Below, one piece after another: positions 1 through 54,562 of a stretch of 54,562 nucleotides of DNA. The position numbers and the translations under genes were made by a program. The DNA is from Neisseria sp. (GTDB taxonomy: Bacteria > Pseudomonadota > Gammaproteobacteria > Burkholderiales > Neisseriaceae): the NCBI RefSeq assembly GCF_030523955.1, contig NZ_JAUNHL010000016.1, positions 1-54,562 on the forward strand, given 5' to 3'. Every line of letters begins with the position of its first letter. Position 1 is the first letter of the stretch. The notes under the pieces were generated by a model. That model was given only the letters and a program-made list of their open reading frames with translations. It did not search any database and was not told where the DNA came from.

Positions 1-1571
1 ACCAATGGATGAACAACATCCAAGACTGGTGCATCTCGCGCCAATTGTGGTGGGGCCACCAAATCCCCGCCTGGTATGATTCAGACGGCCGCATCTACGT
101 TGCCCGCACGCAGGAAGAAGCCGAAAAACTTTCAGGCGGCAAACCGCTGACCCGCGACGAAGACGTATTGGACACTTGGTTCTCCTCCGCCCTCGTGCCG
201 TTCTCCACCTTGGGCTGGCCGTCTGAAACGCCCGAACTCAAAGCCTTTCTCCCCAGCAGCGTATTGGTAACGGGCTACGAAATCATCTTCTTCTGGGTGG
301 CGCGCATGATTATGATGACTACCCATTTCACCGGCCAAGTACCTTTCCGCGACGTATACATCCACGGCATGGTGCGCGACCACGAAGGCAAAAAAATGTC
401 CAAATCCGAGGGCAACGTCATCGACCCCGTCGATTTGATTGACGGCATCGGTTTGGACGAGCTTTTGGTCAAACGCACCACCGGCCTGCGCCGCCCCGAA
501 AAAGCGCCGCAAGTCATCGAAGCGACGAAAAAACTCTTCCCCGAAGGCATTCCTGTGTTCGGCGCCGACGCATTGCGCTTCACCATGGCGAGCTACGCCA
601 GCTTGGGGCGCAGCATCAACTTCGATTTCAAACGCGCCGAAGGCTACCGCAACTTTTGCAACAAATTGTGGAACGCCACCAATTTCGTGCTGATGAACGC
701 AGAAGACAAAGACTGCGGCCAAGACGAAACCCAGCCGCTGGCCTATACCTTCGTCGACCAATGGATTATCGGCCGCCTGCAGCAAACCGAAGCCGCCGTA
801 ACCGAAGCCTTCGACACCTACCGTTTCGATTTGGCCGCGCAAACGCTGTATGAATTCGTGTGGAACGACTTTTGCGACTGGTATATCGAATTGGCCAAAG
901 TGCAGCTGCAAACCGGCTGCCCGACCACGCAGCGCACCACCCGCCGCACCCTCGTGCGCGTGCTCGAAGTCATCCTGCGCCTGCTGCACCCGATTATGCC
1001 CTTCATCACCGAAGAGCTGTGGCAGGCCGTTGCCCCGCTGGCCAACGCCAAGAAAACCGACAGCATCATGCTGGCGCAATGGCCCATGGCCGACGAAAGC
1101 AAAATCGTTCAGACAGCCTTCGGCCAAATGGCCGCGCTGCAAGACCTCATCGGCGCCGTACGCAACCTGCGCGGAGAAATGGGCATCGCGCCGAACGTGA
1201 AAGCCCCGCTGTTCGTCGAAGGCGGCGCCACTTTGGAAGGCCTGTTGAAATACCTGCCCTCCATGACCCGCCTCACCGAAGCCAACCGGGTGGAAAAGCT
1301 GCCCGAAAGCGAAGACGCGCCCGTCGCCGTCTGCCAAAACGCCCGCCTGATGCTGAAAGTGGAAATCGACAAAGCCGCCGAAATCGCACGTTTGGGCAAA
1401 GAAGCCGAGAAGCTGCAAAAAGCCCTCGACAAACTCAACGCCAAATTGGGCAAACCCGGCTACACCGAAAAAGCCCCTGCGCATCTGGTGGAAAAAGACC
1501 GGGCCGAGTTGGCCGAATTGGAAGACAAAATGGCGAAAGTGCAGGCGCAATTGGCGAAATTGGGAAGTTAA
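1..1571 (+). CDS. valS: Valyl-tRNA synthetase, C-terminal part (partial at window edge)
   Basis: Class I aminoacyl-tRNA synthetase that charges tRNA-Val in the cytoplasm. The frame is open at the left edge, so only about the last 522 codons are visible; the family is usually about 940 residues. Seen in order: the end of the editing/catalytic region ([29 protein letters not shown]), the KMSKS signature (KKMSKSEGN, near nt 390-415), the anticodon-binding helical domain ([22 protein letters not shown]), and a lysine/leucine-rich C-terminal coiled coil over the last 65 residues ([15 protein letters not shown]), typical of ValRS. The HIGH motif would lie upstream of the window. The stop is followed by an imperfect DUS hairpin. 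Identification is secure; nothing looks broken. Confidence 0.97.
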
Positions 1572-1674
1572 ACTACAAAAATGGATCACGTTGTTTACAT
1601 AATGACTACCGGCTGATTTGCTTTAACGGTTTTCCGTTCTTTGCTCCTGCGTGTTCATTTTCAATTCGAATGCA

Positions 1675-1703
1675 GGCCTGTCTGAAAAACTTTTCAGACA
1701 GCA
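1675..1703 (+). terminator. Imperfect DUS inverted pair behind valS
   Basis: GGCCTGTCTGAA is followed 6 bases later by TTCAGACAGCA. These are one-mismatch and one-deletion versions of the local uptake sequence and form a hairpin about 100 bp after valS. DUS pairs commonly serve as terminators in Neisseria; function here is inferred. Confidence 0.5.
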
Positions 1704-1786
1704 TTATTCCAACCCAACGGGACCGTACTATATATCTAGTACAAACCTATACGCCCTAAGCTGAACATATTTTATTAAGGTTTGCT

Positions 1787-4630
1787 ATGAATTTTCTAAC
1801 CAGCGATGCCCCGGTCAATAAGATTGAAAAAATCTGGATGGCTAATGCCACTTTCTTCATCGAAGGTCTGGCCTATCTACCGGGCTATAATGCCCCTGAC
1901 TACCGCTACCTACACAAACATATCAAATTCAGAAACTTGCTCAATGAGGATGAAGCAGAATTTGTGCTGGGAACGGTTCCCAAGAAAGAGCTGGGCAGCC
2001 AGCCGCACAATGGCAAAAATTACAACTATACGGCGGCAGGTACGGCGACCATAGGCTTTAAGGGAATTGATATCGGCTTTTTGGAAAACGGAATTTACGA
2101 AATCCAAATCTCCGTTTCAGCCGATAAAGATATCCGTAACTATGCCGGTTTAGCGTTGGCGGATGCGGGTTTGGACAAGCATTCAGCGGATGAATTTTCG
2201 GAATACCGGCTGTTTGCAGACGACAGTAAAGTTTATCTGGCGAAAAGAGACATTTTTGGCAGGGATGTGCCCTCAGGCAGCCACATCAGCGTAGAAAATT
2301 TTTGGGCCGACGGCACGGTTTTCCATGTAGAGGGAGAGTTTATCGTTCCTGACGCCCCACTGAGCAATTTTACTAAGGGCAAATATTATCTGATTGCCCA
2401 GCAGCACATTACCAAAAAGCAATATGTGTTCGAGCTGGGGCAAGTGCGTAAAAATAATCTCGGTGCCAAAATCGGTAAATCGACAGATGATTATAACGCC
2501 AGCTATTTTGCCACACTGGGGCTTAAAGGTATTGAAACCCACCAACTCAAGCCGGGTATTTATGATCTATATGTTTCGCTGGCATACGGCAACAAAATCT
2601 TCACCGCTAAGCTGGATAAACAATTGAATACGGAAAGCTTGCATGCGTGTACGCTGGTAAACAGCGAATCACCTCTTCAACCGATGGAACAAAAACTCCC
2701 TAATGACCCTAAAAAAGTACAAAAATTGGCAGAACTTGCCAACCAGCAAAAAGATTGGAGGCAAGCTGCGGCATATTCCATTCATTTGCAATACATGCAG
2801 CCCGACATGTGGCAGGGATACTGGTGGGCAGGTAATGCATATAAAAATATGAAACAATATGACAAGGCTGAAGCGCAGTTTAAATTGATGACCGAAAAAC
2901 TGCCCCATCTGCACCACGGTTTGGAAGGGATGGTGAGCGTTGCCCAACAACAAAATCAATGGGAAGAGGTAATTTCAAGATCTTATAAATTCAGAGAGGG
3001 CTTTCCAAATCTGTGGCACAGCTATTGGTGGGCGGGGCATGCTTACAAAAATCTCTCCCTCTACGAAGAAGCAAGAAACGAGTTCCGCTTGCTTCAAAAA
3101 TTATCTCCTGAGAGCCATCGGGGGCTGGAAGGTTTGGTTAATGTATATCAATACGAGCAAGATTGGAAATCCGCAGCAGCATTTGCAGAAAAACTGTTCC
3201 ATTCATTCCCCAACCTCCCGGTATCTTATGCTCTGCTGATTACCAGCCTGAAGGGGAACAATCAGATAGACAATGCCATTCAGTATGCACAGCAGTTTGT
3301 CGGCAAATTTCCGGAGCTTGAGTTAGCGCACAGATATTTGGCGGTTACGATGTGCCAGAATTTTGATTTTGATGCGGCTTATCCTTATTACGAAAATTAT
3401 CTCAACCAATTCGGTCGGGATAAGAATAATGAACACCATGTCATTTATTTAAAACAGAGCTTGGGCTTATACGAAGACGTATTGGCACACTATAAACAAA
3501 AACTGCCCAACCCAAACACCGGATCACCGTATTCTTCATTGGCCCAGCTGGCTAAAATCAGCCAGTGTCTCAATGATTATACTGAAACAATCAAATATTG
3601 GGATTTGTACAGAAAAAAATGGATTCAATCCGAAAATACCGTAACGGCGGCATTAAGAAACAGTACGCCCGATAATAAACCTTTGAATATCTTGATTCAT
3701 GAAAAATTGTCTCAAAACCTGAATGAAGAAGCCAAAGATTTGTTTGAATCCGACCGAGCGAAATTGGAAGGAATCGATGTACTCAGATTCTCTTCTTGGT
3801 TTGACTATTTGCAGAACAAACAATCCTCTAATGAAAACACTCTGCCGGTAGTAAAAAACACCATCCAGTCTTTATGGATCGGTAATGATTTGGGTATCGT
3901 TCAACAGCTGTGTTTGGCGTCTTATCTGTATCACGGCCACGAGGTCCACTTATATTGTTATCAAAATTTGAAAAACATACCCAAGGGCGTGGTTGTTAAA
4001 GACGGCAATGAAATCCTGCCTGAAAAAGATATTTTTTATTCACACGGCTCCCCCGCTCACTTTTCGGATTGGTTTAGATGGAAAATGATTGCAATGGAAA
4101 GCGGGTATTGGGTGGATATGGATGAAATATGTTTAAAACCTTTTGATTTCACCGAAGACTATGTATTCGGATATGAAGGCCATGCAGTTGCCAATGCTGT
4201 TTTGAAATTCCCTTCACATCACCATCTGGTGGAATTGATGGAATTTATGAGCCAGAACCCCAATCAGATCTTGCCTTGGGATACCCGTCAGGATATTGAA
4301 CGCAAACAAAAGCGTATTCAAAAAGGTCTAGGCAGAGAGCATACACTTTGGGGCGAATCAAGCGGTCCTACCGGCCTAACGAAAGCCTTGCTTTATTTCA
4401 ATATGGATAAATTTGCTAAGCCTTACTATTATTTTTACGGTTTAAACAGCATCCAAACGAGAAGAATGCTCCTAGACCAAAATTTTGATGCGCGTACTTT
4501 ATCCGACAATATGTATGCGATGCACGTTTGGAATAATACTTTTCGAAAAACCGATTTGTATCAACAAGGTAAAAACGTTAGCAATTCCATATTACAGCAC
4601 CTGATTGATAAATACCAAGATTTCATGTAA
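1787..4630 (+). CDS. Large TPR protein with GT32-like DXD glycosyltransferase domain
   Basis: 947 residues. The first 285 residues hold two copies of one apparent beta-rich domain. Matching stretches are FVLGTVPKKELG...IGFKGIDIGFLENGIYEIQISVS and FELGQVRKNNLG...LGLKGIETHQLKPGIYDLYVSLA. Residues about 305-600 are tetratricopeptide-like repeats with a recurrent WxxYWWAGxAYKN core (seen at YWWAGNAYKNMKQYDKAE and YWWAGHAYKNLSLYEEAR). Residues about 690-930 resemble capsule/LOS sugar transferases of the DXD (GT32-like) class: SLWIGNDLG, FSDWFRWKMI and the metal-binding WVDMDEICLKPFDF near residue 775. No signal peptide is seen, so a cytoplasmic glycosyltransferase is likely, perhaps modifying a surface glycan. 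The start is supported by AAGG 7 bases upstream. The gene is clearly AT-richer than valS, stands alone and is followed by IS remnants, which suggests acquisition. Sugar and acceptor are unknown. Confidence 0.75.
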   Translation: MNFLTSDAPVNKIEKIWMANATFFIEGLAYLPGYNAPDYRYLHKHIKFRNLLNEDEAEFVLGTVPKKELGSQPHNGKNYNYTAAGTATIGFKGIDIGFLENGIYEIQISVSADKDIRNYAGLALADAGLDKHSADEFSEYRLFADDSKVYLAKRDIFGRDVPSGSHISVENFWADGTVFHVEGEFIVPDAPLSNFTKGKYYLIAQQHITKKQYVFELGQVRKNNLGAKIGKSTDDYNASYFATLGLKGIETHQLKPGIYDLYVSLAYGNKIFTAKLDKQLNTESLHACTLVNSESPLQPMEQKLPNDPKKVQKLAELANQQKDWRQAAAYSIHLQYMQPDMWQGYWWAGNAYKNMKQYDKAEAQFKLMTEKLPHLHHGLEGMVSVAQQQNQWEEVISRSYKFREGFPNLWHSYWWAGHAYKNLSLYEEARNEFRLLQKLSPESHRGLEGLVNVYQYEQDWKSAAAFAEKLFHSFPNLPVSYALLITSLKGNNQIDNAIQYAQQFVGKFPELELAHRYLAVTMCQNFDFDAAYPYYENYLNQFGRDKNNEHHVIYLKQSLGLYEDVLAHYKQKLPNPNTGSPYSSLAQLAKISQCLNDYTETIKYWDLYRKKWIQSENTVTAALRNSTPDNKPLNILIHEKLSQNLNEEAKDLFESDRAKLEGIDVLRFSSWFDYLQNKQSSNENTLPVVKNTIQSLWIGNDLGIVQQLCLASYLYHGHEVHLYCYQNLKNIPKGVVVKDGNEILPEKDIFYSHGSPAHFSDWFRWKMIAMESGYWVDMDEICLKPFDFTEDYVFGYEGHAVANAVLKFPSHHHLVELMEFMSQNPNQILPWDTRQDIERKQKRIQKGLGREHTLWGESSGPTGLTKALLYFNMDKFAKPYYYFYGLNSIQTRRMLLDQNFDARTLSDNMYAMHVWNNTFRKTDLYQQGKNVSNSILQHLIDKYQDFM

Positions 4631-4704
4631 CCCGGTACTTTGAAAACGGAGTTTTTATCCCAATTAATATAGCCAACGAACTTAAGTTTTCATACGATTC
4701 AAAA

Positions 4705-5425
4705 ATGACCTATTCCACCGATATGCGACGGCTCGTATTGAAAAAAGTCGCAGAAGGACACTCCGTTAGAAAAGTAGGTAAAGAGCTCGGTATAGACTTT
4801 ACCACTATCCAACGTTTGGGAAAAAGCAACCGAAAACCGGCGGTTATCCGAAACAGCGAAAGCCTGTCAAAATTGCTCCGGAAGCGTTGGAAGAAGATGT
4901 TGCCAAATATCCTGACGATTATCAGCCCGAACGTGCCAAACGGTTCGGCGATTCGGCAACGGCCATCAGAAAGGCTCTAAAATGTCCGGAGATTAGCCAA
5001 AAAAAGATGTTCCGTCATCCCAAAAGCAATCCTGAACAGTGCAAGCATTGCTTGAGGATTCTGCACCGTTACCGTTGCAGGGAAAGAAATATTGTTTTTA
5101 TCGATGAAAGCGGGCTTCTCAAAAGTAGCATGCGGCGTTATGACTACGGCAAAATCGGAAAGCTCTGTTATTCAACTTATGATTGGCAGGTTCGGAATCA
5201 GACTGATACAACCGGGGTATTAGGCGATAATAATCTGTTTATGTTCGAATTATTTTATTTCAATATCAATAAGGATATTTTTTTATTTTAGGTGGGGAGC
5301 GTACTGATTCCGGAGTTACCATCGGCCAGTAATTGTTGTGATGGACAATGTGGCATTTCATAAGGGGGGAGGAAATTATTTGGACCTTGTCTGAAAAAGG
5401 GCATTCTATCTGGCGGCTGCCGCTA
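4705..5425 (+). pseudogene. IS630-family transposase remnant (copy 1)
   Basis: Decayed transposase. The N-terminal helix-turn-helix (MTYSTDMRRLVLKKVAEGHS) reads in one frame to about nt 4845. It continues in another frame (KQRKPVKIAPEALEEDV, then the first DDE aspartate region NIVFIDESG near nt 5100). It ends at TAG 5289 after YFNINKDIF. The second catalytic aspartate block is visible in yet another frame at nt 5341 (MDNVAFHK), and the trace stops at IWRLPLY, where IS630 proteins usually read LPSYSPDLNPIE. There are at least two frameshifts plus a deletion, so it cannot be active. A tatatagtgaaattcct sequence at 5424, similar to the end of copy 2 at 20714, directly abuts it in inverted orientation, implying rearrangement. 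Confidence 0.85.
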
Positions 5426-5443
5426 TATAGTGAAATTCCTAAA

Positions 5444-5494
5444 AAACCAAACTGAATAAGCTAAGCTTTAGTCCGGCAGCGATTTTGCCGGGCT
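5444..5494. repeat. About 50-bp dispersed repeat with hairpin (copy 1)
   Basis: The stretch ccaaactgaataagctaagc followed by tttagtccggca/tgccgggctaaa recurs with few changes at 18769-18822. The second half is a hairpin. It sits just beyond an IS630-like end sequence, so it may be part of an old insertion sequence end or a separate small repeat. Confidence 0.6.
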
Positions 5495-5667
5495 AAAACC
5501 CAGCCTTGTATATCGAACATACCGTATCATAGCAGGCAACACCCGCACGACCGCCACCCGTGCCCAGCCAAGGCCGACAACCGCAGCGTAGCTTAGGGAG
5601 CGGACGAGCAACCCATCAACACAACCGGACAGTTGCACGACAACACAACCGAATGCAAGGCAGGTTT
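5495..5667 (+). other. Non-coding leader of the IS110-type element; possible bridge RNA region
   Basis: About 170 bases between the repeat at 5444-5494 and the transposase start. I see no open frame that makes sense. IS110-group elements encode a structured bridge RNA in the non-coding end upstream of the transposase, so this interval is where it would lie; short complementary stretches are present (GCACG...CCGTGC near 5550). The RNA itself is an inference from element architecture; element ends were not resolved. Confidence 0.25.
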
Positions 5668-6614
5668 ATGATGAGTACGCAAAACTACGGCGGGATCGAC
5701 ATCGCAAACGCAATTTCGTCATCGGCATCACGTCTTCCCGAAAGACCAAAACCGAAACCAATAACGAAAAAGGGTTCCTCCACACCATCGGATACTTTCA
5801 AAAACACCAGGTCTCACTCGTGGTGATGGAAAGCACCGGCGGGCTGGAAATCCCCTTGGCCAAAGCACTGCACCGCACAGGCTTCCAAGTCATCATCGCC
5901 AATCCGCGTCAGACGAACCAGTTCGCACGGCCGCAGTCGCTGACCAAAACCGATGCGGCCGATGCCAAAATGCCCGCGTTTTATGCGCAGATGACCGCAC
6001 AAAAACCGGATTGGCAAAGCCAACTCTATACGCCGCCGGACGAAGCACAGGAAGTGCTCGAAGCCCTCGTCAACCGCAGAAACCAATTGGTTGAAATGCG
6101 CGCTGCCGAAAAAAACCGTCTGCAGCAGGTTCATGAAACCCAAGTGCAAAGCGTCGAAGACTTAATCGCACACTTGGATACCCTGATTGCCGCATTGGAC
6201 AAACAGATAGAGCAACACAACGATACCCGTTTCAACGGCAAAAGCAGTTTGCTGCAAAGCGTCAAAGGCGTTGGCCGCACGACCGCCGCCTCCTTATGCA
6301 CGATGCTGCCGGAATTGGGCCGGGTGTCGCACAAACGGATTGCCGGACTGGTCGGCGTTGCCCCGCACCCGAGGGAAAGCGGGGAGTCGAAGTTCAAAAG
6401 CCGCTGCTTCGGCGGCCGCAGTGCGGTACGCAAAGCGCTGTATATGGCGGCCATGGTGGCGGCACACCACGAACCGCGGATTAAGGATTTCTACCAACGC
6501 CTGCGTTTGCGGGGTAAGCCGTACAAAGTGGAGGTAACGGCCTGTATGCGCAAGCTGCTGACGATTCTGAACGCGATGATGCGGGATCGTTTGGCGCAGG
6601 CAGAAGCCGTTTGA
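5668..6614 (+). pseudogene. IS110-family transposase with single-base frameshift
   Basis: DEDD (RuvC-like) transposase of the IS110 family. Start MMSTQNYGGIDIA carries the first catalytic Asp. The frame is then lost at an AAA run (5706-5708), and the rest (KRNFVIGITSSRKTKTE, VVMESTGG, TKTDAADAK, then the C-terminal Transposase_20 part SLLQSVKGVGRTTAASL and GVAPHPRESGESKFKS) reads without a stop to 6614 in another frame. One extra A would restore a protein of about 315 residues, the normal size. The rest is undamaged, so this is either a recent inactivation, a sequencing slip in the A run, or programmed frameshifting; a 3-base A run makes the last unlikely. Confidence 0.85.
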
Positions 6615-6745
6615 CTGTACCGGCACATTGCTTGTTTTATTCAGATAACCGTTTTTGGTATTTTTGCCCGACGGGGTTAAAAATACAGTTGCTGCGGCTT
6701 GGATGCGGGCCGGCCTATGCGTGTGCATCCAATATTCCAACCCTA

Positions 6746-6757
6746 TGCCTGTCTGAA
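6746..6757 (+). other. Single DNA uptake sequence (TG dialect)
   Basis: Exact TGCCTGTCTGAA between the IS110 remnant and the convergent vanZ-like gene. Further exact or one-mismatch single copies lie at 7347, 8151, 12000, 12187, 15590, 16899, 29994, 32044, 32154, 33031, 35848, 35940, 38959, 43395, 49389 and 49700 (approximate starts). Confidence 0.85.
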
Positions 6758-6773
6758 AGCGAGTTTGCCCGAA

Positions 6774-7145
6774 TCAGGTGCGGTTTCTCGTTAAACTCCT
6801 TACCAGCCAAAGCGCCAAGCCTGCACCCAGCAAATCGGCCGCGCCGTCGGCCCATTCGGCCGAGCGCGTTTGAGTAAACCAAAGCTGCGCCAGCTCGCTG
6901 CACAGCGCAAACGATAGTGCAAACACCAGCAGCGCTTTATAAGGCACCGGCTTTCCCGCATCGAGAAAGCTGCGCGCAAGCAGCCATATCTGCCCGAAAA
7001 ACAGGCCGCAATGGGCAACTTTGTCGAAATACGGAAAGGGCGGCGGGGTATGGCCGTCGCTCTCGCGCAAAATGCCGTACCAGCACAGGCAGAACCAGGC
7101 GAGCGCAAGCACCGTGTATTTATTGAAAGGCAGTTTGTTCAACAT
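6774..7145 (-). CDS. VanZ-like small membrane protein
   Basis: 123 residues beginning MLNKLPFNKYT. Four hydrophobic segments are visible (YTVLALAWFCLCWYGIL; VAHCGLFFGQIWLLARSFL; ALLVFALSFALCSELAQLWF; WADGAADLLGAGLALWLV), with the VanZ-family pattern of a conserved acidic residue in the third helix (SELAQ) and RSAEWADGAADLLGA before the last. VanZ-like proteins are inner-membrane proteins of mostly unknown role. The ATG overlaps the stop of the upstream small gene (ATGTTGA), so the two are probably translationally coupled, downstream of yebC. An upstream in-frame extension to 7265 is rejected because it would run into that small gene. Confidence 0.8.
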   Translation of the reverse strand: MLNKLPFNKYTVLALAWFCLCWYGILRESDGHTPPPFPYFDKVAHCGLFFGQIWLLARSFLDAGKPVPYKALLVFALSFALCSELAQLWFTQTRSAEWADGAADLLGAGLALWLVRSLTRNRT

Positions 7146-7342
7146 TCTTCGTCCAACCATGTTTGGCAGATTCCGGCCAGGCGCACGAATTTGCCGCCCC
7201 TGGCGTTTAAAATATCGCGCCAGCGCGCCACCTCCTCCGCATCCGGCGCATCGTCCATGCTGCATTCATACAGCCAGAAATCCAGCGTTTCGCCCACTAT
7301 GCCCGGGCTTTCGGTTTCCATTAATCGAAGCAATTCGCTCAT
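7139..7342 (-). CDS. Small conserved-looking protein of unknown function
   Basis: 67 residues, MSELLRLMETESPGIVGETL to KFVRLAGICQTWLDEEC. Acidic and soluble-looking, with no membrane segment and no motif I recognise. It lies 28 bp after yebC on the same strand and overlaps the vanZ-like start by 7 bases, so it belongs to one transcription unit. The ATG at 7342 is chosen because longer versions read back through yebC. Confidence 0.6.
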   Translation of the reverse strand: MSELLRLMETESPGIVGETLDFWLYECSMDDAPDAEEVARWRDILNARGGKFVRLAGICQTWLDEEC

Positions 7343-7370
7343 CACCAAGCCTGTCTGAAAACCGGGCCGC

Positions 7371-8099
7371 TTATTCGTCAAACTGGAGCACGGCCGAAGT
7401 GTAGACGTTTTGCACATCGTCCAAATCTTCCAGCGCATCAATCAGCTTCTGCATTTTTTCGGCGTCTTCGCCGGTCAAAACCGTATCGTTTTGCGCACGC
7501 ATGGTTACGTCGCCGTCTTCCGGTTTGAAGCCCGCCTCTTCCAATGCCGCCTTCACCTGCGCCCAATCGGCAGGTGCGGTAACCACTTCGATCATGCCCT
7601 CTTCGTCAACCAACACGTCTTCCGCTCCCGCCTCCAAAGCCGCTTCCATCAACGCGTCTTCATCCGCGCCGGCAAACACCAGATAGCCCTGATGCTGGAA
7701 TTGGAAGGCCACGCAGCCGTCGGTGCCCAAATTGCCGCCGTTTTTGCTGAAGGCATGGCGCACGTCGGCCACGGTGCGGGTTTTGTTGTCGGTGAGGCAG
7801 TCGACCATCAGCGCCGCGCCGCCTATGCCGTAGCCTTCGTAACGCAGCTCCACATAATCGGCGCCCTCCACATTGCCCGTGCCCTTGTCGACGGCGCGCT
7901 GCACATTGTCTTTAGGCATATTCGCATCCCAAGCCTTGTCCATCGCCAAACGCAGGCGCGGATTGGACGCCGGATCGCCGCCGCCCAAACGCGCGGCAAC
8001 GGTAATCTCCTTGATCAAACGCGTAAAAATCTTGCCGCGCTTGGCATCCTGACGCGCTTTCTTATGCTGGATGTTCGCCCACTTACTATGGCCTGCCAT
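7371..8099 (-). CDS. yebC: YebC/PmpR family transcription/translation factor
   Basis: 242 residues opening with the family signature [28 protein letters not shown], followed by the typical [18 protein letters not shown] and [21 protein letters not shown] blocks and the C-terminal two-domain part. Members are cytoplasmic DNA-binding regulators or, by more recent evidence on the family, ribosome-associated factors easing difficult peptide synthesis. Full length and intact. First gene of a three-gene minus-strand unit (yebC, small ORF, vanZ-like). Confidence 0.95.
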
Positions 8100-8343
8100 G
8101 ATTGTTTCCTTAATATTTGCTGAAATTCAAAGGCGGCTATTCTAGCATTTTTCAGACAGGCATTGAAACGGACAATGCCTGCTCGAACGGATTTTCCGGC
8201 AAACGCATATTGAGACCTTTGCAAACCCCCGGATGCGGATGCAGTTCAAGGCCTAGCAGCGCAGCAGGCGCAGACATATCAAAGCGGGCGGGCAGCGCAC
8301 AACGCAGAAATGCGCCGCAGATGTGAGCTTTGAAAAGGTCTCC

Positions 8344-8391
8344 GTTTGGCTTGCCGGAATACCGGCAGATGAGGAATGCCTGTCTGAAAAA
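8344..8391 (+). repeat. Left 48-bp direct repeat flanking the RTX gene
   Basis: Begins GTTTGGCTTGCCGGAATACC and ends in a DUS. It matches 9642-9689 at 46 of 48 positions by my hand alignment. The two copies bracket the RTX gene and its AT-rich promoter. Confidence 0.85.
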
Positions 8392-8409
8392 CGGTTTTCA
8401 GACAGGCAT
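8376..8409. terminator. DUS inverted pair
   Basis: ATGCCTGTCTGAA then TTCAGACAGGCAT separated by 8 bases, a perfect long stem. Possible terminator; also two uptake sequences. Confidence 0.65.
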
Positions 8410-8450
8410 TGCTTCACCTTCTCCTCAAATATTCATTTATTTTTATTTCA

Positions 8451-8474
8451 TATAATTATTTTTCAAGATATAAT
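8451..8474 (+). promoter_or_regulatory. Candidate -10 boxes for the RTX gene
   Basis: TATAAT occurs at 8451-8456 and again at 8469-8474 in a very AT-rich stretch 35-58 bases before the start codon. No convincing -35 was found. AGGAG at 8496-8500 sits 8 bases before the ATG. Confidence 0.4.
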
Positions 8475-8508
8475 AATCTGACAAACTATTAATATAGGAG
8501 ATAAATAA

Positions 8509-9642
8509 ATGGCAACCATAAACAACGATATTATTGACGGCACCGCCGCCGCAGATCTGATTATAGCTATGGACGGCAACGACATCGCCAGAGGCTATTT
8601 CGGCAACGATATTATCTACGGCGGCTACGCAGACTACTCGTACGATGACGGCGACGACATCCTCTACGGCGGTTCAGGCGAGGACACTCTGTACGGCGGC
8701 AGCGGCAACGACACACTCTACGGCGACGAAGACAACGACATCCTTTACGGCGGCTACACAGACTATCCGTACGATGACGGCGACGATATCCTTTACGGCG
8801 GAGCCGGTGCCGACCAACTCCACGGCCATGACGGCAACGACGAACTGCATGGTCAAGAAGGTAACGATGAACTGACCGGAGGCTCGGGAGACGACGCCAT
8901 TTACGGAGGCGAAGGTAACGATGTTATCTATGGAGACGAAAACATAAGCTATTTTTATGATAACTTTGTCGGCAACGATATCCTCTACGGAGGCAACGGC
9001 AACGACATCATCGCTGGAGGGTACGGCAATGACGAAATCATCGGAGGCAGTGGCGATGATATTTTATCCGACGGTAACGATGCCTATTTTTCAGGAGACC
9101 TCTACGACGTATATTCATTCGATGTCAGCGCCGACATCATCAACGGCGGCGACGGCAACGACACCCTTTCCGGCAAGTACGGCAGCAATACCCTTCTCGG
9201 CGGCAACGGCGACGATCTGATTTTCATGGATACGGAAGGCGGAAATTTAGGCGGCTTCTTAGCCGGCGACGCCGCCCGCTTCTACCAAGGAACCGGCAGC
9301 AATACCGTTAGCGGCGGAGAGGGTGCCGATACCTTCCGTTTCGAGTCTATTTTTTCTCCGGACAATGAACGCGATCTGATTACCGACTTTACCCAAGGCA
9401 TAGACAAAATCCAGCTCGCCGCCCAAAACTACGCAGCCCTCGGCAGCCAAGTCGATGCCGGCGAATTGGCCTACGGCGCCGCCGCTGCCAACGCCGATCA
9501 GAAACTGATCTACAACCAAGCCGACGGCAAACTTTATTACGACGCCGACGGCGCCGGCGCAGAAGCCGCCATCCATCTGGCCACCGTCTTCAACGCCGGC
9601 TCGCCCGCCGCGCTTGACCACACCAGCTTTGAAATCGTGTAG
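8509..9642 (+). CDS. RTX calcium-binding repeat protein, probable type I secretion substrate
   Basis: 377 residues made almost wholly of hemolysin-type GGxGxDxUx nonapeptides ([49 protein letters not shown]), which form calcium-binding beta rolls in secreted proteins. There is no signal peptide. After the repeats comes a serralysin-type C-terminal region (GADTFRF...[15 protein letters not shown]), and the protein ends SFEIV, fitting an uncleaved C-terminal type I secretion signal. No enzymatic or toxin domain is visible, so it may be a small surface or matrix protein. Residues about 38-54 and 81-97 are near-duplicates ([34 protein letters not shown]). The gene sits between 48-bp direct repeats; the right copy starts at the G of its TAG stop. 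The exporter is probably the operon at 21489-26287. Confidence 0.88.
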
Positions 9643-9689
9643 TTTGGCTTGCCGGAATACCGGCAGATGAAAAATGCCTGTCTGAAAAA
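9642..9689 (+). repeat. Right 48-bp direct repeat flanking the RTX gene
   Basis: Second copy of the repeat at 8344-8391, with two G-to-A differences. It starts at the last base of the RTX stop codon and ends in a DUS. Confidence 0.85.
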
Positions 9690-9707
9690 TATGTTTGCAG
9701 ACAGGCA
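9675..9707. terminator. DUS inverted pair behind the RTX gene
   Basis: TGCCTGTCTGAA paired with TTGCAGACAGGCA, a slightly imperfect stem 33 bp after the RTX stop; likely terminator. Confidence 0.6.
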
Positions 9708-9720
9708 CTTTATCTTAATA

Positions 9721-9927
9721 TATAGTCATTTAACACAGAACGATACGGCCTTGCTGCGGCTTGCCGCACTATAGTCGAATAAAATAAGGATGAGACAAGG
9801 CGGCAAGCTGCAGACAGTACAGATAGTACGGCAAGGCGTAGCAACGCTGTATCATTCTGTGTTAAATGACTATATCTGTACTGTCTGCGGCTTGCCGCCT
9901 TGTCTCGTTCTGTGTTTGTCGACTATA
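9721..9927 (-). mobile_element. Correia-like element A (outer), interrupted by element B
   Basis: Ends TATAGTCATTTAACACAGAA and TGTGTTTGTCGACTATA match the ends of the other copies in reverse orientation. The inside (GATACGGCCTTGCTGCG, then TCTGTACTGTCTGCGGCTTG) is continuous once bases 9770-9874 are removed, giving about 104 bp. This length and layout resemble the short form of the neisserial Correia repeat (TATAGTGGATTAAC ends), but the ends differ. Confidence 0.8.
9770..9874 (+). mobile_element. Correia-like element B, inserted in element A
   Basis: 105 bp from TATAGTCGAATAAAA to TTAAATGACTATA, complete, and lying exactly at the TA of the CGTACTATCTGTACTG-type core of the outer element. 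The TA is found at both junctions, as expected for insertion with TA target duplication. Confidence 0.85.
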
Positions 9928-10017
9928 GCTACGCAGGCCGGATACTTGCATCCGACATCCCAAGCGGCTTACTGCACGCCATGCCGGATTTAAAAATCCG
10001 ACCTATGCAAACGATAA

Positions 10018-10048
10018 AGCCTGTCTGAAAGAAGGTTTCAGACAGGCT
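10018..10048. terminator. Variant DUS inverted pair behind leuA
   Basis: AGCCTGTCTGAA and TTCAGACAGGCT (each one mismatch from the dialect) form a perfect stem 27 bp after the minus-strand leuA stop; likely leuA terminator. Confidence 0.65.
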
Positions 10049-10074
10049 TGATGTTGCCGCTCAAACAGCCGCTG

Positions 10075-11862
<1,788 letters not shown>

Positions 11863-11900
11863 TTCTTATTTTACCTGTCTAAAAACAAAACGGTTGGGCC

Positions 11901-11928
11901 GATTATACGCAAATTGGACAAATTAGCA
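11901..11928 (-). promoter_or_regulatory. Promoter for the HTH-leuA gene
   Basis: On the minus strand TTGCTA (-35) is followed after 16 bases by a perfect TATAAT (-10), about 35 bases before the ATG at 11862. The region is AT-rich. The HTH domain of the product would be a natural candidate regulator of this site, which is speculation. Confidence 0.6.
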
Positions 11929-12073
11929 ATCGGTTTTATCCAATCATGCTCAATTTATTTATTTTGCAAATATTTTTTATACTTTTTGTCTAATTTATTT
12001 TCAGACAGGCATGGTGCCCGCCCCAATGGATATTGAGATATACTTTCTCCGTTTTCCCCGCACCGACACGACC

Positions 12074-13189
12074 ATGCCGCCCATCACCTTCCTTCAAAAC
12101 CAAAGCGAACGCACGCTGGAGTGGCGCGTGCAAAGCATGCAGAAACCGCCGCGCAACATACTGCCTGCCGCCGAGTGCAGCGCCGATGCCTGTCTGAAAA
12201 ACGCTTACGCACACACCGCCACTCTGTGGCAGGGCGATTTCCACAATGCCAAAAGCGTGCTGGCCGCAATCAAAAAACGGCTGGGCAAACCGGCGGGCGC
12301 ATTGCCCGAAAGCCCCGCCGAAGCCTTTCATGCCCACCGCATGCGGCAGGCGCAACGGGCGCGGCTGGCCAATATGCTGTTGGTAGAAATCGGCGCGGAA
12401 TACAGCTTGGATTTGCCGCGCGCGCCGGATGTGCGCAAGGCTTTGCACGACGTATACGGCGCGCCCGACGGTGCGCCCTTCCTGCTGCCGCTCAACCAAC
12501 TGCTCGGCTTTATCGGCGCGCACGAATGGCATAAAAAAGGCATCCCCCTCCCCGTTCTGAACGGCCGCATCCATGTGCCTTTCGGCGTATTTTCCCCCTT
12601 GCGCGGCGAATATTTGGATTTAATCGCCGCAGCACCCTTGCCCGAGGGCTGCGCCAGCGCGTTCGACATCGGCACCGGCAGCGGCGTTATCGCCTGTCTG
12701 CTGGCCCGGCGCGGCCTTCCCCGCATCAGCGCCACCGACAACAATCCCCGCGCCATCGCCGCCGCGCGTGCCAACGTGGCGCGCCTAGGCCTGTCCGAAC
12801 AGGTAAAAATCGAAGAAACCGACCTCTTCCCCGCCGGAAAAGCCGATTTAATCGTCTGCAACCCGCCCTGGCTGCCCGCCAAGCCGACTTCGGCGGTCGA
12901 AAGCGCGCTTTACGACCCGCAAAGCGCCATGCTGCAAGGCTTTTTAAACGGCGCTGCCGCCCATTTGAACGAAGGCGGCGAAGTTTGGCTGATTATGTCG
13001 GATTTGGCCGAGCATCTGGGGCTGCGCGCCCCCGGCACCCTGCCCGCCCTCATCCGCAACGCCGGCCTCTCGGTAAGCGGCCGGCACAACACCGCGCCGA
13101 AACATGCCAAAGCACACGATGCCGGCGATCCGCTTGCGTTTGCACGCATGAAAGAAACCACTTCGCTCTACCGTTTGCGGCCTGCGTAA
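12074..13189 (+). CDS. Class I SAM-dependent methyltransferase (NPPW type)
   Basis: About 371 residues if started at MPPITFLQNQ; earlier in-frame ATGs at 12011 and 12026 exist, and none has a strong ribosome-binding site. The N-terminal half has no motif I know. The C-terminal half is a Rossmann methyltransferase of the small-domain class: SAM-binding FDIGTGSGVIACLLARRG, acidic loop SATDNN, and catalytic VCNPPWLP. The NPPW/NPPY tetrad marks enzymes methylating amide or exocyclic nitrogens, as in RlmG/RsmC or PrmB/PrmC, so a translation-related target is likely. A DUS lies inside the coding region (12187-12198, read as ACLK), and another overlaps the upstream start region (12000-12011). Confidence 0.8.
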   Translation: MPPITFLQNQSERTLEWRVQSMQKPPRNILPAAECSADACLKNAYAHTATLWQGDFHNAKSVLAAIKKRLGKPAGALPESPAEAFHAHRMRQAQRARLANMLLVEIGAEYSLDLPRAPDVRKALHDVYGAPDGAPFLLPLNQLLGFIGAHEWHKKGIPLPVLNGRIHVPFGVFSPLRGEYLDLIAAAPLPEGCASAFDIGTGSGVIACLLARRGLPRISATDNNPRAIAAARANVARLGLSEQVKIEETDLFPAGKADLIVCNPPWLPAKPTSAVESALYDPQSAMLQGFLNGAAAHLNEGGEVWLIMSDLAEHLGLRAPGTLPALIRNAGLSVSGRHNTAPKHAKAHDAGDPLAFARMKETTSLYRLRPA

Positions 13190-13628
13190 AGCCACAATCC
13201 GCAAGGCCTGCCAACCCCGTTTCAGGCCGGTTTTTCGCAGAAAATAGGCAATATTTCCATATTTTGCTGGACATTCTGCAACAAAGTATAGAAAATGGGT
13301 TCTTGCATCAAAAAACCGGTCGTATCGCAAAACAGACCGTCCAAATTACTTTCGGCTGCTTTAATTAAGGATTTACCGGCATTTCATCACGCGGCAATCT
13401 TGCGGCAAAAATGCGTCCGCCGCATCGGAAATACCCGCAAGGCGTCCGGCCTTACCGTACTTTCCGCCTTGCATATGCGCTTGCGGATTTTGCCCGAAAC
13501 CTGCCTCTCACGGATGGCTTGCCGACGGATCTTGGTGCAACAAAAATTCATGCCCCTCCGCAGGCTCCGGCAAGGCCGGGCCCAAAGCAGCGGCCGGCCC
13601 CATACTTACATGATTTCAAGGATTAAAC
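13190..13628. other. Intergenic region upstream of accB
   Basis: The first 60 bases include AGGCCTG...CAGGCC followed by GGTTTTT, a weak candidate terminator for the methyltransferase. The remainder has no credible gene or repeat. AAGGA lies 8 bases before the accB ATG. No clear promoter could be assigned. Confidence 0.5.
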
Positions 13629-14081
13629 ATGGACTTACGCAAACTTAAAAAACTGATTGATTTGGTTGAAGAATCAGGTATCGCCGAAATCGAAGTAACC
13701 GAAGGCGAAGAAAAAGTCCGCATCACCCGCTCCACCGCCGCACAAACCATCTACGCCGCCCCGCCCGTGCATCATGCGCCCGCACCGGCGGCACCCGTCG
13801 CGCCGGCGGCGCCCGCCGCAGCGGAAAAGGCGGCGCCCGCCGACCATGCCAACGCGCAAAAATCACCCATGGTAGGCACCTTCTACCGCGCACCCAGCCC
13901 CACTTCGCCTCCTTTCGCGGAAGTAGGCCAAAGCGTAAAAGAGGGCGACACCCTCTGCATTATCGAAGCGATGAAGCTGATGAACGAAATCGAAGCCGAA
14001 AAATCCGGAGTAATCAAAGCCATCTTGGTAGAAAACGGCCAGCCGGTGGAATACGGCGAGCCTTTGTTCATCATCGAATAA
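13629..14081 (+). CDS. accB: Biotin carboxyl carrier protein of acetyl-CoA carboxylase
   Basis: 150 residues. The N-terminal helical part ([20 protein letters not shown]) is followed by an alanine/proline-rich linker (about residues 45-80, [18 protein letters not shown]) and the biotinyl domain. The biotin-accepting lysine is Lys116 in EAMKLMNE, and the thumb region [15 protein letters not shown] is present. It carries the carboxyl group between AccC and the AccA/AccD transferase in the first step of fatty acid synthesis. Directly upstream of accC, as usual; a DUS hairpin sits between them. Confidence 0.97.
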
Positions 14082-14087
14082 ACGTTT

Positions 14088-14120
14088 TTCAGACAGGCAT
14101 TGCACCGATGCCTGTCTGAA
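14088..14120. terminator. DUS inverted pair between accB and accC
   Basis: TTCAGACAGGCA...TGCCTGTCTGAA with an 9-base loop. It could attenuate read-through from accB into accC; otherwise just a pair of uptake sequences. Confidence 0.5.
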
Positions 14121-14185
14121 ACATTCCGCAGCAGCATATCCGTTTGCACGGCGCAAACCCCCTATCACTCCGAAGGAATCCTTAC

Positions 14186-15547
14186 ATGCTGAACAAAGTA
14201 TTGATTGCCAACCGGGGCGAAATCGCCCTACGCGTGTTGCGCGCCTGCCGCGAAATGGGCATCGCCACCGTGGCCGTACACTCCGAGGCCGACCGCGACA
14301 GCCTGCACGTCAAGCTGGCCGACGAATCCGTCTGCATCGGCCCCGCACCCAGCCCGCAAAGCTACCTGAACATCCCCGCCCTGATCTCCGCTGCCGAAGT
14401 GACCGGCGCCGACGCCATCCATCCCGGCTACGGCTTTCTGGCCGAAAACGCCAATTTCGCCGAGCAGGTGGAGCATTCCGGCTTCGTTTTCATCGGCCCG
14501 CGCGCCGACACCATCCGCCTGATGGGCGACAAAGTATCCGCAAAACACGCCATGATCGAAGCCGGCGTACCCTGCGTGCCCGGCTCCGACGGCGCCCTGC
14601 CCGACGACGGCGCCGAAGTCCTGCGCATCGCCGACCAAGTCGGCTTCCCCGTCATCATCAAAGCCTCCGGCGGCGGCGGCGGACGCGGCATGCGCGTGGT
14701 TGAAAAAAGGGAAGACCTGCTCAAAGCCGTGGACATGACCAAGGCCGAGGCCGAGGCCGCTTTCGGCAATCCCATGGTATATATGGAGCGGTTCCTGCAA
14801 CGTCCGCGCCACGTGGAAATCCAAGTGTTGGCCGACGGGCAGGGCAACGCGGTTTACCTGGGCGAGCGCGACTGCTCCATGCAGCGCCGCCACCAAAAAG
14901 TCATCGAAGAAGCCCCCGCCCCCGGCATCACGCAGGCCGAACGCGAAAAAATCGGCTCCGCCTGCGTGGCCGCCTGCAAGCGCATCGGCTACCGCGGCGC
15001 GGGCACCTTCGAATTCCTCTATGAAGACGGCGAATTCTTCTTCATCGAAATGAACACCCGCGTGCAGGTGGAGCATCCCGTCACCGAGCTGGTTACCGGC
15101 ATCGACATCGTGCAGGAGCAAATCCGCATCGCCTCCGGCCTGCCCTTGCAATACAAGCAGAAAGACGTGCACATCAAGGGCCACGCCTTCGAGTGCCGCA
15201 TCAACGCCGAAGATCCCTACACTTTCGTTCCCAGCCCCGGCGCCATCACCAGCTGCCACCTGCCCGGCGGCTTCGGCGTACGCGTCGACAGCCACATCTA
15301 CCAAGGCTACCGCGTACCCTCGAACTACGACAGCCTCATCGGAAAAATCTGCGTACTGGGCAAAACCCGCGAACAGGCCATCGCCAAAATGCTGGTCGCA
15401 CTTGACGAGTTGGCCATCACCGGCATCAAAACCAACACCGACCTGCACCGCGACCTCTTTACCGACAACGGTTTCCAAAAAGGCGGCGTCAGCATCCACT
15501 ACCTCGAGCACTGGCTGGCCGAAAGAAAAGCAGCCAAAACAGAGTAG
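14186..15547 (+). CDS. accC: Biotin carboxylase subunit of acetyl-CoA carboxylase
   Basis: 453 residues, the family's normal length. It starts at [20 protein letters not shown] with AAGGA 9 bases upstream; a 14-residue upstream extension lacks support. ATP-grasp enzyme: glycine-rich loop [21 protein letters not shown], the catalytic region [27 protein letters not shown], and C-terminal AccC domain CRINAEDP. It carboxylates biotin on AccB using ATP and bicarbonate. In an operon-like arrangement with accB. Confidence 0.97.
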
Positions 15548-15647
15548 CCTGCACAACCGCCTGAAGCACTTCAGGCGGTTTCCAACGTTTTCAGACAGGC
15601 ATTCCCGCAATCCCCCGCCCGTCCGCCCCCAACCCCGGAATACCTCC

Positions 15648-16538
15648 ATGTACCGACAAATCACCATTTTCGTACACGAACGCGCCGCCGAGCCCCTGTC
15701 CGACTTTCTGATGGAGCACGGCGCGCTCTCCACCGCCATCGAAGACGCCTACGCCGGCACCGAAGAGGAACAAGCCATCTTCGGCGAGCCCGGCATGCCC
15801 GCCGGCCAAATCTGGCAGCGCAGCAAAATCATCGCCCTGTTCAACGAATACGACGATACCAAAGCCATCCTGCAAACCGCCTGCCGCGCAGCCGGCATCG
15901 AACTGCCGCCCTACGAATCGGAGCTTCTGCCGGAACAAGACTGGGTCCGCCTCACGCAATCGCAGTTCGACCCCATCAAAATTTCAGACAGGCTCTGGAT
16001 TACCCCTTCCTGGCACAACGCCCCCGACCAGCAAGCCGTCAACCTCAAGCTCGACCCCGGCCTCGCCTTCGGCACCGGCAGCCATCCCACAACCCGCCTC
16101 TGCCTGCAATGGCTGGACAAGCACCTTAAAGGCGGCGAATCGGTATTGGATTACGGCTGCGGCTCCGGCATTCTGGCGATTGCCGCCCTCAAGCTCGGCG
16201 CAGGCAGCGCCGCCGGCGTGGATATCGACGAACAAGCCATCCGTGCCAGCAAAGAAAACGCCCTGCAAAACGATGTCCCAGCCGGCTTCCACCTTCCCGA
16301 AAGCCTTCCCGAAGGCCGCTTCGACATCGTGGTGGCCAATATTCTCGCCAATCCGCTGCGCATGCTGGGCGACATGCTCGCATCGCGCACCCGCACCGGC
16401 GGCCGTATTGTACTGTCCGGCATTTTGGAAGAACAAATCGAAGAAATGAGCGGCATCTACTGCCGGTGGTTCGACTTATCCCCCGCCCAAACCGACGGCG
16501 GCTGGGCCTGCATCAGCGGCACCAAACGCAGCGCCTGA
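15648..16538 (+). CDS. prmA: Ribosomal protein L11 methyltransferase
   Basis: 296 residues from MYRQITIFVHERAAEPL. N-terminal substrate-recognition domain, then a Rossmann SAM domain: DPGLAFGTGSHPTTRLCLQWL (diagnostic PrmA block), VLDYGCGSGILAIAALKLGA and VVANILANPLRML. It trimethylates lysines and the N terminus of L11. Starts 100 bp after accC, following a DUS at 15590. A variant DUS occurs inside the gene near 15982 (KISDRLW). Confidence 0.95.
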   Translation: MYRQITIFVHERAAEPLSDFLMEHGALSTAIEDAYAGTEEEQAIFGEPGMPAGQIWQRSKIIALFNEYDDTKAILQTACRAAGIELPPYESELLPEQDWVRLTQSQFDPIKISDRLWITPSWHNAPDQQAVNLKLDPGLAFGTGSHPTTRLCLQWLDKHLKGGESVLDYGCGSGILAIAALKLGAGSAAGVDIDEQAIRASKENALQNDVPAGFHLPESLPEGRFDIVVANILANPLRMLGDMLASRTRTGGRIVLSGILEEQIEEMSGIYCRWFDLSPAQTDGGWACISGTKRSA

Positions 16539-16927
16539 TGGCCGCAGGCCAAACCGAAGCGGTATCGGGCAGCGCTGACGCTTTATTTCTATAGTCGACG
16601 AAAATAAGAACGAGACAAGGCAGCAAGCCGCAGACAGTACAGATAGTACGGCAAGGCGCAGCAACGACGTATCGTTCTTATTTTAAATGACTATATTTGT
16701 CATAAAATATTAAAAAACAAACTATATAAACAGTATATCCATCCCGTCAGGAACCCTGCCGGCCACTCGGCATCTAACGGACATGCTTTCGCAACATACC
16801 AAACCGATACTTGGTTTTTCGAGCAATGCCGATTCAAACAACAATCCGGCTGCGTCAGCGCCCCCGCCGCCCGGAAAATTAAGTCGGCCCGTTACTGATG
16901 CCTGTCTGAAACCCTCAATACAACAAT
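16539..16927. other. Intergenic region with Correia-like element C and a DUS
   Basis: Contains the element at 16590-16695, then about 200 bases with no gene, and a single DUS at 16899-16910 just before the next start codon. Confidence 0.6.
16590..16695 (+). mobile_element. Correia-like element C
   Basis: 106 bp, TATAGTCGACGAAAATAAGA to TATTTTAAATGACTATA, with the core AGACAGTACAGATAGTACGG shared with the other copies. Complete copy. Confidence 0.8.
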
Positions 16928-18751
16928 ATGACTGAAGAAAAACTGATTCTGCGCACTTTGAGATACAACCGGCAGGCCGCCGACAATCTGCCCGCCTACC
17001 GCCTTAAAGTGATTGCCCTGTTCCACCTCGGCCTCGCCTTCACCCTGCTTTTCTGCCTTCCCTTCTTCGCCCTGCTCTTATTCGCCATCGAACGCTGCAC
17101 CCAGCACATGCTGTTCGGCAGCATACTGTCCGTCATCAGCCTCCTTATCTTGAGCCGCATCATCCGCCCTCTTTCGGCTTCTTTCCACGACCGGCCCGAC
17201 AGCATTCCCCTCGATGCCAAACAATCTCCCGAACTCTTCGCCATGGTGCAAGACGCCGCCGCCAAGCTCGGCCTGAGCAGCCAAGTGCGCATCAACCTGA
17301 ACAAACATCTGGCCATCAACGGGCAGTCCGGCAAAAAACATACCGTTCTGAATGTCGGCCTCCCGCTGATGCAAACCCTCACCCGCGAACAATTCGAAAG
17401 CGTGCTCCTCAACGAGCTCATACATGTGCGCAACGGCAACCAACGCCTGCAAAGCACCATGAGTTTGCGAATCAAACGCTGGACCCATCTGCGCGACAGC
17501 TTGGAAGGCAGTCTTTTTTTAGGTCCGCTTTGCGCTCCGTTTTTCCAATACATACTGCCTTGGCTCGATTTGCACACTTATCCGCTCTATTGCCAAAACG
17601 TATTGCAAAACGACGCCGAAACCGCCCGCCTCTGCCCGCCCGAAACCCTCGCTTGCGCACTGTGCAACCTCTACACAGCCGCCTCCTATCTCGAATCCGA
17701 CTTCTGGCAGCAGCTTACCGAGCAAAGCCGAAGCCACAAACAGCCCGTCCAAATGCCTTTTAGCGCCTACCCCGGCTGCCTGAAACCGGCCAAGCTGCAA
17801 AGCCATCTCGACAACACGCTCAGCATGCCGGCCTACATATACAACACCAGCCCCACCCTGCAGCACCGTCTGAACAACCTCCGCCTGCCTGCCCGTCTCG
17901 ATTTTCCCCGGCAGGGGCAAGCCGCCTCCGCCTTGCTGGGCAGCGCTCTGGCCAAAGCCCAGCGGCAATTCGACCAAGAATGGTGGCAGGGCAGCATCCG
18001 TTCGAGCTGGCAACATGCTTACGACACCCACCAAAACCACCTCAACCGCCTGAAAGAGCTTGACGCGCTAGCCGCGCACGGCACCCTTTCCGCATCCGAC
18101 GCCCTAGAGCGCGCCCTGCTCACCGAAGCCGCTGCAGGCGATACCGAATCAGCCCTGCGGCAATTTGCCGTACTGTACCGCCGCGACCCCGGCTGCGCCG
18201 GCACCAACCTCGAATACGGCCGCCTGCTGCTGGACAGGCACGACGGCGACGGCGTACCCCTGGTCCGCCGCGCCGCAGCCTTAGACAGCTCCCTGGCCGT
18301 CGAAGCCGCCACACTCGAGCGCGATTACCACGAGCGCTTCGGCCGCCATGATGCCGCCGCCTACTGCCAAGCCACCCTCACCCGACTTGCCGCCCCAGCC
18401 GAAGCCGCCCAAGCCGAGCGCACCTATTGTACGCCGGATGACCAGATCGCCCCCGCCTGCCTGCCCGCCGAAGATTCGGCAGATTTTTATGCCTATCTGG
18501 ATACCGTGCCCGATTTGGACGAAGTGTATCTGGTGCGCAAAATCGTGCAGTACCATACCGACCAACCCGTTTACATCATCGCCTTCACCGTCAAACAACG
18601 CCTCCTCGGCCGCACCGCCGCCATCCGACGCGCAACAGAACGGCTCTCCTCCTCACCCTTCCCCCGCGAAGCCTTTATCATTAGCTTGGATAAAGAATTC
18701 GCGGGCATGAAACGCCGTTTGCAGAAAACACCGGGCGCCCGCATCCGCTGA
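16928..18751 (+). CDS. M48-like membrane protein with degenerate HExxH motif
   Basis: 607 residues. Two hydrophobic segments near the N terminus (about 25-55 and 63-82) put it in the inner membrane. The following region resembles the M48 (HtpX/Ste24-like) peptidase core: LFAMVQDAAAKLGL, VLNVGLPLMQTLTREQFESVLLNELIHVRNGNQ. Where M48 enzymes have HExxH, this one has Asn162-Glu-Leu-Ile-His166, so a zinc ligand is lost and peptidase activity is doubtful. The middle (about residues 370-480) looks TPR-like (LLTEAAAGDTESALRQFAVLYRRDPGCAGTNLEYGRLL). The C-terminal 100 residues (DTVPDLDEVYLVRKIVQYHT) I do not recognise. Stands alone after element C. Confidence 0.65.
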   Translation: MTEEKLILRTLRYNRQAADNLPAYRLKVIALFHLGLAFTLLFCLPFFALLLFAIERCTQHMLFGSILSVISLLILSRIIRPLSASFHDRPDSIPLDAKQSPELFAMVQDAAAKLGLSSQVRINLNKHLAINGQSGKKHTVLNVGLPLMQTLTREQFESVLLNELIHVRNGNQRLQSTMSLRIKRWTHLRDSLEGSLFLGPLCAPFFQYILPWLDLHTYPLYCQNVLQNDAETARLCPPETLACALCNLYTAASYLESDFWQQLTEQSRSHKQPVQMPFSAYPGCLKPAKLQSHLDNTLSMPAYIYNTSPTLQHRLNNLRLPARLDFPRQGQAASALLGSALAKAQRQFDQEWWQGSIRSSWQHAYDTHQNHLNRLKELDALAAHGTLSASDALERALLTEAAAGDTESALRQFAVLYRRDPGCAGTNLEYGRLLLDRHDGDGVPLVRRAAALDSSLAVEAATLERDYHERFGRHDAAAYCQATLTRLAAPAEAAQAERTYCTPDDQIAPACLPAEDSADFYAYLDTVPDLDEVYLVRKIVQYHTDQPVYIIAFTVKQRLLGRTAAIRRATERLSSSPFPREAFIISLDKEFAGMKRRLQKTPGARIR

Positions 18752-18768
18752 ATATATACGATGGCCGA

Positions 18769-18822
18769 AAAGCCAAACTAAATAAGCTAAGCTTTAGTCC
18801 GGTATAGCGATTTTTCCGGGCT
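18769..18822. repeat. About 50-bp dispersed repeat with hairpin (copy 2)
   Basis: Shares the aataagctaagctttagtcc core and a following CCGG...CCGGGCT hairpin with 5444-5494. Here no insertion sequence remnant is next to it. Confidence 0.6.
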
Positions 18823-18892
18823 TCCATAAGTTTGTCTTTGGCAATGTCTATTGCCGTATTGCTGGCATAGGTCTGCAGCGTACCGCCCCTTC

Positions 18893-18997
18893 TATAGTCG
18901 ACTAACACAGAACGAGACAAGACAGCAAGCCGAAGACAGTACAGATAGTACGGCAAGGCGCAGCAAGGCCGTATCGTTCTTATTTTAAATGACTATA
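18893..18997 (+). mobile_element. Correia-like element D
   Basis: 105 bp, TATAGTCGACTAACACAGAA to TTAAATGACTATA, complete; same core as the other copies. Confidence 0.8.
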
Positions 18998-19297
18998 GAA
19001 AAATAAATTTGCTGCCGGATTAAATAAAGCAACTCTGCAATTCTCGGCTTCGATGGCCGCTGGGCAGGTCAATTTTCAGCCGGCCGGGCCCGGAACAAAT
19101 AACCGTTTATACCCGAAGGCATACCGAATAATAAACCGGGAGTGCCAAAAAGCAACAAAAAAACAGGATTTGTTGCGAAATCGCACATACAATTTTTATT
19201 TTTACTATCATATTGAAATAAATGAAAAAAATGATATTGAATGCTGCAAAAACCATGCTCTGCCGGCAAAAACGCAGCATAAAAAAGCCGATAAAGT

Positions 19298-19326
19298 TTG
19301 TTTTTTCCAAACGAAGCATTTATATT
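19298..19326 (+). promoter_or_regulatory. Candidate porin promoter
   Basis: TTGTTT, 17 bases, TATATT, placing the transcript start about 95 bases before the ATG. The -35 is weak; the -10 matches five of six. Confidence 0.4.
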
Positions 19327-19428
19327 AGCAGTCATGGAATCGCCGTTTAGGCGGTGAATTCGAAACTCAGGCAGTTTTGGATACTGTTTGAAGTTTGTTT
19401 TTCTTAACGATAGAAAAGGAATACAGCA

Positions 19429-20556
19429 ATGAAAAAAACTCTGATTGCTCTGTCTCTGGTTGCTTTGTCTGGCGCCGCTTCTGCCGAAGTGATTCTGTAC
19501 GGTCAAATCAAAGCCGGTGTTGAAGTAGCTAAAACCAAAATTAAAGGTTCTGATGACAATACACGTGAGCGTAGCCATACTGAAACTAAAATTGCCGACT
19601 TCGGTTCGCGTATCGGTTTCAAAGGTACCGAACACTTGGGTTCCGGCTTGAACGCCATTTGGCAGGTTGAGCAAGACACACCTCTTGGTGGTGATGGTCA
19701 ATGGGGTACCCGTGATTCTTTCATCGGTTTGGAAGGCGAGAGCTGGGGTAAAATCCGTGCCGGTAAATTGAGCACCCAGCTGAAAGATATGGATGCTATT
19801 GATCCGTGGGAATACAGTAACAATGCCTTGGGCTTGGGTATGTTCACACGTACCGGTGAGCGAGTTGTTTCCGCACGTTATGATTCTCCGGTATGGGGAG
19901 GTTTCTCTTTCAACGTACAAGCTGCTCCACGTGACAATGGTGCTACCGTACGCGGTATTTCTGGTCGTACTACTGGTCGTGATGATGTTGCCAGTGACAC
20001 TTCTTCTTACTACGGTGGTGTGAACTTTGAAAATGCTGGATTCTTTGCTCAATACGGTGTGGGTTATAAAAAATCTGCTTATATAACAGCTGATGACAAC
20101 AGTAAGTCTGGTCAAGCTCACCAAGTACAGGTTGGTTACGATGCCAACAACCTCTTTGTTGGCTTGGGATATCAATACACTAATGGTTGGGATAGCTACG
20201 ATAGCTACCGTAATGCTCTGTCAAGCTCCTCTTTGCTGAATGCTGACGGTGAGCCTTATGACCGTGCAACCGACCGTTCTGTTGGCTTGAAAGCCCACGA
20301 AGCTGCTGTAACTGGCGCTTACACTTTCGGTAACGTTACTCCGCGTATCTCTTATGCCCACGGTTTCAAAGCTAAAGGTGCTGGTTTAACTGAAGAAGAA
20401 CGCCGCGCTACTCAATACCACCAAGTTGTTTTGGGTGCTGACTACGACTTCTCCAAACGTACTACTGCTATGGTTTCTGCCGGCTGGTTGCGTGCTGGTA
20501 AAGACATTAAAACCGAAACTACTGCCGGTTTGGTTGGTCTGCGTCACAAATTCTAA
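19429..20556 (+). CDS. Neisserial outer-membrane porin
   Basis: 375 residues. Signal peptide MKKTLIALSLVALSGAASA, cleaved before EVILYGQIKAGVE, then a beta-barrel of the Gram-negative porin_4 (PorA/PorB) type: SRIGFKGTEHLGSGLNAIWQ, RDSFIGLEGESWGKIRAGK, AAVTGAYTFGNVTPRISYAHG and the C-terminal strand ending LRHKF with the terminal Phe recognised by the Bam machinery. It forms trimeric diffusion pores. Codon use is unlike its neighbours (T-ending codons such as ggt and gct, few GC-rich ones), typical of a very highly expressed gene. Start supported by AAAAGGAA 8 bases upstream. Hydrophilic segments such as KGSDDNTRERSHTE and SSYRNALSSSSLL-like stretches are likely surface loops. Confidence 0.95.
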   Translation: MKKTLIALSLVALSGAASAEVILYGQIKAGVEVAKTKIKGSDDNTRERSHTETKIADFGSRIGFKGTEHLGSGLNAIWQVEQDTPLGGDGQWGTRDSFIGLEGESWGKIRAGKLSTQLKDMDAIDPWEYSNNALGLGMFTRTGERVVSARYDSPVWGGFSFNVQAAPRDNGATVRGISGRTTGRDDVASDTSSYYGGVNFENAGFFAQYGVGYKKSAYITADDNSKSGQAHQVQVGYDANNLFVGLGYQYTNGWDSYDSYRNALSSSSLLNADGEPYDRATDRSVGLKAHEAAVTGAYTFGNVTPRISYAHGFKAKGAGLTEEERRATQYHQVVLGADYDFSKRTTAMVSAGWLRAGKDIKTETTAGLVGLRHKF

Positions 20557-20574
20557 TCTTTCAAAGATTAGCCG

Positions 20575-20602
20575 AAAAGAGCCTGCTGTTGCAGGCTCTT
20601 TT
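20575..20602 (+). terminator. Rho-independent terminator of the porin gene
   Basis: AAAAGAGCCTGC, loop TGTT, GCAGGCTCTTTT: a 12-bp perfect stem 19 bp after the stop, continuing into a T-rich tail. Confidence 0.9.
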
Positions 20603-20616
20603 GTTGTTTGCGTCTA

Positions 20617-20643
20617 TGCCTGTCTGAATGGTTCAGACAGGCA
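20617..20643. terminator. DUS inverted pair behind the porin
   Basis: TGCCTGTCTGAA-TGG-TTCAGACAGGCA, perfect stem with a 3-base loop. A second hairpin behind the porin terminator. Confidence 0.65.
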
Positions 20644-20713
20644 TGGGTGCATCCGAAAGCAAGCACAGCCTTGAAACCGTTACAAAAGGCAAACCGATTT
20701 CAGGGATGGGCTT

Positions 20714-21245
20714 TATATAGTTAAAATCCAAAAAACAAAGCTTCAATACAATCAAGCTGCCACTGCTTTCTCAAACTTTTCACCCAAGCCCATGTTTTCT
20801 CAATCGGATTTAAATCCGGGCTGTAAGATGGCAACCATAAAATCCTATGTTCCGCCCGGTTAACGGTTTCAATAACTTCCCACTGTTTATGGAATACCGC
20901 ATTATCCATTGCAATCACTGTCGGCTTCCCAATCTCCGGTAACCAAGCATAAAAAATATCGCCGCCAATCGGACAGCCAAACAACCTGAGCGCAAATATA
21001 GTCGACTAACACAGAACGAGACAAGACCGCAGACAGTACAGATAGTACGGCAAGGCACAGCAACGCCGTATCGTTCTTATTTTAAATGACTATAAATCCT
21101 TCCGAACGGCTCCGATTGCATTGGTTCGAGCGTCCATTTTCTGCCGGTTGTGCGTAGTGTGGCATTTCTCTCCGGCAAAAGTATAGCCGTGGGCTCGGAA
21201 AGTCTGTTGCTCGAATCGCTTTCGTCATACAACTCGGATACAAAG
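20714..21245 (-). pseudogene. IS630-family transposase remnant (copy 2), split by a Correia-like element
   Basis: Minus-strand C-terminal half of an IS630 transposase: IGGDIFYAWLPEIGKPTVIAM, then DNAVFHKQWE, ILWLPSYSPDLNPIEKTW (second Asp and Glu of the DDE triad) and the end LDCIEALFFGF. Upstream of element E the same frame continues (FEQQTFRAHGYTFAGEKCHT, RTNAIGAVRKD), with a frameshift around LYDES near 21225. The N-terminal HTH part was not recovered. If 20997-21094 is removed down to one TA, the frame reads AVRKDLFALRLFGCPIGG without a break. tatatagttaaaatcc at 20714 resembles the end next to copy 1. Confidence 0.85.
20997..21094 (+). mobile_element. Correia-like element E inside the IS630 remnant
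   Basis: 98 bp, TATAGTCGACTAACACAGAA to TTAAATGACTATA, lacking about 8 bases of the core (GACAAGACCGCAGACAG). TA lies at both junctions, and the host gene is otherwise uninterrupted at this point. Confidence 0.85.
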
Positions 21246-21449
21246 CACTTTGCACGCGCATGCTGTCCCGAACAAGGCGAAAATGCAAGCCCTTGGCGCA
21301 GCTACGCACAAACTGGCGCATATCTCTGTTTCGGTGTGCCGAAACACCAAACTGTTTACCAAACACGGGGGGATTTGGCTTGACAGATAACATAGTATCT
21401 ACTTAATTCGCTTTTCAGTCATTGCACTATATCGAAAATCCTGCCATAA

Positions 21450-21476
21450 CAAAGCCCTGCATGGTGCAGGGCTTTG
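21450..21476 (-). terminator. Terminator of the type I secretion operon
   Basis: CAAAGCCCTGCA and TGCAGGGCTTTG, a perfect 12-bp stem with a 3-base loop, 13 bp after the HlyD-like stop on the minus strand; the T tail is short. Confidence 0.75.
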
Positions 21477-21488
21477 CGGTATGCGCTA

Positions 21489-22721
21489 TCAGCGCTCGGT
21501 TAGCGCTTGCTTCATGCGCGTAATCGGTTTGATCAGGTATTGGAATACGGTTTTTTCGCCGGTTTTTACATCCACCGTGGCAACCATGCCCGGAATAATC
21601 GGCATAGGTTTGCCGTTTTTGTCTTTCAAGCTGTTGCTGTCGGTTTGTACGAGTATCCGGTAATAAACTTGGTTGGGATCCAGTTTCAATTCGTCGGTAC
21701 GTGCTTGGTTGCTGATGGTGTCGGGGCTGATCATGGTGACTTTCCCGTCCAAGCCGCCGTAAATGGCATAATCGTATGCGCTGATTTTAACTACCGCCGG
21801 CAGACCGGGGCGCATAAAGGCGACATCTTGCGGACGGATATAGGCTTCCACCAATAATTTTTCATCCAAGGGAACGATGGTCAGGATGTCTTGGCCTGCA
21901 TTCACCACCCCGCCTACGGTGTTGATTTTTACGTCTTTCACGATACCGCGCAAGGGAGCGCGAATCAGGGAGCGGGAAACGGGATCGGCCCGCATGGCCA
22001 TGTTTTCTTTGGCTTGTGCCAATTCGGATTCGGTTTGCACCAATTCGTTATTGGCATCGGCCATATAGCGGTTGCGCCGCTCGGAAATTTGTGCGGCTAA
22101 ATCGCTGGATTCCCGCTGCATACGCAACAGCTCTACTTCTGAAACTACGCCGTGTTTTACCATTGGCGCCGTGATGCCGATTTCCCTGTCTAATGCGGCT
22201 TTGCTCATTTGCAGGCCTTGCACCGCGTCTACAACCGCACGGCGGCGCGCCATGTAGGCGGCTTGTTCGCGCTGTTTCAAGGCCGGGCTGATATTTTCGG
22301 GGAAAGTTAAAGGGCTGCCGTATGATTCGGCTTTCAAGCGGGCAACCATGGCTTCCAAGTTGGCCACTTTGGCTTCGCTTTCGCGCAGTACGGCCGAGCT
22401 TCTTGTATCGTCGAGACGCAAAAGAATCTGGCCTTTTTCAACGATATCGCCTTCTTTGACTTTCATTTCGGAAATGGTGCCGGGATCCAAGCTCTGGATA
22501 ATCTGCTCGCGGCTGTTGGGTACGATGCTGCCGTTGCCGCGGGTTACTTCTTCCAAGGGGCTGTTGTAAGCCCAAATCACGAATACGACTAAGAAGACAA
22601 AGAATAATATGATCACCCAAAACTGACCGTGATGCTTTTCTTTTTGCAAAGCCGCATTCAAATCGTTTACGAGCTTCAAATCACTGGATTTAACGCTTTC
22701 CTGATTGTTTTGTTCACTCAT
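21489..22721 (-). CDS. Type I secretion periplasmic adaptor (HlyD family)
   Basis: 410 residues. Short cytoplasmic N terminus, one membrane anchor (residues about 34-53, FWVIILFFVFLVVFVIWAY), a lipoyl-like half (IIQSLDPGTISEMKVKEGDIVEKGQILLRLDD), a long coiled-coil hairpin (residues about 105-250), the second lipoyl half with SLIRAPLRGIVKDVKINTVGGVV, and the beta-barrel ending (ILVQTDSNSL, IPGMVATVDVKTGEKTVFQYLI). It links the inner-membrane ABC exporter with the outer-membrane TolC-like channel. Last gene of the operon, followed by a strong hairpin. Confidence 0.95.
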   Translation of the reverse strand: MSEQNNQESVKSSDLKLVNDLNAALQKEKHHGQFWVIILFFVFLVVFVIWAYNSPLEEVTRGNGSIVPNSREQIIQSLDPGTISEMKVKEGDIVEKGQILLRLDDTRSSAVLRESEAKVANLEAMVARLKAESYGSPLTFPENISPALKQREQAAYMARRRAVVDAVQGLQMSKAALDREIGITAPMVKHGVVSEVELLRMQRESSDLAAQISERRNRYMADANNELVQTESELAQAKENMAMRADPVSRSLIRAPLRGIVKDVKINTVGGVVNAGQDILTIVPLDEKLLVEAYIRPQDVAFMRPGLPAVVKISAYDYAIYGGLDGKVTMISPDTISNQARTDELKLDPNQVYYRILVQTDSNSLKDKNGKPMPIIPGMVATVDVKTGEKTVFQYLIKPITRMKQALTER

Positions 22722-22796
22722 AATGATAACAACCTTATCACTTAATTTTTATGAAATTGCTGCTCATAAGGCAGCCTGTGTCTCAAATACGCAAGC

Positions 22797-24977
22797 TCAA
22801 TTATGGGTCTGGCGGCTGCCCTGCTGCTCGGGCACCGCAGGCTGCTGCGGAGAAGTTTGCTGCTCATTTTGCATCAGCTTTTGCAATACCAAATCGCGGG
22901 GGCCGTCCATAACGACTTTGCCATTGTCCATGACAATGATGCGGTTGACAATCTGCAGCACTTGCGGGCGGTGCGTTACGACGATCATGGTTTTGTCTTT
23001 GCACCATTGTCCGACGGCATTCAGGGCCAAACGTTCCGTTGCTTGATCCAAACCTGTGGTAGGCTCATCCAGCAATACGACTTTTGGGCTGCGCAATGTC
23101 ATGCGCGCCAAGGAAATAATCTGCTTTTGGCCGCCGGACAGGCCCAAACCGTCTTCCCCCAAAGGCATATCCAAACCGCGTGGATGATTTTTGATGATGC
23201 GGTCAAGGCCGAAACGTTTCAAGGCAACCAGCAATTCTTGATCGGTTGAAAAGCCGTCGGTACGCGCCAAATCCATATTTTCACGCAAGGTACCTAAAAA
23301 CAAACGGGGAGACTGGCTCAACAGCAGCACTTTGTTTCTTAAAAAACTGGGGTCGATTTGCCGCATGTCGACACCGTCTAAGGTAACATTGCCTGACGAG
23401 CCGTCATACAGGCCTCCGGCCAATTTCAGCATGGTGCTTTTTCCGCTGCCTATGCGCCCCAATACGCCGACTTTCTCTCCGGAACGGATATTGATATTCA
23501 AACCGGATACCGCGGTGGCGTTGTCTTGGTTGTATTGAAACGATACGTTTTCAAAACCGATTGCGCCTTGGACATTATCCAAAGTGATGTATTTGCGCTC
23601 GGGATTACGCTCAATGGGACGCTCGACAATATTATTTACACCGCTTAAAGCCAATTTGGCCTGCTGGAAACGGGTGGCCAAGCCGGCAATCTGCGCCAAC
23701 GGCGCCAAGGCTCTTCCCGAGAGGATGACTGCGGCAATCAGCGCACCCATTGTAATACGGTCATTCGGGTTTTCCGCATGAATCAAATAGGTGCCCAGCA
23801 ATACCAGAAATACGGTATTCAATTGCTGCATGGCCACGGCGAAATTAATCACAAAATTGCTGGTATCTTTAACTTTAATGGAAGAGGCTGCGGTTTTGGC
23901 GGTATATTCGTCCCAGCGTTGCTGCGCCCAGGTGGTTGCATTGTTGGTTTTTAAAGTTTCAATACCTTCCAAGGCTTCTACGGCCAAACCTTGCCGCTGC
24001 GATGCTTCCTTCATCGATTCATTGATATGACGGGATAACGGCCGCTGAACCATGAAGCCAACAATGACAACTATCGGTATTATGACCAAAGGCACCAATG
24101 CAAGCTTGCCTCCGACCATGCCGATTACGGATACGAACAACAGCAAGAAAGGCAGATCGACCAATGTAAGCAAACTGGCGCTGGTCATAAATTCACGAAC
24201 CGATTCAAATTCACGCAGATTGTTTGCATAAGAGCCGGCAGAAGCGGGACGATCTGCCAAACGCAGGGCCATTACTCTACGAAACAGGGCGGAGCTGATA
24301 ATCAAATCCGCTTTTTTACCGGCAATGTCGGTTAAATGGCCTCGAATCAATTTAGCAGCGAATTCGAAAACAATCGCCAAAAACACACCTATGCTCAGCA
24401 CCCATAATGTTTCGTATGCTTGGTTCGGAATCACCCTGTCGTAAACATTCATCACGTAGAGCGAACTTACCAAAGCCAGGAAATTGATGATGAAAGTGGC
24501 CAGAATTACTTGGTAATAATAACCTTTGAAACGCCAAATTACTTTCCAAAACCATGATTTGGGCAAATCGTATTCCGGCAGATCGGAACGTGTGTCCGAC
24601 ACCATCTTCGGCTTGATAAACCAACAATAGCCTAAATAAAGATCGGAGAGCTGTTCGTAGCTCAATTCTTGCGCCAGCCCGTCGGCTTGGCGGATGTGAT
24701 AGGTTCGCGAACGCCCTGCCCCGTTTATTTGCGTTACAACAGCCGCTTCTTCGTTATGCAAAATAATGACAACCGGCACAGCCAATGACGGTATTTCATC
24801 CAAGCCGCGTTTAGAAAGCGTATTTTCAAAGCCATGGCTTCTCAATACTTCCCTCAATGAATGAAAATTGACATTCAGTGCTTTATCTCTGACTACTTCG
24901 GCAGATAAAACCGCTTCGGATACCGGAGATCCTAATATCTGGGTTGCCAAAGCAATATGTTCGACGATGGATTTCAT
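22797..24977 (-). CDS. Type I secretion ABC transporter, permease-ATPase (HlyB/LapB family)
   Basis: 726 residues. The N-terminal 130 residues form a C39-like domain without the catalytic Cys (MKSIVEHIALATQILGSP; SLREVLRSHGF), as in exporters of RTX proteins, where it binds rather than cuts the substrate. Six membrane helices (about 160-440) follow, then the ATPase: Walker A GRIGSGKST near residue 510, Q-loop LLLSQSPRLF, signature LSGGQKQ, Walker B VVLLDEPTTGLD, H-loop VVTHRP. The C-terminal tail is Gln/Pro-rich (QQTSPQQPAVPEQQG). Placed between the adaptor and the TolC-like gene. The likely substrate is the RTX protein at 8509-9642. Confidence 0.95.
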   Translation of the reverse strand: MKSIVEHIALATQILGSPVSEAVLSAEVVRDKALNVNFHSLREVLRSHGFENTLSKRGLDEIPSLAVPVVIILHNEEAAVVTQINGAGRSRTYHIRQADGLAQELSYEQLSDLYLGYCWFIKPKMVSDTRSDLPEYDLPKSWFWKVIWRFKGYYYQVILATFIINFLALVSSLYVMNVYDRVIPNQAYETLWVLSIGVFLAIVFEFAAKLIRGHLTDIAGKKADLIISSALFRRVMALRLADRPASAGSYANNLREFESVREFMTSASLLTLVDLPFLLLFVSVIGMVGGKLALVPLVIIPIVVIVGFMVQRPLSRHINESMKEASQRQGLAVEALEGIETLKTNNATTWAQQRWDEYTAKTAASSIKVKDTSNFVINFAVAMQQLNTVFLVLLGTYLIHAENPNDRITMGALIAAVILSGRALAPLAQIAGLATRFQQAKLALSGVNNIVERPIERNPERKYITLDNVQGAIGFENVSFQYNQDNATAVSGLNINIRSGEKVGVLGRIGSGKSTMLKLAGGLYDGSSGNVTLDGVDMRQIDPSFLRNKVLLLSQSPRLFLGTLRENMDLARTDGFSTDQELLVALKRFGLDRIIKNHPRGLDMPLGEDGLGLSGGQKQIISLARMTLRSPKVVLLDEPTTGLDQATERLALNAVGQWCKDKTMIVVTHRPQVLQIVNRIIVMDNGKVVMDGPRDLVLQKLMQNEQQTSPQQPAVPEQQGSRQTHN

Positions 24978-25015
24978 AGCTTTTATTCAATCGTAAAGTT
25001 CAAAGTTAAATCTGT

Positions 25016-26287
25016 TTATTCTTCAGGGCTCACGCCCGCCCAATTGGCCACTTGGGCTTGCGCCGTTAGATACTCCAATGCGGCATCGCGAAAATCGTTC
25101 CGGGAGGTGACGTATTCTTGTTCGATTGTGGCAAGCTCGTTATAAGAACCGAGCACATCGGTTAACGTGCGGCGCGCAACTTTGAATTGCAGCTCATAAG
25201 CTTTCACCACTTCTTTTTGCGAGACGATATGCTGGGCAGTAATACCGGAACGAAGTTCGCTTTGCGCCATATCCATTTCAGCGGTCTTGGAGCGCTCCAC
25301 CACTTCACGCAAAATCTGATCCATTTTCGAATCCGCGGCCTCTACCGTATGCGCATTTTTATCTATAGTATGACGGGCAGCCTGATCGAAGAAATTCCAT
25401 GTTAGGTTCAGATAAAGCTGTTTGGTTTCTTGAGTTGCAATACCTTCCAGATTAATGGCCGGTTTTCTGGCTGCCTTGGAAACTTCCATTTCATAAAATG
25501 CACTCTCCCGTTCCGCTTTTTGAGCGAGATAACTGGGATTGACGCCATTGTCCGTACCTTTATATCGGCTGACCAAGGTGCGCGCGGTTTCTGTTCTGAA
25601 AGGGTCTTGCAAATCTTGGGGACGCAGAGGGGTCGGGAGATACTTGGACAAACGGCTGAGCGCCAGTTCCATAGTACGTGTCAATTGCGCTATCGTTGTC
25701 TGCACCTGCAGGCGCCTTGCTTCCGCCTCGATAACTTCAGAACGGCGGCCCCTGTCGTATTTGGCCACCACATCCAAATCGCGCAACAGTTTGTTATGCC
25801 GGTTCAGGCTTTGCTGATTCACTTCAATCGATTCTTTAGCGCGCAAGGCCGTCAGATAAAGCTTGCCTATTTCGCTTCCCAATTCCTCTTGGGTTTCATA
25901 GTATTTATATTTGTAATGGGTTTCTTTATTCTTATCCCTATTGACCGATGCCTCGATACCGCCCCAGGAAAAAAGGTTCACACTGCCTTTCAAACCAATC
26001 GCGTTATCCAAATCGTCGACTCTGTCATCATTACGCTGAGCCAACACTTGGGTGCCTGTAAACCCGACAACCGGATAATGTGCCGCCCTCGACGCTTTCG
26101 TGGCACTCTGCGCAGAAGCCACATTGGCTTTCGCTTCCAACACAGACGGGTCAGCCACTAACGATTTTTGTAGGATTTCGCGTAATTCTTTTGCGGCAAC
26201 CGGCTGGCTTATCATAAAAACAGCAACAGAAAGCGCAGAGCAGCGCTTAAGATAACCGGTTGTTTTATAGAATAGATGCTTTTGCAT
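25016..26287 (-). CDS. TolC-family outer-membrane channel of the type I system
   Basis: 423 residues. Signal peptide of about 32 residues (core ALSVAVFMISQPVAA, then KELREILQKSL). Two outer-membrane efflux repeats with the usual helical pattern follow: DPSVLEAKANVASAQSATKASRAAHYPVVGFTG, LYLTALRAKESIEVN, and the second half VVERSKTAEMDMAQSEL, LQFKVARRTLTDVLGSYNEL. It forms the trimeric exit duct. First gene of the operon; 38 bp separate it from the ATPase gene. Resembles the AggA/LapE branch paired with LapB-type exporters. Confidence 0.92.
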   Translation of the reverse strand: MQKHLFYKTTGYLKRCSALSVAVFMISQPVAAKELREILQKSLVADPSVLEAKANVASAQSATKASRAAHYPVVGFTGTQVLAQRNDDRVDDLDNAIGLKGSVNLFSWGGIEASVNRDKNKETHYKYKYYETQEELGSEIGKLYLTALRAKESIEVNQQSLNRHNKLLRDLDVVAKYDRGRRSEVIEAEARRLQVQTTIAQLTRTMELALSRLSKYLPTPLRPQDLQDPFRTETARTLVSRYKGTDNGVNPSYLAQKAERESAFYEMEVSKAARKPAINLEGIATQETKQLYLNLTWNFFDQAARHTIDKNAHTVEAADSKMDQILREVVERSKTAEMDMAQSELRSGITAQHIVSQKEVVKAYELQFKVARRTLTDVLGSYNELATIEQEYVTSRNDFRDAALEYLTAQAQVANWAGVSPEE

Positions 26288-26501
26288 ATTTCCAACTTAA
26301 TTTGTACATATTTTATTTACATATAAATTACAGCGCGAAATAAATATACGTCATAATTCACGTTTCAGCACAGCCAATTCAAAACTGCTCTAGGATAACA
26401 CCATATCTTATTTTATTCATCTTATGACAGATAAAAGGTTGCCTTATTTGTTAAAAGCAACATCGGGAACTTTACAAAATGCGGGGAACCAGAAAAACAA
26501 A

Positions 26502-26525
26502 GCCCTTACTGTACAACAGCAGGGC
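26502..26525 (-). terminator. Terminator of rplY
   Basis: On the minus strand GCCCTGCTGT...ACAGTAAGGGC forms a stem followed by TTTGTTTTT, 25 bp after the rplY stop. Confidence 0.75.
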
Positions 26526-26549
26526 CAAGTACGATTCAGGTCACAACAG

Positions 26550-27122
26550 TTAACGTTTCTTACCGGTAACAGTAGCAACAGCCAGATTAGAATTACGTTT
26601 TAAAGCAATACTGTAAACTCCTTCCGGATATTTCACATCCGACAAATGCAGAATATCGCCGGCCACAACATTTGCACAGTCCAGCTCCAAAAATTCGGGA
26701 ATGCTTTTAGGATTTACAATACAATCAACAGTACTGGCCAATATGGAAACACGCCCGCTCTGCAATTTTACCGCATGGGATTTTTCGGCGTTCACAACGC
26801 GCAAAGGCAAACGGATACGCAGCGGCTTGTTCAAATCAACCACTTGAAAGTCAACATGTTGCACTTCCTGACGGACAGGATGATGTTGAAAATCGCGCAC
26901 AATGACATCGTAGGTTTTACCATCCAAAGACAGCTTGAGCAATGCGGTATGGAAAGCTTCTTTTTCCAAAGCGTAAAACAGGGTTCTGTGATCCACTTCG
27001 ATTGCGGCGGCCTGCTGGCCTTCGCCGTATAAAACTGCCGGGGTTTTTCCTTCGCGACGCAGGCGGCGGCTCGCACCAGTACCTTGATTTTCGCGCACGG
27101 CAGCTTGAATTTCGTATGACAT
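26550..27122 (-). CDS. rplY: 50S ribosomal protein L25 / general stress protein Ctc
   Basis: 190 residues, the longer two-domain Ctc form. N-terminal 5S-rRNA-binding domain ([48 protein letters not shown]), then the C-terminal beta domain ([25 protein letters not shown]). It binds 5S rRNA in the large subunit. Lies 67 bp downstream of prs on the same strand, the usual arrangement, and ends with a terminator. Confidence 0.95.
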
Positions 27123-27189
27123 AATTAAAATACTCCAAAAAATAAATAAACACCATCTTCAAAACCGCGACCAGTTTCCGATGGCAGAG

Positions 27190-28176
27190 TTAAGGGAGAA
27201 ACATCGCTCCCTGAGCGACAATATCTTCATTGAAAAGATATGACACAGATTCTTCGTTACTGATGCGCCTTACCGTTTCCGCCAACAATCCTGCAATGGT
27301 AACCTGGCGGATCTTGGCGCATTTCCTGCCGTTTTCAGACAGCGGTATCGTATCCGTCACCACCACTTGGTCAATATCCGAAGACAAAATGCGGTTTACG
27401 GCCTCTCCTGAAAATACGGGATGAGTGGCATAAGCCAACACGCGCTCCGCCCCCCTCTCCTTCAAGGCAGACGCTGCTTTGCACAAAGTGTTCGCGGTAT
27501 CAATCATATCGTCGATAATCAGACAGGTTCTGCTTTGGACGTCTCCGATGATATTCATCACTTCCGCCACATTGGCCTTAGGCCGCCGCTTATCGATAAT
27601 CGCCAAATCCACATTCAGCATTTTGGCCACCGCTCTCGCACGCACCACTCCGCCGATATCCGGACTGACCACGGTTAAGTTTTCAATACGCTGTTGCTGT
27701 ATGTCGTTAACCAAAATCGGCGTTGCATAGACATTATCAACCGGAATATCGAAAAAGCCTTGTATTTGGTCCGCATGCAAATCCACAGTCAATACCCGGT
27801 CGATACCTGCCGAATACAGCATATTCGCCACCAGTTTCGCCGAAATCGGCACCCGGACCGAACGGGGACGGCGGTCTTGGCGCGCATAGCCGAAATAAGG
27901 GATGGCTGCAGTAATTCGACCGGCCGATGCGCGTTTCAAAGCATCCGCCATGGTCAGCACTTCCATCAGATTGTCATTGGTCGGCGCACAAGTAGGCTGC
28001 ACGATAAAAACATCCCTGCCCCGCACATTCTCCAGCAGCTCTATAGCAACTTCGCCATCGGAAAATTTGCCCACCGAGGCATTACCCAATGAAATATCCA
28101 AATGCTTAACCATATTTTTGGCCAACTCAGGGTTGGCATTACCGGTAAATACCATCAAGCTATCGTAAGCTGCCAT
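27190..28176 (-). CDS. prs: Ribose-phosphate pyrophosphokinase
   Basis: 328 residues from [20 protein letters not shown]. An upstream in-frame extension to 28266 is rejected because the family starts here. It makes PRPP from ribose 5-phosphate and ATP for nucleotide, His and Trp synthesis. Visible blocks are [33 protein letters not shown], the catalytic [22 protein letters not shown] and the PRPP loop [13 protein letters not shown]. Preceded by two tRNA-Gln genes and ispE, as in other Neisseria. Confidence 0.97.
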
Positions 28177-28351
28177 TTCTTCACCATCCAAGGTTGTTTT
28201 TTTGCATGCAGGAAACATATTCAGCTTCCTTGGTTTTTCAAATCGGTTGGAGCGTATTATACGCACCTAAAGCATTTCGCAAAAGCGCCAACAGTATTTT
28301 CAAACCGGACGTAATTAAAGCGTGCAAGAGAGGCTTACACGCTTTAATATT

Positions 28352-28428
28352 TGGCTGGGGATGTAGGATTCGAACCTACGCATGCCGGAATCAAAATCCG
28401 GTGCCTTAACCAGCTTGGCGAATCCCCA
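28352..28428 (-). tRNA. tRNA-Gln (UUG), copy 1
   Basis: 77 nt including encoded CCA. Acceptor TGGGGAT pairs with ATCCCCA; anticodon loop TTTTGAT with anticodon TTG; T arm AGGTTCGAATCCT. The next copy lies 10 bp away in tandem. Confidence 0.95.
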
Positions 28429-28438
28429 ATATTCAGGT

Positions 28439-28515
28439 TGGCTGGGGATGTAGGATTCGAACCTACGCATGCCGGAATCAAAATCCGGTGCCTTAACCAA
28501 CTTGGCGAATCCCCA
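28439..28515 (-). tRNA. tRNA-Gln (UUG), copy 2
   Basis: Same sequence as copy 1 except one D-arm base (AAGTTGG against AAGCTGG). Transcribed first of the two. Confidence 0.95.
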
Positions 28516-28529
28516 ACACTTCAAACGGG

Positions 28530-29375
28530 TCAAATATCAAACAACGGGTGAGCCGGCAGCCCTTCAACGCAATATGCCTGATATTTCTCAGAAACTCGGC
28601 GGCAGATTATTTCCGCTTCCGCCCTATTATCCACAGCGACAAACACACAAGAACCGGAACCGGTCATCAAGGCATGGCCGTATTTTTGCAGCTCGGAAAA
28701 TGCAGCAAACACCTGAGGATATTCTTCGAACACAACGGCCTGCATATCGTTTCTAAAAGGCCGCAATGCTTGAAAGCTCGAAATTATGCTGGGTTTTGAA
28801 TTACGCGTCAAGTTTTTATGTGAAAAAATCTTCTGCGTGCTGATGTGCACTTCGGGCCGCGCCACAACATACCATTGTTTCGGCACTTCGATCTCGCTGA
28901 GCTGTTCGCCTATGCCTCTGGCAAACGCATTTTTTCCGAAAATAAAAAAAGGCACGTCCGCCCCCAGCTTCGCACCCAAGCCAATCAGCTGCTGTCTGTC
29001 GAGGCCGCAGCGCCACAGTTTGTTCAACACCAAGAGCACCGCGGCGGCGTCCGAGCTGCCGCCGCCCAAGCCGGCCCCCATAGGAATGCGTTTCTCCAGC
29101 CAGATATCCGCGCCTTGCCTGCTCTGGGTGCGGCTTTTCAATAACTCGGCTGCGCGCACGGTCAAATCTTGTCCGGCCGGCACACCTGCAACCGGCGTAT
29201 GCAAAACAATTTTTCCGTCGCCGCGCACTGCGATATTCAATACGTCATACAGCCCGATTAAGCAGAAAATGCTTTCCAACTCATGATAACCGTCTGCCCT
29301 GCGGCCGGTTATTCTCAAATCCAGATTCAGCTTGGCCGGTGCTAAAAAAGCCGGGACGTCTGCCGGCGGAGTCAT
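28530..29375 (-). CDS. ispE: 4-diphosphocytidyl-2-C-methyl-D-erythritol kinase
   Basis: 281 residues from [24 protein letters not shown] kinase of the MEP isoprenoid pathway that phosphorylates CDP-methylerythritol. Motifs: [21 protein letters not shown], the ATP loop [17 protein letters not shown], and GADVPFF. The start at 29375 overlaps the lolB stop as ATGA; an ATG seven codons upstream is possible but less likely. Order lolB-ispE-tRNA-prs matches the classic proteobacterial neighbourhood. Confidence 0.95.
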
Positions 29376-29962
29376 CGCGCGCTCCGCGCCGCGCATTGCG
29401 AAGGAGCCTGCCCGCCGGCCGGCAATATTTGCATGGTATCGAATACCAGCCGCAGCGTCAGCTTGCTGCTTTCCAGCAGCAAAATGCGCGGCATGCCTTT
29501 TTCATTTAATTGGCGGGAAATCGTCCAGCCGGATTGTTGCAGCTTTCCGTCGGCAGTAATCCGGTACGGCTCTCCTTTCACCCGTTGCCCTGCCGCCCAA
29601 ACGTCCAGGTATTGCACCGGCAGATCGTATCCCAGCAAGCGTTCGCTCAATTCCTTCGGCGTGGCCGCGCTGAATACTTTGCCGTTGCCGTCTACCGCCA
29701 ACACGCCTTGCGCATCTTGGCAAAGCTGGCCCACCGTACTGCCCAGCGGCGTATTGACATCAATGGTTTGCACGCCGTTTTGGTAAGTCCAATCGAAATT
29801 CGCATACGATCCTTTTCCCTCCGCCTTCACGGCCAAACGCCCTCCGGCGCTGAAATCCCGCCGCTCCGCCTGTTCCTGCCAGCCCTCTGTTTTCCGGTCG
29901 ACCGTCGCACATGCGCCCAATGCCAAACCGAGCAGTATGCCCGAAATACGGCGGATATTCAT
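29372..29962 (-). CDS. lolB: Outer-membrane lipoprotein insertion factor LolB
   Basis: About 196 residues from [20 protein letters not shown]. Lipoprotein signal with lipobox LGAC (Cys18), then the LolB fold: [66 protein letters not shown]. It receives lipoproteins from LolA and places them in the outer membrane. Alternative ATGs a few codons upstream exist. Overlaps ispE by 4 bases. Two DUS and a variant lie just upstream. Confidence 0.92.
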
Positions 29963-30082
29963 ATTACTCTGCATCTTCATCACCCATATCAATGCCTGTC
30001 TGAAAAGAAATATGGAACACAAATGCCTGTCTGATAAAGAAATACCACAGCTTTCAGACAGGCATTGCCCTGCGTATGAACA

Positions 30083-31912
30083 TTACTCGGCCGCCGGCAA
30101 GGTTGCGCCCAAGCGTTTCATGGTTTCGCGCAAAACGTTTTGTTTGCCTTCTTTTTCGGCCAACCCTTTGCGGAACACGGCTCGGGCTTTGTCCTTCTCG
30201 CCCAGCCGCCAATATACTTCGCCCAAATGCGCCGCCACTTCGGGATCGGGCTGTTTTTCGAATGCAAATTCCAAATAGGGCAGTGCGGCCCGGGAATCGC
30301 CTTTGATGAAATACGCCCAGCCCATGCTGTCGTTAATCGCAGCTTCTTCGGGCTCCAGCCGGTATGCCGACCGGATAAGTTCGAATGCTTCGTTTTTATC
30401 GCTTTGCGGCATACCGAGCATGGTATAGCCCAAAGCATTCATGCCTTGGGCGCTATCCGGCCTAAGCTCGCGGTAACGGCGCAAATCGGCAACGGCTTTG
30501 TCCGGTTCGTTCAAACTGTCGGCATACAGAATGGCGCGCTGGTATAAAACGTCGGCCAGTTTGTCTTGGCTGTTTTTCTGCGTGTGCACTTTTTGGTAAA
30601 GCGAATCGAGCTCCTGCAGAGCCCGCCGCGGATTACTTTGTTGCGATACGGCGAAAATCTGCAGGCGGAACAAATCGGCATCGGTAAAAAAATTGCCCTG
30701 TTGTTCCGGCAGCCCTTCCGCCGCCCGCACATACCCGCGCGCTTTCTGCCAATCCCCGGCTTCCGCCTCAATGGAAGCGTTCAACACCGCTTTGTCAAAC
30801 GCATAACCGGGCGCCTTAATCCGTGCCGCCCACTCGCGCGCCGCTTGGTAGTTGCGCGCATCGGCGTTACGCATGGCGGCTACGGCAGCCGCCCGGCTGC
30901 GCTGCTCCTGCGTACCGGTCTTGTAAGCCTGCTCCAGATAAGACAACACCACAGGCAGCGCGGCCTTTTGGTTAATCGCCAAAAACGCAGCCTGCATATA
31001 GAGATCCGCATCCGGCGCCTCTTTCAACAGCTGCTGCAGCAAACCGTAGGCTTCGGCGTTTTTACCCGAATGGACCAACGCTTCCACTTGGAGCTGGCGC
31101 CACATCGGAGAAAGTTTTTCCGCATCGGCCCCGGTAAAAAAGCGGTTCAGGATTTCCGGATTTTGCCGGCCGATCAGGCGCAGGGTGAGCAGGGTGGGCG
31201 GTGCAATCTGGGTGTCCAGCTCGGTCAGCCGCTGCAAGGCCTTCACCGCACCGCGCTCATCGTTGGAAAGCGCGCTGAAAATCGCATTGGCAATCACCGC
31301 TTCGGGCATATCGGGATACGCCTTGGTTTCCCGCTTCACTTTACTGCCGATGCGCTTGGCAAGCCCGGGGCTTTCCACCGCGGCCTGCGAAAGCTGCAGG
31401 AAGAGCTTGCGCTTGTTTTCCTCTCCGGCCGCCGCCATCACTTTGTCGAAGCCCCGCTGTGCTTCATCGAATTCTTTCAAGGCCAAACTGCGGGCAAATG
31501 CCATACGTTGCTGCGCCGCTCCCGGCTGCGGCTCGATTTCGCGCCAACGCCGGTAAACCGCCTCGGCCTGATCGTATGCGTGCAAACCCAAAGCCATTTC
31601 CATCGCCCGCTCGCCCACCGCCGGATCCTGAGTGCGGTTGAAGGCCACCATATAGCTGGCCAAAGCCGTGGCCGCGTCGCCTTTTTGCAAAGCGACTTCG
31701 CCGCCGAACAGCGTAAAGAGCTCGCCGGCCCGCTGCACCACTTGCCTGCGCCGTTCATGTTCGCTGACCGGCAGCGGACCGATTGCCCCGTCCGCCTCTA
31801 TCCGGCGGTAGTCCGAGGTTTGCGGCGCAGCACCCGAAGCGAAACCGGCAGCCGGACAGGCCAGCATCAGAAGCAGCGCAAGCGGGCGCAGGCGTTTTTG
31901 GAAAAAAGGCAT
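30083..31912 (-). CDS. Exported TPR-repeat protein
   Basis: 609 residues from MPFFQKRLRPLALLLMLACPAAGFAS, a signal peptide probably cleaved near Ala/Ser 26; the Cys19 context (LMLAC) could also be read as a weak lipobox. AAGGGAAG precedes the start. The rest is a chain of tetratricopeptide repeats (GDAATALASYMVAFNRTQDP, AVADLRRYRELRPDSAQGMN, PEVAAHLGEVYWRLGEKDKA). It lies directly upstream of lolB on the same strand, a linkage seen in Neisseria, which suggests an envelope assembly role. The in-frame extension to 32185 is not used. Confidence 0.8.
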   Translation of the reverse strand: MPFFQKRLRPLALLLMLACPAAGFASGAAPQTSDYRRIEADGAIGPLPVSEHERRRQVVQRAGELFTLFGGEVALQKGDAATALASYMVAFNRTQDPAVGERAMEMALGLHAYDQAEAVYRRWREIEPQPGAAQQRMAFARSLALKEFDEAQRGFDKVMAAAGEENKRKLFLQLSQAAVESPGLAKRIGSKVKRETKAYPDMPEAVIANAIFSALSNDERGAVKALQRLTELDTQIAPPTLLTLRLIGRQNPEILNRFFTGADAEKLSPMWRQLQVEALVHSGKNAEAYGLLQQLLKEAPDADLYMQAAFLAINQKAALPVVLSYLEQAYKTGTQEQRSRAAAVAAMRNADARNYQAAREWAARIKAPGYAFDKAVLNASIEAEAGDWQKARGYVRAAEGLPEQQGNFFTDADLFRLQIFAVSQQSNPRRALQELDSLYQKVHTQKNSQDKLADVLYQRAILYADSLNEPDKAVADLRRYRELRPDSAQGMNALGYTMLGMPQSDKNEAFELIRSAYRLEPEEAAINDSMGWAYFIKGDSRAALPYLEFAFEKQPDPEVAAHLGEVYWRLGEKDKARAVFRKGLAEKEGKQNVLRETMKRLGATLPAAE

Positions 31913-32176
31913 AACACTTCCCTTTGGCGTAACAAGATTCGGCGCCCGGCATATTCCCGCCGGGTAAAAACAAAGCGCTACTTTATCACAAGGCTTAAGG
32001 CCGGGGCGACTTTTGCAACAATTAACGGGATGCGCATCCGGCCTTTCAGACAGGCATCTAAACAAGCTTATAATCGGCTTGCCTCCCATGAATTCCCGAT
32101 TGACAAAAGAAGGGACCTGCACCGTAAAATTCTGTATTATCGGCGATAAACAATGCCTGTCTGAAAGCATGCCGCC

Positions 32177-32788
32177 ATGGACCAAACCGACTTAAGCCGT
32201 TTCCTGCAAAGCCTCTCGCAAGGGCAATCCGCGCTGCCGAACCGGCGCAACGCCCTGTTCGACCCTGCGCAACCTTTCCGCCATGCCGCCGTACTGCTCG
32301 GCATCGTACCGCGCAACAAAGAATGGCAGGTGCTGCTCACCAAACGCGCCGACACACTGCGACTGCACACCGGCCAGATTGCCTTTCCCGGCGGCGGCCG
32401 CGATCCGGAAGACACCTCGTTTGCCGCCACCGCCCTGCGCGAAGCGCACGAAGAAGTGGGCACGCCCCGCGATGTGTGGCAAACATTCGAAGCCATGCCG
32501 CCTTGGTATACGCCCAGCGGATACGCAGTGCACACCGTGCCCGCACTGGCCCGGCAGGAGCCCGTACTCACACCCGATCCCGGCGAAGTGGCCGAAGCGT
32601 TCTACATTCCGCTCTCGGTCGTACTCAACCCCGCCCTCTACCGCCAACGCAGTTTCACCCACCTCAACCGCACGGTTCAAACACCGTCGCTCTCCTATCT
32701 TCATTACGACATCTGGGGCCTGACCGCAGGCATCCTCTATACGCTGGCCGACCGTTTCGCTCAAGGCAACACCGCAAATCCCGCTTGA
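32177..32788 (+). CDS. NUDIX hydrolase, CoA-pyrophosphatase (NudL) type
   Basis: 203 residues. NUDIX core with the NudL-type upstream motif [22 protein letters not shown] (residues about 53-74), followed by the catalytic helix [11 protein letters not shown] (residues 86-95). The canonical first Glu of the NUDIX box is replaced, as also in E. coli NudL. Probably hydrolyses CoA or its thioesters to 3',5'-ADP and 4'-phosphopantetheine derivatives. Divergent from the TPR gene; two DUS lie in the 260-bp spacer (32044, 32154). Followed at 53 bp by mutM. Confidence 0.88.
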
Positions 32789-32841
32789 ATTATCCCGCCG
32801 CCGCACCCATAATCCTCCCATCCATTCACCGGCCAGCCCCC

Positions 32842-33663
32842 ATGCCCGAACTGCCCGAAGTCGAAACCACCCTGCGCGGCATCTCTCCGCACATCAGCGG
32901 CAAAACCGTGGCCGCCGTCCTTGTCCGCCAACCCAAGCTGCGTTGGCACGTGCCCGCCGGTTTGGCCGGAACATTGGAAAACCAAACCCTCATACGGTGC
33001 GGCCGCCGCGCCAAATACCTGCTGCTGCATTTTCAGACAGGCATTCTGATTATCCATCTGGGCATGTCCGGCAGCCTGCGTATTTTCACGCCCGGCACGG
33101 CCCCCGCAGCAGGCAAGCACGACCATGCCGATTTTGTCTTTACCGACGGTACCCTCCTGCGCTACCGCGACCCGCGGCGCTTCGGCGCCATTTTATGGTT
33201 TGCCGGCATTGCCGAACACCACCCCCTCCTCGCCAAAGCCGGCCCCGAACCCTTGGACAGCGCATTTGATGCGGACTATCTCCACCGAAGCCTGCAAAAG
33301 CGCAAATGCGCCGTCAAGCTTGCCATCATGGACAACTCACTGGTGGTCGGCGTAGGCAATATTTACGCCAACGAAAGCCTGTTCCGCTCGGCCATATCGC
33401 CCCGACGCCCGGCAAACGAAGTTACCCGCAAAGAGGCCGCCTTACTGTGCCGCGAAATCAAAGCCGTATTGCAGCGCGCCATCGAAACCGGCGGCAGCAC
33501 CCTGCGCGATTTCGTCGACAGCGAAGGCAACAGCGGCTATTTCCAGCAGGAATACGCCGTGTACGGCCGGCACAAGCTGGCCTGCCCGAACTGCGGCAGC
33601 CCGATACAGAAAACCACCCTCGGCCAACGCGGTACCTTTTTCTGCCCGCACTGCCAGAAATAG
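32842..33663 (+). CDS. mutM: Formamidopyrimidine-DNA glycosylase
   Basis: 273 residues, starting [14 protein letters not shown] with the catalytic N-terminal proline. H2TH region ([20 protein letters not shown]) and a C-terminal zinc finger with CPNC and CPHC ([14 protein letters not shown]). It removes 8-oxoguanine and formamidopyrimidines and cuts the abasic site. A DUS lies inside the gene (33031-33042) and is read as FQTGIL, matching the frequent placement of uptake sequences in repair genes. Confidence 0.97.
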
Positions 33664-33665
33664 TT

Positions 33666-33711
33666 TTCAGACAGGCATAAAGCCAAAAGCGCAATACAAT
33701 GCCTGTCTGAA
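33666..33711. terminator. Widely spaced DUS inverted pair behind mutM
   Basis: TTCAGACAGGCA at 33666 and TGCCTGTCTGAA at 33700 with a 22-base loop, immediately after the mutM stop. Confidence 0.5.
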
Positions 33712-33867
33712 AATAATATTATAAGAAACAATACCTTTAAAAAATAAAATACAAACCTTAACAACCTGCCGGATAAGATTGCTTTTGCAGCGCAACCTGC
33801 TACACTACTCAATCCTTCCAACACAGCAAACCGTGATACAGCCATATCAAAACCACTACGCATACCA

Positions 33868-34659
33868 ATGTCTCACCACAAAACGCCCATCCTGCAGCGC
33901 CTTCGCCGCCTCTGGCGCCTCAGCAGCCTCATCATCAGCCAAAGCCGCCTGTTTACCCGCCCCGAATCGGCCGTTGCCGAAACCCGCAACCGCATTTTGG
34001 CGCACATCGGCAGCGAAGCGCTCAAAATCCTGAATGTAAAATTACATATCAACACACCGCCCGCCGTTCTGCCTTCCAACAGCCTGGTGGTTGCCAACCA
34101 CGTATCCTGGTTGGATATTTTCGCCATCAGCGCACTGTGCCCCAGCAGCTTTATCGCCATGAAGGAAATGCAGTCGTGGCCCCTGCTCGGAAAAATCGCC
34201 ACCCATGCCGGAACCGTATTCATCAACCGCGGCAGCCGCAAAGACATCGGTCCCATCAATGCCGCCATCGTCGCCTCGCTGCAAGCCGGCCAAAACGTCT
34301 GCTTCTTCCCCGAGGCCGCCACCTCGCCCGGCACCGGCCTGCTGCCCTTCAAAGCAGCACTGTTCGAATCGGCCATCCAAGCCCAAACGCCCATCCAGCC
34401 CATCGCTTTGCGTTATTACAACGATGTCGGCCTGCGCAGCACCGTACCGTCGTTTGCCAACATCAACCTCATCAAATCCATTTGGCGAGTGCTTTCCATG
34501 CAGGAAATCCTGATTACCGCCGATTTCACCCCGCCCATCGTTCCCGCCGAACATCCCGGCCAAGACCGTTTCGCCCTCAAAAGCTTGGCCGAGAGCCGCA
34601 TCCGCAGCAAAGTTTACGAAGATTCGCCCGAACCTGAGCCTCATTCCGACAATTCGTAA
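33868..34659 (+). CDS. 1-acyl-sn-glycerol-3-phosphate acyltransferase family protein
   Basis: 263 residues. PlsC-type acyltransferase that would add the second acyl chain in phospholipid synthesis. Catalytic HX4D is His78 to Asp83 (ANHVSWLDIF). The second conserved block reads NVCFFPEAATSPGTGLLPFK, where most family members have FPEGT; the Gly-to-Ala change is worth noting but the context is intact. No strong membrane anchor at the N terminus apart from WRLSSLIIS. Neisseria carries more than one such gene (nlaA, nlaB); which one this is cannot be said. Confidence 0.88.
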   Translation: MSHHKTPILQRLRRLWRLSSLIISQSRLFTRPESAVAETRNRILAHIGSEALKILNVKLHINTPPAVLPSNSLVVANHVSWLDIFAISALCPSSFIAMKEMQSWPLLGKIATHAGTVFINRGSRKDIGPINAAIVASLQAGQNVCFFPEAATSPGTGLLPFKAALFESAIQAQTPIQPIALRYYNDVGLRSTVPSFANINLIKSIWRVLSMQEILITADFTPPIVPAEHPGQDRFALKSLAESRIRSKVYEDSPEPEPHSDNS

Positions 34660-34748
34660 TTTTTCGTAAACGACATTGAACTGTCACAATCTTTGCCCAA
34701 CATGGAAAACATATGTAAACCCGCCCCGGCTTTGTTTTTGAAATTATA

Positions 34749-34763
34749 AATCAATATTTGATT
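34749..34763. promoter_or_regulatory. Short palindrome upstream of the peroxiredoxin gene
   Basis: AATCAATATTTGATT, a 6+3+6 palindrome in an AT-rich spacer. It is a possible operator; the half-site order is opposite to the FNR consensus TTGAT-N4-ATCAA, so no regulator is assigned. Confidence 0.25.
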
Positions 34764-34826
34764 TTAAATAAATTTATATAATAAAGATTATTTGAACTAT
34801 AAATCAGCCGTCGGTCATCGGCAGAT

Positions 34827-34832
34827 TATAAT
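34827..34832 (+). promoter_or_regulatory. Candidate -10 of the peroxiredoxin-glutaredoxin gene
   Basis: Perfect TATAAT 56 bases before the ATG, without a matching -35, as expected for an activator-dependent promoter (OxyR would be the obvious candidate; no site is proven). Confidence 0.4.
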
Positions 34833-34888
34833 AGTGACCGATGAAACACGAAGTTTTTAATCCCAACATACTGTAAGGAGTATTGATT

Positions 34889-35626
34889 ATGGCATTGCAA
34901 GACCGTACCGGCCAACAAGTACCGAGCTGCACCTTCCACACCCGCGTAGGCGACTCTTGGAAAGACATTACCACCGACGAATTGTTCAAAGGCAAAAAAG
35001 TCGTGGTGTTCTCCCTGCCCGGCGCATTCACCCCCACCTGTTCGTCCACCCACCTGCCCCGCTACAACGAGCTGGCCAAGGCATTCAAAGAAAACGGCGT
35101 GGACAGCATCCTGTGCGTATCCGTCAACGATACTTTCGTGATGAACGCCTGGGCCGCCGACGAAGAATCCGACAACATCACCATGATTCCCGACGGCAAC
35201 TGCGAATTCACCGAAGGCATGGGCATGCTGGTCGACAAAAACGACCTCGGCTTCGGCAAGCGCTCTTGGCGCTACTCCATGCTCGTCAACGACGGCAAAA
35301 TCGAAAAAATGTTTATCGAGCCGCAAGAGCCCGGCGATCCGTTCAAAGTGTCCGATGCCGACACCATGCTGAACTACCTTGCTCCGAACTGGAAATCGCA
35401 AGAATCCATCGCCATTTTCACCAAGCCGGGCTGCCAATTCTGCGCAAAAGCAAAAAAAGCGCTGGAAGACAAAGGCTTGGCCTATGAAGAAATCGTATTG
35501 GGCAAAGATGCCAGCATCGTATCCGTACGCGCCATCACAGGCAAAGCAACCGCCCCGCAAGTGTTCATCGGCGGCAAATACATCGGCGGCAGCGAAGATT
35601 TGGATGCTTACCTCGCGGCCCAATAA
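34889..35626 (+). CDS. Peroxiredoxin-glutaredoxin hybrid protein
   Basis: 245 residues, two fused enzymes. Residues 1-165 are a Prx5-type peroxiredoxin with peroxidatic Cys51 in PGAFTPTC. Residues about 172-245 are a glutaredoxin with active site Cys182-Gln-Phe-Cys185 and the glutathione-binding [14 protein letters not shown]. The fusion reduces peroxides with glutathione in one polypeptide; it is known in Neisseria and Haemophilus. AAGGAG lies 8 bases before the ATG. Followed by a terminator and, 350 bp on, a lipoamide-dehydrogenase-like gene. Confidence 0.97.
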
Positions 35627-35643
35627 TCCGTTTCGCCAAACTT

Positions 35644-35667
35644 AAGGGCTGCCTTGTGGCGGCCCTT
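35644..35667 (+). terminator. Terminator of the peroxiredoxin-glutaredoxin gene
   Basis: AAGGGCTGCC, loop TTGT, GGCGGCCCTT then CTT; 10-bp stem with one mismatch, 17 bp after the stop. Confidence 0.75.
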
Positions 35668-35698
35668 CTTAAAATCGAAAACGTAAAATGCAAGCTTT

Positions 35699-35765
35699 TA
35701 TAGCCGACCAACACAGAACGAAACAAGGCAGCAAGGCCGTATCGTCCTTATTTTAAATGACTATA
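35699..35765 (+). mobile_element. Correia-like element F, internally deleted
   Basis: 67 bp, TATAGCCGACCAACACAGAA to TTAAATGACTATA. Both ends are kept but about 38 bases of the core, including the CAGACAGTACAGATAGTACGG stretch, are missing. Confidence 0.75.
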
Positions 35766-35977
35766 AAACCCCTTCCGCCTGTTTTTATCATGCTTTCCTT
35801 ACTGATAAGCGCTTCCCGAACAGGCACACAACCGGAAATCCGCTTTTTCAGACAGGCATAGGGCGGATAAACTTATTTGGAGACAAGGCCGGCGGCACGC
35901 ATTGAAATAAGCAGGTTCACTATCACTGTTAAGATAAAATGCCTGTCTGAAAACCTACCCTCCGAAAGGAAAAACAG

Positions 35978-37423
35978 ATGAAAAAAATCAAAGCAGACGT
36001 AGCCGTTATCGGCGGCGGCACCGCCGGCATGGGCGCTTTCCGCAACGCCCGCCTGCATACCGACAATGTCTACCTCATCGAAAGCCACGCGTTCGGCACC
36101 ACCTGCGCCCGGGTAGGCTGCATGCCCTCCAAACTGATGATTGCTGCCGCCGAAGCCCGGCATCATGCCCTGCATACCGACCCATTCGGTATTCATCTGG
36201 ACAAAAGCAGCATCACCGTCAACGGAGAGGAAGTGATGCGCCGCATTAAAACCGAACGCGACCGCTTCGTCGGCTTTGTAGTGAGCGATGTAGAAGAATG
36301 GCCGGCCGACAAGCGCATTATGGGCAAAGCCGAATTCGTGGACGAACACACCATCCGCATCGACGGTCATACGGAAATCACCGCCGACCGCATCGTGATT
36401 GCCACCGGTTCGCGCCCATATATTAACGAAGAATGGCAAAAAGCCGGCGACCGGCTGATTATTAACGACGACGTTTTTTATTGGGACACCCTGCCTGAAA
36501 GCATAGCCGTATTCGGCCCGGGCGTTATCGGATTGGAGCTCGGCCAAGCGCTGCACCGCTTGGGCGTCAAAACCAAAATTTTCGGCCGCAGCAAACGCTT
36601 GGGCGGAATCTCCGATCCCGTAGTATCGGCCGAAGCCCAAGCCGTGTTCGGCGAAGAGCTGGATTTGCATTTGGGCGTATGCCCTTCGGTGGGCCGCACA
36701 CCGGAAGGCAAAGTGGAAATCACCTGGTCGGAAAACGGCCGAGAGCATAGCTATACCGCCGACTATCTGCTGGCCGCTACCGGCCGCACCCCCAATACCG
36801 ACAATATCGGTTTGGAAAATTTGGATATCGAATTAGACGGCAAAGGCGTGCCCAAAGCGCATCCGCTGACCATGCAAACCAGCATTCCGCACATCTTCAT
36901 CGCGGGCGACGCCTCCGACCAGCTGCCTTTATTGCACGAAGCCAGCGACCAGGGAAAAATCGCCGGCCAGAATGCCGGCACCTATCCCGAAATCGGCAAC
37001 GGCCTGCGCCGAAGCCACATCGGCGTGGTATTCAGCGATCCGCAAATCGCCTTTGTCGGTCTCAAATTCAGCCAAATCGAACAACGCTACAAAAACACGG
37101 ATTGCGTAGCCATCGGCGAAGTATCGTTCAAAAACCAAGGCCGCAGCCGCGTGATGCTGGTCAACAAAGGGCATATGCGCATTTATGCGGAGCAAGGTAC
37201 CGGCCGCTTTATCGGCGCCGAAATCGTGGGCCCTGCCGCAGAGCACCTCGCCCACTTGCTGGCATGGGCGCATCAGCAGAAAATGACCATTCCGCAAATG
37301 CTCGATATGCCGTTCTACCATCCGGTTATCGAAGAAGGCCTGCGCACCGCCCTGCGCGACGTAGCGGCCAAACTTACCCTTGGCGAACAGCGCAGCGAAT
37401 GCGCGGAATGCCCGGGTGAATAA
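35978..37423 (+). CDS. Dihydrolipoamide-dehydrogenase-like flavoprotein disulfide reductase
   Basis: 481 residues. FAD-binding VAVIGGGTAGMGAFRNAR, redox-active disulfide Cys43-x4-Cys48 (TTCARVGCMPSK), NAD(P)-binding AVFGPGVIGLELGQALHRLG, second FAD motif PHIFIAGDAS, and a C-terminal dimerisation domain with FYHPVIEEGLRTALRD supplying the active-site His. The overall pattern is closer to the non-PDH lipoamide-dehydrogenase-like group than to LpdA of the complex. The location next to the peroxiredoxin-glutaredoxin gene is conserved in Neisseria and hints at thiol redox or glutathione reduction, an inference. A DUS lies just before the ribosome-binding site. Confidence 0.88.
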   Translation: MKKIKADVAVIGGGTAGMGAFRNARLHTDNVYLIESHAFGTTCARVGCMPSKLMIAAAEARHHALHTDPFGIHLDKSSITVNGEEVMRRIKTERDRFVGFVVSDVEEWPADKRIMGKAEFVDEHTIRIDGHTEITADRIVIATGSRPYINEEWQKAGDRLIINDDVFYWDTLPESIAVFGPGVIGLELGQALHRLGVKTKIFGRSKRLGGISDPVVSAEAQAVFGEELDLHLGVCPSVGRTPEGKVEITWSENGREHSYTADYLLAATGRTPNTDNIGLENLDIELDGKGVPKAHPLTMQTSIPHIFIAGDASDQLPLLHEASDQGKIAGQNAGTYPEIGNGLRRSHIGVVFSDPQIAFVGLKFSQIEQRYKNTDCVAIGEVSFKNQGRSRVMLVNKGHMRIYAEQGTGRFIGAEIVGPAAEHLAHLLAWAHQQKMTIPQMLDMPFYHPVIEEGLRTALRDVAAKLTLGEQRSECAECPGE

Positions 37424-37444
37424 ACATCCGATACAATGGAAAAA

Positions 37445-37474
37445 TGCCTGTCTGAACACTTTTTCAGACAGGCA
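37445..37474. terminator. DUS inverted pair behind the flavoprotein gene
   Basis: TGCCTGTCTGAA, six bases, TTCAGACAGGCA, with flanking AAA/TTT extending the stem, 22 bp after the stop. Confidence 0.7.
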
Positions 37475-37558
37475 TTTGCATAGCCGGGAAAACCGATTGT
37501 TCGAAGCACGGCGGCAAGCCGCAGGCAATATCTTTGAACTTGCGCCATACAAACCGGA

Positions 37559-38137
37559 TTACAATAAACGCCAAAATACCATTTGTAAACCTTGGTAAAC
37601 CAAATCGCACCAAGCTTCCAACCACTGTGCCGATACCAAAACCAACCCGACCGCAATTAAATAAGACGCCCCCGCCAGCAATAACATCAGATTACTGTTG
37701 GTACGCGGATTGCCGCTCAGGTTGGGCAGCGGATTATCCCGCAAATACAGGCCGTAGAGATATTGCGCAAACACCAACCCCAATACCAGCAAGCCCAAAG
37801 GTCTGAGCAAAAAGCCCAAGGCGGCGGCAAAAAATCCGAGCTTGGCCAAAATTTCACCTGCCGGCCAGCCCAAACCGGCATCATTGCAGCGTTTGATCAA
37901 TAATTTATGCTGGTAGAAAACCAATACGCATCCGACAAGGATAAAACCGGTCAAGCTTCTTTTGATATTCAACGACAATACGGCAACCAGATAGCGGCCG
38001 GTTCCAGACGAGGCATCGAGCATTCCGCCAATCAGCAACATCATCAACAACAAGGCAACCGTAGCCGGCAAACAATAGGCGGCGAATTCGGCCCTGCTCA
38101 AACGGTTGTCTGAAAATCGGTTTTTATGCGGTTTCAT
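37559..38137 (-). CDS. DUF805-like membrane protein
   Basis: About 192 residues from MKPHKNRFSDNRLSRAEFAA. Five or so hydrophobic segments (YCLPATVALLLMMLLIGGML, SLTGFILVGCVLVFYQH, LGFFAAALGFLLRPLGLLVLGLVFAQYLYGLYL, LMLLLAGASYLIAVGLVLV). LSRAEF near the start and KRCNDAGLGW in the first loop fit DUF805-type inner-membrane proteins of unknown role. An upstream in-frame start to 38185 is possible; neither has a good ribosome-binding site. Confidence 0.6.
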   Translation of the reverse strand: MKPHKNRFSDNRLSRAEFAAYCLPATVALLLMMLLIGGMLDASSGTGRYLVAVLSLNIKRSLTGFILVGCVLVFYQHKLLIKRCNDAGLGWPAGEILAKLGFFAAALGFLLRPLGLLVLGLVFAQYLYGLYLRDNPLPNLSGNPRTNSNLMLLLAGASYLIAVGLVLVSAQWLEAWCDLVYQGLQMVFWRLL

Positions 38138-38240
38138 AAACGGATTGATATGTATGCTAAACGGCTTTAAGAAAAAAATTTCCAATCTAATGCGTGTTTA
38201 TTGTAACCCTGAGGCGGGCTGCGCTTTCCGTTTCTTAAAC

Positions 38241-38417
38241 TTATGACTCGGAAAATCCGTCTTCCTCTATGGCTTCCACTTTAAAATCCTCATTTGCCCA
38301 AGCACCCAAATCGATGGTTTTACAGCGTTTGCTGCAAAACGGACGGTATGGATTGGTTTTAATCCAAGCTACCTGCCCGCCGCATGTCGGGCATTTTACT
38401 ATCAATATTTCCGCCAC
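38241..38417 (-). CDS. yacG: DNA gyrase inhibitor YacG (GTG start)
   Basis: 58 residues, reading (V/M)[20 protein letters not shown] and then [20 protein letters not shown]. The four zinc ligands CPTC and CSKRC and the RPFCSxRCkxIDLGxWA block identify YacG, a small zinc protein that binds GyrB. The start is GTG at 38417 with AAAGGA 6 bases upstream; there is no ATG, so it is easily missed. Next to coaE and pilD, a common association. Confidence 0.93.
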
Positions 38418-38556
38418 TGCCTATCCTTTCTCGCCAACCCTATCAGTGAAAATGTACGTTCAAATTACCGCAGAATATAGCGGGCAGATTTTGTTGCCCT
38501 TTGGCGGCTTACAAAACCACCTTCTTCAGGCCGGGCGAAACAGCACCGCATATTTC

Positions 38557-39156
38557 TTATTTCAACCGGCTATAATAGAGATGGAACCGCCCTACTTTGG
38601 CAGCCAGCTCTTCTTCGGTACCGTTGTTAACCAATATGTCATCGGCTGCCATACGCCGCTGCCAATCCGCCGCCTGCGCCGCCATAATCCGAAGCACAGC
38701 CTCTTCTGTCAAATTACTGCGCCGCACCACCCTCTGCAACCGGATTGCTTCTTCACTTTCAACCACCAAAACCCGGTCAACGGCTGCTTTGAATGCCGGC
38801 TTCTCCACCAATAAAGGGATTTCGATTACACCGTAGCCGGCATTCGGATAAGCAGCCTTCCTGTTCTTGATCTCTGCCAGTATCAAAGGATGCATCAGCG
38901 CTTCCAAATCATTGCGCGCTTTATCCGAAGCAAATACCAAATCGCGTAAAGCCGCCCTTTTCAGACAGGCATGATCATCAAACAAATCATCGCCGAACTG
39001 CCGGCGTATACCGGACAGTGCCGCTCCGTTTTCAGCGGTAAGGCTGCGGCTGACGGCATCCGCATCGATAAGCGGTACGCCCAAACGCAAAAACTCGGCA
39101 GCCGCCTTTGATTTGCCGCTGCCGATTCCGCCGGTTAATCCTACCCAAACAGTCAT
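38557..39156 (-). CDS. coaE: Dephospho-CoA kinase
   Basis: 199 residues, MTVWVGLTGGIGSGKS with the P-loop at the N terminus, then VPLIDADAVSRSL, HPLI, and VIEIPLLVEK. Last step of CoA synthesis. Overlaps the end of pilD by 4 bases (ATGA), so it is co-translated with the pilus genes, as in other Neisseria. A DUS lies inside the gene near 38959 and reads ACLKRAA. Confidence 0.96.
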   Translation of the reverse strand: MTVWVGLTGGIGSGKSKAAAEFLRLGVPLIDADAVSRSLTAENGAALSGIRRQFGDDLFDDHACLKRAALRDLVFASDKARNDLEALMHPLILAEIKNRKAAYPNAGYGVIEIPLLVEKPAFKAAVDRVLVVESEEAIRLQRVVRRSNLTEEAVLRIMAAQAADWQRRMAADDILVNNGTEEELAAKVGRFHLYYSRLK

Positions 39157-40022
39157 GCCAACCCTGAAGAATTAAGCCACCATGAAATACCTTTTTGCAA
39201 AGGCCCGTTTCCCACAAAAGCCAACCAGCCGGCAATGGCCAAACTGGGACCGAAAGCAATCTGCTGCTGCGTATTGGCAATCCGCAGAACAATCGATGCC
39301 GCCAAACCGACCAACGCCGCTGCAAAAATAATCGCCGGCAACGTACTGATGCCGAGCCAGGCTCCGAAGGCGGCAAAGAGCTTGAAATCCCCGCCTCCCA
39401 TACCTTCGACCCCGCGGATTTTTTTAAAAATATAATTGAGCAGCCAAAGGCTGGTATATCCGGCTACCGCCCCTAAAACCGCTTGGCCAAGCGGTACGAA
39501 CGCATCGTTCAGATTATAAATCAAACCCAACCAGATTAAAGGCAAAGTCAGAGAATCCGGCAGGTATTGCGTATCCGCATCAATGAACGTCAAGGCCACC
39601 AGCATCGCCGTGAAAACCAAGCCGCCCAAGGTAAGCCACGACCAGCCGTACCGGAAAGCAACGATGCCGAACAAAACACCGGTAAGCAGTTCCACCAAAG
39701 GGTAGCGGAGGCTGATATGTGTTTGGCAATTTCCGCATTTACCTTTCAATAAAAGATAGCTGGCAATCGGGATATTCTGCCAAGGCTTCACCGGCTTTTC
39801 GCATGCCGGACAGCGGGAAGGCGGATAAGCCAAAGTGAAAGGTGCCCGTTCTTCCGGGGTTGCGTCTAAATTCAAATGCTCTTTAGCAAACAGCGTCCAT
39901 TGTTTTTCCATGATTACCGGAACACGGTAAATGACCACATTCAAAAAACTGCCTACCAACAAACCGAGCAAAACGGCCAAAGGCACTGCAAAAGGTGCGT
40001 AGATTTCCGATACCATCATCAA
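39153..40022 (-). CDS. pilD: Prepilin peptidase / N-methyltransferase
   Basis: 289 residues. Inner-membrane aspartic peptidase that trims and methylates type IV prepilins. N-terminal domain LLGLLVGSFLNVVIYRVPV, zinc-type Cys tetrad CPACEKPVKPWQNIP and CGNCQTHIS, and the two catalytic aspartates in FIDADTQYLPDSLTLPL and GMGGGDFKLFAAFGAW. Seven or eight membrane helices. Its ATG overlaps the pilG stop and its end overlaps coaE. Starts two codons later (40019, 40016) are also ATG. Confidence 0.96.
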   Translation of the reverse strand: MMMVSEIYAPFAVPLAVLLGLLVGSFLNVVIYRVPVIMEKQWTLFAKEHLNLDATPEERAPFTLAYPPSRCPACEKPVKPWQNIPIASYLLLKGKCGNCQTHISLRYPLVELLTGVLFGIVAFRYGWSWLTLGGLVFTAMLVALTFIDADTQYLPDSLTLPLIWLGLIYNLNDAFVPLGQAVLGAVAGYTSLWLLNYIFKKIRGVEGMGGGDFKLFAAFGAWLGISTLPAIIFAAALVGLAASIVLRIANTQQQIAFGPSLAIAGWLAFVGNGPLQKGISWWLNSSGLA

Positions 40023-41266
40023 CCCACAACATTACCCAAATTAAACAAGGGCAGATACATCGCCACCAGAATCACACCGATAATGGAGCCCAACACTACC
40101 ATAATAATCGGCTCCATTAACGAAGAAAGCTGGGCCACCGCGTTATCCACTTCATCTTCGTAAAATTCCGCCGCTTTGTTCAACATGTCTTCCAACGAGC
40201 CGGATTCTTCGCCGATGGAAGCCATTTGCAGCACCATATTAGGGAAAAGTTCGGTACTCTGCATACTGGATGTAAGCGACATACCTTGATTCACTTTGGC
40301 ACGGATGTCATGCGTACCTTCCTCATAAAGAATATTGCCGGAGGCTCCCGCCACAGAATCTAAAGCCTCCACCAAAGGTACGCCCGCGGCAAACAGGCTG
40401 GATGTAGTGCGCGCCCAACGGGCAATCGTTGCTTTTCTCACGATAGAACCGAAAATCGGCACCCTCAGCAGCCACGCATCGACACGGCGCTGCAATTTTG
40501 GCGAATGCTGTACCGCTTTAACGGCAGCGACGACGGCGCCGATCATCACGATAATAATCAGCCAACCCCATTCCACGAAAAACCGTGAAATATTCATCAT
40601 AATCTGAGTCAGCCCGGGCAGTTCCGCACCCATGCCTTCGTATACTTTACCGAATTCCGGCAGCACGAACATCATCATCACCATTACCAATACGATGGCC
40701 ACCACGACGATCGCAATCGGATAAGTCAGCGCGCTTTTTACTTTCTTTTTAATCGCCTGCGTTTTCTCTTTATAGAGGGCAAGTTTGTCGAGCAAACTTT
40801 CCAACACGCCGCCGGCCTCGCCTGCGGCAATCAAATTGCAGTAAAAACGGTCAAAATATTTCGGATGCTTGGAAAAAGCCTGCGCCATCGGGCTGCCCTG
40901 CTCCACGTCGCCCCGAACTTGCATCAGCATTTGCGTCATGGAAGGGTTCGAATGGCCGCGGGCCACGATTTCGAAGGCCTGCATTACAGGCAGGCCTGCT
41001 TTCATCATGGTAGCCAGTTGGCGGGTAAAGACAGTAATGTCTCCTTGGGTGATTTTTTTCTTGCGCGTACTTTTTACTTTGCTGACACGCAAAGGCTTGA
41101 TGCTGCGCCGCTGCAATTTTTTGCGCGCTTCCTCTTCGTTTTTCGCCACCACTTCGCCGCGCACGATTTGGTCTGTCAGCGTGTTTTTGCCTTCAAATGT
41201 AAAACGCTTGCCTTTTTCTTTCGTACCTATACCGAAAAGACCGCCCGTAGTTTGATTTGATGCCAT
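40019..41266 (-). CDS. pilG: Type IV pilus inner-membrane platform protein
   Basis: 415 residues, the PilC/GspF family member called PilG in Neisseria. Two GspF domains (FTRQLATMMKAGLPVMQAFE; ARTTSSLFAAGVPLVEALDS) each precede membrane segments (IAIVVVAIVLVMVMMMFVLPEF, IIMVVLGSIIGVILVAMYLPLF). Forms the platform linking the PilF ATPase with the pilin fibre, needed for piliation and transformation. Its terminal codons overlap pilD. Confidence 0.96.
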   Translation of the reverse strand: MASNQTTGGLFGIGTKEKGKRFTFEGKNTLTDQIVRGEVVAKNEEEARKKLQRRSIKPLRVSKVKSTRKKKITQGDITVFTRQLATMMKAGLPVMQAFEIVARGHSNPSMTQMLMQVRGDVEQGSPMAQAFSKHPKYFDRFYCNLIAAGEAGGVLESLLDKLALYKEKTQAIKKKVKSALTYPIAIVVVAIVLVMVMMMFVLPEFGKVYEGMGAELPGLTQIMMNISRFFVEWGWLIIIVMIGAVVAAVKAVQHSPKLQRRVDAWLLRVPIFGSIVRKATIARWARTTSSLFAAGVPLVEALDSVAGASGNILYEEGTHDIRAKVNQGMSLTSSMQSTELFPNMVLQMASIGEESGSLEDMLNKAAEFYEDEVDNAVAQLSSLMEPIIMVVLGSIIGVILVAMYLPLFNLGNVVG

Positions 41267-41332
41267 TTATTATTACCTTTTATCTTATATGTATATTTTT
41301 GCACTGCGTTTCGAACAGTTTGCCGCTTTATC

Positions 41333-41435
41333 CATAGCCGAAATACTAACAACCAATACCAGGCGGAAAACCGCAGACGATAGATACGGCTAAGGTGCAG
41401 CGACGCCGCAGTGGGATTGAAATATTTTGGCTATA
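41333..41435 (-). mobile_element. Divergent Correia-like element with different ends
   Basis: About 103 bp between pilG and pilF. Ends CATAGCCGAAATACTAAC and GAAATATTTTGGCTATA are inverted repeats distinct from the TATAGTC family. The inside (GCGGAAAACCGCAGACGATA, GGTGCAGCGACGCCG) aligns with the core of that family. Orientation assigned arbitrarily. Confidence 0.6.
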
Positions 41436-43115
41436 TCATTCATTCGTATTGCCCAATACCTCTTCCAAAGAGGTCAGACCTTGCATCACTTTTAACAAGC
41501 CTGCCCGGCGCAAATCCACCATACCTTCTTGATAGGCCATCTGCTGGATATCCACTTCGTTGCCCCCCTCCATGATGACACGTTGCATTTCTTCGGAGAT
41601 GGGCATCAGCTCATACACGCCGGCTCGGCCTTTGAAACCTTTGCCCCGGCACCGGTCACAGCCGACCGGGCGGTATAAAGTCCATTCTTTTGCCAAATCC
41701 TCATCAGTAAAACCGGCCCGTTTCAACGCCTCAGCAGGAGGGCGGTCTACTGCCATTTTGCAATTGCACAAACGCCTCAGCAGACGCTGAGCCATAATCA
41801 GGCTTACCGAGCTGGCAATATTGAACGGTGCCACGCCCATGTTAAGCAGCCGGGAAAGCGTTGCCGGCGCGTTATTGGTATGCAGCGTGGAAAATACCAT
41901 ATGGCCGGTTTGCGATGCCTTAATCGCAATATCGGCGGTCTCCAAATCGCGAATCTCCCCCACCATGATGATGTCCGGATCTTGGCGCAGGAAGGCTTTC
42001 AATGCAGAGGCGAAGGTCAATCCCTGCTTCTCATTCACGTTTACCTGGTTGATGCCCGGAAGGTTAATCTCCGCAGGGTCTTCCGCAGTGGAAATATTGA
42101 CGTTTTCCGTATTCAAAATATTCAGGCAGGTATAGAGCGATACCGTTTTTCCCGAACCGGTCGGGCCTGTAACCAATACCATGCCGTAAGGCCGTTGGAT
42201 CGCATCCAGCAAGAGCTCTTTTTGAAACGGTTCGAAGCCGAGTTGGTCGATATTTAAAGTAGCCGCATCCGAATTCAGGATACGCATCACTACTTTTTCC
42301 CCGAACAGGGTGGGCAGCGTATTTACGCGGAAATCTACCGGGCGGCCGTGTTTTGAAAATGCAATTTGTATGCGGCCGTCTTGCGGTACGCGCTTTTCGG
42401 AAATATCCAAACGCGCCATTACTTTAATCCGCGAGGCCAATTGCCCGCGTACCGACAGGGGCGGCTGCACCACTTCGCGCAATTGTCCGTCTACGCGGAA
42501 GCGTACACGCGCCACTTGCTCGTAAAATTCAAAATGGATATCCGACGCTCCTACGCTGAGCGCGTCAGACAAGGTTTTATGGATAAAGCGGGGAATGGGG
42601 CCGTCTTCCGCTTCTTCATTATCTATATAGAGTGCTTGAGCAAGTACCGCCGAGCCTTCCTGCTCTTTGCTCATTTCTTTCAAAATCGAAGTGGAACGCT
42701 GGTTCTGCCACTCTAAAATCGTAGCAAGCTGGTCGCTGCGCACCACCACCAGATCGAAGGTCACGCCGGCGCTGAACGCAATTTTTTGATAAGTTTGAAT
42801 CTGCGTGGGATCGGCAACGGCCAAAAATACTTTGCTGCCCCTTCTGAAAATCGGCAGACAACGGTTTTCCAGCATGGCCTCTTCCGACAAAATATCGGCC
42901 AACACATTGCTTCTGGGATAAAAAGACAAATCCAGCAAAGGATAGCTGAACACCCTTGCCAGCAATTCCGCCAATGCTTCGGGCGTGATGATGTTTGCCT
43001 CAAACAGCATAGGCGTAATGTCTTTGTTCTGTTTCAGCGCCTCCTGGAAACCGGCTGCCTGATCATTGGAAATAATCTGGCTCTGTACTAAAACACGAAG
43101 TAAACCTGCGCTCAT
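41436..43115 (-). CDS. pilF: Type IV pilus assembly ATPase
   Basis: 559 residues from [20 protein letters not shown]; an in-frame extension to 43160 is not used because neisserial PilF starts here. Family GspE/PilB: N-terminal MshEN domain ([17 protein letters not shown]), then the motor with Walker A GPTGSGKT, Asp box [18 protein letters not shown], His box STLHTN, and a zinc-binding CNC...CDRCRGKG. Powers pilus extension at the inner membrane. Upstream of pilG, separated by the divergent repeat. TATAAT at 43215-43210 on this strand is a possible -10. Confidence 0.96.
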
Positions 43116-43499
43116 TTTGTTCAACCAATCTGAAGCTTGACTGCGCGGCAAAGCCCGCAACCAAGTGAGTCCCCGAATATAAAGCTATTAAAATTATGCA
43201 TGGAATGCGATTATAAAATAAGTTGCCATCTCATCATACCGGCTTGCTTAACTTTACCTAGCAATATGCGGCATTGGGAAAAATCTATGTCTGTTTCATT
43301 AAAAAAATTGCAACTATTTTACGACAACTTCATTCCCCGAGGCCGTCCGGTCCGGCAAAGCAATTTTAAAATTGGCCATTTCCGCGATTTCAGATGCCTG
43401 TCTGAAAATGCGTACTGCGTGCAAACCCGTTTTTCACTTTGCTATATAATCCGTTTCTGATTCCCGCACCACTGCGCCCGCAAACCCAAAGGCAAACAC
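43116..43499. other. Divergent spacer between pilF and the 368-residue gene
   Basis: Contains a minus-strand TATAAT (43210-43215, for pilF), a DUS near 43395, a plus-strand TATAAT (43445-43450) and AAAGG before the next ATG. A plus-strand frame starting MSVSLKKLQLFYDNFIPRG is open here but shows nothing family-like; not called. Confidence 0.5.
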
Positions 43500-44606
43500 A
43501 TGAATCCGCACATTCTCCCCGACACCCGCCCCTACCCCGCCGATCCCGTGAAAAACGAGTTGCTGCTGTACGCCAACCAAATTGCCGAAGGCAGAGGAGG
43601 GGCACAATCCAAGTTGGCCCAAGAATCGCTGCGTGCCGCCATCTACGGCATGTTCAAGCAAAACCACTACCTCGGCCTCTCCGTAGCCATGAGCATGGCG
43701 CCCAGCGCCGCCGCTTACCGCGCCCTTCTCGACAACCTCGACAATGTATTGCAGGCAAAAACCGACGAGGAAGTCCAATGGTTTGCCCTGCCTGTCATTC
43801 TGGTGGCCGGCGGCGGCCGAGACATTAATTTGAAAACCGACGCCCCGGTCATAGAACTGGCCGCCTGTCTTGCCAATTATCCGCACACCCGCGCTTTGGC
43901 GCACGCCGCTTGGTTGCCGCAACTGGTTTCCTCATCCCGCCTCTCGGCCGTAAACGCCGGTCAATGGTTCGCCGCCAAACAAAGCGCTCAGGCCGCAGCC
44001 GGATTCGCCGCTACCTTCGCCGCGGATGACCTGCCTATTCCTTCAGGTCAATCCGTACATGTTGCCTTTGCCTTAGGCTACGGCGACCGCTCCGTCCAAA
44101 GCGTGCTCGGCACCAATCTGCGCAATGCCGCCCTGCCCCTGATGCAGGTTTGGCAGGAAAACCTCACCGTGCCCAATCTCACTTTATTCGCCAACCCCCT
44201 GCCGCCCGCCGCTCCGCTTCTGGCACTGGCCGAGGGGAGCCATATGCGCCTGCGCATGGCCTTGGATGTATTTGCCGCCAACGCCATCCGCGCCGTACGC
44301 CTGCAAAGCCCGCGCGTCGGCGTGGTGATGGCGGCGCAAGCCGGCGGCCGCCTTTTATTCGGATTCGGCGCCACAGACCAAAGTTTCGGGCTGCAAAACC
44401 AGGTGTTTTCATGGCCACTTTCCCCTGCGGAGCATATTGAAACCGTGCAGCAGGATTTTCTGGATTTGATGGTGGAGTGCCAAGTGGAGCATATCCGCCT
44501 TTTGCACAATCCGCTGCCTGAAAACGGCGAACTGCCCGACTACGGGCAAGCGCTCAAGCTTGCCGGCCACAATCCGCTGTTTGCCGACCCTGCCCGCGCG
44601 TCTTAA
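43500..44606 (+). CDS. Conserved-looking protein of unknown function
   Basis: 368 residues, MNPHILPDTRPYPADPVKNE to LKLAGHNPLFADPARAS. Alanine/leucine-rich and soluble-looking, with no signal peptide, no clear membrane helix and no catalytic motif I know. Stretches such as AIYGMFKQNHYLGLSVAMSM and WFALPVILVAGGGRDINL may help recognise relatives. Composition and codon use match the GC-rich core genes, so it looks native. AAAGG lies 9 bases before the ATG; TATAAT at 43445-43450 is a plausible -10. Twenty-one bases separate it from the phosphatase gene, so the two are probably co-transcribed. Confidence 0.75.
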   Translation: MNPHILPDTRPYPADPVKNELLLYANQIAEGRGGAQSKLAQESLRAAIYGMFKQNHYLGLSVAMSMAPSAAAYRALLDNLDNVLQAKTDEEVQWFALPVILVAGGGRDINLKTDAPVIELAACLANYPHTRALAHAAWLPQLVSSSRLSAVNAGQWFAAKQSAQAAAGFAATFAADDLPIPSGQSVHVAFALGYGDRSVQSVLGTNLRNAALPLMQVWQENLTVPNLTLFANPLPPAAPLLALAEGSHMRLRMALDVFAANAIRAVRLQSPRVGVVMAAQAGGRLLFGFGATDQSFGLQNQVFSWPLSPAEHIETVQQDFLDLMVECQVEHIRLLHNPLPENGELPDYGQALKLAGHNPLFADPARAS

Positions 44607-44627
44607 CCCTGACACCGGTATTGAAAA

Positions 44628-45101
44628 ATGCAAAACATTCTTTTCGTCTGCCTCGGCAACATCTGCCGCTCCCCCATGGCCGAATTCGTATTCCGCCACA
44701 AAATCGCCCGTGCCGGTTTGTCGGACCGGATTGCAACCGCCAGCGCCGGCACCTCCGGCTACCACGACGGCGAAGATATGGACCGGCGGACCGCCGCCGT
44801 ATTGAAGTCCCGCGGCATTGAGCCTGCCGGCTTCGCCAGCTCGCGCGTGACCGCCGCCGATGCCGGCAAATACGATTTGTTCATCGTCATGGACGATGGC
44901 AACCTGGCCGCCCTGAAAACCATCATCAACGTACCCGACGGCCGCATTGCCAAGCTCACCGACTTCATCCCGCAATCCGGTTACAACATCGTACCCGACC
45001 CTTACTATTCCGGCGATTTCGAAGAAACTTTCCGCCTAGTTGATGCAGGTACCGATATTTTGCTGGAGAAACTCAAAGCCTCCTCCGGCACACAATCCTA
45101 A
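44628..45101 (+). CDS. Low-molecular-weight protein-tyrosine phosphatase
   Basis: 157 residues. Active-site loop Cys8-LGNIC-Arg14-Ser (CX5RS) at the N terminus and the general-acid loop VPDPYYSGDFEETF near residue 124 define the family. Cytoplasmic; in bacteria it dephosphorylates protein tyrosines, sometimes regulating exopolysaccharide synthesis, or arginine-type phosphates in Gram-positives. Target here unknown. Confidence 0.95.
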   Translation: MQNILFVCLGNICRSPMAEFVFRHKIARAGLSDRIATASAGTSGYHDGEDMDRRTAAVLKSRGIEPAGFASSRVTAADAGKYDLFIVMDDGNLAALKTIINVPDGRIAKLTDFIPQSGYNIVPDPYYSGDFEETFRLVDAGTDILLEKLKASSGTQS

Positions 45102-45111
45102 GTATCGTCCA

Positions 45112-45143
45112 TGCCTGTCTGAAAACAAACTTTCAGACAGGCA
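45112..45143. terminator. DUS inverted pair between convergent genes
   Basis: TGCCTGTCTGAA, 8 bases, TTCAGACAGGCA. Placed between the phosphatase and rsmE, which converge, so it could serve both. Confidence 0.7.
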
Positions 45144-45176
45144 TCCGCATCCAACACCGGCAGCAGGCAGACACGC

Positions 45177-45902
45177 TCAAACGAAATCGCCCCACAAAGT
45201 CTGCATCGCCGCAATCGCGGCCAAAGCCGCCGTCTCCGTGCGCAAAATCCTCTTGCCCAGCAATACCGGCCGGAAATCCGCCGCCAGCGCCAAAGCCTCC
45301 TCCTCAGGCGTCCACCCGCCTTCCGGCCCCACCATAAACACGATTTTGCGCGGTGCCTCCGCCGCTTCGCACAGGCTCTGCGCCCGGTTCGGCCCCAAAA
45401 GCAAGCGCACGTCACTTTCAGGCAGGCATTGCAACATCTCTCCGAAACCGGCCGGCGGCAGCACCGGCGGCACCACATTGCGTCCGCTCTGCTCGCAGGC
45501 CGACACCACAATCTCCTGCCAGCGCGCCACGCGCTTTCCGGCCCGCTCCGCATCAAGCTTCACAATGCTGCGTGCGGCCCATACCGGAATAATCCTCCCA
45601 ACGCCGAGCTCCACACTTTTTTGCAGTGTAAAATCCATTCTGTCGCCGCCCGAAACCGCCTGTACCAGCGTAATGTCCAGCGAAGATTCCTTATCTGCCG
45701 CTTCCTGCCGCAAAACCTTCGCTAAAGCCGAACGCTTGTCCAAACGCTGCAGCTGCGCAGGATAAGCGCAGCCGTTGCCGTTGAACAAAACCACCTCGCT
45801 GCCTTCGCGCAAGCGCAGCACATGGATATGGCGTACCACATTATCGGGCAGCGCCACTTCCGATTCGGGCGAGAGCCCGCCATTAATATAGAAACGGGGC
45901 AT
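45177..45902 (-). CDS. rsmE: 16S rRNA m3U1498 methyltransferase
   Basis: 241 residues. N-terminal PUA-like domain (MPRFYINGGL, HIHVLRLREGSEVVLFNGNG) and a SPOUT knotted methyltransferase domain with FMVGPEGGWTPEEEALA and LGKRILRTETAALAAIAAMQ, both diagnostic for RsmE. Methylates U1498 in the decoding region of 16S rRNA. Full length. Confidence 0.95.
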   Translation of the reverse strand: MPRFYINGGLSPESEVALPDNVVRHIHVLRLREGSEVVLFNGNGCAYPAQLQRLDKRSALAKVLRQEAADKESSLDITLVQAVSGGDRMDFTLQKSVELGVGRIIPVWAARSIVKLDAERAGKRVARWQEIVVSACEQSGRNVVPPVLPPAGFGEMLQCLPESDVRLLLGPNRAQSLCEAAEAPRKIVFMVGPEGGWTPEEEALALAADFRPVLLGKRILRTETAALAAIAAMQTLWGDFV

Positions 45903-46071
45903 GTTTTCAAAAGGAAAATGGGTTAATATACGCTAAGGATTATACCCAAATCATACGCATTCATAAAAAGTTCCTTACTTTAATGAATCTACGGTGAAAG
46001 AGGATAAGCGCCCGGCCGCCGGCAAAAACGTAGATTGCGTGTTTTCCGCTTTAAAGATTAAAGGACAAACC

Positions 46072-46860
46072 ATGTTAAACCGATTGCAGACGCTGGTGCG
46101 CGAAGTGGCGCGTGCCGAGGTAATGCCTTACTTTCTCAACGTAAGCGTCAGCCGAAAGAAAGACGGCAGCATTTTTTCCGAGGCCGACCTGGCTTCGCAA
46201 GCCGCGTTTGCCTACGGCCTGCCCAAAATTATCGACTGCCCGATGATGGGCGAAGAAATGACCGACATCCAACAGCGCGAGCTGTGGAAACATGCCGCAG
46301 ACGGCCTTTGGGTGGTCGACCCCATCGACGGTTCCAACAATTTCATCAACGGCATCCCCCATTTCGCCCTCTCCGCCGCCTACATCAAAAACGGCCGCGC
46401 CCGGCTCGGCGTCATCTACAACCCGGTCAACGACGAATGCTTTTACGCCGAACGCGGCAAAGGCGCCTTTCTCAACGGCCGGCCCCTCCCCCTGCACAGC
46501 ATGGAAAAAAAACTGCAGCACGCCATTGCCGGAGTAGAAATCAAACACCTGCGCTCCGGCAAACTGTCCAGCCGCATGAACACGCTCCCGCCCTTCGGCA
46601 GTATCCGCAGCTTGGGCAGCAGCACATTGGACTGGTGCTACCTTGCCTCCGGCAGATACGATGTTTACGTGCACGGCGGGCAGAATCTTTGGGATTATGC
46701 CGCCGGCGCCTTGATTTTCGAAGAAGCGGGCGGCCTGTTGGCCACCTTGGAAGGTGACGAATTCTGGAGCGGGCGCCACGTATTCAAGCGTTCCGTCATC
46801 GCGGCCATCCAGCCCGGCCTTTTTTCAGCCTGGCTCAAGTGGATACGCGAAAACCAATAG
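46072..46860 (+). CDS. Inositol-monophosphatase family protein (SuhB-like)
   Basis: 262 residues from MLNRLQTLVREVARAEVMPY, with AAAGGA 6 bases upstream. Metal-binding motifs of the FIG superfamily: MGEEM, WVVDPIDGSNNFINGIPHF and NLWDYAAGALIFEEAGG. Hydrolyses inositol phosphates or related sugar phosphates; SuhB of E. coli also takes part in rRNA antitermination. The second metal motif has DGSNN where most have DGTTN, a mild variation. Which member of the family it is cannot be decided. Confidence 0.9.
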   Translation: MLNRLQTLVREVARAEVMPYFLNVSVSRKKDGSIFSEADLASQAAFAYGLPKIIDCPMMGEEMTDIQQRELWKHAADGLWVVDPIDGSNNFINGIPHFALSAAYIKNGRARLGVIYNPVNDECFYAERGKGAFLNGRPLPLHSMEKKLQHAIAGVEIKHLRSGKLSSRMNTLPPFGSIRSLGSSTLDWCYLASGRYDVYVHGGQNLWDYAAGALIFEEAGGLLATLEGDEFWSGRHVFKRSVIAAIQPGLFSAWLKWIRENQ

Positions 46861-47326
46861 CCCGCACGGCGTTTTGCCGCTCTTTAATTAAAAATATAAA
46901 TTGATATTCGAATTTCAATATTTAACACTATTTAAAATTAATTCAGTTATAATTCAATCGTCTCACAAAGGTTGCGACACTCCATCTCAACCCGAGTAAG
47001 TACGACATTTCCCGTATATGTATTTGCCATTCTCGCTTCCGAGCCTGAATGGTTTTTTTTCGTGCTTATCAAAAATAATTTCAAATCAAACACATAGCAA
47101 ACAAGCTTATTTCCCCTGCGCAAAGCCCTGCCATATGCATTACCGCTGCGCACCTGTTTTTGCTATGATGGGCCTGTCTGAACATATCCGGACACAGCAA
47201 TCTATAGTCATTTAAAATAAGAACGATGCGGCCTTGCTGCGCCTTGCCGTACTGTCTGTACTGTCTGCGGCTTGCCGCCTTGTCTCGTTCTTATTTTCGT
47301 CGACTATATAACACAAGGAGAACACC
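46861..47326. other. Intergenic region with palindrome, tiny ORF and Correia-like element
   Basis: No established gene. It contains a near-perfect 20-bp palindrome at 46900-46919 (ATTGATATTCGAATTTCAAT). On the minus strand a 27-codon frame (46947-47030, MANTYTGNVVLTRVEMECRN...) follows GGAAGCGAG; I cannot tell whether it is translated. A variant DUS is near 47172. The complete element G ends 18 bases before the next ATG. Confidence 0.5.
47203..47308 (-). mobile_element. Correia-like element G
   Basis: 106 bp, complete, reverse orientation (TATAGTCATTTAAAATAAGA to TTTTCGTCGACTATA). Its right end plus the next bases gives CTATATAACACAAGGAG, that is a TATATA box and the ribosome-binding site of the following gene, so the element forms that gene's immediate upstream region. 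Confidence 0.82.
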
Positions 47327-47692
47327 ATGAATGAACGCCCCACACCAGCCGAAGAAATGGAAGAGCAAGAATACGCCCTGCTCAAACGCGACCGTCGCGA
47401 AGACGCAGAGCAACGCAAAGCCGCGGCCGAAGCCGATGCCCGCGCAAGCACCGTACAGGAAGTCGGGCAAACCGAAAGCATACGGCCGAAAGTAGCGCTT
47501 CATACCGACCGGCTGTCCGAGCAGCATGAGCCTACGCCGGCCGACGAAATGGAAGCGGAAGAGCAGGAATTGGTGATTGAAAATTCGGTGGACGACGTGC
47601 TTACCTATGCGCAAAAACCGCTCAGCGACGCGGAAATAGAAGCACAAGCCCTGACCCGCCCGGACGAAATCAAGCCGAAGCCGGAAGCATAA
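47327..47692 (+). CDS. Small acidic, probably disordered protein
   Basis: 121 residues rich in Glu, Ala and Lys, with no hydrophobic core; predicted by eye to be disordered or helical coiled coil. Internal repeat: PTPAEEMEEQE near the start and PTPADEMEAEEQE at residues about 68-80. No family recognised. AAGGAG lies 6 bases before the ATG. It follows a Correia-like element directly and ends before a DUS hairpin. Confidence 0.6.
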   Translation: MNERPTPAEEMEEQEYALLKRDRREDAEQRKAAAEADARASTVQEVGQTESIRPKVALHTDRLSEQHEPTPADEMEAEEQELVIENSVDDVLTYAQKPLSDAEIEAQALTRPDEIKPKPEA

Positions 47693-47710
47693 GTTCCGCC
47701 GCCCCATGAA

Positions 47711-47744
47711 CAATGCCTGTCTGAAACCTTTCAGACAGGCATTG
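47711..47744. terminator. DUS inverted pair between convergent genes
   Basis: CAATGCCTGTCTGAA, 4 bases, TTCAGACAGGCATTG: a 15-bp perfect stem serving the acidic-protein gene and the convergent HerA-like gene. Confidence 0.75.
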
Positions 47745-47773
47745 TTGCAACCAGATTTATTGTTTACACGGCT

Positions 47774-49306
47774 TTATTTCATCATATTTTTAATCACGCC
47801 CATAATGCTGCGCGAAATCGCATTGGTGACTTGGCGGTTGATTTGGCTGCCCACCGAATCGGCCAAATCATAAGCCATGCCTTGGTTGGACTTTTTACGC
47901 CCGCCGAACAAACCGCCCAGAAGCCCGCCGACGATGCCGTCTTTTCCGGCAGCCTCTTTGGGCGCCGCTTCTTTGGCGGCAGGCCGGCTTTCTTCGGTTT
48001 TCGCATCATCCGGAGCAGTTTTGCCGGCCGCCAATTCCTGCAAAGCCTCGTAGGCGGAATAATTGTCGATCATGTCTTTATAGCCGGCATACAGCGGGTC
48101 TTTTTGGAACAAGGCATTGCGCTCTTCCGCCGCCAGCGGGCTCAACTGCGACTGCGGCGGCATGATGTTGGCACGCTGCACCGTGCCCGGCATCCCTTTT
48201 TCGTCCAAAAAAGACACCAAAGCTTCGCCCACGCCCAGCTCGGTAATCACCTCGGCTACTTTCAAATCAGGATTGCTGCGGAAAGTATCGGCGGCGGAGC
48301 GTACGGCTTTTTGGTCGCGCGGAGTAAAGGCACGCAGAGCGTGCTGAACACGGTTGCCGAGCTGCCCCAAAATGGTGTCGGGCAAATCGAGCGGATTTTG
48401 GGTAACGAAATACACGCCTACGCCTTTGGAACGGATGAGGCGCACCACCTGCTCCACCTGCTCCACCAACGCGGGCGCCGCGTTGTCGAACATCAGATGC
48501 GCTTCGTCGAAAAACATCACGAATTTGGGTTTGTCCAAATCGCCCACTTCCGGCAGCATTTCAAACAATTCGGCCAAAAACCACAACAAAAACGCGCTGT
48601 ACATACGCGGGCTGCGCATCAGCTTTTCAGAATTCAGGATATTGACCACGCCTTTGCCGTTTTCGGCCTGCATCCAGTCCTGCAGCTTCAGCGCGGGTTC
48701 GCCGAAAAAATGTTCGGCGCCTTCTCCCTCCAGCGTCAGCAGCTGGCGCTGAATGGCACCCACGCTGGTGGAAGACACATTGCCGTATTCTGCGCGGTAC
48801 TCTTTGGCATTGTCGGACACATGTTGCAGCATGCCGCGCAAATCTTTCAAATCAATCAGATGCCAGCCGTTGTCGTCGGCCACTTTGAACACCAGGTTCA
48901 GCAGCCCCTCCTGCGTTTCGTTCAGATTCATCAAACGGGCCAGCAGCATCGGGCCCATTTCCGAAACGGTAACGCGCACCGGAATACCGGTTTCTCCGTA
49001 CACATCCCAAAAGCGCACCGGAAACCCGCTCAAATAAGCATCGCCCAAAGCATATTCTGCGATGCGCTCGCCGATTTTACCGCTGCCGTCGCCGGCCTTG
49101 CCGATGCCGGACAAATCGCCTTTTACATCGGCCAGAAAAACAGGTATGCCCTGATTGCTGAACAATTCTGCCATTTTTCTCAGGGTCACGGTTTTGCCGG
49201 TACCGGTGGCGCCGGCAATCAGACCGTGGCGGTTGGCCATTTTGCCGATAATGTCTATCGGCTGTTTGTCGTTAACGGAAAATGCGACGGTAAACGGAGT
49301 GGTCAT
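47774..49306 (-). CDS. HerA-like ATPase (DUF853 family)
   Basis: 510 residues. Begins MTTPFTVAFSVNDKQPIDI; Walker A is GATGTGKTVTL (residues about 33-43), followed by ADVKGDLSGIG. Walker B is VMFFDEAHLMFD, then the arginine/sensor region GVGVYFVTQNPLDLPDTIL and LRAFTPRDQKAV. The C terminus is a Lys/Ala linker (TAPDDAKTEESRPAAKEAAPK) and a glycine-rich GLLGGLFGGRKK. The DUF853 group resembles HerA/FtsK translocases; its cellular role is not settled. Complete. Confidence 0.88.
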   Translation of the reverse strand: MTTPFTVAFSVNDKQPIDIIGKMANRHGLIAGATGTGKTVTLRKMAELFSNQGIPVFLADVKGDLSGIGKAGDGSGKIGERIAEYALGDAYLSGFPVRFWDVYGETGIPVRVTVSEMGPMLLARLMNLNETQEGLLNLVFKVADDNGWHLIDLKDLRGMLQHVSDNAKEYRAEYGNVSSTSVGAIQRQLLTLEGEGAEHFFGEPALKLQDWMQAENGKGVVNILNSEKLMRSPRMYSAFLLWFLAELFEMLPEVGDLDKPKFVMFFDEAHLMFDNAAPALVEQVEQVVRLIRSKGVGVYFVTQNPLDLPDTILGQLGNRVQHALRAFTPRDQKAVRSAADTFRSNPDLKVAEVITELGVGEALVSFLDEKGMPGTVQRANIMPPQSQLSPLAAEERNALFQKDPLYAGYKDMIDNYSAYEALQELAAGKTAPDDAKTEESRPAAKEAAPKEAAGKDGIVGGLLGGLFGGRKKSNQGMAYDLADSVGSQINRQVTNAISRSIMGVIKNMMK

Positions 49307-49464
49307 AATTTGAAATCCTCGGAAACAAAAGGCGATGGAAGATGCCGCATTTTAGCCGATATACATACCTCGGTTTGCAAAGATATGTTCAGACAGGCAT
49401 TTTCTAGTAAGCAAAGAGGAGCATGCCGAAGAACTCCCTCAAACAGACATGCCGTTTTTATCCA

Positions 49465-49495
49465 TGCCTGTCTGAAATTTTATTTCAGACAGGCA
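49465..49495. terminator. DUS inverted pair
   Basis: TGCCTGTCTGAA, 7 bases, TTCAGACAGGCA with flanking complementary bases; lies between the small RNA candidate and the HerA-like gene. Confidence 0.6.
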
Positions 49496-49512
49496 TTTGC
49501 CATAAAGCAAAT

Positions 49513-49607
49513 AAAAAAATGCACACATTCTTTTAGGAATGTGTGCCAAGTCTACAAAGGAGAAATAGAGGAGAAACTGCCGGAAAAGCGATATAACTTC
49601 TCCGACG
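49513..49607 (-). ncRNA. Candidate trans-acting small RNA with two anti-Shine-Dalgarno stretches
   Basis: About 95 nt. It starts near 49607 from the promoter at 49614-49642. The 5' part folds as CGGAGAAG / CTTTTCCG (8 bp, one G-U) around a TTATATCG loop. A single-stranded pyrimidine-rich stretch follows with TTTCTCCTC and TTTCTCCTTTG, both complementary to ribosome-binding sites. It ends in a perfect 10-bp hairpin, GCACACATTC-CTAAAA-GAATGTGTGC, then A and seven T. This layout (5' stem, anti-SD seeds, terminator with U tail) is that of Hfq-dependent sRNAs and recalls the neisserial sibling sRNAs NmsR/RcoF that repress metabolic genes by seeds of this kind. That homology is from memory and unproven. 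Only one copy is seen here. Confidence 0.6.
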
Positions 49608-49613
49608 GTTGTT

Positions 49614-49642
49614 ATTTTCTACCATTTTTTGCCTTGCGTCAA
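49614..49642 (-). promoter_or_regulatory. Promoter of the small RNA candidate
   Basis: TTGACG (-35), exactly 17 bases, GAAAAT (-10). The -35 matches five of six positions, the -10 four of six. Confidence 0.6.
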
Positions 49643-49727
49643 TGTTGTTTTGTTTCAATTTAAAAATACGGCGGATTTTGTTCCGCGCTTGCAACATTTT
49701 TCAGACAGGCATTGCCCGAATCCGCTT

Positions 49728-51068
49728 TCAAAGCTGCAATTTCCTGGCTAAAGCGGCCGCAGCGTCCGCACGCTCGCGCCGGCTGCCTTCCGTCTGCCCG
49801 GTATTCAAAGAAGACCATTTGGGCTGGTTTCTCGCTTTGCCCAGTTCGCCGGGCAGACGCGAGGGCTGCCACGGAGTTTGCCCGCTGATAAGCCGGATTT
49901 GGCTTTGCGCCGCATGTCCGCGCTTTTGCAGCGCAAAGAGCAAATCCAATGCGCGGGCGGCCAAAAGAGTGAGGCTTTCCGGATCGATATACAGCGTTTG
50001 CCTGCCGCTCAGTTTGTCGGAAATATCCTGCATATTCGGCAATACGCCGCCCAAAATGCCGCCGATGGCGGTGCCCAGGCCCAGCGAGCCGCCCAGTGTC
50101 ACCATATCTACGCCAAGTCCGATTAAAGCGCCGGTGGCGGCACCGGTGCCGGTGCGGATGCCGTAGGTTTTGAGCAGGTCGGCATCGAACGGGTCTTGCC
50201 GGAATTCCTGCAAAACCCATTCTCCGCTGTCGATTTCGTCATGGTAAAAGCGGTAGTTTTGAAACAATTGCTGCTGAAACGTGCGTTCGAGCTGGCGTAC
50301 GGCGGCCTGCATTTTGGCCAGAACATGCTCGGGCGGGTCGTTTTCGTCGATCTCCTGTTTGTAGGCGGCCACATCGAGCAGGAAATGGGCGATGTCGCGG
50401 CGGGAATCGGCATCAAGCCTGGCCCACTCGCGCCGGCGCATGTCCGCCAGATTGTCCAGCATGCCGCGATCGGGCAGCATGGTGGCCAGATTATCCCACA
50501 GGCGCAACTCGCCTTCGAAATCGAAGGCAACGGTGTCGAAGCCGCTGTATACATGCAGGCCGCGGCGCGCCAGCATGGTGGTCCATTCGGTCAAATCGCG
50601 CCCGTCGGTGAAGTTGAACACCGGCATTACCGGCTTGGCACACCATGAAAGTACGGTCAGCTCGTCTTTATATTTGTTCAGCACCGGCTCGCGCGCATCG
50701 ATGACATACAGCGCCATATCGCTTTGCAGCAGCTGGCGCAGCACTTTGGCTTCTTGGTTGAAATCGCCGGCGGCTTCGGCGCTGTCGAGAAACTGCTGCA
50801 GCCTCTCTATACCGTCGCTGCGTGGGGACGTATGGTTTTCCAGCCAATCCAGCACGCCGCCGGCATCTTCCAAACCGGGCGTATCATAAAGGCGCACCAG
50901 AGTCTGCGCGCCGTTGCTGATGAGCGCTTCTTCCACATGGCGCGTGGTGGAGGGTGCGTTTTTCACTTCGCCGAACCGGCTGTCGCGCAACAAAGTGCGC
51001 AAAAGCGAGGTTTTGCCGGTATTGGTGTGGCCGACCACGGCCAATGATAAAGGGATTTCGGTTGTCAT
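49728..51068 (-). CDS. GTPase with DUF3482 domain
   Basis: 446 residues. N-terminal Ras-like GTPase: G1 loop GHTNTGKTSLLRTL, G3 DTPGLED. G4 reads NFTDGRD in the position where NKxD is expected, so guanine specificity is uncertain. The C-terminal half is the DUF3482 region (ERTFQQQLFQNYRFYHDEID; a glycine-rich GTGAATGALIGLGVDMVTLGGSLGLG that could insert in a membrane). It lies 40 bp after the DUF2868 gene on the same strand; these two families are regularly adjacent, so they probably work together at the inner membrane. Function unknown. Confidence 0.85.
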   Translation of the reverse strand: MTTEIPLSLAVVGHTNTGKTSLLRTLLRDSRFGEVKNAPSTTRHVEEALISNGAQTLVRLYDTPGLEDAGGVLDWLENHTSPRSDGIERLQQFLDSAEAAGDFNQEAKVLRQLLQSDMALYVIDAREPVLNKYKDELTVLSWCAKPVMPVFNFTDGRDLTEWTTMLARRGLHVYSGFDTVAFDFEGELRLWDNLATMLPDRGMLDNLADMRRREWARLDADSRRDIAHFLLDVAAYKQEIDENDPPEHVLAKMQAAVRQLERTFQQQLFQNYRFYHDEIDSGEWVLQEFRQDPFDADLLKTYGIRTGTGAATGALIGLGVDMVTLGGSLGLGTAIGGILGGVLPNMQDISDKLSGRQTLYIDPESLTLLAARALDLLFALQKRGHAAQSQIRLISGQTPWQPSRLPGELGKARNQPKWSSLNTGQTEGSRRERADAAAALARKLQL

Positions 51069-51108
51069 GTCGGATTGGAGGATAAAGATGTTTTCAGACA
51101 GGATCGGC

Positions 51109-52458
51109 TTATTCTTCCGGCCCGGCCAAGCGTTCTTGCTGGCTGACGCGCGGCGGGTTGAGCCACGGCAGGCCGCGCCCGTTCAAGGCCTGCTGCCATT
51201 GCGCGAGGCTTTCCTGCAAACCGTCCGGCGCGGGATGGCCGCACAAAAGCTGCACCACCGCGCCGCCTGCCGCCGCTTCGGCCAAGCCCGTGATTTGCCG
51301 CAGCACGCCGCGGTCGGGCACGGTGTGCGCACGCACGCCGATTAAAAGCTGCACCGGTTCGGCCTGCAGCCCGGCTTTGAGGGCGGCTACCGCATCGCGG
51401 TTGTCGGCACAGCCTTTGTCAAGCCATTCCTGCCCCAGAATATGCTTGAACCAATGTGCGTCCGGCCATGCGGTTTCTAGCATCACCGCCCATTTGGCCG
51501 CATGGTTCAGGCTGATTTTCGGCGCCACCGCAGCGATGCTTTCTTTTTGCGTATCCGCATCGACAACGCGTTTCTGCCATTGCTGGATGATATTCTGATA
51601 ATACGGTTTTTCCAAAGGCAGTGCGGCGGTTTCGCGCTTGGCCATGATTTTGCAGACCAACCAAGCGGCAACGCGCGGTACGATGCCGTAGCACACGATG
51701 CTGCCGATAAGCAGCCCGCCCCATTGGCGCGCGGTTTCCGTGCTGCTGGCCATCCGGCTGCCGAGCACCGCCTGTTCGTCCGGCACGGGAAAACCGAGCA
51801 AACCGGGCAGCCAGGCGAGCAGCTGCACCACCGATACCGACGCCGCATCGCTCAGCAAGGTACTCTCCCAGTTGAACGTATATTGGCGCACCAGCAGCAA
51901 TAATAATGCCGCCGCCAACATGCCGGCCAAAGCGGCCAGCCACAGGCGGTGGCCGGCTTGGCCGAGCCGCCAGCGGGTGGCCGGCTGCTGCCATTGGTCG
52001 TTATAGAGGCGCACAATGGCTTGGTTTACCGGATCGCCGCCGCGCAGCCATGCGGCGGGATTGGACAGAAAACCGGCGGGTTTGCGGCGCGGTATCAGCA
52101 TGGCGGCGCACCATACCGCCAGCATCAGCGTATGCAGGCCGAGCACGCCGGCGAGCAGGAAGAAAAAATTCAAGCCGCTCTGCTGCATCAGGCCGAACGT
52201 GCCGGAGAAACCGATAACCAGCCAAAGCGCCGCCGCGCCCGCGGCCAGCCAACCCGCCGTGAGGTCCACCCGGGCCAGCGTGTCCTGCAATTTGCGGTCG
52301 CTGTCTATCATCTGGGCGCGGCGGATGAGTTTTTCTTCATTGCTGCCTTCGGCCTGCCGCAATACATCGGTAATCGGCTGCGGGTCGGCCGCGAAAATAT
52401 AGCCGCGCTCCTGCAGCAGGCGCACAAGCTCGGCAAGTCGGATGGAAGGTTGTATCAT
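51109..52458 (-). CDS. DUF2868 membrane protein
   Basis: 449 residues. N-terminal cytoplasmic part (SIRLAELVRLLQERGYIFAADPQPITDVLRQAEGSNEEKLIRRAQ). Four or more membrane helices follow (WLAAGAAALWLVIGFSGTFGL; FFFLLAGVLGLHTLMLAVWCAAML; LWLAALAGMLAAALLLLLV; GGLLIGSIVCYGIVPRVAAWL). The C-terminal soluble domain (DAHWFKHILGQEWLDKG, PVQLLIGVRAHTVPDRGVLR) looks like a nucleotide-binding-type fold without a visible P-loop. Upstream partner of the DUF3482 GTPase. Role unknown. Confidence 0.8.
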   Translation of the reverse strand: MIQPSIRLAELVRLLQERGYIFAADPQPITDVLRQAEGSNEEKLIRRAQMIDSDRKLQDTLARVDLTAGWLAAGAAALWLVIGFSGTFGLMQQSGLNFFFLLAGVLGLHTLMLAVWCAAMLIPRRKPAGFLSNPAAWLRGGDPVNQAIVRLYNDQWQQPATRWRLGQAGHRLWLAALAGMLAAALLLLLVRQYTFNWESTLLSDAASVSVVQLLAWLPGLLGFPVPDEQAVLGSRMASSTETARQWGGLLIGSIVCYGIVPRVAAWLVCKIMAKRETAALPLEKPYYQNIIQQWQKRVVDADTQKESIAAVAPKISLNHAAKWAVMLETAWPDAHWFKHILGQEWLDKGCADNRDAVAALKAGLQAEPVQLLIGVRAHTVPDRGVLRQITGLAEAAAGGAVVQLLCGHPAPDGLQESLAQWQQALNGRGLPWLNPPRVSQQERLAGPEE

Positions 52459-52516
52459 TGTTTAACCGTGGGGTTGGAACACTCCGGAACAAGAGGGCGA
52501 TTTTAACATAAGGCAA

Positions 52517-52553
52517 AGCCTGTCTGAACACACTCCGTACTTTCAGACAGGCA
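52517..52553. terminator. DUS inverted pair behind aceK
   Basis: AGCCTGTCTGAA and TTCAGACAGGCA with a 13-base loop, 17 bp after the minus-strand aceK stop; likely terminator. Confidence 0.6.
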
Positions 52554-52569
52554 TCCTCATTGCGTACAG

Positions 52570-54336
52570 TCACACATCCGTCCTGTCCACCAATCCGGCC
52601 TCCGTTTTCTCCGGCCTAAAGCGCACAGATTGCGGATAAGGATAAAAATCATCCATCAGACCCTGCATCAGCCGCTCTTTTTTGCCCTGCCAGAATTCGG
52701 GCGTGAGCAATTCCTTATGGTGCTGCAAAAATACCTGCCGCACATCCGGCTCGCCAAGCAGAAACGGCCCGAACTCTTCGGGAAACACATCGCCTTTGTG
52801 CACCGGATACCACACTTCGCCCGACATTTCCATTTCGGGATTCGGTGCCGGCGGGATTTTGCGGAAGTTGCAGTCGGTCATGTATTCGATTTCGTCGTAG
52901 TCGTAGAAAATCACGCGGCCGAAACGGGTCATGCCGAAGTTTTTATACAGCATGTCGCCCGGAAAAATATTGGCGCTGGCCAGCTCTTTCAGCGCGAAAC
53001 CGTAATCGATGACCGCGGCGGCCTTTTCCGCCGGCAAAGCTTTTTGCATAAAGAGGTTGAGCGGTTTTAAACGGTATTCGATGTAAACGTGTTTGATGAC
53101 CACCCTGTCTTCCGTTTCCTCAATCTGGCTGGGCGCCAACGTGCGCATTTCCTCCAAAAACGCCCCGTCGCAACGCGACTTGGGCAGCGGCACATCGGAA
53201 AATTCCAGCGTATCCGCCATCCGCCCGACGCGGTCGTGCTTTTTCACCAACAGGTATTTTTGGCGCACATATTCCCGGTCGAAATCCTTGTTCGGCCCGA
53301 AGGTATCTTTAATCACCTTGAACACATAGGGAAACGAAGGCAGCGTAAACACGCTCATCACCAAGCCTTTCACGCCCGGCGCCAAAATGAATTTATCCTG
53401 CGAATTGCTAAGGTGTTGGGTGAACTCGCGCCAGAAGATGTTTTTACCCTGTTTGTGCAGGCCCAAAAGCGTGTAAAAATCGCCGTCGGAGCGCATCGGC
53501 AGCATTTCGCGCAAAAAGCGCACATAAGCGCTGGGCACAGGCATATCCACCAGAAAATATGCCCGCGCAAACGAAAACAGTACCGAAATCTGCTTCGGAT
53601 CGAACAGCGCCGCATCAATCTGCAGGCGGCCGGCGGCATTGTGGGTCACGGCCAGCGCAAACGGATATTTGCTGCTGCCGTTGACCATCATCCCCAAAAC
53701 ATAAGCCGATTTGTTGCGGTAAAACGCCGAGCTCAACACCTGTATATGCAGGTTCAATTCCTTAGGCGGCCATTCTTCTTTCAGATAATGCTTCGCCGCA
53801 CGCAGGATGCCGCCGATGTCTTCCCGCACGTTTTCAAACGGCACCGCCCAGCCGAAATAATGCAAAATCTTGCGCAAGCAGCCGCGCAACCCCTGCGTGT
53901 CGGGATAAAACGATTGGAAAATCGGCTCGTCCGAATCAATAAATTCGGTACTGGTGGCGGGCTTCACGAAAATAAACTGGTTATCGAAATACTCCTTGGC
54001 CAAAAGCTTGGTCGATACCGAATTGAAAAACGTTTCCGCCAATTCCGGCTGCTTGTGGTCTATCAGCAAGGCTATGTATTCCTTCTTCGCTGCCGCCCAT
54101 ACCTCGTCCGGCAGGCAGCCTGCATCCCATTTTTCTCGCAACACCGCCACTGCTTCCGCCACACGCTCGTCATACATTTGGATGCGCAAAGCCACCAGCT
54201 CCTGAATCCCCTTCCAATCCGCAGCCTCAAACAAAGCCTTCGCCTGTGCCGAGACGGCCCGGTAGAGCATGTAGTGGCGGTTGAACCCCGCCAGCATGGT
54301 TTCGGCCACGGCTTTGGCCGTTTCGTGTACGTTCAT
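52570..54336 (-). CDS. aceK: Isocitrate dehydrogenase kinase/phosphatase
   Basis: 588 residues. AceK phosphorylates isocitrate dehydrogenase to push carbon into the glyoxylate bypass, and removes the phosphate again, using one active site. Seen: the N-terminal regulatory helical domain (MNVHETAKAVAETMLAGFNR), the ATP-loop region APGVKGLVMSVFTLPSFPYVFKVIKD with the invariant Lys, the AceK-type insert DREYVRQKYLLVKKHDRVGRMADTLEF, and the metal/catalytic stretch VIDYGFALKELASANIFPGDML, FYDYDEIEY. GAAGGAAG lies 6 bases before the ATG. No aceA or aceB is in the window, so it is not in the enteric aceBAK arrangement. Confidence 0.95.
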   Translation of the reverse strand: MNVHETAKAVAETMLAGFNRHYMLYRAVSAQAKALFEAADWKGIQELVALRIQMYDERVAEAVAVLREKWDAGCLPDEVWAAAKKEYIALLIDHKQPELAETFFNSVSTKLLAKEYFDNQFIFVKPATSTEFIDSDEPIFQSFYPDTQGLRGCLRKILHYFGWAVPFENVREDIGGILRAAKHYLKEEWPPKELNLHIQVLSSAFYRNKSAYVLGMMVNGSSKYPFALAVTHNAAGRLQIDAALFDPKQISVLFSFARAYFLVDMPVPSAYVRFLREMLPMRSDGDFYTLLGLHKQGKNIFWREFTQHLSNSQDKFILAPGVKGLVMSVFTLPSFPYVFKVIKDTFGPNKDFDREYVRQKYLLVKKHDRVGRMADTLEFSDVPLPKSRCDGAFLEEMRTLAPSQIEETEDRVVIKHVYIEYRLKPLNLFMQKALPAEKAAAVIDYGFALKELASANIFPGDMLYKNFGMTRFGRVIFYDYDEIEYMTDCNFRKIPPAPNPEMEMSGEVWYPVHKGDVFPEEFGPFLLGEPDVRQVFLQHHKELLTPEFWQGKKERLMQGLMDDFYPYPQSVRFRPEKTEAGLVDRTDV

Positions 54337-54418
54337 TGTTTCTTCCTTCGTATGGGTTTGTTATGAGCATGTAGCCGCCTGTAACGATATGATGGTTTTA
54401 CCCTTTTTGCAAGCAAAA

Positions 54419-54446
54419 TGCCTGTCTGAATATTTTCAGACAGGCA
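54419..54446. terminator. DUS inverted pair upstream of aceK
   Basis: TGCCTGTCTGAA, 4 bases, TTCAGACAGGCA. Probably ends a gene lying beyond the right edge. Confidence 0.6.
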
Positions 54447-54508
54447 AAGACTTTTGCCGAACCGGCAGATGCGGATGCAGTTCAAGGCGCAGCAGCACGG
54501 CGGCCTAA

Positions 54509-54562
54509 TATAGTCATTTAAAATAAGAACGATACGGCGTTGCTGCGCCTTGCCGTACTATC
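54509..54562 (-). mobile_element. Correia-like element H, cut by the window edge
   Basis: TATAGTCATTTAAAATAAGA followed by GATACGGCGTTGCTGCGCC, matching the reverse-oriented copies; the rest is outside the window. A 21-bp stretch at 54468-54488 just before it recurs at 8232-8252. Confidence 0.78.

Follow-up and report, generated by a model that had tools for sequence, protein, structure and literature searches.

An NmsR/RcoF-family small RNA gene between DUF3482 and HerA-like genes in a Neisseria sp. assembly, and its likely kinship with the RF02278 RNAs

The DNA analysed here (the window) is a stretch of 54,562 nt from a Neisseria sp. assembly, and the locus under study lies on its minus strand between a GTPase gene with a DUF3482 domain and a HerA-like ATPase gene. 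Further upstream, aceK (isocitrate dehydrogenase kinase/phosphatase; PF06315, PF20423) is found at 52570-54336 on the minus strand, upstream of DUF2868 and DUF3482. Read along the minus strand, positions 49513-49642 hold, in this order, TTGACG, 17 nt, GAAAAT, GTCGGAGAAGTTATATCGCTTTTCCGGC, AG, TTTCTCCTCTATTTCTCCTTTGTAGACTTG, GCACACATTCCTAAAAGAATGTGTGC, A and T7. The features of the locus, with the support for each in brackets, are:

49728..51068, minus strand: upstream neighbour, GTPase with a DUF3482 domain, 446 aa (PF11981, E 1.6e-77)
49671..49686, minus strand: short terminator-like hairpin, downstream of the DUF3482 gene and ahead of the sRNA promoter (terminator scan; weak)
49637..49642, minus strand: -35 hexamer TTGACG (promoter scan; same position in relatives)
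49614..49619, minus strand: -10 hexamer GAAAAT after a 17-nt spacer (promoter scan; relatives have CATAAT, GATAAT or CAAAAT there)
49513..49608, minus strand: NmsR-type sRNA of about 95 nt (match to RF02877 at 49608-49515; match to R1, a covariance model built on 61 exact-core sequences, at 49614-49512)
49579..49606, minus strand: stem-loop 1 (SL1), 11 pairs (fold and terminator scan)
49569..49576, minus strand: anti-Shine-Dalgarno (anti-SD) seed 1, TTTCTCCT, in single-stranded region 1 (sequence)
49551..49569, minus strand: stem-loop 2 (SL2), 5 pairs with a 9-nt CU-rich loop (fold)
49558..49565, minus strand: anti-SD seed 2, TTTCTCCT, mostly in the loop of SL2 (sequence)
49521..49546, minus strand: terminator stem-loop 3 (SL3), 10 pairs with a loop of 6 (fold and terminator scan)
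49513..49519, minus strand: U7 tail of the terminator, after one A (sequence)
47774..49306, minus strand: downstream neighbour, HerA-like ATPase, 510 aa (PF05872, E 4.3e-219)

The TTGACG-N17-GAAAAT promoter named in a preliminary description of this DNA is present on the minus strand, where a scan of 501 bp for sigma70-like promoters scored it at 9 of the 12 consensus positions; since 0.9 sites with 9/12 are expected by chance in the scanned region, the window promoter is weak evidence by itself. Its position is kept among the relatives: of 135 distinct copies, counting that of the window, 119 have a promoter of at least 9/12 in the same 60-nt stretch, while random 60-nt stretches of the genome-collection loci reach this in 52 of 2000 cases. 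Judging by the -10 box and by where the Rfam match begins, the 5' end would lie at about 49608. The weak hairpin at 49671-49686 could possibly insulate the sRNA from the DUF3482 gene. In the gap that separates the sRNA from the HerA-like gene, an inverted uptake-word pair (TGCCTGTCTGAA and TTCAGACAGGCA) is found at 49465-49495, and it is possible that this pair acts as a second terminator. A 610-aa plus-strand ORF runs over the sRNA region (47831-49663), antisense to the HerA-like gene, and was taken as spurious. Elsewhere in the window, 19317-19375 (plus strand) matches the Rfam porB RNA RF03042 at 43.6 bits, and the ORF directly downstream of that match (19429-20556) looks porin-like by eye.

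The predicted fold of the 97-nt sequence reaches -33.1 kcal/mol (z -5.9, with 0 of 200 shuffles equally stable), and both the MFE and the centroid structure contain three stem-loops of 11, 5 and 10 pairs, with the first anti-SD seed between SL1 and SL2. The 5' stem, put at 8 bp in the preliminary description, is longer at 11 pairs; the 10-bp terminator hairpin followed by seven T was borne out in full, with 10 pairs, a loop of 6, one A and T7. As for the two seeds said to lie in an unpaired stretch, TTTCTCCT does occur twice and seed 1 is single-stranded, but seed 2 sits in a hairpin loop. The probability of being unpaired is 0.82-0.99 at the inner six bases of seed 1 (0.63 and 0.2 at its ends) and 0.97-0.99 at the last seven bases of seed 2. 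The terminator scan recovers the first and last hairpins of the sRNA.

A search with Rfam covariance models, which had been proposed as a check, assigned the sRNA to RF02877 (NmsRb/RcoF1/NgncR163) with 82.7 bits over the full model (positions 1-91 of 91; E 1.5e-11), well over the gathering score of 52 bits, and this match supports the earlier comparison with the NmsR/RcoF siblings as one of family membership; that the RNA is also of the Hfq type would follow by analogy. The model R1 scores the window copy at 94.7 bits, the window being one of the sequences from which R1 was built. The bases 49576-49515 also match RF02278 (Betaproteobacteria toxic small RNA), at a score of 31.7 bits that is under its cut-off of 50, and RF02876 (AS-pc02) yielded no match above its cut-off. 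The window copy resembles NmsRb and its sibling NmsRA (NgncR_162) in its three stem-loops, in both anti-SD motifs and in its terminator, whereas it differs from them in the sequence of SL1, in having no tandem partner and in being flanked by DUF3482 and HerA-like genes rather than by dsbB and lrp. The meningococcal site lies at dsbB-lrp (PMC5362039), with nmsRA and nmsRB in tandem between the two genes; at the window there is a single copy. This tandem dsbB-lrp arrangement does not define the family, because 7 of 34 genus genomes have a single copy and 21 a tandem pair. Multi-copy sibling sRNAs are likewise reported for LhrC (Listeria) and AbcR (Sinorhizobium) (PMC9973317), which we mention as an analogy only.

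Copies above the RF02877 cut-off were found in 34 of 36 genus genomes (that of the window included) and in none of 24 genomes of other families, two of which have matches of about 41 bits. Among 14 control genomes none matches RF02877 at E 0.01; at the loose limit of E 10 seven do, none over the cut-off. Two copies are carried by 26 of the 34 genomes (in tandem in 21), one copy by seven, and three by the window's assembly. The 32-nt core TTTCTCCTCTATTTCTCCTTTGTAGACTTGGC is kept exactly in 59 of the 61 genus copies that could be read (out of 62 found with the Rfam model), the other two being one base off each. In 14 of the 34 genomes, DUF3482 is followed on its own strand by a copy at a distance of at most 700 bp, so the window site is one of the usual sites of the genus; 22 of 34 have a copy within 5 kb of DUF3482 in any arrangement and 12 of 34 have none so near on the same contig, a gene on a different contig of a draft genome being scored as far. 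Both cautions of the preliminary description were thus well placed: only one copy is visible at the site, with none in tandem beside it and two more elsewhere in the assembly, and the neighbourhood does differ from that in the meningococcus, though the DUF3482 site is common in the genus. The sRNA gene is, in short, an ordinary member of the known NmsR/RcoF family at a usual genus site.

Upstream of the window copy lies the block TTGAAACAAAACAACATTGAC. Four loci from the N. wadsworthii group have this block, unchanged or with one base changed, before their first tandem copy; they belong to Neisseria sp. 83E34 (L105), N. wadsworthii (L151), G005 (L057) and the MAG S18M_Sa_17 (L144). In our view the window copy corresponds to the leading member of such a tandem pair, the second having presumably been lost or moved. 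In N. wadsworthii, one NmsR copy (L024 1258-1357, plus strand, the same as L151 near 6523) carries three tandem anti-SD seeds (TTTCTCCTCTATTTCTCCTCTATTTCTCCT) in place of two, the third being one extra 11-base unit. More than two siblings per genome do occur, as two uncultured Neisseriaceae MAGs each carry three NmsR copies with the exact core on a single contig (L110 at 5000, 5454 and 5892; L103 and L172, which are parts of one contig).

Conservation of the structure was assessed on an alignment of 61 sequences of less than 90% identity to one another, drawn from 206 exact-core stretches (123 distinct). In this alignment the share of paired cells is 96.4% (84.1% in shuffles), both partners have changed in 15 of 24 pairs (10.8 in shuffles), and the covariation score is 0.494, against 0.236 in shuffles and 0.06-0.13 for slid structures (in each of the three comparisons, 0 of 500 shuffles were as high). 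The signal comes from SL1, where all 10 modelled pairs vary among relatives and nine do so on both sides, and from the terminator SL3, with changes on both sides in six of nine modelled pairs. SL2 is uninformative in this respect, since it is invariant in sequences that were chosen by their exact core.

The three copies of the assembly lie on the contigs C72 (95.7 bits with RF02877), C98 (87.7) and C36, the window contig (82.7). A fourth match (C26:3152-3248, 24.5 bits) is to DNA without the core and was taken as chance. C72 also carries DUF3482 and DUF2868 regions with 75% and 73% DNA identity to those of the window. The regions of rsmE, yebC and suhB on C35 are repeated on the window contig at 66-84% DNA identity (rsmE being present in two copies), and much of 26.5-43.2 kb of the window is repeated on C44 and C23, collinear on each, at 69-79% identity. 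HisG on C72 is single. There are two copies of DUF3482 in this assembly and one in 44 of 45 other genus genomes; the gene was not found in the remaining one, a genome of 81% completeness. Set against 29 other genomes of the genus, the DUF3482 protein encoded on C72 shares 95% identity with its counterparts in N. dentiae (G035) and G021, and the window protein shares 83-85% with its best matches.

Because genes of the window contig have second versions on other contigs at 66-84% identity, the three siblings are most likely the product of a mixed assembly. A true gene amplification is the less likely reading of the third sibling, for normally single genes are duplicated across contigs at this identity. 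The assembly probably consists of contigs of two Neisseria species that share one DNA uptake word; its stated contamination is 3.8%. The words concerned are TGCCTGTCTGAA and GCCGTCTGAA, both of which we take to be DNA uptake words. They do not split the assembly by species, as TGCCTGTCTGAA occurs in all 10 readable stretches counted on other contigs and is the commoner word in nine of them, L095 being the exception (2 against 3 of GCCGTCTGAA). Loci of the N. wadsworthii group use TGCCTGTCTGAA, and loci of N. dentiae, N. weixii and others use GCCGTCTGAA. Loci of G035 and G021 bear a different uptake word from the assembly despite their DUF3482 protein being 95% identical to that of C72 (L034 8247-9581), a likeness that looks like interspecies exchange.

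We hold with high confidence that the locus is an independent sRNA gene, that it belongs to the NmsR/RcoF/NgncR_162-163 type and has its own promoter and terminator, and that its product would block the translation of metabolic mRNAs with the assistance of Hfq. The hairpin and U-run could instead terminate the DUF3482 mRNA and make up its 3' end, in which case there would be no independent gene but perhaps a processed 3'-UTR sRNA. The element is on the same strand as DUF3482 and 123 bp downstream of the DUF3482 match, its promoter taken by itself is at about chance level for 501 bp, and Bordetella S17, which is related to RF02278, is reported to be a processed RNA (PMC11722255). We nevertheless consider this reading improbable, for the promoter is kept in 119 of 135 copies though 12 of 34 genomes have no copy within 5 kb of DUF3482, a terminator-like hairpin (49671-49686) intervenes between the DUF3482 gene and the sRNA, and the meningococcal RNAs are reported to begin at their own TSS (PMC5362039).

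That the window copy is a decaying or left-over sibling without function strikes us as a shade less probable again. Its Rfam score is the lowest of the three in the assembly (82.7 vs 95.7 and 87.7), its -10 box GAAAAT is weak and its tandem partner is missing, but the core, the three stems and the terminator are all intact, the sequence of SL1 is far from that of its relatives and yet fully paired, as expected under selection on structure, and its R1 score of 94.7 bits is close to those of the other two copies (99.8 and 95.2). A switch by which the copy masks its own seeds, passing between a free and a masked form, would draw on the 5' arm of SL1, where GGAGAAG (49603-49597, minus strand) matches the complement of TTCTCC, so that the GGAGAA of the arm is complementary to the seeds. 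Forcing the arm to pair with the seeds, though, costs about 8-9 kcal/mol (-25.3 and -24.3 vs -33.1 kcal/mol), and the probability of such pairs is below 1e-5; we give this reading hardly any credence.

In the reading that we prefer, that of an independent NmsR/RcoF-type gene, the sigma70-like promoter would give rise to an RNA of about 95 nt ending at its own terminator, as its published relatives suggest. SL1 would protect the 5' end, and the core UUUCUCCUCUAUUUCUCCUUUGUAGACUUGGC would present two anti-SD seeds, the first as a free strand and the second within a hairpin loop. The U-rich stretch at the 3' end, the usual Hfq site, would be bound by Hfq if the RNA behaves as its relatives do, and with Hfq the RNA would pair with ribosome-binding sites rich in AAGGAGAAA, that of prpC (methylcitrate cycle) foremost. 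By analogy with the relatives, such pairing would stop ribosome entry and turn down catabolism of the propionate/TCA type. The three stem-loop type with these two anti-SD motifs is described in PMC5362039, where the published relatives repress prpB, prpC, sdhC, gltA, sucC and fumC via their seeds (6 of 8 reporters). The neisserial siblings are reported to bind Hfq and to depend on it for stability (PMC9973317), ProQ is reported not to shift RcoF1 (PMC7272453), and targets of the gonococcal siblings are given as amino-acid uptake and the citric acid and methylcitrate cycles (PMC9973317, PMC13104608).

The preliminary description had also proposed a search for seed targets among starts of TCA-cycle and amino acid genes; for the citrate synthase family the result was divided: prpC came out strongly and gltA of the same assembly did not. 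The seed region was paired with positions -40 to +20 of genes of the citrate synthase family (start codons set by a simple rule), and each was compared with 200 dinucleotide shuffles. The prpC start beat all 200 shuffles in seven of eight Neisseria genomes, that of the window included, with 11 of 200 shuffles as low in the eighth (G002); the prpC-like matches of G001 and G011, which have no locus, are left out of this count. In the window's assembly, the prpC start AAAAAGGAGAAAGAGCATG has a predicted pairing energy of -27.7 kcal/mol, lower than all 62 sampled gene starts of the assembly (mean -13.9; the next two -26.6 and -25.4). Beating the shuffles in seven of eight genomes and lying lowest among the sampled gene starts, prpC is the best-supported predicted target. 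The gltA start of this assembly is unsupported at -12.7 kcal/mol, with 127 of 200 shuffles as low, and is ordinary among the sampled gene starts (38 of 62 as low); across the genus, at most 10 of 200 shuffles were as low in 5 of 13 Neisseria genomes. Outside the genus, none of seven gltA-type genes stayed at or below 10 of 200 shuffles (the best had 11; the truncated locus L203 was excluded), and the single prpC-type gene examined gave 66 of 200. NCBIfam names one gene of the window's assembly and the gene of G009 2-methylcitrate synthase/citrate synthase (prpC) and the other gene of the assembly citrate synthase (gltA); the remaining prpC and gltA genes were named by score group and length. 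We would like to note that the prpC gene examined sits on C17 and that it and the window sRNA may belong to different species of the mixed assembly. Among the sampled genes of the window, the start of aceK pairs best with the seeds (-17.2 kcal/mol), which is unremarkable against the rest.

The range of the family seems wider than the name NmsR implies. A search of the genome collection for the exact 32-nt core gave 94 copies in 77 stretches, which outside Neisseria come from Snodgrassella, Conchiformibius, Alysiella and Stenoxybacter, as well as Chromobacterium, Aquitalea, Vogesella, Pseudogulbenkiania, Gulbenkiania, Crenobacter, Craterilacuibacter, Paludibacterium and others. The last-named group, from Chromobacterium onwards, which we take to be Chromobacteriaceae, has one exact copy in each stretch, and most of these copies come with a near-consensus promoter; any copy whose core has changed would escape an exact-core search. 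Run on 250 genomes of the order, which represent 120 genera, R1 gave matches at E 0.001 or better in 44 genomes and 27 genera, with scores from 101 down to 34 bits. Under stricter filters it matched none of 184 other genomes drawn from the class, the window's own being the only match of 185, and the weak R1 matches are therefore not merely any CU-rich hairpin.

An Rfam scan of 20 loci (16 of the 20 fetched from the order search and four core loci) returned 11 that pass RF02877, six that pass RF02278 and three (L223, L224 and L229) that pass neither, the last of which are possible intermediates between the two families. R1, an NmsR-only model, recovers the six RF02278 members at 43-50 bits. When 44 rows, one of them a 19-bit chance match, were fitted to R1 in a joint alignment, one of the five pairs of SL2 went from U-A to C-G in six rows, a change of both partners, one further pair varied on one side in one row, and the other three deviated by 2-3 unpaired rows. 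These pair changes lend modest support to a common family, and we regard it as likely, though not certain, that RF02877 and RF02278 belong together.

RF02278, which comprises the Burkholderia bdhR RNAs and to which Bordetella S17 is related, resembles the window copy in its pair of CU-rich anti-RBS stretches (the later one in a hairpin loop that ends in UUUG), in the strong terminator behind them, and in its sub-threshold match to the same window bases. It differs in that the window copy falls under its cut-off, that its seeds are of the CUCCUCC kind rather than UUUCUCC, and that its SL2 stem is longer. Its targets differ as well, in that the Burkholderia RNAs are reported to have shown no complementarity to TCA-cycle genes (PMC5688073); the same source calls these double-hairpin RNAs structurally similar to the NmsRs. 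PMC11722255 links Bordetella S17 with RF02278 as well as with 27 nt that are conserved across Betaproteobacteria, and its main text mentions neither Neisseria nor NmsR. In the open-licence literature, we found no paper joining an anti-SD sRNA with Chromobacterium, or bdhR1 with Neisseria; a common NmsR/RF02278 family may already be stated elsewhere in the literature.

Effects in E. coli have been reported from all three sides. There, nmsRB could not be introduced and nmsRA slowed growth (PMC5362039), and RF02278 was named toxic for a similar effect (PMC5688073). S17 left exponential growth of E. coli BL21 unimpaired (PMC11722255), which disfavours toxicity as a common mark. We see about even chances that NmsR and the RF02278 double-hairpin/S17 sRNAs are the ends of one old family of double anti-SD RNAs extending across the order that contains both Neisseria and Burkholderia, in which the core would stay constant while copy number, site, SL1 and terminator turn over, and in which the harm to E. 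coli would come from a shared, broad block of start sites, with S17 the milder case.

For annotation, the finding places an sRNA gene of this family away from the dsbB-lrp site described for the meningococcus, with the caution that the assembly is probably mixed. A 32-nt core that stays unchanged across many genera suggests many mRNA partners at once, and if the NmsR and the Burkholderia and Bordetella RNAs are indeed joined, results on targets and signals would become transferable between organisms that have been studied separately.
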